Shown here piece by piece: positions 1 to 22,287 of a stretch of 22,287 bases of DNA. Below the pieces are notes generated by a model that was not told where the DNA came from, ran no database searches, and saw nothing but the letters and a program-made list of their open reading frames with translations. This DNA is from a virus. Positions within the stretch are counted from its first letter, which is position 1, and each line of letters begins with the position of its first letter. The position numbers and the translations under genes are program-made. The DNA lies in IMG/VR virus record IMGVR_UViG_3300048804_000014, positions 1 through 22,287 of that record. The stretch is one strand, 5' to 3'.

Positions 1-10
1 GATTTTCTCA

Positions 11-94
11 TCAATTCAGAATAACGCCCAGGATCAGCAGGGCGATTACCAGGACCATCCCCAGGTCGGAGAGGGTTATTCGCGAGTAGTTCAT
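11..94 (-). CDS. 27-residue single-pass membrane microprotein
   Basis: This short reading frame encodes 27 residues. A short polar N-terminus (MNYSRITLSD) is followed by one continuous hydrophobic stretch (LGMVLVIALLILGVIL), which would span the membrane once. Its ATG overlaps the stop codon of the upstream secreted-protein gene as ATGA, which suggests coupled translation, and a G-rich stretch (GGGGG) lies just before the start. No family is recognised. Small membrane proteins of this kind occur in phage lysis and superinfection-exclusion loci, but nothing here fixes the role. The hydrophobic pattern and the coupling are seen directly; that it is a real gene is an inference. Confidence 0.5.
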   Translation of the reverse strand: MNYSRITLSDLGMVLVIALLILGVILN

Positions 95-495
95 TTTTGC
101 CCCCAGCATTCGACACTAAGATATCCGTTGCTTTCGGAAACAAGAACGCTTCCGTCCCAAATTTGACATCCAATATCGCCCGATCCGTGAGCCTTGAGCC
201 ATAGAAAATCACCTTCGCGAAAATTACTATATGCTCTGTAAAAAGGCGTATAGAAATTTACATAGAAATAACCAGATTCCCTATAGTTGGGACTATTCAG
301 CCAAGAGATGTGTAGGTTGTTAATCTCTCCGGCGGTAGTGATCACATATCTTGTTTCGGTATTTGTCGGAGGAGAAGATGAATACACCATCGGCAAATAA
401 ACGGTATATATACTTTTTGGTTGAGCACTTGCCGGAGAAACCAACAGTGTGCAAGGTATAAGCAGGATGAGCAAAATCCTAGTTAGTTTGTTCAT
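91..495 (-). CDS. Secreted protein with signal peptide
   Basis: The 134-residue product starts with a typical Sec signal peptide: MNKLTR, a leucine/isoleucine core, and a likely signal-peptidase site after ASA near residue 24. The mature part begins PKSIYTVYLPMVYSS, then has a serine/threonine-proline linker and a tyrosine/phenylalanine-rich, probably beta-rich domain with two late cysteines. The YLPxV segment after the signal resembles short motifs I associate with exported Chloroflexota proteins. A GAGGA ribosome site precedes the ATG. It may be a lysogenic-conversion or cell-surface protein expressed from the leftward promoter near 750. No enzymatic motif is visible and I do not recognise the family. 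Confidence 0.7.
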   Translation of the reverse strand: MNKLTRILLILLIPCTLLVSPASAQPKSIYTVYLPMVYSSSPPTNTETRYVITTAGEINNLHISWLNSPNYRESGYFYVNFYTPFYRAYSNFREGDFLWLKAHGSGDIGCQIWDGSVLVSESNGYLSVECWGQK

Positions 496-510
496 GGCTT
501 CCTCAACTTT

Positions 511-729
511 CTACTGGATATTCGATAACGATACGGTGCATCCATCCCCCGCTGGTTCATCATCGGGAATGTCCACACTATACGCAACGTGGAATTTACC
601 TATCAGATGCGGACGGTGAGCGAGCTTGAATGCTGCCTTTTTTGGATCGGGCATGATGCCGGTGGGTCCGATAACTCCACTGGCACAGTAATTCAATTTA
701 GCACCGCACGAGCATGTGATTGTGTCCAT
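511..729 (-). CDS. Small Cys-rich hypothetical protein
   Basis: This encodes 72 residues beginning MDTITCSCGAKLNYC. The C-x-C...C spacing looks like half of a zinc ribbon, but there is no clear second knuckle; only one further Cys lies near the C-terminus. The start is supported by a GAGGAAAC ribosome site. It is the first gene downstream of the leftward control region at 730-830, whose core is duplicated in front of the gene at 4657-4851, so both units are probably expressed together. Function is unknown. A metal-binding or protein-protein adaptor role is only a guess. Confidence 0.65.
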   Translation of the reverse strand: MDTITCSCGAKLNYCASGVIGPTGIMPDPKKAAFKLAHRPHLIGKFHVAYSVDIPDDEPAGDGCTVSLSNIQ

Positions 730-830
730 TGTTTCCTCAACTTTCTATGCTGTAAATATAACCCAATTCCGTTGGACGAACGTCCCTATTTTCGTATTAA
801 TTGCACGACTTATTTATTACAACGCTGCTC
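730..830 (-). promoter_or_regulatory. Leftward promoter region, copy 1 of a duplicated control sequence
   Basis: Thirty bases at 742-771 are identical to 4864-4893. Similarity then continues, with substitutions, upstream to about 822. Read leftward it contains GGGTTATATTTACAGC, a plausible -10 region. Further upstream, TTGTAA is followed 17 bases later by TAATAC. A small palindrome (GGACG/CGTCC) lies between them and is not kept in copy 2. Position just ahead of the 511-729 gene supports a promoter. Which -10 is used cannot be decided by eye. Confidence 0.55.
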
Positions 831-923
831 ATGCCCCACATCGGCAGCGTCCCCACCCGCGGCCCGCTTCGCCAGTTCGTCGGCGCGTTCGTTGCCTAGC
901 TCCGCGGGCCGGCACTTGCTTTA
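810..923 (-). pseudogene. Possible RNase HI C-terminal remnant
   Basis: An open stretch of 36 codons between two TAA stops contains GNERADELAKRAA, closely resembling the conserved C-terminal helix of bacterial RNase HI (GNERADELA). It has no start codon and lacks the DEDD catalytic core, so it looks like the tail of a decayed or recombined gene. Its last codons overlap the control region of the next gene. It also overlaps, in a different frame, the small membrane-protein frame at 829-1011. A caveat is that the nearby coiled-coil proteins contain similar ELxxERAxxL runs, so the resemblance could be fortuitous. Confidence 0.35.
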
Positions 924-1011
924 CTTGTTTCAGTCCCCCGTTCTTACTGGTAGGCCGGAGGAGGAGGAGGCAGAGTAATGCTACACCTATTACGGCCACG
1001 AATTCTGACAT
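829..1011 (-). CDS. Possible small membrane protein
   Basis: This reading frame starts at an ATG eight bases after GGAG and encodes about 60 residues. The N-terminus (MSEFVAVIGVALLCLLLL) is one hydrophobic segment that could span the membrane. The rest is rich in Arg and Gly and looks non-native, as though it runs out of frame through the RNase HI-like remnant. The 14-base sequence TAGCTCCGCGGGCC occurs at 1017-1030 and again at 897-910, so a duplication or deletion may have joined a membrane-protein start to unrelated sequence. I treat it as a weak gene call. Confidence 0.3.
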   Translation of the reverse strand: MSEFVAVIGVALLCLLLLRPTSKNGGLKQVKQVPARGARQRTRRRTGEAGRGWGRCRCGA

Positions 1012-1312
1012 CACCTTAGCTCCGCGGGCCTTGAGTTATTGTCGGCTTTCGCAAAGCCCCACCCCGGTCGAATTACTGCCCTGTTGAAACGTATTGATCC
1101 CGGCTCGACATTGGGGGCGGGCGTTCAGTCCGCACCAGTACCGTTTTACACCCGGTCGGTGTCTATCGCGTGCCCCTCGCTTGTAAGCGTAAGGGGTTTA
1201 GGTTCTAATTTGCGTTCGCTACTCCGCTCCAGTCTTGCCGCCAGTGGTACTGACTGGAAAGTATGCCTATTATTCTATAGCGTCAGGCTCGGCAGGCCGA
1301 CGCGTTGTTGGT
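1012..1312. other. Gene-free stretch with several hairpins
   Basis: No convincing gene lies here. By eye there are several inverted repeats: GGCTTT-CGC-AAAGCC near 1043-1057; CCCCT...AGGGG enclosing CGCT/AGCG near 1173-1196; CCAGTC...GACTGG near 1229-1257; and GCGTC...GACGC near 1280-1303, just after the nuclease stop codon on the leftward strand. None is followed by a long T-run. The stretch could be the structured 3' end of the methyltransferase-nuclease transcript or an uncharacterised small RNA. No promoter is obvious. Confidence 0.35.
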
Positions 1313-1696
1313 TTACTTTATGCTTTTCAGAAATTCGGTCAATGGCAATCCGCCAGAAATTCTATAATACGGGTCTCCACTTCTTGATTTTATACTCGGA
1401 GGAATAGGGCCGCTCCATGTCAATTTATCAATCCAGTCTGCTAAAATAACCCCATTATCCGCTGCTTCGTATGGACGGTTGTTATAAACAATTCCTACCA
1501 ATTCGCCCAGTTGATGCAATCCGAAATACGTGTCGTGCGAGTTCTTCTCTACGTTTCTTGTGGTCTTGAAGTCTATTGATAAAATCACGCCGTTTACCAT
1601 TATGCGAATATCTGGAACGTGACCATTCGACAAAAATGGTCGTATCATTTTCATCATATCTTCTTGGAATTTGTCGTGTGCCTCAAAGCGATTCAT
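1313..1696 (-). CDS. PD-(D/E)XK-type nuclease, putative
   Basis: This 127-residue protein has the sequence V-P-D-I at residues 27-30, then a hydrophobic strand and I-D-F-K at 41-44. That is the spacing of a PD-(D/E)XK nuclease core (D29, D42, K44), a fold used by restriction enzymes, Holliday-junction resolvases and VRR-type nucleases. An N-terminal helix with several charged residues precedes the core. The gene starts inside the last 14 bases of the methyltransferase gene, so the two are co-transcribed and probably co-translated. It may be a cognate restriction enzyme or a phage recombination nuclease; the short length fits either. The family call rests on one motif only. Confidence 0.45.
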   Translation of the reverse strand: MNRFEAHDKFQEDMMKMIRPFLSNGHVPDIRIMVNGVILSIDFKTTRNVEKNSHDTYFGLHQLGELVGIVYNNRPYEAADNGVILADWIDKLTWSGPIPPSIKSRSGDPYYRISGGLPLTEFLKSIK

Positions 1697-2822
1697 TTAT
1701 TCTCGACTTTGATATGTTTACGTTTTCATCGAGAATATCTATCCCGTCAAATAGGCATCCGTGTTTGAGCGCGGCTACTCCGGTAGTACCTGCGCCGCAG
1801 AACGGATCGAGAATATACTGACCGGGACTGCATATCTTTGAAATAATATCAAACATGCCACTTTCGGATTGCCCCCATTCGTGGTGCTTTTTATCGTTCG
1901 CATCGCTCTTGAACACATCCGCAAAGCCACGCCCGGAAAACGGGGCGTTTTTCAATTGGTACATTATGAGCGGTTTCCATTGGGGGTTTACGTGCTTTTG
2001 GAATACACCAGCGGTTTCTCCGGGTACGAGATATGCCGCTGTCCAGAAATAATCAAGATGTTCGTCGAGCATTTTATAAATATCTGGCATCCAATAGTGT
2101 GCCGACATTGCAATCAATAATCCGCCCGGTTTCAGCCATTCTTTCGCCCGACGCGCAAGCGTACTATAAAGCGGCAGGTATTCTTTTGGATACGGTGGGT
2201 CGGTGATTATAAAATCGTATTGCCGCGGCGCTTGCCACGTCTCGATGTCTCCCTGCCACACATTCCATCGCTCCGCTTGCGGAACGTCCGCCCCGGCGCG
2301 GGCCATTTCGGCGCGCGCTTCTGTTCGCTTTTCTGTCTGGATTTCTTTATGTGCTTCATGTGCCGTCATTTCCCCGCTGGCGATTCTGTCTATCATCTCT
2401 GGCGCTTCCCGTTCAATTTGCTTTATGGTTGCCACAGTTCGAGGGCTGACGTTGAGCATTTCGGCGGCCTCGTTGCGATCAAGATGCAAATTTGCATCTT
2501 GATTTTTTCTATCTCCGCCGTGTTTCATTGTCTCAAGCTTAGACGCCACAACTGCCCGTTGGCTTTCGTTCAAATGCCGCCTGTGCAAGTTCAGGCTGAT
2601 AACGTATCCAAGTGGATCGTTGCCGGTGTATTCGATATAGGTTGGTTCTATGTTTTCGGCCCCGGCGGCTTCGTATCGGTTGCGACCGTCCAGGATTTTC
2701 GTGCCATATAAAACAATTGCGCACTCTGGACGGTATCCATTGTTGCGCATATCGGATCGTAAAGCGGACATTTCCGCATCGTTCATTCTTGGAAAAAGAT
2801 TTGCGTACTCGTGATATTCCAT
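1683..2822 (-). CDS. ParB-domain/DNA methyltransferase fusion (N6-adenine or N4-cytosine)
   Basis: The product is 379 residues. Residues 1-80 form a ParB/Srx-like domain with DGRNRYEA at 45-52. Residues 85-170 are helical, with a NESQRAVVASKL helix and an HTH-like NEAAEMLNVSPRTVATI segment. Residues 185-375 are an amino-methyltransferase: catalytic DPPY at 208-211, then the SAM-binding DPFCGAGTTG at 339-348. This motif order, catalytic before SAM-binding, is that of beta-class N6-adenine or N4-cytosine DNA methyltransferases such as those of the N6_N4_Mtase family. Such fusions are common in phages, often as orphan enzymes protecting phage DNA. Here a nuclease gene overlaps the 3' end. A clear AGGAGA ribosome site lies eight bases ahead of the ATG. 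Confidence 0.9.
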   Translation of the reverse strand: MEYHEYANLFPRMNDAEMSALRSDMRNNGYRPECAIVLYGTKILDGRNRYEAAGAENIEPTYIEYTGNDPLGYVISLNLHRRHLNESQRAVVASKLETMKHGGDRKNQDANLHLDRNEAAEMLNVSPRTVATIKQIEREAPEMIDRIASGEMTAHEAHKEIQTEKRTEARAEMARAGADVPQAERWNVWQGDIETWQAPRQYDFIITDPPYPKEYLPLYSTLARRAKEWLKPGGLLIAMSAHYWMPDIYKMLDEHLDYFWTAAYLVPGETAGVFQKHVNPQWKPLIMYQLKNAPFSGRGFADVFKSDANDKKHHEWGQSESGMFDIISKICSPGQYILDPFCGAGTTGVAALKHGCLFDGIDILDENVNISKSRINESL

Positions 2823-2841
2823 GTGTCTCCTGATATAAAAA

Positions 2842-2910
2842 CTCGTTTCGAGAGCCTGCGCCTGCGGTAGCCAACTGTGACGGTGGCTTGACGTAGGCTC
2901 TCAAAACGAG
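2842..2910 (-). terminator. Leader hairpin with T-run (attenuator candidate) ahead of the methyltransferase gene
   Basis: Arms at 2842-2857 and 2895-2910 pair over 16 positions with one G-U pair. They enclose a smaller hairpin (AGCCA 2869-2873 with TGGCT 2884-2888). Read leftward, the stem ends in GAG followed by five T and then TATATC, the form of an intrinsic terminator, yet it lies between a strong promoter (2942-2971) and the start codon at 2822. It is either an attenuator or a structured leader RNA. Confidence 0.6.
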
Positions 2911-2941
2911 TCTTGGTGTCACAGTCTATTTCCGCAACCAC

Positions 2942-2971
2942 ATTATAACCGCGTTTCTCCATTTTCGTCAA
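2942..2971 (-). promoter_or_regulatory. Sigma70-type promoter for the methyltransferase-nuclease unit
   Basis: Read on the leftward strand, TTGACG (2971-2966) is followed after 18 bases by a perfect TATAAT (2947-2942). Transcription would begin near 2935, giving a leader of about 110 bases that contains the 2842-2910 hairpin before the methyltransferase start codon. Confidence 0.7.
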
Positions 2972-3064
2972 GCGTCAGCTATTCAGTCGGTTATGTTTTC
3001 TAACCATCTTCCCGGTGTCGTCTGGTTGGTATCATTTCGGTGACGTTACCAAGTTATAACAATC

Positions 3065-3301
3065 TCAGCGGCGTTTGCCGCAATCACAATCAAACACCAC
3101 GCCGAAACGATCGGTATCTTGGTGATAATGGTGCTTTCCGTCGGCATTGGCGGGGCACAAGTCTGTTGGAGCTGGCGTGGGGCGGACATCATCAATATAA
3201 TGGTGACATTCTGGGCACATCACAGAACCATCGTCAAATATTTTTGACCAAAATTCTCCAAAAATAGCACTACACCATTTACATCTATAAACCATTGGCA
3301 T
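3065..3301 (-). CDS. Zinc-ribbon-like small protein
   Basis: From the chosen ATG the product is 78 residues. It contains C-K-W-C and C-P-E-C pairs about 20 residues apart, a typical four-cysteine zinc ribbon, and ends with C-D-C-G-K-R-R. An upstream in-frame ATG at 3382 would run far into the preceding gene and gives a low-complexity N-terminus, so I prefer 3301, where GAGACGAAT precedes the start. It is the last gene of the leftward run that begins at 4851. No function can be assigned. Short zinc ribbons in phage early regions often act in transcription or as inhibitors of host enzymes, which is inference here. The 2972-3064 stretch after it has no clear terminator. Confidence 0.6.
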   Translation of the reverse strand: MPMVYRCKWCSAIFGEFWSKIFDDGSVMCPECHHYIDDVRPTPAPTDLCPANADGKHHYHQDTDRFGVVFDCDCGKRR

Positions 3302-3342
3302 ATTCGTCTCATTTCTGGCGGTGTGCCGCCGAACAGTTTGCG

Positions 3343-3699
3343 TTAGCGTCGGGGCGCATGTGGCTTGCCGCAGTTGACGCAACGAATGCTATAATTGGAT
3401 ATTCCAAACTCTTCACAGACGCAGTAATCCCCGTTCGGTGACGTCACCGGGTACTTCGCAAGAACGGCGGCGGCTTTAGCATAAGCCGGTATGTCTGGGT
3501 GCGCCCCATAATTAATGTCAATGTGGTCTGATACCATTTCCAACGCCTCCCGCATCTCGTCCCGTTCGACGCGGAGCTGGGCAATCTCGGTTTCCTGTCC
3601 GTCAATAAACGCTTGAAGTCCAGCGATTGTCTTGTCTTCTTCCTCGTGGTGTTTTTTGTGATGCGCTATCAAGGTGTCATAATCGTCAGGTGCGCTCAT
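3343..3699 (-). CDS. Coiled-coil protein with C-terminal zinc knuckles
   Basis: This 118-residue protein has a His/Glu-rich start (HHKKHHEEEDK), then a heptad-patterned helix (GQETEIAQLRVERDEMREALEM, about residues 33-55) and a C-terminal Cys cluster (C-V-C...C-V-N-C). It shares the IAQLRxER coiled-coil signature with several neighbours and may be a paralogue of them. Its ATG overlaps the stop of the upstream gene by one base (TAATG), and GGAGATAA gives a good ribosome site. Function is unknown; the combination suggests a small oligomeric, zinc-stabilised protein. Confidence 0.7.
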   Translation of the reverse strand: MSAPDDYDTLIAHHKKHHEEEDKTIAGLQAFIDGQETEIAQLRVERDEMREALEMVSDHIDINYGAHPDIPAYAKAAAVLAKYPVTSPNGDYCVCEEFGISNYSIRCVNCGKPHAPRR

Positions 3700-3965
3700 T
3701 ATTTATCTCCATAGGGCGGCGGCCCAACAAGTTCATTGATAATCTCTTGCTGGAATGGACTTGATACACTCCACGCCAATTTGTCGGCTTTATAGTTGCA
3801 CGCGCTTGCGCATTTTAGGGCAGTTTCCAGGGCTTCTATGCGGTCGCTCAATTGCTCGTTTTCAGCGCGGAGTGACTCGAGCTCGGCTGCGGACAAATCG
3901 CGCAGACTCGCCATTTCTCTATCTATACTTCCGCATTCTTCTAATAGTTCATCGAGATTGCTCAT
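3699..3965 (-). CDS. Small coiled-coil protein
   Basis: The 88-residue product is predicted mostly helical. Residues 20-50 (DLSAAELESLRAENEQLSDR...) follow a clear heptad pattern. It is preceded by a strong AAGGAGACACC ribosome site, nearly the same leader as that of the gene at 4421-4660, which hints at gene duplication. The last codon region overlaps the start of the next gene by one base. No family is recognised and no catalytic motif is seen. It probably forms dimers or larger oligomers by its coiled coil. Confidence 0.7.
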   Translation of the reverse strand: MSNLDELLEECGSIDREMASLRDLSAAELESLRAENEQLSDRIEALETALKCASACNYKADKLAWSVSSPFQQEIINELVGPPPYGDK

Positions 3966-4017
3966 GGTGTCTCCTTCCCCGTTTTACAAAATTCCAAGTC
4001 TCCATGGTTCGTTTCGC

Positions 4018-4395
4018 TCATTGGTTCGTCTCTCTCAACCACACAGCAAAATCTTGCATAGCAGTACATCCTATAACTTCATCTGCCAGCTTTATTAATT
4101 TCGTTGCGCTCTCCAACCGTTTCTGTGCGGCGGAGAGTTCGGCGCGCAGTTGGGGCAGTACAGTTCCTTCCTGATATGCTAATTCTTTCTCTAGCATCTG
4201 GTGGCTAGAGCGGAGTTCGGCAAGTTCGCGGGGCGCGTGAGTGGTGCATGGATAATAATATATAACCGGCCCCAGTCCGCAGTTTGGACAGGTTGCATAT
4301 TCTGGTATATTGTTCGGTTCCGCCCAGAGTCCACAGCTTAGGCAGTGGGTATAAATTGGGAAATTGGGGTTAACTATTACGTGGCGCCTAGACAT
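4018..4395 (-). CDS. Zinc-ribbon plus coiled-coil protein
   Basis: This 125-residue protein has two N-terminal Cys pairs (C-L-S-C near residue 18 and C-P-N-C near residue 36), forming a zinc ribbon, followed by a long helix with heptads (RELAELRSSHQMLEKELAY ... LRAELSAAQKRLESATKLIKL). The order is the reverse of the 3343-3699 protein, which has coil then zinc, so the same two modules seem to have been shuffled. AGGATAATGAG precedes the ATG. Function is unknown. The adjacent 52-base gap holds no gene. Confidence 0.7.
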   Translation of the reverse strand: MSRRHVIVNPNFPIYTHCLSCGLWAEPNNIPEYATCPNCGLGPVIYYYPCTTHAPRELAELRSSHQMLEKELAYQEGTVLPQLRAELSAAQKRLESATKLIKLADEVIGCTAMQDFAVWLRETNQ

Positions 4396-4420
4396 CTCAT
4401 TATCCTTTCTCTAACTGGTA

Positions 4421-4660
4421 TCATTTTGTTGCCTCCAGAATGGATTGGGCGGTGCGCAATATCTCGTCCCCCCGATCATCGTTAAATGCGTCCTGTAGGC
4501 GTGCCTCGTTACACATTGATTCGAGAGATGCGCGGAGCTTCGCCCTTTCTTCGCGGAGCTGGGAAAGTTCGCGGATTGCCTTTGCCCCACATCCTTCTAG
4601 TGCTGCTCGCGCTAGAGATACATAGTCGAGGTGACGTAATGCGTCATCTAGCGCGCTCAT
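4421..4660 (-). CDS. Small coiled-coil protein
   Basis: The product is 79 residues and largely helical, with a heptad run IRELSQLREERAKLRASLES at about residues 29-48 that resembles the coils of its three neighbours. Its ATG overlaps the stop of the upstream 64-residue gene as ATGA, and the leader GACACCATGAGC is shared with the gene at 3699-3965. These shared pieces suggest tandem duplication followed by divergence. No function is known. Confidence 0.7.
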   Translation of the reverse strand: MSALDDALRHLDYVSLARAALEGCGAKAIRELSQLREERAKLRASLESMCNEARLQDAFNDDRGDEILRTAQSILEATK

Positions 4661-4851
4661 GGTGTCACCATAAACCAGAACGTATCAGCGAAGGTGGAAG
4701 GCCCGCCGTGCTCGTGCCGCGCTAGTCCGAGAGACTCAAGGGACAGTAGTATCTCACGGGTCAACCAGGACGGCCAGACCATGAGCAAGGAATTGTGTGT
4801 GTATCGTTTGAGTAGTGCGGATTGAATTGCATGTGCTCGTTGTGTTGTCAT
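4657..4851 (-). CDS. Small hypothetical protein, first gene of the leftward unit
   Basis: It encodes 64 residues (MTTQRAHAIQSALLKRYTHN...), probably a small helical or winged-helix-like domain: helices at residues 5-16 and 27-40 are suggested by the amphipathic pattern, followed by a possible wing. No motif identifies it. It has an AGAGGAAAC ribosome site and lies directly behind control-region copy 2. As the first gene of a leftward early-type unit it could be a regulator, but that is a guess from position and size. Confidence 0.6.
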   Translation of the reverse strand: MTTQRAHAIQSALLKRYTHNSLLMVWPSWLTREILLSLESLGLARHEHGGPSTFADTFWFMVTP

Positions 4852-4863
4852 TTTGTTTCCTCT

Positions 4864-4948
4864 TTTCTATGCTGTAAATATAACCCAATTCCGCGCTGAC
4901 GAAAGTTACTTTTTCGGCTATTATTCTGCACGAGTTATTTGTTACAAT
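4864..4948 (-). promoter_or_regulatory. Leftward promoter region, copy 2
   Basis: Positions 4864-4893 match 742-771 exactly. Beyond them the elements TTCGTC, TCGTGCA and TTGTAAxAAATAA are kept at similar spacing, while bases between differ. That pattern suggests binding or promoter sites rather than a recent plain duplication. It would drive 4851 leftward to about 3065. The candidate -10 elements are TATATT within the identical box, or TAATAG 18 bases after TTGTAA. Confidence 0.55.
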
Positions 4949-4954
4949 AGTAAA

Positions 4955-4974
4955 GCCGCCTAATCGAGGGCGGC
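4955..4974 (-). terminator. Hairpin between divergent units (weak terminator candidate)
   Basis: GCCGCC (4955-4960) pairs with GGCGGC (4969-4974) across an eight-base loop. On the leftward strand it is followed by TTT only, so it is a weak terminator at best. It may insulate the leftward promoter from transcription entering from the right. The GGCCCG part also takes part in an alternative dyad around the TATAAT at 4981. Confidence 0.35.
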
Positions 4975-5008
4975 CCGTGTTATAATCTCTGTGCTGTCGG
5001 GCCTCGAT
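4963..5008 (+). promoter_or_regulatory. Rightward TATAAT within an inverted repeat
   Basis: A perfect TATAAT (4981-4986) has no good -35 match. It lies inside an inverted repeat: ATCGAGG-gcg-GCCCG (4963-4977) against CGGGCCTCGAT (4998-5008). Dyads spanning a -10 box commonly bind a repressor. It is the likely start of the structured RNA at about 4993-5087. Confidence 0.5.
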
Positions 5009-5087
5009 CCCGGTGGCAGTCGTGCCCGCTACACAGCGGGCATGGCGCTTAATGCGCAGGCCACGGGGTAATCTTACCACAGTTTTG
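4993..5087 (+). ncRNA. Candidate structured RNA C in the divergent control region
   Basis: About 95 bases lie between two TATAAT boxes and fold by eye into a compact three-way arrangement. A closing helix pairs CCCGGTGGC (5009-5017) with GCCACGGG (5060-5067) with one bulge. A nine-pair hairpin joins GTGCCCGCT (5022-5030) and AGCGGGCAT (5035-5043) over an ACAC loop. A GCGC/GCGC hairpin lies at 5045-5057. A short GGTA/TACC hairpin and TTTT (5083-5086) follow. It is not a tRNA: no acceptor stem or proper T-arm is present. It may be an independent small RNA or the leader of the terminase operon. Confidence 0.5.
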
Positions 5088-5090
5088 GGT

Positions 5091-5096
5091 TATAAT
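5091..5096 (+). promoter_or_regulatory. TATAAT box directly ahead of the first rightward gene
   Basis: A perfect TATAAT ends six bases before the ATG at 5103 and no Shine-Dalgarno sequence lies between. If used, transcription would start at or next to the ATG, giving a leaderless message. No -35 element is evident upstream. Confidence 0.45.
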
Positions 5097-5102
5097 AGCG
5101 GC

Positions 5103-5288
5103 ATGGCAGAACCCGAGGTGATCCGCTTTACGGTATCGGTTGCGCAGGTGAAAACATTGGCCGATGGTGGCCTACGTTTTGCCTTCGATGCACCAGAATC
5201 GGCGATAGATGCAGCAACGAAACTGATGCAAGCGAAACAAGCCGGGGCGGTGCTGGAAATAGCGGCGGTTGTGATAAAAAATGACTGA
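5103..5288 (+). CDS. Small hypothetical protein ahead of terminase
   Basis: From the ATG at 5103 it encodes 61 residues: a beta-rich N-terminus (EVIRFTVSVAQVKTLADGGLRFAFDAP) and an Ala-rich helix (ESAIDAATKLMQAKQAG), ending VVIKND. An upstream in-frame start at 5013 would read through the structured RNA and gives a non-native Arg-rich leader, so it is rejected. There is no Shine-Dalgarno site, consistent with a leaderless start from the TATAAT at 5091. It overlaps the next gene by eight bases. Similar small proteins precede terminase genes in other phages, but I cannot name the family. Confidence 0.65.
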   Translation: MAEPEVIRFTVSVAQVKTLADGGLRFAFDAPESAIDAATKLMQAKQAGAVLEIAAVVIKND

Positions 5289-5607
5289 CGAAATTGACAG
5301 TAACACTGCGCAGAAAGTGCCAAAACCACGCGGGAAAGGCGTCCCGTTTGTGCATGGTGACCCGCGCATCAATCGTAAGGGTAGACCAAAATCGTTTGAC
5401 CAATTGCGTAAACTCGCTGTATTGGTCGCGGCAGAACAGGACAATGGCGGCATAACCCGCGCCCTGGAAATACTTCGCGATTGGGCGAAAAGCAAGGAAG
5501 TTGCCAAACAGGACAAGTTTATGGCCTATGCTTATGGGAAGCCGAAGGAAGAGATAGCCCTAAGCGGCGACGCGAAGATAACGGTTAGGCTTGTGAAAGA
5601 CGAATGA
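5281..5607 (+). CDS. Putative terminase small subunit (DUF5681-like)
   Basis: This 108-residue protein contains VPFVHGDPRINRKGRPKSFD near residues 22-41, resembling the G-x-P-x-x-N-x-K-G-R-P signature of DUF5681 proteins, and then a helical C-terminal half. DUF5681 proteins are usually encoded directly upstream of TerL and are taken as small terminase subunits that recognise the packaging site. Here the gene overlaps TerL by four bases (ATGA), fitting that role. The family resemblance is seen in the sequence; DNA recognition is inferred from position. It is shorter than many TerS proteins and has no obvious helix-turn-helix. Confidence 0.65.
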   Translation: MTDEIDSNTAQKVPKPRGKGVPFVHGDPRINRKGRPKSFDQLRKLAVLVAAEQDNGGITRALEILRDWAKSKEVAKQDKFMAYAYGKPKEEIALSGDAKITVRLVKDE

Positions 5608-6857
5608 CCAACGTCGACATCCACGAAGAAGTATTCAACCCGGTTTACTTGCCCTATCTGGACTGTATGGACAGGATTCAGATATATTTTGGCGGCGCCA
5701 GCTCGGGAAAATCAGTGTTCCTTGCACAACGTGACGTGATTGACCTGATGAAAGGCGGGCGCAATTTTCTTATCTGCCGTCAAGTTGCGCGAACGTTGCG
5801 CGGGTCTGTGGTTCAGGAAATAAAGAAAGTTATAACCGATTGGGGACTTGATGCCCTATTTGATATCAACAAAACCGATATGACCGTCACGGCGTCAAAC
5901 GGTTATCAGATCGTATTTGCCGGACTGGATGATGTGGAAAAACTGAAATCACTTACTCCGGCCAAGGGTGTGTTCACGGACGCGCGCATTGAAGAAGCGA
6001 CCGAAGTAGACAAGTCCAGCATCAAGCAGATACTAAAGCGGCAAAGGGGCGGTGACGAAAAGACGCCCAAAAGACTGACGCTATCTTTCAATCCCATTAT
6101 GCAGATCCACTGGATATACAAGGAATGGTTCGAGCAGATCAACTGGGCGGATGACCAAAAGGAATATCACGGGGAAGGACTATCTATTCTAAAGACAACC
6201 TATCGGGACAATAAATTCTTGACCCGCGAAGATGTGAACGGACTGGTAAGCGAGAAGGACAAGTATTATTTCGATGTTTACTCTGAGGGCAAGTGGGGCG
6301 TTCTGGGCAACGTTATCTTCACGAATTGGCAGGTCAAAGACCTATCAGACATGCGCGCTCAATTCGTCAACCACCGGAACGGGCTGGACTTCGGCTTCGG
6401 CGGCAATCCGGCCGCACTATCTGTATCTCATTACGACAGTAACCACAAGACGGTTTATATTTACGAGGAGTTATACGAAACCGGACTTACAAATGATATT
6501 CTCGCGCTGAGAATAAAGGGTATAATTGGGGACAAGCGCGTCGTTTGTGATAGCGCCGAGCCGAAGTCAATCACAGAACTTCGGCAGTATGGCGTAAGCG
6601 CAGTTGGCGCGATAAAGGGCAAAGACTCTGTCAATTTTGGCATTCAATGGCTGCAACAGCAGACCATTGTCATAGACACGAAATGTATCAATACTCGCAA
6701 CGAGTTCCAGCAATATCACCGCAAGGAAGACAAGATGGGGAATACTCTTGATGACCCCGTAGACGCCTTTAACCATATCGTTGACGCTACTCGCTACGCA
6801 TACGAGGAAGATTCGTTGCCGTCCGGCATTACGATAATCGAAGACCCCTTTGAATAG
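5604..6857 (+). CDS. terL: Terminase large subunit (PBSX/SPP1 type)
   Basis: The 417-residue protein is the ATP-driven packaging motor and nuclease. The ATPase half shows a Walker A variant GGASSGKS (30-37), an acidic Walker B-like VFTDARIEEATE (123-133) and the coupling motif SFNP (161-164). The nuclease half shows the three acidic sites expected of the RNase H-like fold: LDFGFG (D262), VVCDSAEP (D316) and DDPVDAFNH (383-391). Length and motif order match the Terminase_3 / Terminase_3C families. It is coupled to the gene before it by ATGA and followed 18 bases later by the portal gene. Headful packaging would be typical of PBSX/SPP1-type terminases but is not shown here. Confidence 0.95.
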   Translation: MTNVDIHEEVFNPVYLPYLDCMDRIQIYFGGASSGKSVFLAQRDVIDLMKGGRNFLICRQVARTLRGSVVQEIKKVITDWGLDALFDINKTDMTVTASNGYQIVFAGLDDVEKLKSLTPAKGVFTDARIEEATEVDKSSIKQILKRQRGGDEKTPKRLTLSFNPIMQIHWIYKEWFEQINWADDQKEYHGEGLSILKTTYRDNKFLTREDVNGLVSEKDKYYFDVYSEGKWGVLGNVIFTNWQVKDLSDMRAQFVNHRNGLDFGFGGNPAALSVSHYDSNHKTVYIYEELYETGLTNDILALRIKGIIGDKRVVCDSAEPKSITELRQYGVSAVGAIKGKDSVNFGIQWLQQQTIVIDTKCINTRNEFQQYHRKEDKMGNTLDDPVDAFNHIVDATRYAYEEDSLPSGITIIEDPFE

Positions 6858-6875
6858 GGGCAGAAAGGAGATACC

Positions 6876-8342
6876 ATGACGCTTCGCGACACTGTACGTT
6901 CTTGGATTATGAACCTGCTCGACTTTTCGGACCCCGCCGACTTTGCAAAGCGTGACCGGATGGAGCAGCTCGCATTACTGCGCGACTATTACGACGGGAT
7001 GCACGCGCGCCAGTTGCGCGTCAAGTTTGGCAAGTTTGACGACAACTTAACTGTCAACCTTTGCGGATTGATAACAGACAAAGCCGTCTCCGCCCTGGTT
7101 GGCGATCCCGCGGACGGACGCGGGCTGTCGTGGGCGTTCCCAAGCGAGACGGGCATGGACGAAAGCGGAAACGAAGTCGCAATCAAGCCGCCTGCTATCA
7201 CGTGGCTGAATGAGCTATGGGACAAGAACCACCGTGACGCGTGGCTGCATTTGAACGCGCTACAAGGGGCAATGACTGGTATCCCGGCGTTGAAGATCGT
7301 CACGAATGGCCATGATACCAATTTCAGAATTTCGCAGATCAACCCGCTTACGCTGACCGTGGAGACTGACCCCAACGATATAGACAAGGTGACGAAATAC
7401 ACCATCCTGTATAGCGTCAAGGAAGGCAAAAAGGAAGTCACCCACAAAGAAGAAACCTACCCAGCCAACGATCAAGCGACTGCGTGGATAATTGAGAAAA
7501 CGCGCAAGATATCCGGTAATCGCTGGGAAGCTGTCGAGCCGCCGATTGTGTGGCCGTACGACTTCCCGCCCATCCTGACATGGCAAAATCTGCCCGTGCT
7601 TGACAGTCCATACGGGCGCTCGGACATTGAAGGGATTATCCCCATTCAGGATAGGTATAACTTCCTGGTATCCAACTTGTCGAAGATCATCCGATTGTAT
7701 GCACATCCCCAGCGATACGGATTGAATCTATCACCCCAGATGGAAGAGGGTCTAATAAAAATGGGGCCGGACGAAATGCCGATGCTGAATAGTTCCGGGT
7801 CCAACACCAGCGAGATTATCCAGATGCCGCCTGTCGGCGACCTGCCTGGCGCGATGGCGTTCCTGCAATCCCTGCGCGAATCGGCATTCATGCTGTCGCG
7901 TGAAGTGGACACGATGAGCATGAAGGACAAGGTGGGGGCGATCACGAACTTCGCATTGCGTGTACTGTATCGCGACTTTTTGGATAAGCTGGGGACTAAG
8001 CGCCTCCTGTACGGGCAAGCTTATCAGGAACTCAATCGGCGTCTGCTCATTCTGGGCGGCTTTGAAGGCGAGATATGTGAGATTATCTGGCCTGACCCGC
8101 TGCCGGTGAACGAGACCGAAGAAACGACCGCGCTGACCAGCGACTTGACGAATAAGCTTGTCAGCGTCCAGACGGCGCAAGAGATCCGCGGCTACGATCA
8201 CGAAAAAGAAGAAGAACGCATGGGCAACGAGAGCCAGGGCACGCAGGACGCCGGAGCACTGCTACTGCAAGGCTTCTTCAAGAATGGCGGCGCGCAGAAT
8301 AATACCAAAGTTGTCAACCCTGCCGAACAGGGAATTGAGTAG
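6876..8342 (+). CDS. Portal protein (SPP1 gp6-like)
   Basis: This 488-residue protein has the features of the SPP1 gp6 portal family: an N-terminal helical clip with LRDYYDGMH, the wing region with NPLTL near 156-160, SPYGRSDIEGIIPIQDRYN near 244-262, and a long C-terminal helical region (MAFLQSLRESAFMLSREVD ... NFALRVLYRDFLDKLG). Twelve copies would form the ring through which DNA is packaged and to which the connectors bind. An AAAGGAGATACC ribosome site precedes the ATG. Position directly after TerL is the standard order. The protein ends in a Gln/Gly/Asn-rich tail. No truncation is apparent. Confidence 0.92.
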   Translation: MTLRDTVRSWIMNLLDFSDPADFAKRDRMEQLALLRDYYDGMHARQLRVKFGKFDDNLTVNLCGLITDKAVSALVGDPADGRGLSWAFPSETGMDESGNEVAIKPPAITWLNELWDKNHRDAWLHLNALQGAMTGIPALKIVTNGHDTNFRISQINPLTLTVETDPNDIDKVTKYTILYSVKEGKKEVTHKEETYPANDQATAWIIEKTRKISGNRWEAVEPPIVWPYDFPPILTWQNLPVLDSPYGRSDIEGIIPIQDRYNFLVSNLSKIIRLYAHPQRYGLNLSPQMEEGLIKMGPDEMPMLNSSGSNTSEIIQMPPVGDLPGAMAFLQSLRESAFMLSREVDTMSMKDKVGAITNFALRVLYRDFLDKLGTKRLLYGQAYQELNRRLLILGGFEGEICEIIWPDPLPVNETEETTALTSDLTNKLVSVQTAQEIRGYDHEKEEERMGNESQGTQDAGALLLQGFFKNGGAQNNTKVVNPAEQGIE

Positions 8343-8354
8343 AAAGGGCTTGAA

Positions 8355-8729
8355 ATGACACGCGACGAGATTCTTGCAATGCCCGCTGGGCGCAAGATGG
8401 ATGCACTGGTGGCGGAAAATGTGATGGGGCTGGATTTGTTTACCCCGGTAACAGACCCTTATTTTACAAGTCAAGGAATTTATCAACAGGTAAATCACAT
8501 AGAGTCTTATTCTGCCGACATCGCCGCCGCGTGGGAAGTGGTGGAGAAAATGGTTAATGGCAAATGGCGCGTAAATATTGAGAACGATATTAACGGTAGA
8601 AAATGGGGGTGCGATTTCAAGGATGACCCATTGCATACAACCCTGTGCGTTGCCGATTCGTTGACTCTTGCAATTTGCCGCGCCGCCTTGCTCGCTGTGA
8701 TGGAAAACAATGGCCAATTCCCCGCTTGA
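8355..8729 (+). CDS. Phage ABA-sandwich domain protein
   Basis: The 124-residue protein begins MTRDEILAMPAGRKMDALVAENVMG and continues with YSADIAAAWEVVEKM and a C-terminal LAICRAALLAVME helix, matching what I know of the phage ABA-sandwich domain family. These proteins are common and dispersed in phage genomes; their role is not established. Here it is placed inside the head operon between portal and MuF genes, overlapping the latter by 20 bases, which is not its most usual place and suggests it was inserted there. The sequence WEVVEKM and the spacing of the Asp/Gly-rich middle are intact. Confidence 0.75.
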   Translation: MTRDEILAMPAGRKMDALVAENVMGLDLFTPVTDPYFTSQGIYQQVNHIESYSADIAAAWEVVEKMVNGKWRVNIENDINGRKWGCDFKDDPLHTTLCVADSLTLAICRAALLAVMENNGQFPA

Positions 8730-9534
8730 CCTAATCACGCGTTATCGCGCCCGTTTGGACGAGCAAAGTGACTCCGATCTGCGCAGATTAATCGATGCTT
8801 ACGGGCGCATGTCGCAACGGCTCAAAGACCGCGTTGACCTGCTGCTGGGCGAGATTGAACGCAACCCGAACGCGTCCATAAAGCAAATGGCGCGCTATCA
8901 CGAACTGGTAGACGCGCTCAATGCTGAATTCGAGAAGTATGATATCTATCTGGAGACCGAACTCGAAGCGATACAGGCACGCGAAACTACACAAGCAAAG
9001 CTCGACACAGCCGCGCTGATTGCCGCTGCTCTGGCGTTGCGTGGAATGACGGTCAAGCCGGCACAAGTGCCAGTGTCGCAAACGGTCCCGTCCGTGCTTG
9101 CCCCGGGTTCTGCTGCGTACAAGCGATTGCACGAACTGGCGCCATTGCAAGCGCAACGTATCATTGACAAGCTGTTGGAGGGTGTCAATCGCGGGTACGG
9201 GTTCGAGAAGCTGGGTGCGATGATTGTCAACGACCTGGGACTCGGTCTTTCGGATGCGATGCGCTGGGCGCGGACTACGCAGATGACCAGCTACAGGCTC
9301 ACGTCACACAATACCATGGTGCAAAATTCAAATATTCTAGCCGGGTGGGATTGGTTCGCCCAGCTAGATGATGCGACCTGTACCGGCCCCGGGAGTTGTA
9401 GTGAACAGCACGGAACCTTTCACGGACTAGATGAAAATATAAGTGATTTGACTAACCACATTTGGAATTGTAGATGCGTTGAACTTCCCCGTGTTATCGG
9501 TGACGAGAGTCCGATTGCAAAAGCATCAGAGTAA
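8710..9534 (+). CDS. MuF-type minor head protein
   Basis: The 274-residue protein is a Mu gpF-like head morphogenesis protein that is packaged in small number near the portal. The N-terminal half is helical. The diagnostic part is residues 183-257: AMRWARTTQMTSYR, then WFAQLDDATC-x5-C (C224, C230), QHG (H234), and NHIWNCRC (C254, C256), which together form the metal-binding end typical of the family. The last 180 or so bases look richer in A and T than the rest of the gene, and the opposing HNH gene abuts here. The gene overlaps the previous one by 20 bases, with a GGAAAAC-type ribosome site. Confidence 0.88.
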   Translation: MANSPLDLITRYRARLDEQSDSDLRRLIDAYGRMSQRLKDRVDLLLGEIERNPNASIKQMARYHELVDALNAEFEKYDIYLETELEAIQARETTQAKLDTAALIAAALALRGMTVKPAQVPVSQTVPSVLAPGSAAYKRLHELAPLQAQRIIDKLLEGVNRGYGFEKLGAMIVNDLGLGLSDAMRWARTTQMTSYRLTSHNTMVQNSNILAGWDWFAQLDDATCTGPGSCSEQHGTFHGLDENISDLTNHIWNCRCVELPRVIGDESPIAKASE

Positions 9535-10167
9535 CCGTCCACCCTCTGCCCACTCATGAGGAAGTTTCGCGTTCTTTCTCGAATTGCACGTCTGACAAGC
9601 AATCACGATATTCTCTGGAATATTCGCCCCGCCGCGCGAAAGCGGAACGACATGATCGGCGTGATAATGTTCTCCGGCGGGATTTCCACAATAATAGCAC
9701 TTCCCTTTTTGTCGCTTGAACTGAGTGCGAATATCATCCTTGGTTACTTTTCCACCACTTCCCGCCTTTTGTGCCCTGCGTTTATTGCCATGAATACGCG
9801 CTTGTTCGTTGCGTTCTGGGCGATTTTTATCCTCCCATATTTTGTTGTAGGCAGCCACTTTATCATGATTCGCCCTAACGTATTTTCTATGCGTTTCTGT
9901 GATGTGCGCCCGATGAATACGCCTGTATTCCTTTATGTGCTCTTTGTTTTCTATATTGCGCCGCTTTTTCTGAATCCCGATTTCTTCTTTGTGGCTTTCG
10001 TAATACGCCTTATCGTAAGCCGCTTCGTAGACCGGATCGAGCATTGCTTTACAGCATTCTTTGCATGGGGAACGAAACTGAGTCTTTCCCCGTTTGTCGC
10101 CGCGGTAAAAGTATTCAAGGGTTGCGGGTTTTTCGCGCCCACACTTATGACAAATTTTAGTATCCAT
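9526..10167 (-). CDS. HNH homing endonuclease, free-standing
   Basis: From the ATG at 10167 (GGAGG eight bases upstream) the protein is 213 residues. Residues near the N-terminus have C-H-K-C...C-K-E-C zinc knuckles as in phage HNH proteins with an added DNA-binding zinc finger. A long basic helical middle follows (EYRRIHRAH..., NKIWEDKNRPERNEQARIHGNKRR). The C-terminal nuclease has CYYC, HADHVVPLSRGG, ENIVIACQTCNSRK, giving the H-N-H residues and two zinc knuckles. It opposes every neighbour and overlaps the MuF stop by nine bases, the usual sign of an invading selfish element. Upstream in-frame starts are rejected for lack of a ribosome site. Confidence 0.9.
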   Translation of the reverse strand: MDTKICHKCGREKPATLEYFYRGDKRGKTQFRSPCKECCKAMLDPVYEAAYDKAYYESHKEEIGIQKKRRNIENKEHIKEYRRIHRAHITETHRKYVRANHDKVAAYNKIWEDKNRPERNEQARIHGNKRRAQKAGSGGKVTKDDIRTQFKRQKGKCYYCGNPAGEHYHADHVVPLSRGGANIPENIVIACQTCNSRKNAKLPHEWAEGGRLL

Positions 10168-10258
10168 GGGTATTGCCTCCAAACCCTCAAAGGAATGTGG
10201 GAAGGCCGGAGGGCTAGGCTTTTCGAGCGGTTCATGAGGCCGTTCTATCCCACAACGA

Positions 10259-10315
10259 ATTATACCATAATTGGGCATTCCACAGCGTGTCAAGTGATGG
10301 GTAATAGGGTATAAT
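10259..10315. promoter_or_regulatory. Divergent promoters between HNH gene and RNA A
   Basis: On the leftward strand TATAAT (10264-10259) is preceded by TGG, an extended -10 form, and would serve the HNH gene. On the rightward strand TATAAT (10310-10315) has TGTCAA 16 bases upstream and would start RNA A near 10322. The TGTCAA hexamer read on the other strand is TTGACA, so one site may be shared. Confidence 0.5.
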
Positions 10316-10321
10316 GGAGTT

Positions 10322-10480
10322 GATCAGCAATGCCCCGCCGTGTTCGGTGGATGCCAAGAACGGCAACTGAGCCGAGCGGCGGGGAACTATGTGCCCACAC
10401 TCCTTCATGCTGGGTACGAAATACTGAGATGAAGTACGAGTTGGAAGCCCAGCCGTCCCGCAAGGGACGGGGCGCATAGT
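10322..10480 (+). ncRNA. Candidate structured RNA A (HEARO/omega-RNA-like?)
   Basis: About 160 non-coding bases fold by eye into a rich structure. Helix P1 pairs CCCCGCCG (10333-10340) with CGGCGGGG (10377-10384). Inside it, TCGG/CCGA and TGCC/GGCA form a hairpin. A second domain is closed by CTATGTGCCC (10387-10396) with GGGCGCATAG (10470-10479). It contains GCTGGG/CCCAGC (10409-10414, 10448-10453) and CGTCCC-GCAA-GGGACG, which has a GNRA loop (10454-10469). It follows a TATAAT box. The ACTGAG, GAAGTACGAG and GGAAGCCCA segments remind me of HEARO/IscB-associated guide RNAs, though no IscB gene is here. It could instead be a regulatory leader, since the next ribosome site starts right after the last helix. 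Confidence 0.65.
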
Positions 10481-10493
10481 GAAAGGGCAATGA

Positions 10494-11162
10494 TTGAGAC
10501 TTCTTGATTTATTTTGCGGTGCTGGTGGGGCAGGGATGGGCTACTCCCGCGCCGGGTTCGATGTGGTGGGCGTAGACATAAACCCTCAGCCGCATTACCC
10601 GTTCGAGTTTTATCAGGCGGACGCGTTGGAATACCTAGCGGAACACGGCAGTGAGTTTGACGTTATCCATGCCAGCCCGCCGTGTCAACGATATTCAGCA
10701 ATGACCAACGGGCGCTGGCAGGATAGAGTCGAGGAACACCCCGACCTGATAGAACCCACCAGAATATTACTGATTAAATCGGGTAAACCATATGTTATTG
10801 AAAATGTCCCTGGCGCGCCGCTTCTAAATCCCGTCCTGCTCTGCGGCACAATGTTTTATCTCGAAACACCAAGCGGCAATCAATTAAGGCGGCATAGGTA
10901 TTTTGAATGTTCGTTCCGGGTACCTCTTACTCCGCCATGTCAGCACAACAATCTCTCCGCGGTCGGGGTTTATGGGGGTGGGCAAAATCCAGCACGGAGA
11001 AAACGCAGATATAAATCAGAGGGCGAAGAAAAAGATTTTGGTATCAAGGCGCGCGCTCTAGTTATGGGCATTGATTGGATGACCGGAAAAGAATTAAACG
11101 AAGCCATCCCGCCAGCTTATACCGAATGGATTGGAAAGCAGATATTAGAGAAAGGCTTATGA
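10494..11162 (+). CDS. DNA C5-cytosine methyltransferase, short phage form
   Basis: The 222-residue enzyme methylates carbon 5 of cytosine in DNA. Motif I is DLFCGAGGAGMGYSRAG (5-21), motif IV is SPPCQ with catalytic Cys64, motif VI is ENV (103-105), motif VIII is RRHRYFE (132-138), and the end AIPPAYTEWIG resembles motif X. The target-recognition region is very short, as in other small phage enzymes. The start is TTG at 10494, forced by an in-frame TGA just before it; GAAAGGG lies six bases upstream. It is the first gene of the sugar cassette and abuts the next start codon directly. Its job may be to shield phage DNA from restriction, unrelated to the sugar enzymes. Confidence 0.88.
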   Translation: MRLLDLFCGAGGAGMGYSRAGFDVVGVDINPQPHYPFEFYQADALEYLAEHGSEFDVIHASPPCQRYSAMTNGRWQDRVEEHPDLIEPTRILLIKSGKPYVIENVPGAPLLNPVLLCGTMFYLETPSGNQLRRHRYFECSFRVPLTPPCQHNNLSAVGVYGGGQNPARRKRRYKSEGEEKDFGIKARALVMGIDWMTGKELNEAIPPAYTEWIGKQILEKGL

Positions 11163-12314
11163 ATGCAAGTACCTGTGCATGGTTCGCTACTGGGGGAAGA
11201 TGACTGGAAATCGTTGGAGCAAGCCGTCGCCAAACGCTGGCTGACGGCGGGGCTATACACCCACCAATTCGAGTCGGCGCTGGCGGCACGCTTCGGGCGG
11301 CGTCATGCGCTGTTCGTCAATAGCGGATCGTCCGCGAATCTGTTGGCAATGTCCGCGCTGGAACTGCCGAAGGGCAGCGAAGTCATTACCTCCGCCTGCG
11401 CGTTCCCCACTACCGTTAATCCCATAATTCAATGCGGGCTTGTACCCGTGTTCGTAGACTGCGAACCGGGAACGTGGAATATTGACACGACCCAGTTGGA
11501 GGCGGCGCTATCGGATAAGGCGCGCGCCGTGGTGGTGTGTCACACCTTAGGGAATCCCGTAGATATTGCACCAATAAGACCGTTCTGCTTAAACCATCAC
11601 CTGTATTTAATTGAGGACTGTTGCGACGCGGCAGGGGCTACATATCACGGCGGATACGAAGTGGGTTATTGGGCCGACTTCTCCACCTACTCATTCTACC
11701 CGGCGCACCAGTTGACAACAGGGGAGGGCGGGGCGGTACTGACGGACAACCCGCGCCTTGCCAAGATTGCCGCGTCTTACCGCGACTGGGGGCGTGATTG
11801 CTGGTGCGAGCCGGGGAAGGACGATACCTGCGGGAAGCGGTTCGCGGGCGAGTACGATCACAAGTACACCTACTCCCGTATTGGCTACAACCTGAAGGCG
11901 ACCGACTTGCAGGCGGCGATAGGGTTGTCGCAGTTAGGTAAGTTGGACGAGTTCGTGCATCAAAGATTATGGAATTGGGAATATTTACTTGAGCGTATGG
12001 ACGACTTACCGATTGTCTTACCAAAAGAAACCCCCAACAGTAACCCTTCCTGGTTCGGCTTCGCATTCGGAACGGAGGATAGAAATGAACTTGCTCGGTA
12101 TCTTGATTCTCATGGTGTTGGCAATCGCCCTTTATTCGCCGGAAATATTACTCGTCAACCTGCTTATAAGGACGTTGCTTATCGTGTCGTTGGTGACTTG
12201 CATAATTCAGATTATGCGTTTGAAAACGTCATCTGGGTCGGCTGCTGGCCGGGACTGACGCGGGAGCAACTGGATTACACAGTGGAGGCTATTCGTGGAT
12301 ATTTCCGAACGTAA
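11163..12314 (+). CDS. rfbH: RfbH/E1-type PLP and [2Fe-2S] nucleotide-sugar 3-dehydrase
   Basis: This 383-residue protein belongs to the DegT/DnrJ fold but not to the aminotransferases. The PLP-anchoring Lys is replaced by His (SFYPAHQLTTGEGG, H182), the hallmark of CDP-4-keto-6-deoxyglucose 3-dehydrase (E1, RfbH/DdhC/AscC) and of ColD. Four cysteines fit the E1 iron-sulfur site: C154, C213, C215, C223, i.e. C-x58-C-x-C-x7-C by my count (x57 in the enzymes I recall). NSGSSANLLA and CHTLGNP are also typical. The N-terminus is shorter than in many RfbH proteins. E1 enzymes remove the C3 hydroxyl with a partner reductase (E3), which is absent from this window. The 3' part, from about 12080, shows T-ending codons and contains a second frame. 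Confidence 0.88.
   Translation: MQVPVHGSLLGEDDWKSLEQAVAKRWLTAGLYTHQFESALAARFGRRHALFVNSGSSANLLAMSALELPKGSEVITSACAFPTTVNPIIQCGLVPVFVDCEPGTWNIDTTQLEAALSDKARAVVVCHTLGNPVDIAPIRPFCLNHHLYLIEDCCDAAGATYHGGYEVGYWADFSTYSFYPAHQLTTGEGGAVLTDNPRLAKIAASYRDWGRDCWCEPGKDDTCGKRFAGEYDHKYTYSRIGYNLKATDLQAAIGLSQLGKLDEFVHQRLWNWEYLLERMDDLPIVLPKETPNSNPSWFGFAFGTEDRNELARYLDSHGVGNRPLFAGNITRQPAYKDVAYRVVGDLHNSDYAFENVIWVGCWPGLTREQLDYTVEAIRGYFRT
12085..12258 (+). CDS. Possible overprinted two-helix membrane protein inside rfbH
   Basis: In the +1 frame of the rfbH 3' end, an ATG lies six bases after a perfect GGAGG and opens 57 codons. The product has two hydrophobic segments (LLGILILMVLAIALYSPE and LLIRTLLIVSLVTCIIQIM) and a charged tail (RLKTSSGSAAGRD), the shape of a small holin-like or other membrane protein. 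The host gene uses unusually many T-ending codons exactly here, which places T in the middle codon position of this frame and so creates hydrophobic residues. This could be selection for a real gene or a side effect of foreign codon usage. It has no known family. Confidence 0.35.
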   Translation: MNLLGILILMVLAIALYSPEILLVNLLIRTLLIVSLVTCIIQIMRLKTSSGSAAGRD

Positions 12315-13041
12315 GCGAGTATTTGTTACGGGCGGCATGGGCTTTGTCGGTCAGTGGATGCGCAAGACGCAACCCGAAGGCGTGTTCGCTGCCTACGGAG
12401 ACAGTCGGGACAAATACAAATGGACGACACGCACGGATGTAAAAATGGATTACATCGTCCATCTTGCGCCCATCAGTCCTGGCATGATATTGAATTATGC
12501 GGAGAGTCACAATACCCGAGTCCTGTTCGTTTCATCCGGTGCTGTGCATGACCGGATGGACGATTACTCTCACAACAAAAGATTGTGGGAAGAGCAATGT
12601 AAGCACAGCAAGGCAGATATAGTCATTGCCCGCCCGTTCTGCTTCGTGGGTGAGTACCTGCAACTGAACCGTTATTCAATAGGGCAGTTCATTCAGGATG
12701 GCTTGAACGGCGGGCCTGTGCATTACTACGATACTGGTTGCATCCGCTCTTATATGCACGGCTCTGATTTGGGGCGCTGGCTGTGGGAAATACTGCTGAA
12801 CGGAACCGGAGCGTATGACGTCGGCTCGTCTATCGCCGTGACCATGCGGGATGTGGCAGAAACAGTGGCGAAAGAATTTGGCACGACTGCGATTGCCGAC
12901 CTTGCTCCAGAACGTGGCAAGCCGCAGGTGTATCTACCTGATACCGCGCGGGCGCGCAAGGAATTGGGGCTGAAAGAGACGGTATCCCTGCCGGAGGGCG
13001 TCCGGCGCATGATTGCCTGGAATAGAGAGAGGATGAAATAA
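12295..13041 (+). CDS. NAD(P)-dependent nucleotide-sugar epimerase/reductase (extended SDR)
   Basis: The 248-residue protein has the Rossmann motif VTGGMGFVG (11-19), a catalytic serine pair SSG (80-82) and YxxxK (Y91-SHN-K95), the active-site set of short-chain dehydrogenases acting on nucleotide sugars. At 248 residues it is short for the extended class. It starts with GTG at 12295, eleven bases downstream of GGAGG, and overlaps rfbH by 20 bases. After E1, a reductase of this kind could reduce the branched keto sugar or the 4-keto group, as YerF-type or AbeE/Prt-type enzymes do. Substrate is not readable from sequence. The next start overlaps its stop by one base (TAATG). Confidence 0.8.
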   Translation: MDISERKRVFVTGGMGFVGQWMRKTQPEGVFAAYGDSRDKYKWTTRTDVKMDYIVHLAPISPGMILNYAESHNTRVLFVSSGAVHDRMDDYSHNKRLWEEQCKHSKADIVIARPFCFVGEYLQLNRYSIGQFIQDGLNGGPVHYYDTGCIRSYMHGSDLGRWLWEILLNGTGAYDVGSSIAVTMRDVAETVAKEFGTTAIADLAPERGKPQVYLPDTARARKELGLKETVSLPEGVRRMIAWNRERMK

Positions 13042-14048
13042 TGAATATCGTAATCTTTGGCGCCGGACAGGTTGGACGGCATGTCATCCGGGGGCTGCGC
13101 AAGATGGACTGCGAACCGCTGTGCTTCTGCGAGGACAAACGACATGATATTGACGTTGACGGACTGGCCGTCATCCCAACAAAAGAAGCTATACGCAGAT
13201 ACCTGGACGCGTTGTATGTGATAGCACTGCACCAACCCGCAGAGACAATCAAACGCTTAACCTGGTTGGGCGTGGAGGCGCAATCGTGGGTGCAGTTTGC
13301 TTTCCGGTACCCAACCGTGTTACTGCCCTATTGTTTCCTTTCCGCCTTCCCCGCTAGAATAACGTCGAAGGAAAAAGAAGCTTGGACAATTTGGGCGGAC
13401 GAAGAATCTACCAAAGAATACGCGAATCAAATCGTATGGCGACACTCGCAAGGGCGCGGGTATTTGTCGCCACATGCGGATATCGAGGATATGTACTTCC
13501 CGCCCGACTTGGTTACGCTTCGGCAGGATGAAGTATTCGTGGACTGCGGTGCGTATGATGGGGATACGATACGCTGGTTTCACAATCACGGCGGAGCTGG
13601 GAAAGTTATTGCCATTGAGCCGGATGCAGTAAACGCAAGACGCCTAAACGAGATTCATCCTGGCATTGATGTCATACCATTTGCGCTTGGGGTGCGACGC
13701 GGGCACGTCCAGATTGACACCGGGAACGGATTGTACACCAAGACTGGGCAAGGGCGTGATACCGTCGTGTGCGACACGCTTGATCACATCCTGAAAGGCA
13801 TGAAGCCGACCTATATCAAGATGGACATCGAGGGCGCTGAACTGGACGCGCTTCACGGTGCGGCGAAAACCATCAAGACACACAAGCCGGTTTTGGCAAT
13901 CTGTCTGTATCACAAGCCTACTGACCTGTGGGAGATTCCGCTGTACATTCGGAGCATTGCCCCGGATTATCGGCTATACTTACGGCGCTATGCTGAGGAC
14001 TGCTGGGAGTCGGTGCTGTACTGTGTCCCGGCGGAAAGGGTAAAATGA
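13041..14048 (+). CDS. FkbM-family SAM-dependent methyltransferase
   Basis: The 335-residue protein has two parts. Residues 1-80 form a small Rossmann-like domain with IVIFGAGQVGRHV (3-15), similar to the N-terminal NAD-binding or PglD-like domains found ahead of some FkbM enzymes. Residues 150-330 are the methyltransferase, with VFVDCGAYDGDT (165-176), AIEPDAVNARRL and IKMDIEGAELDAL (259-271), the last being diagnostic of FkbM. Such enzymes O-methylate sugars or polyketides. Within this operon the simplest role is methylating a hydroxyl of the deoxysugar or of a transferred glycan. The stop overlaps the next ATG (ATGA). Confidence 0.85.
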   Translation: MNIVIFGAGQVGRHVIRGLRKMDCEPLCFCEDKRHDIDVDGLAVIPTKEAIRRYLDALYVIALHQPAETIKRLTWLGVEAQSWVQFAFRYPTVLLPYCFLSAFPARITSKEKEAWTIWADEESTKEYANQIVWRHSQGRGYLSPHADIEDMYFPPDLVTLRQDEVFVDCGAYDGDTIRWFHNHGGAGKVIAIEPDAVNARRLNEIHPGIDVIPFALGVRRGHVQIDTGNGLYTKTGQGRDTVVCDTLDHILKGMKPTYIKMDIEGAELDALHGAAKTIKTHKPVLAICLYHKPTDLWEIPLYIRSIAPDYRLYLRRYAEDCWESVLYCVPAERVK

Positions 14049-14578
14049 AGGTCTCTGATTTCATAGCCAATGAACTTGTAGGGCTTGGCGTAACCCACGT
14101 ATTCACGCTTCCTGGTGGTTTTAGCCAGAACCTAAACGATTCAATCGCCCATACTCCAGGCCTGACGCCCGTTTATATGCTCCACGAGAGCGGGGCAGGC
14201 TTCGCCGCCGTGAACTACGCGGCCTATTCTGGCAAGCTAGGCGTGGCCGTTGTCACGTCGGGGCCGGGATGCACGAACATCCTGACCGCGGTTGCTTCGG
14301 CATATCAGGATAGCGTTCCGTTGCTGGTCATATCGGGTGAGGCGAATGTACAGAACGTGGAGAATCGGCGCAAGTTTCAACTTCGACAGGGCGGGCCGCA
14401 GGATGTGGAGATTGAGAAAATAGCGCGCCCGATAACGAAATACATAGACGTGGCAGAAAACGGAATCGGGGCGAAATGGATACTGTCGCAGGCGGTCAAG
14501 TATGCACTACAAGACAGGCGCGGGCCCGTGTGGGTGATTGTGCCGCTTGACGTGCAGGGAATGGAGTGTGCAGAATGA
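14045..14578 (+). CDS. ThDP-enzyme pyrimidine-binding (N-terminal) subunit
   Basis: The 177-residue product equals only the N-terminal PYR domain of acetohydroxyacid-synthase-like enzymes, which are normally about 550 residues in one chain. It keeps the catalytic glutamate (HESGAGFAAVNYA, E48), VTSGPGCTN, and QDSVPLLVISGEAN. It ends at VWVIVPLDVQGMECAE, the usual border to the central domain. The other two domains are encoded by the next gene, which starts within the ATGA overlap. Splitting exactly at a domain border, with translational coupling, argues for a functional two-subunit enzyme rather than random decay; a frameshift remains possible. In yersiniose synthesis a ThDP enzyme (YerE) adds the two-carbon branch. 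Confidence 0.82.
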   Translation: MKVSDFIANELVGLGVTHVFTLPGGFSQNLNDSIAHTPGLTPVYMLHESGAGFAAVNYAAYSGKLGVAVVTSGPGCTNILTAVASAYQDSVPLLVISGEANVQNVENRRKFQLRQGGPQDVEIEKIARPITKYIDVAENGIGAKWILSQAVKYALQDRRGPVWVIVPLDVQGMECAE

Positions 14579-15678
14579 ACGGAATATCCGAACTAATTGC
14601 ACACTTGCAACAATCCGAACGCCCGCTAATCCTGATGGGCGCGGGCGCACGTGATGCTGCTTCTGATATTATCGCATTCGCAGAGCGCTTCGACATCCCG
14701 ATACAAACGACCTGGAATGCCATTGACCTTATCCCGTGGGAACACAGACTCTTCGTTGGCAGGCCCGGCGCGGTGGCTTGCCGTGGTGCGAATTTTGTCA
14801 TCCAGAACTGTGACTTGCTGATTGCAATCGGGGCGCGTCTGGACGAGGGAACGATAGCGTATAAATACGACCTATTCGCGCCAAAGGCCAAGAAAGTGCT
14901 GGTAGACATTGACCGGGGCGAAGCGTTGAAGATCCCCAACCTGGATTTGTTCATCCATGCGGATGCGGGGGTGTTTATACGGGAAATGATAGCATTCGCT
15001 GATAGCACTCCCGAATGGTACGACATACCAGAACGTCACGCTTGGCCGGCACAATGTCAAAAATGGTTTTCGCGGTATTTCCTCGAAGGAACTGGCGGCA
15101 CATACGAACTGGTCGAGAACCTGTCCAACAACCTACCATCCGATGCCATACTCATTCTCGGAAGCAGCACGACAGCCGTCTCCCTATTCTGTGCGGGTTT
15201 CCGCCAGAAAAAAGGACAGCGGGTTATCCTGTCATCCTGCGGACTGGGTTCGATGGGCGCAACCATCCCCGGCGCAGTTGGGGTTGCTTTAGCAAGCGGG
15301 AAACATGTCACGGTCATTGACGGCGACGGCTCATTCATGCAGAACATTCAGGAGTTAGAAGTAGTTAGACGGTTGTACCTGCCTATCACGTTTTACGTTA
15401 TCAACAATGGCGGGTATGCCTCCATCCGTAATGCACAGAAGCGCGCATTCGAAAGGGTATCCGGCGCTGACCTTGCGAGCGGTCTGACCCTGCCGAGTAT
15501 TCAGGCGGTCGCTGATGCGTTCAGGATCATTGCCTGCGATTACGTTCCGGGCGTGTACAAGCAGGAAGATTTCCCGATGGTGCTGGAAGTCACCGCCCCG
15601 CATGATGAGTTAATAATCCCCCGCGTGATGTTCGATGGCAGGGGCAATCTAGGAGACTTATGGCCCTACAAGGATTGA
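14575..15678 (+). CDS. ThDP-enzyme central and ThDP-binding (C-terminal) subunit
   Basis: From the ATG at 14575 the protein is 367 residues. Residues 1-145 form the central TPP_enzyme_M domain (RPLILMGAGARDAA, IAIGARLDEGT, VLVDIDRGEA). Residues 170-350 are the PP domain, with the diphosphate-magnesium motif IDGDGSFMQNIQELEVVRR (GDG at 250-252) ending in N277-N278. A GTG nine bases earlier in the same frame is possible, but the ATGA overlap makes ATG more likely. Together with the previous gene it makes a complete acetolactate-synthase/YerE-type enzyme able to form an acyl-anion from pyruvate. It overlaps the radical SAM gene by 19 bases. An FAD-binding role of the central domain cannot be decided by eye. 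Confidence 0.85.
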   Translation: MNGISELIAHLQQSERPLILMGAGARDAASDIIAFAERFDIPIQTTWNAIDLIPWEHRLFVGRPGAVACRGANFVIQNCDLLIAIGARLDEGTIAYKYDLFAPKAKKVLVDIDRGEALKIPNLDLFIHADAGVFIREMIAFADSTPEWYDIPERHAWPAQCQKWFSRYFLEGTGGTYELVENLSNNLPSDAILILGSSTTAVSLFCAGFRQKKGQRVILSSCGLGSMGATIPGAVGVALASGKHVTVIDGDGSFMQNIQELEVVRRLYLPITFYVINNGGYASIRNAQKRAFERVSGADLASGLTLPSIQAVADAFRIIACDYVPGVYKQEDFPMVLEVTAPHDELIIPRVMFDGRGNLGDLWPYKD

Positions 15679-16715
15679 CCCCCCGCGAAGTTACCAACCA
15701 AAGCAACCTTAGCGCATCCAAGCCGCTGGTATATGCCAAGGTGCTGAAATACCCCGATATGGTCGCGGCGGGCAAGTCTATCGCCTGTCTGGATGTGCAA
15801 TACAACTTCCTGTGCAACTTTCACTGCGTCCATTGTGCCGTATCCAGCCAACGGGGTATCACACGCGCGGGCATGTTGACGCCGGGCGACATAAAGCACC
15901 TGTGCGATCAGGGCGACGCGCTGGGGCTGGCTCATTTCTCATGGACAGGCGGGGAGCCGCTGGTTGTAAAAGAGTTCGACAAGGTAATCGAAGCCATCGG
16001 CCCGGAGCGCTTCCACATCCACATTGATACGAATGGATGGTTTATTGACGATGCGAAAGCGCGCCACCTAAAAGCCATTGGCGTGGACAAGATACAACTC
16101 AGCCTTGACGGACTGGACGCACAGCAACACGACGCATTCAGGCGCAAGCCGGGCAGCTTTTACCGAGTACTGCGTGCCGCTGAAGCAACCAAAGCGGCGG
16201 GGATGAGTTTGCAGATTGCAACCTTTGTAGACCACGACCGCGCTCAGACGCTAGAACTTGAACGCTTCCTAGATTTTACCGATTCCATTGGTGCAGTTGT
16301 CAATATCCAGACCGTCAAGCTGATGGGAGAATTGCAGGGGCGCTATGACATGCTCCTGACGGATGCGGATATGGTGCATTTGAAGGGGCAAGAAACACGC
16401 CATCACGTTACAACCCACCTGACCCCGTTCTATGGGATTGATATGGGCTGCATGGCGGTCAAGAAGATGCTGGTCATAAATGCTTGGGGCGATGCGATGC
16501 CATGTCCGGGGATGCGGTTTGTGCTGGGGAATATTCGCACTACGCCGCTGGCCGATATACTTGCGAAGGGCATGAGATATTTCGGAGCATACGAACCAAC
16601 TTGCCGCGCTTCGCAGGACGTGGAATTCAACCGGCGCTACGTGGCACGGACGGAAAACCCGTTGCCGATTGAAGATGTAATGCCCTACGACTGGCACGTG
16701 GAGGACATGGCGTGA
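15660..16715 (+). CDS. Radical SAM/SPASM-domain protein
   Basis: This 351-residue protein has the radical SAM cluster motif C52-x3-C56-x2-C59 (CNFHCVHC), the SAM-binding GGEP (97-100), and later LSLDG and an FVDH strand. A SPASM-like C-terminal region has C264, C282 and C315 within GCMAVKK, MPCPG and YEPTC, suggesting an auxiliary iron-sulfur cluster. SPASM proteins modify peptides or carry out sugar and alcohol oxidations. In this operon it may dehydrogenate, deaminate or rearrange a sugar intermediate, or modify a peptide; the substrate is unknown. AGGAGA lies just ahead of the ATG, which is inside the end of the ThDP gene. It could be the least expected member of the cassette. Confidence 0.88.
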   Translation: MALQGLTPREVTNQSNLSASKPLVYAKVLKYPDMVAAGKSIACLDVQYNFLCNFHCVHCAVSSQRGITRAGMLTPGDIKHLCDQGDALGLAHFSWTGGEPLVVKEFDKVIEAIGPERFHIHIDTNGWFIDDAKARHLKAIGVDKIQLSLDGLDAQQHDAFRRKPGSFYRVLRAAEATKAAGMSLQIATFVDHDRAQTLELERFLDFTDSIGAVVNIQTVKLMGELQGRYDMLLTDADMVHLKGQETRHHVTTHLTPFYGIDMGCMAVKKMLVINAWGDAMPCPGMRFVLGNIRTTPLADILAKGMRYFGAYEPTCRASQDVEFNRRYVARTENPLPIEDVMPYDWHVEDMA

Positions 16716-16948
16716 AGAATAAAGTCGTATATTTGCGCTGGTTGGATTCGGCAAGTCAAGGGGAATGGACATATATCAACGAGGATGGATTGGACGAGAT
16801 TGTCAGTATAGGTTTCCTGATCTACGAAGACGACAAACAGGTTCAAATAGCACACAGTATAGATGAATTTAATAAATATTGTGGAGTGATTGCAATTCCA
16901 AAATCCGTGATACTGAAAAGACGCGTGGTTAAATATGACTCAGCTTGA
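16712..16948 (+). CDS. Small phage protein of unknown function
   Basis: The 78-residue protein starts with GTG overlapping the radical SAM stop (GTGA). It has RWLDSASQGEWTYINEDGLDEIVSIGFLIYEDDKQVQIAHSI ... VIAIPKSVILKR. The pattern RWLDS...W...GFL...AxS...GVxxIPKxxIxxR is familiar from many small phage proteins, whose role is unknown. It looks like a complete beta-rich domain with no cysteine cluster or membrane segment. Because it is a common phage gene, it may mark the end of the acquired sugar cassette and a return to ordinary phage genes. Confidence 0.75.
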   Translation: MKNKVVYLRWLDSASQGEWTYINEDGLDEIVSIGFLIYEDDKQVQIAHSIDEFNKYCGVIAIPKSVILKRRVVKYDSA

Positions 16949-17105
16949 GCGGCTGATTGCCCGCGTTGTACAACTGGTCGAAGATAGTCCCGGCCAACTC
17001 GTAGTATTAACTATCACGATTGACCATAAAGGTGTACCTATTTGCTGGCAAGTCAAACAAGGACAAGTCGAGGGGTTGACACAAGAAACGAAAAAGGGTG
17101 TATAA
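16935..17105 (+). CDS. Small hypothetical protein (56 residues)
   Basis: This frame opens inside the last 14 bases of the previous gene and encodes 56 residues: a helix (MTQLERLIARVVQLVED) followed by a beta-like part (QLVVLTITIDHKGVPICWQV) and a polar tail. The regular secondary-structure pattern and the gene overlap support coding. The ribosome site is weak, so translation would be coupled. Remarkably, its 3' end doubles as a promoter: TTGACA at 17076-17081 lies in its codons and TATAAT at 17101-17106 contains its TAA stop. Family unknown. Confidence 0.6.
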   Translation: MTQLERLIARVVQLVEDSPGQLVVLTITIDHKGVPICWQVKQGQVEGLTQETKKGV

Positions 17106-17106
17106 T
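17076..17106 (+). promoter_or_regulatory. Strong sigma70-type promoter for RNA B and the capsid operon
   Basis: Perfect TTGACA (17076-17081) and perfect TATAAT (17101-17106) are separated by 19 bases, two more than ideal. The promoter overlaps the end of the 56-residue gene. Transcription would start near 17113 and first copy RNA B and its terminator before reaching the scaffold gene. Confidence 0.7.
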
Positions 17107-17112
17107 GTATTT

Positions 17113-17311
17113 TGATTGATGGATGGGGATTTCCCCGTCGTACCCCGCCGCGTGGATGGTGTGTAGGTAATCGGATTGAAACGCACCTATTTTGAAGTCG
17201 AGCGGCGGGGAACAATCTAAGCGGATAAAACCGCGTAATAAATCGAGCGACACAAGGGCTGTACATTGCCCGGTAACCCGCCCGTCTCTGAATCTCAGAG
17301 GCGGGCTTTTT
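17113..17311 (+). ncRNA. Candidate structured RNA B, sharing its core with RNA A
   Basis: About 200 non-coding bases lie between a strong promoter and an intrinsic terminator. Helix P1 (CCCCGCCG 17143-17150 with CGGCGGGG 17203-17210) is identical to P1 of RNA A, as is the flanking CGAGCGGCGGGGAAC (17199-17213), and both have GTGGATG after the 5' strand. The inner hairpin differs in sequence but stays paired (GGTGTGT 17158-17164 with ACGCACC 17181-17187, one G-U), which is consistent with compensatory change. Other hairpins are GGGG/CCCC (17125-17136), GCGG/CCGC (17221-17234) and GGGC/GCCC (17256-17271). It may be a stable small RNA or an attenuating leader of the capsid genes. Confidence 0.65.
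17280..17311 (+). terminator. Intrinsic terminator at the end of RNA B
   Basis: A 12-pair stem joins 17280-17291 and 17295-17306 with one G-U pair and a three-base loop, followed by five T (17307-17311). This is a strong textbook form. It lies 24 bases before the scaffold start codon, so the capsid genes would need read-through, antitermination or a different promoter. Confidence 0.85.
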
Positions 17312-17335
17312 GTTATCCAGAAAAGGAGACACACA

Positions 17336-17851
17336 ATGACCAAGAACACTGCTGCCGAACCTACGACAGCCACCCCCGCCGAATCTACGACGGTAGAACC
17401 TGTAACAGTTGAACCAGTATCAACGCCACCCGCCGAACCCGCGAAAGATGCGGCTTGGTGGGAAGGCAAGGCTAAAGCGATGGAGGCCGAAAAGGTCGCC
17501 AACGCAAAGAAACTCGCCAAACTGGAAGCGGCGGAGCAAGCCCGCCAGGAAGCGGAGCAAACCGAATTACAGAAAGCGCAGGCACGCGCAGAGAAAGCCG
17601 AAGCCGAAGCGAACGAAGCCAAGCTCGCCGTTCTCCGCCGGGATGCGATCACAAACACCGGATTGCCCGCCGCATTCGCTGACCGTCTGAAAGGGAACAC
17701 CCTGGAAGAAATGGAAGCGGACGCAAAGTTACTGCTTGCTGCAATTCCAGCACCCGTCAAACCTGTGCCGCCCGCGGTTGGCGCAACCAACCCCGGCGCA
17801 CCCGGAACGGGCGAAACCGAAGCCGAGAGAAAGAAAAGGCTTATCGGATAA
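17336..17851 (+). CDS. Capsid scaffold protein
   Basis: From the ATG at 17336, with AAGGAGACACACA ahead, the protein is 171 residues. The N-terminus is a Thr/Pro/Glu-rich unstructured region. Residues 40-100 form a long coiled coil rich in Ala, Glu and Lys. Then RRDAITNTGLPAAFADRLKGNTLEEMEADAKLLLAAI closes with a disordered Pro/Gly tail and a basic end (ERKKRLIG). This layout and its place right before the major capsid gene match scaffolding proteins such as DUF4355/gp20-type families, which guide procapsid assembly and leave before packaging. A longer in-frame start at 17192 would read through the terminator and is rejected. Confidence 0.85.
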   Translation: MTKNTAAEPTTATPAESTTVEPVTVEPVSTPPAEPAKDAAWWEGKAKAMEAEKVANAKKLAKLEAAEQARQEAEQTELQKAQARAEKAEAEANEAKLAVLRRDAITNTGLPAAFADRLKGNTLEEMEADAKLLLAAIPAPVKPVPPAVGATNPGAPGTGETEAERKKRLIG

Positions 17852-17872
17852 ACATAAACATGGAGGTCTCAA

Positions 17873-18757
17873 ATGACCATTGGACTTAATACCTGGGATG
17901 ACATCAGCGCCATTGGGCGTGTCATTCAAGAAGACGCTCGGTTTGTAGTTCGAGAGAGCTACATTCTGCCCGGACTGGTTACTGGATTCGGTGACTTGTC
18001 TGGCGGTAACGTGCGTCGCTCGTATGCTTACAACCAACTCACCGCCGCAACCGTCGGGGAACATACTGATTTGCAAAGCACTATGTTTGCTCCGTCGGTT
18101 GACCAGACCTTGACGCCTTATGAAATCGCGTTGATGTCTTTCGTCACCGATCTTCGACGCGACAGCGAAGCACCGGAAAGCATCATCACCGACGTTGCGC
18201 GCGAGCTTGGTTTTGCTGCTGCCGATAAAGTTGAAACTGACATTTACGGCGATTTCGCAAGCCTGACCGGCGGTACGGTCGGGTCGGTTACTCAAGCCCC
18301 TGCCTTTGGCATCCTTTCGGCCGCAATTGCACAGGCCCGAAACGCCAACAAGAACAATAAGATCCCGTTGGTCTGTGTCATTCACGGATACTCATGGCAA
18401 ATCCTCGCCAAGGCTACTTCCGTTGCAGGTTCCTCGCTTGCTCAGGCTCCTGGATTCACCGAGGAAATGACCCGCACTGGTTACGTCGGCGCATTTGACG
18501 GCGTTCCGATTTACCAGATTTGGCCCGCCACTCAGGGAACCGGTGCCGGGACTTCTGGTACTGCGTGGTCGTATGGAGCAGTATTCCCCAAATCCGCTCT
18601 CGCACTGGATTGGCGTCGCCCTGTCCGCGTTGAGGCCGAGCGTAACGCCTCCTTGCGCGGTACCGAATTCAACATGAGCGCGGTCTATGCTCATGGCGTG
18701 TGGCGTCCTGCTCTTGGCGTACAAATCCTTCAACTCGCCAACGTTCCGAGCAACTAG
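17873..18757 (+). CDS. Major capsid protein
   Basis: This 294-residue protein follows the scaffold gene after a GGAGG ribosome site and fits an HK97-fold coat protein. It has an N-terminal arm (MTIGLNTWDDISAIGRVIQEDARFV), an E-loop-like region around residues 45-75, a spine helix (SIITDVARELGFAAADKVETDIYGD), the P-domain sheet ending VEAERNASLRGTEFNMSAVYAHGVWRP, and the A-domain segment YVGAFDGVPIYQ. The family resembles those called 'phage capsid protein' in environmental siphophages. No protease gene is visible, so maturation probably relies on scaffold release without an HK97-type cleavage. The sub-family is not certain. Confidence 0.85.
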   Translation: MTIGLNTWDDISAIGRVIQEDARFVVRESYILPGLVTGFGDLSGGNVRRSYAYNQLTAATVGEHTDLQSTMFAPSVDQTLTPYEIALMSFVTDLRRDSEAPESIITDVARELGFAAADKVETDIYGDFASLTGGTVGSVTQAPAFGILSAAIAQARNANKNNKIPLVCVIHGYSWQILAKATSVAGSSLAQAPGFTEEMTRTGYVGAFDGVPIYQIWPATQGTGAGTSGTAWSYGAVFPKSALALDWRRPVRVEAERNASLRGTEFNMSAVYAHGVWRPALGVQILQLANVPSN

Positions 18758-18767
18758 GAGATATAAG

Positions 18768-19166
18768 ATGGCACACTGCGAAGATATTCACGGTTTTGTA
18801 GCAAGTGTCGGTATTATGCCGACGGGCGGAGGAACTATCCTGGTTCCCCTGTTCTATAATTCACCCCAGAATGGCGACATCACCATTACCAGCGCGTTCT
18901 CGGTTTGTCCGGGAGTTGCGTATGCTGGTGGGACTGCCAAACTTCGATTGGTCAATCTGGGTACTTCTGGGACGGTCACTGAGGCTGTTCTATGGAACTT
19001 GGGCTCCAGTGGAACCATGACCGTTTACGATGGTTTTGTCCCCATCAAGGGCGCGGCCGTTACTCCCGTTCTGGGTGCTGGCAAATGGGCCGGTGTCGAG
19101 AATGGATTGGGAACGGCCGGAACTCTGACCCTTGTCGGATTCAACTATCTCAAGGGCGTTGGATAA
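18768..19166 (+). CDS. Putative head decoration protein
   Basis: The ATG at 18768 has AGGAGATATA before it and gives 132 residues. An earlier in-frame ATG at 18687 lies inside the capsid gene and is rejected. The sequence is rich in Gly, Thr, Val and Ser with few charges (TGGGTILVPLFYN, GTAKLRLVNLGTSGTVTEAVLWNLGSSGTMTVYDG), pointing to an all-beta fold. A small beta protein encoded right after the major capsid gene is often a capsid-stabilising decoration protein. Its many surface Ser/Thr candidates make it a possible glycosylation target for the two transferases that follow. Function is inferred from position and composition. Confidence 0.55.
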   Translation: MAHCEDIHGFVASVGIMPTGGGTILVPLFYNSPQNGDITITSAFSVCPGVAYAGGTAKLRLVNLGTSGTVTEAVLWNLGSSGTMTVYDGFVPIKGAAVTPVLGAGKWAGVENGLGTAGTLTLVGFNYLKGVG

Positions 19167-19178
19167 TTCTGATTTAGC

Positions 19179-19205
19179 GGGGGGAAGGTGCAAAAGCCTT
19201 CCCCC
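19179..19205 (+). terminator. Strong hairpin after the capsid genes, without T-run
   Basis: GGGGGAAGG (19180-19188) pairs perfectly with CCTTCCCCC (19197-19205) over the loop TGCAAAAG. The bases that follow are TAGAAAG, so it lacks the T-run of an intrinsic terminator on either strand. It more likely acts as a partial terminator or as an mRNA-stability element that keeps capsid expression above that of the glycosyltransferases. Confidence 0.6.
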
Positions 19206-19221
19206 TAGAAAGTAGTACGAC

Positions 19222-20454
19222 ATGACCGAAGAAATAAAAGAAACACAGAACCTTAACAAATTAGGAATACATTGGGTTGGGAATGCGGTTTGGGCGCAAA
19301 CTGGATACGGTGGGCAAGCTAAGTTATTGCTTCCCAGATTCGCAAAACTTGGCCACCAACCTTCCATGACAGCGTATTATGGACTCCAGGGCCACATGCT
19401 CCAGATCAATAACATGAACGTTTTCCCGATGGGTTATCACCCGTATGGAATGGATGTATGTGCCAGCAATGCACAGATAAGCCGGGCGAGAATCTTGATG
19501 ACCTGCTTGGATGTGTGGGTTTGTGAACCGCAAATGTTTACCGGGGACGTTCTCTGGGTTCCCTGGTATCCGATTGACTCGGAGACGGTCAACACAGGGA
19601 TAAAGGCCAAACTCCCCGCCGCGTTTGACATGATCGCCATGAGCAAATTCGGGCAACGGAAAGTCGAAGAGCTTGGACTCAAAACTCACTATGCCCCTTG
19701 CTGCGTGGATACAACCATATTCGCGCCCGCGGACAGAGAGACTTCGCGAGTGTCCGCGAGTGAGCAGATCACCGCCCCGCTTCCAAAAGATGCTTTTATT
19801 GTGTCTATGGTTGCGATGAACAAAGGCAACCCATCCCGCAAAGCGTTTTACGAGCAGTTTAGAGCATTCAGGGCACTTCACAACAAGCATCCCGATACCG
19901 TCTTATATGCTCATACAATCACAAGCGAAGCCGGACAACAGGGTGGGGTCAACCTACTGGAAATATGTGCGGCGCTGGACCTGAAAGTCGGAGTAGACAT
20001 TATCTTTCCGAATGCGCTGGCGATTATCAACGGCTATCAGGATACATTCCTGAATTCGGTTTACAACGCTTCGGATGTGCTTTTGTCTGTGACTATGGGT
20101 GAAGGCTTCGGGATACCGATTATCGAAGCGCAAGCTGCCGGATGCCCGGTAATCATCGGAGACTGGACTTCCATGTCAGAGTTAAAGTTTAGCGGCTGGT
20201 CAGTGGACAAGTCCGAAGCTTCTGAATTTTGGACGCCGCTCAATGCTATTCAGTACCTGCCAAAATGGGAAGCCATAGCGGACAGACTTGAAATGGCTTA
20301 CCAGATGCGCGGAAATATGGACTATCGTAAGCGGGCGCGCAAGGGCGCGTTAGCGTATGATTGTGACAAGGTTCTGGAAAAGCACTGGGTTCCCATCCTG
20401 GCAGAAATCGACGCCAAAGTGAAAGAACGTCCTACGTTCACGGTGCCAGTATGA
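19222..20454 (+). CDS. GT4-family glycosyltransferase (GT-B fold)
   Basis: The 410-residue enzyme has the two-domain layout of GT-B transferases. The C-terminal half holds the donor-binding E-x7-E motif in MGEGFGIPIIEAQAAGCPVI (E294, E302), typical of retaining GT4 enzymes, and a preceding YNASDVLLSV strand. The N-terminal half has WAQTGYGGQAKLL, a usual acceptor-domain glycine loop. It is placed among virion genes after the capsid and decoration genes and coupled by ATGA to a second transferase. Related phages with glycosyltransferases in this position are known to glycosylate capsid or tail proteins; the donor here could be the sugar made by the upstream cassette. Confidence 0.87.
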   Translation: MTEEIKETQNLNKLGIHWVGNAVWAQTGYGGQAKLLLPRFAKLGHQPSMTAYYGLQGHMLQINNMNVFPMGYHPYGMDVCASNAQISRARILMTCLDVWVCEPQMFTGDVLWVPWYPIDSETVNTGIKAKLPAAFDMIAMSKFGQRKVEELGLKTHYAPCCVDTTIFAPADRETSRVSASEQITAPLPKDAFIVSMVAMNKGNPSRKAFYEQFRAFRALHNKHPDTVLYAHTITSEAGQQGGVNLLEICAALDLKVGVDIIFPNALAIINGYQDTFLNSVYNASDVLLSVTMGEGFGIPIIEAQAAGCPVIIGDWTSMSELKFSGWSVDKSEASEFWTPLNAIQYLPKWEAIADRLEMAYQMRGNMDYRKRARKGALAYDCDKVLEKHWVPILAEIDAKVKERPTFTVPV

Positions 20455-21068
20455 ACCTACCCAACGACGCGATTCTGGTGCAGCACGTTTCCGAGAACTG
20501 GGAAGGCGCAAACATGTTCAAGGTTACCGCAGCCCGGAACATAGAATACATCCTGAAGCACCGGATGGATTACCAAATGCTTATTGCCGGGCAGGACATA
20601 GATAAAATCGGCGACTGGGCGAAGGTTCGGTTGTTGCGCCATACGATGGAAATCGAGCAGTATAAATACATCATCTGGCTGGATTGCGACACGGTGATAA
20701 TTGACATGGATGCAGACCTGCGAGACGGATGCCCGCCTGACAAGATCGGGGCTTGCCGCCACGTCCTGACCAAGCCACCATACAACCTGAATCTCGACCA
20801 TCTGAATATCGGTGCTTTGTACTTCCAAAACACCGAGGCGAACAAGAAACGGTTTGATGATTGGCTGGCAGGATATCCAGGTCCAGAGACTCCAGCATGG
20901 CGCGAGCAGGGCGTGTTCAATAACATCGGAATCGGCGTCGAGATAGACGCGAAATGGAACGCCACCGGAAAAGTAAATCCATCCCCGAATCCCGTGGTTT
21001 TGGGATTTCACGGGCAAGGCGATGTAAGAGGTAGGTTTGACCAGATGTGTAAAGCGTTAGGAAAATAA
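20451..21068 (+). CDS. GT-A-type glycosyltransferase
   Basis: This 205-residue protein has a DXD metal-binding motif in YIIWLDCDTVI (D78-C-D80) preceded by an N-terminal VTAARNIEYILKHRMDY helix, and later LNIGALYFQNTEANKKRFDDW and an EQGVFN segment, the pattern of GT-A fold enzymes related to the GT34/GT8-type galactosyl- and mannosyltransferases. A closing HGQGDVRGRF may provide the metal-binding His. It is coupled to the GT4 gene by ATGA, so the two likely act in sequence on one glycan. The exact GT family is uncertain. Confidence 0.78.
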   Translation: MNLPNDAILVQHVSENWEGANMFKVTAARNIEYILKHRMDYQMLIAGQDIDKIGDWAKVRLLRHTMEIEQYKYIIWLDCDTVIIDMDADLRDGCPPDKIGACRHVLTKPPYNLNLDHLNIGALYFQNTEANKKRFDDWLAGYPGPETPAWREQGVFNNIGIGVEIDAKWNATGKVNPSPNPVVLGFHGQGDVRGRFDQMCKALGK

Positions 21069-21077
21069 GGAGTGAAT

Positions 21078-21266
21078 ATGGCTGAAACATTACAAGAACA
21101 ACTAATCCGTGAATTTTTCGACCCGCGCTATTTCGGCGACCCGCATGACTTCGCCGCGCGAGCAGAGATTTTGGCATTACGTGCGCGTGTCGCAGAGTTG
21201 GAAGGCAAGAAACCCGGCAAGGCCGTGAAGGGCAGCCCCGCGAAACTCGCGGACGAGTCTGAATAG
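21078..21266 (+). CDS. Small hypothetical protein
   Basis: The ATG at 21078 has AAGGAG six bases upstream and gives 62 residues; a GTG six bases earlier lies inside that ribosome site. The protein starts with a helix (ETLQEQLIREFFDPRYFGDPHDFAARAEILALRARVAELEGK), part of which shows heptads, and ends in a Lys/Gly/Pro-rich tail. No motif is recognised. Such small Lys/Ala-tailed proteins often precede head-tail connector genes in phages. Confidence 0.65.
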   Translation: MAETLQEQLIREFFDPRYFGDPHDFAARAEILALRARVAELEGKKPGKAVKGSPAKLADESE

Positions 21267-21274
21267 GTGAAACT

Positions 21275-21883
21275 ATGACCGCTCGTTCGTCAATGGCCGA
21301 CCTGCTCCTGACCCTGCGCGGATTGACCGCCGCCGGGAGTGCCGAGTATACGGTCAACGCAGTTTCGTATTGGACAGACCAGCAACTCCAAGACGTTATG
21401 GATCGCCACGTCTATCCCATCCGCCACGAAGAATTACTCCCACTGGAAACTTACGGGACGGGCGGGACGGTGACATATCTGGACTACCAGTCGCCGCGCA
21501 GGTTTCTGGAAACCACGTCTGGCGGCACTTCCCGCTTTGTTATTCAAGATGAAGGCGGCACGACTGTTGGCACGGCTTCTTACAGCGTGGATTATCCGAA
21601 AGGACTGGTGACGTTTACGGCTGATACCACCGGCCTTTCCCGTTTCCTGACCGGCTTCTCGTATGATGTAAATGCCGCGGCTGCAGATGTGTGGGGGCAG
21701 AAGGCGGCCCATTATGTGACTGCATACGACTTCTCGACCGATAATCACAACTTGCGCCGCAGCCAGATAATCCAGAATTGCTTGACCATGAGTAAAGAAT
21801 ACGCATCCGGCGCTGCCGTATATTCGGTGACGATGGAACGATCAGACACATCTGGAATTAGTCGCCATTACGACTCGAATTAA
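21275..21883 (+). CDS. Putative head-tail connector (adaptor) protein
   Basis: The 202-residue protein begins with a helical segment (SMADLLLTLRGLTAAG), YWTDQQLQDVMDRHV, then a beta-rich middle (GTGGTVTYLDYQSPRRFLE..., VDYPKGLVTFTADTTG) and a C-terminal helix pair (AADVWGQKAAHYVTAYDF..., RRSQIIQNCLTMSKEYASGA). The C-terminal helices resemble those of gp6/gp15-like adaptors that bind the portal; the inserted beta domain is seen in many environmental phages. Location between decoration and stopper genes supports this. AGGTGAAACT serves as ribosome site. Confidence 0.65.
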   Translation: MTARSSMADLLLTLRGLTAAGSAEYTVNAVSYWTDQQLQDVMDRHVYPIRHEELLPLETYGTGGTVTYLDYQSPRRFLETTSGGTSRFVIQDEGGTTVGTASYSVDYPKGLVTFTADTTGLSRFLTGFSYDVNAAAADVWGQKAAHYVTAYDFSTDNHNLRRSQIIQNCLTMSKEYASGAAVYSVTMERSDTSGISRHYDSN

Positions 21884-21885
21884 CC

Positions 21886-22233
21886 ATGCTGCCAACCGCC
21901 GAACTTACTGACATCAGGAATGAGCTAGAGTCGTGCTTGCCAGATTCTGGCACAATCCTTGCGCTCACGCGAACCAGTGATGGACAGGGCGGCTGGTCGG
22001 AGTCGTGGGGCGGGACGGTATCGGTTGCGTGTCGGTTGGATTTTATCGGCGGGAAGGAGTCCGTGACTGGTGCGGCGCTCACGCCCTACTCGAAAGCGAT
22101 TGTGACGCTGCCACAGGCGACGGTCATCACAGAGCAGAATCGGTTTGTCCATTCGTCCGGGACGTACACAGTCCAGGCGGTAAATATGGGAAGCTGGCTA
22201 GGCGTGAAGAGAGCCACGGTGGAGAAAATATGA
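21886..22233 (+). CDS. Head closure/stopper protein (phage head-tail joining family)
   Basis: The 115-residue product has the typical head-tail joining pattern: an N-terminal helix, TILALTRTSDGQGGWSESW, a GTVSVACRLDF strand, then AIVTLPQATVITEQNRFVHSSGTYTVQAVN and a closing strand. This small beta-barrel family includes SPP1 gp16 and HK97 gp7-like stoppers that seal the portal after packaging. The start codon follows the previous stop by two bases and the stop overlaps the next ATG (ATGA), so translation is coupled through the connector genes. Confidence 0.75.
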   Translation: MLPTAELTDIRNELESCLPDSGTILALTRTSDGQGGWSESWGGTVSVACRLDFIGGKESVTGAALTPYSKAIVTLPQATVITEQNRFVHSSGTYTVQAVNMGSWLGVKRATVEKI

Positions 22234-22287
22234 CCGTAACCCTTGACACCGCCGTTCTGGATGCCATGATTGCCAAAGACCCGCAAA
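22230..22287 (+). CDS. Start of next head-tail gene (truncated by window end)
   Basis: An ATG overlapping the previous stop (ATGA) opens a frame, MTVTLDTAVLDAMIAKDPQ, that runs off the window. In this gene order an HK97 gp10-like or tail-completion protein is expected next, but the 19 visible residues are not enough to say. Confidence 0.6.
   Translation, partial: MTVTLDTAVLDAMIAKDPQ

Follow-up and report, generated by a model that had tools for sequence, protein, structure and literature searches.

Gene content and phage setting of the locus

The window, the whole stretch of 22,287 nucleotides analysed here (IMG/VR record IMGVR_UViG_3300048804_000014), carries a tightly overlapping run of plus-strand genes (11163-16715) that encodes an E1 dehydrase, an SDR, an FkbM-family methyltransferase, two pieces of a ThDP enzyme and a radical SAM/SPASM protein (Table 1). 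The first-pass annotation of this DNA had described such a run of sugar enzymes, and family profile searches found every gene that it named. The surroundings are those of a phage, with genes for TerL, an SPP1-type portal, MuF, a scaffold and head completion, and a cassette position between the portal and capsid genes is common to many phages. Independent metagenome contigs confirmed the stretch from TerL to E1 at 99.7-99.9% identity, and another confirmed the stretch from the radical SAM gene to the capsid and head completion genes at 91-100% identity.

The range originally annotated, 10494-16715, also takes in a C5 DNA methyltransferase gene that the accompanying text left out. This gene abuts the cassette and is probably separate cargo; in the group A loci compared, no DNA methyltransferase match adjoined E1 except in the same phage (L003).

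Table 1. Genes of the sugar cassette and the capsid region, with the evidence for each assignment
Feature	Position	Strand	Evidence
C5 DNA methyltransferase	10494..11162	+	PF00145 4e-8, phrog_363 2e-44
E1 / RfbH-type CDP-4-keto-6-deoxyglucose 3-dehydrase, 383 aa	11163..12314	+	NF011936, PDB 3bcx, key residues
Compact nucleotide-sugar SDR, 248 aa	12295..13041	+	PF01370; GGxGFVG, SSG, YxxxK
FkbM-family methyltransferase, N-terminal Rossmann-like part	13041..14048	+	PF05050 1e-17, TIGR01444
PYR-domain subunit, split YerE-like ThDP carboligase	14045..14578	+	PF02776 6e-33; catalytic Glu48
Central + PP-domain subunit, same carboligase	14575..15678	+	PF00205 9e-32, PF02775 1e-22; GDG, NN motifs
Radical SAM/SPASM enzyme	15660..16715	+	PF04055 1e-22, PF13186 5e-6
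Major capsid protein	17873..18757	+	Position after scaffold; conservation
Small Gly/Thr/Ser-rich protein	18768..19166	+	Place after capsid gene
GT4-type glycosyltransferase	19222..20454	+	PF13692 9e-8, PF00534 3.5e-7
GT34-like GT-A glycosyltransferase, DxD motif	20451..21068	+	PF05637 1.4e-5

The first cassette gene encodes an E1-type dehydrase

The product of the first cassette gene scored 507 bits against NF011936, above the family cut-off of 423, and matched PDB 3bcx at 4e-117. It keeps the equivalent of His220, which replaces the aminotransferase Lys, and has equivalents of the Fe-S cluster ligands C193, C251, C253 and C261. These residues were also conserved across the phage E1 copies, with His220 present in 55/55 and the Cys ligands in 53-55 of the 55. 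In the phylogeny the window protein fell in a phage-only clade of 19. Together, the retained His and cluster ligands support an RfbH/E1 dehydrase with predicted cluster binding and activity rather than an aminotransferase, as had initially been proposed.

A YerE-like carboligase divided between two genes

The ThDP carboligase of the window departs from the usual single polypeptide of PYR, central and PP domains in being cut after PYR. The open reading frame of the second piece opens at a GTG at 14566, and its natural start is the ATG at 14575, which creates an ATGA overlap with the PYR gene. Glu48, the GDG and NN motifs and the central domain are all intact, and Glu48 was conserved in 39/39 phage copies. 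The best PDB match of the enzyme was JanthE (8rph, 1e-63), with IlvB behind at 1e-53. In our tree, which took in no ComDE sequence, it joined E1-linked bacterial enzymes in a clade of 17 (support 100/99), not the IlvB/IlvI clade, and the acetolactate synthases (AHAS) lay outside the YerE-like clade (support 100/100). Acetolactate synthase cut-offs were not reached: the two pieces scored at best 103 and 147 bits, and the full-length cut-offs start at 538. The sulfopyruvate decarboxylase ComDE consists of PYR and PP subunits without a central domain; the window pieces do not have this layout, as the central domain is present. The shared operon with E1 links the enzyme to a deoxy-keto-sugar pathway. 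The annotation had framed the YerE-like identity as open to refutation by clustering with sulfopyruvate or other non-sugar decarboxylases, and it is well supported by these comparisons, which predict carboligation to a ketone.

Domain splits of this carboligase, in four layouts, were found in 32/39 phage copies and in 0/44 bacterial copies, all of which were single ORFs. On the tree, the enzyme has switched between single-chain and split forms five times or more, in phages only, and every domain border of the family is a cut site in one phage copy or another; the central domain was missing only in phage L002. The split pieces are under purifying selection, with dN/dS of about 0.03-0.27 where dS was not saturated. 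Sequencing error as the source of the splits was ruled out by their number, the fixed domain borders, the ATGA overlaps and this selection.

Remaining cassette genes and upstream steps

An AF2 model of the SDR (pLDDT 92) resembled extended SDRs acting on nucleotide sugars, and comparison with PDB folds resolved its class no further than this; it is a probable reductase of the new branch. An FkbM homologue 38% identical to that of the window lies near the ThDP gene of Anaerolineales L108. In the radical SAM protein, the CxxxCxxC motif and three SPASM-region Cys were invariant in seven homologues, including those of bacterial E1/ThDP clusters. It matched BlsE at 3e-10, and a pLDDT 70 model compared with known folds showed no more than a generic SPASM/twitch architecture. 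When viral contigs were scanned with single sequences, FkbM returned 0 loci and radical SAM 1, and the viral spread of both was judged from E1 loci only.

No cytidylyltransferase (RfbF) was recognised in the window, no 4,6-dehydratase (RfbG) was found among its annotated ORFs, and E3 reductase (PF00970) was absent from the 21 phage records searched, window included. The window thus lacks the complete yersiniose set of RfbF, RfbG and E3 with E1, YerE and YerF, in agreement with the gaps listed originally, and the host would have to supply the missing steps. Other phage genes had also been suggested as suppliers. Among related phages, RfbG-like genes occur in L023, L024, L043, L044, L047 and L058 and RfbF-like genes in L023 and L034.

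Glycosyltransferase genes adjoin the capsid gene

The major capsid protein had no Pfam match, and homologues 35-54% identical occupy the same place in group A phages. The small Gly/Thr/Ser-rich protein that follows has proteins of 22-26% similarity at its place in L006, L024, L044 and L047, and we infer that it is a candidate decoration protein. Just after these genes, as would be expected for virion glycosylation, lie two glycosyltransferase genes (19222-21068), neither of which appeared in the earlier annotation; a structural role for this segment was overturned by the Pfam glycosyltransferase matches. Profile searches matched the GT4-type protein to chlorovirus glycosyltransferase B736L (1.4e-10) and the GT34-like protein to xyloglucan xylosyltransferases (1e-7). 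All 8 cassette-bearing relatives had the GT34-like gene, against 1 of 25 relatives that lack the cassette (p 6e-7, kinship ignored); a 2x2 test confined to loci showing both portal and capsid carried little information (1 positive, p 0.04), cassette-bearing loci being long. The GT4 gene was also found in relatives without the cassette, and so need not use the cassette's sugar. No homologue of either glycosyltransferase was seen in some cassette phages (G002, G036).

Distribution among phages and bacteria

Of 61 other viral E1 loci, 42 had a YerE-like carboligase, and a transketolase-type pair was present in 5. The cassette, thought undescribed by the first-pass annotation, has many counterparts, which belong to two or more unrelated groups of phages. 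Among phage nucleotide-sugar gene reports we found no published description of a phage E1 with a branching carboligase. The transketolase pair fills the slot after E1 in L026, L039 and L050, and adjoins E1 in L032. L050 and L033 are 97% identical through E1; next, the YerE-like ThDP gene of L033 is replaced by the transketolase pair in L050, and beyond it the two are 87% identical. In named phage records, identity was at most 48% for E1 and at most 32% for the ThDP enzyme, and no cultivated phage with the cassette was found. Of the best 80 bacterial E1 loci, 44 have a YerE-like ThDP gene, mostly with RfbF/RfbG adjacent. A bacterial counterpart in Omnitrophota (L140) has the order ThDP, radical SAM, radical SAM, methyltransferase, SDR, E1, GT2.

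Proposed pathway and alternative explanations

Homology, key residues and phylogeny support the enzyme families and linkage of the cassette. We infer the reaction order, donor, radical SAM and FkbM reactions and virion target as follows. Host enzymes would supply CDP-4-keto-6-deoxyglucose here, and some relatives would make it with RfbF/RfbG-like genes of their own. The 3-hydroxyl function would be removed by E1 together with a borrowed reductase, and the two-part carboligase would transfer the acyl group of a 2-oxo acid to C4. The acyl donor would be pyruvate or a longer, hydroxylated 2-oxo acid; bacterial kin hint that it may be the longer. The SDR would then reduce the new ketone, FkbM would O-methylate the product, and the radical SAM enzyme would make one further change, before the two glycosyltransferases attach the finished sugar, the capsid or a decoration protein being the most likely target. 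We assign a probability of about 0.6 to this reading, in which phage-encoded enzymes build a CDP-activated 3,6-dideoxy sugar branched at C4 and the sugar ends up on the virion, its most likely destination as judged from gene position and co-occurrence. The original idea of an altered sugar related to yersiniose agrees with the enzyme families, E1 residues and ThDP tree, but the donor may exceed pyruvate, and the glycosyltransferases are in the window.

The same pathway might instead supply host surface polysaccharide, through host or phage transferases, and so block superinfection or change the receptor. Bacterial relatives of the cassette enzymes lie in surface-polysaccharide-like clusters, YerE-like enzymes act in LPS (PMC12247030), and the usual reading of O-antigen sugar genes in phages is that they act on the host surface (PMC12911398, PMC10980836). 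However, being part of the head module, the genes are presumably switched on late, together with the capsid genes, when surface remodelling would be of little use, and glycosyltransferase genes flank the capsid gene. We consider this destination unlikely. We regard it as very improbable that the ThDP enzyme is an acetolactate synthase, or another 2-oxo-acid decarboxylase, that boosts host amino-acid metabolism and lies beside E1 by chance: the top NCBIfam scores were to the acetolactate synthase large subunit, but far under cut-off, and the tree, the JanthE match, the repeated E1 linkage in phages and bacteria and the exchange with the transketolase pair in one slot all argue otherwise.

Modification of phage DNA by the sugar or another cassette product, suggested by the cytosine methyltransferase gene abutting E1, is similarly improbable given relatives that keep E1, ThDP enzyme and SDR with no such gene beside E1. 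The bacterial homologues of the cassette enzymes might also indicate a chimeric contig or a glycan island from a bacterium wrongly binned with the viruses; the independent contigs, the phage-only E1 clade and the recurrent portal-capsid position leave this a negligible chance.

A virion-directed pathway would mean that a complex bacterial antigen pathway has moved into virus particles, and the carboligase would represent a natural experiment in enzyme fission, with one family cut at every domain border. More tentatively, and at somewhat below even odds, a wide set of phages may decorate their own capsids with C-branched dideoxy sugars that they make themselves and diversify as a virion serotype. 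The carboligase would then be swapped between unrelated ThDP superfamilies in one slot and act as a multi-subunit enzyme whose PYR, central and PP domains come from separate genes.

Comparison with known systems

The yersiniose A pathway of Yersinia O-antigen (YerE, with kin ErwE and JanthE) likewise combines E1, an AHAS-like ThDP carboligase of the same clade and a reductase. In contrast, the window set is phage-borne in a head operon, has its ThDP enzyme in two pieces, lacks E3, RfbF and RfbG, and adds FkbM and radical SAM genes. Two bacterial surface-glycan clusters share E1, a YerE-like ThDP gene and a radical SAM gene with the window, together with an SDR in Omnitrophota L140 and FkbM in Anaerolineales L108. 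Both differ in having a single-chain ThDP enzyme and no phage genes; L108 adds RfbF/RfbG and NeuB-cupin, and L140 adds GT2. Phage-encoded glycosyltransferases also glycosylate virions in mycobacteriophages, and their genes adjoin capsid genes as in the window. The window phage additionally encodes predicted rare-sugar synthesis, and its virion glycan is a prediction.

Sugar branching of the miharamycin and amipurimycin type is transketolase-based (PMC12247030), and a transketolase pair likewise lies beside E1 in the four phages named above. This route uses an unrelated ThDP superfamily, with proposed hydroxyacetyl transfer, and is absent from the window. Phage auxiliary genes for O-antigen-type nucleotide sugars resemble those of the window, but the reports describe UDP, dTDP or GDP sugars, or take 'ilvB' as amino-acid metabolism (PMC12911398, PMC10980836, PMC8226683); Chlorobium phages, for example, are listed with rfbG and 'ilvB' genes (PMC8226683). 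Sugar branching may be the true role of viral auxiliary genes labelled 'ilvB/acetolactate synthase', which are commonly interpreted as part of amino-acid metabolism.

A probable sugar-branching cassette among phage head genes

The first-pass annotation had proposed a phage-borne pathway that could make a branched 3,6-dideoxy nucleotide sugar, and this class of pathway is well supported (probability about 0.8). The record, 22,287 bases and linear, is probably a fragment. Seven overlapping or abutting plus-strand genes, spanning 10494-16715, lie 3' of TerL, SPP1-type portal and MuF genes, and 5' of those for a scaffold, a capsid protein (so called from its position) and head completion. Contigs from other metagenomes (99.7-99.9% identity) span TerL through the first 220 residues of E1, the RfbH-type 3-dehydrase, and a further contig (91-100% identity) spans the radical SAM end through head completion. 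Since these separate contigs cover both flanks, the placing of the cassette among phage genes is real. The junction between the two ThDP pieces was read in one assembly of this phage.

Genes of the window and of compared loci, with their positions
Feature	Position	Strand	Remark
N6/N4 DNA methylase	1683-2822	minus	near left end
HNH endonuclease	9526-10293	minus	opposite to operon, between MuF and DNA methyltransferase
C5 DNA methyltransferase	within 10494-16715	plus	first of the seven genes
E1/RfbH, SDR, FkbM, two ThDP pieces, radical SAM/SPASM	up to 16715	plus	in this order after the C5 DNA methyltransferase
GT4	19222-20454		Pfam and profile searches; top PDB match chlorovirus B736L
GT34-like, DxD motif	20451-21068		Pfam and profile searches
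GIY-YIG/NUMOD3 homing-endonuclease-like	L005:7585-8571; L027:335-1006		between two ThDP pieces

Identity of the dehydrase and carboligase

The E1 protein passed the RfbH cut-off (507 versus 423 bits) and could be aligned with the solved Yersinia enzyme. His220, in place of the aminotransferase lysine, and Fe-S ligands C251, C253 and C261 were present in 55/55 phage copies and C193 in 53/55, while all 80 bacterial copies had His220 and every ligand. At the level of sequence, this agrees with the claimed 3-dehydrase carrying an Fe-S cluster rather than an aminotransferase. Because it sits in a phage-only clade of 19 sequences (SH-aLRT 98), the window E1 represents an old phage lineage, not a recent acquisition.

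The joined ThDP pieces had 8rph as top solved match, followed by IlvB and by 5ahk, which we take to be PpYerE. The first of these is JanthE, a YerE-like enzyme accepting ketones (PMC12188165). In a careful tree the window grouped with phage copies and with the bacterial loci L101, L107, L108, L122, L125, L140, L143 and L146, all retrieved as E1 loci, in a 17-member clade (100/99), and IlvB and IlvI fell outside it (100/100); these results are consistent with the YerE-like identity first suggested. The window's end branch is long (2.14), and its exact sister is therefore unsure. All 39 phage copies conserve the catalytic Glu and, in the ThDP motif, the second Asn; GDG is conserved in 37.

Spread and exchange of the carboligase

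Our E1 scan gave 62 viral loci. At the 61 other than this phage, a YerE-like ThDP enzyme occurred at 42, a transketolase-type (TK) pair at 5, and neither at 6, though flanks were present; the remainder were cut short. Two phage groups, unrelated to each other, are prominent. Group A is siphovirus-like, as is the window; group B encodes an N4-type virion-RNA-polymerase-like protein together with E1, ThDP, SDR and GT10 and GT2 genes of its own. TerL relatives at 70-73% had the cassette where records were long enough (L166, L170, L173, L175), and E1 was not seen in five at 49% (L177-L181). In the 80,305-base record of L170 and L175, both TerL and the E1 cassette occur twice, with 54 kb between the copies, representing either tandem phages or misassembly.

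In group B, the nearly identical N4-type phages L050 and L033 share 97% identity through E1, differ wholly at the ThDP gene (about 11199-13000; TK pair versus YerE-like gene) and share 87% afterwards; L039 shows a like exchange against L029 and L030. For both carboligase superfamilies, branching of keto sugars is either established or proposed (PMC12247030), and their swapping in one slot is good evidence that its function is branching.

The window carboligase is spread over two genes that overlap at an ATGA. Of the 39 phage copies, 15 were divided as PYR+central and PP, 14 (window included) as PYR and central+PP, two as three genes (PYR, central, PP) and one as PYR and PP, with seven undivided; the bacterial enzyme was one ORF in 44/44 copies, 5 of these cut by contig ends. 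A 45-row tree requires 5 split/single changes and 7 among layouts, and a larger quick tree 8 layout changes. The pieces are under purifying selection, with start-stop overlaps at many junctions. In L005 and L027 homing-endonuclease-like genes separate the pieces, which suggests such insertion as one route to splitting.

Missing steps, donor and destination

Steps absent from the window, which host or other phage genes had been expected to supply, were found in part. Relatives carry RfbG-like genes (L023, L024, L043, L044, L047, L058; 168-197 bits, below cut-off) and RfbF-like genes (L023, L034 and others), and in L023 both accompany E1 and ThDP. Among 21 phage records, none had an E3-type reductase; since 2 of 5 bacterial genomes also gave no match, E1 may use another reductase.

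Homologues of the radical SAM protein adjoin the ThDP gene in L140 (41%), lie nearby in L125 and L122, and occur in phages L023, L043, L044 and L047; other phages have a second SPASM family (c7) in its stead. The ThDP gene has an FkbM homologue in its vicinity in L108, L107, L101 and L137.

In L108 and L143, bacterial loci of the window's ThDP clade, the carboligase adjoins a fusion of a NeuB-family synthase and a cupin, and a HAD or nucleotidase-like phosphatase is also present. NeuB-like matches occur in L107, L122 and L125, and NeuB in three phage loci, including L024. In NeuB-bearing loci the donor could thus be a 3-deoxy-2-ulosonic acid, in agreement with the hydroxylated 2-oxo acids used by ErwE (PMC12247030). 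NeuB is absent from the window itself.

In the window, the capsid gene is followed by one for a small Gly/Thr/Ser-rich protein, then by the GT4 and GT34-like genes and the head completion gene. In 80 viral loci found with GT4, it nearly always follows the capsid gene, cassette or no cassette; the window's glycosyltransferase genes belong to this large phage family. In a collapsed table, with the cassette judged by E1, ThDP or SPASM genes, the GT34-like gene occurred in 8/8 cassette-bearing versus 1/25 cassette-lacking loci (p = 6e-7, shared ancestry ignored). Cassette-lacking loci often have GT2, methyltransferase, epimerase and radical SAM genes after GT4. We infer that this is a variable, head-linked glycan locus whose GT34-like enzyme probably transfers the branched sugar, and we lean towards the virion as the target.

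Comparison with known systems

The set had been thought undescribed, and in literature mostly without subscription papers we likewise found no account of phages that combine E1 and a branching carboligase. Viruses have been named as unexplored for such enzymes (PMC12247030). Chlorobium phage genes entered as rfbG and ilvB, and read as amino-acid metabolism (PMC8226683, Table 1), may belong to a pathway of this E1/branching-carboligase kind.
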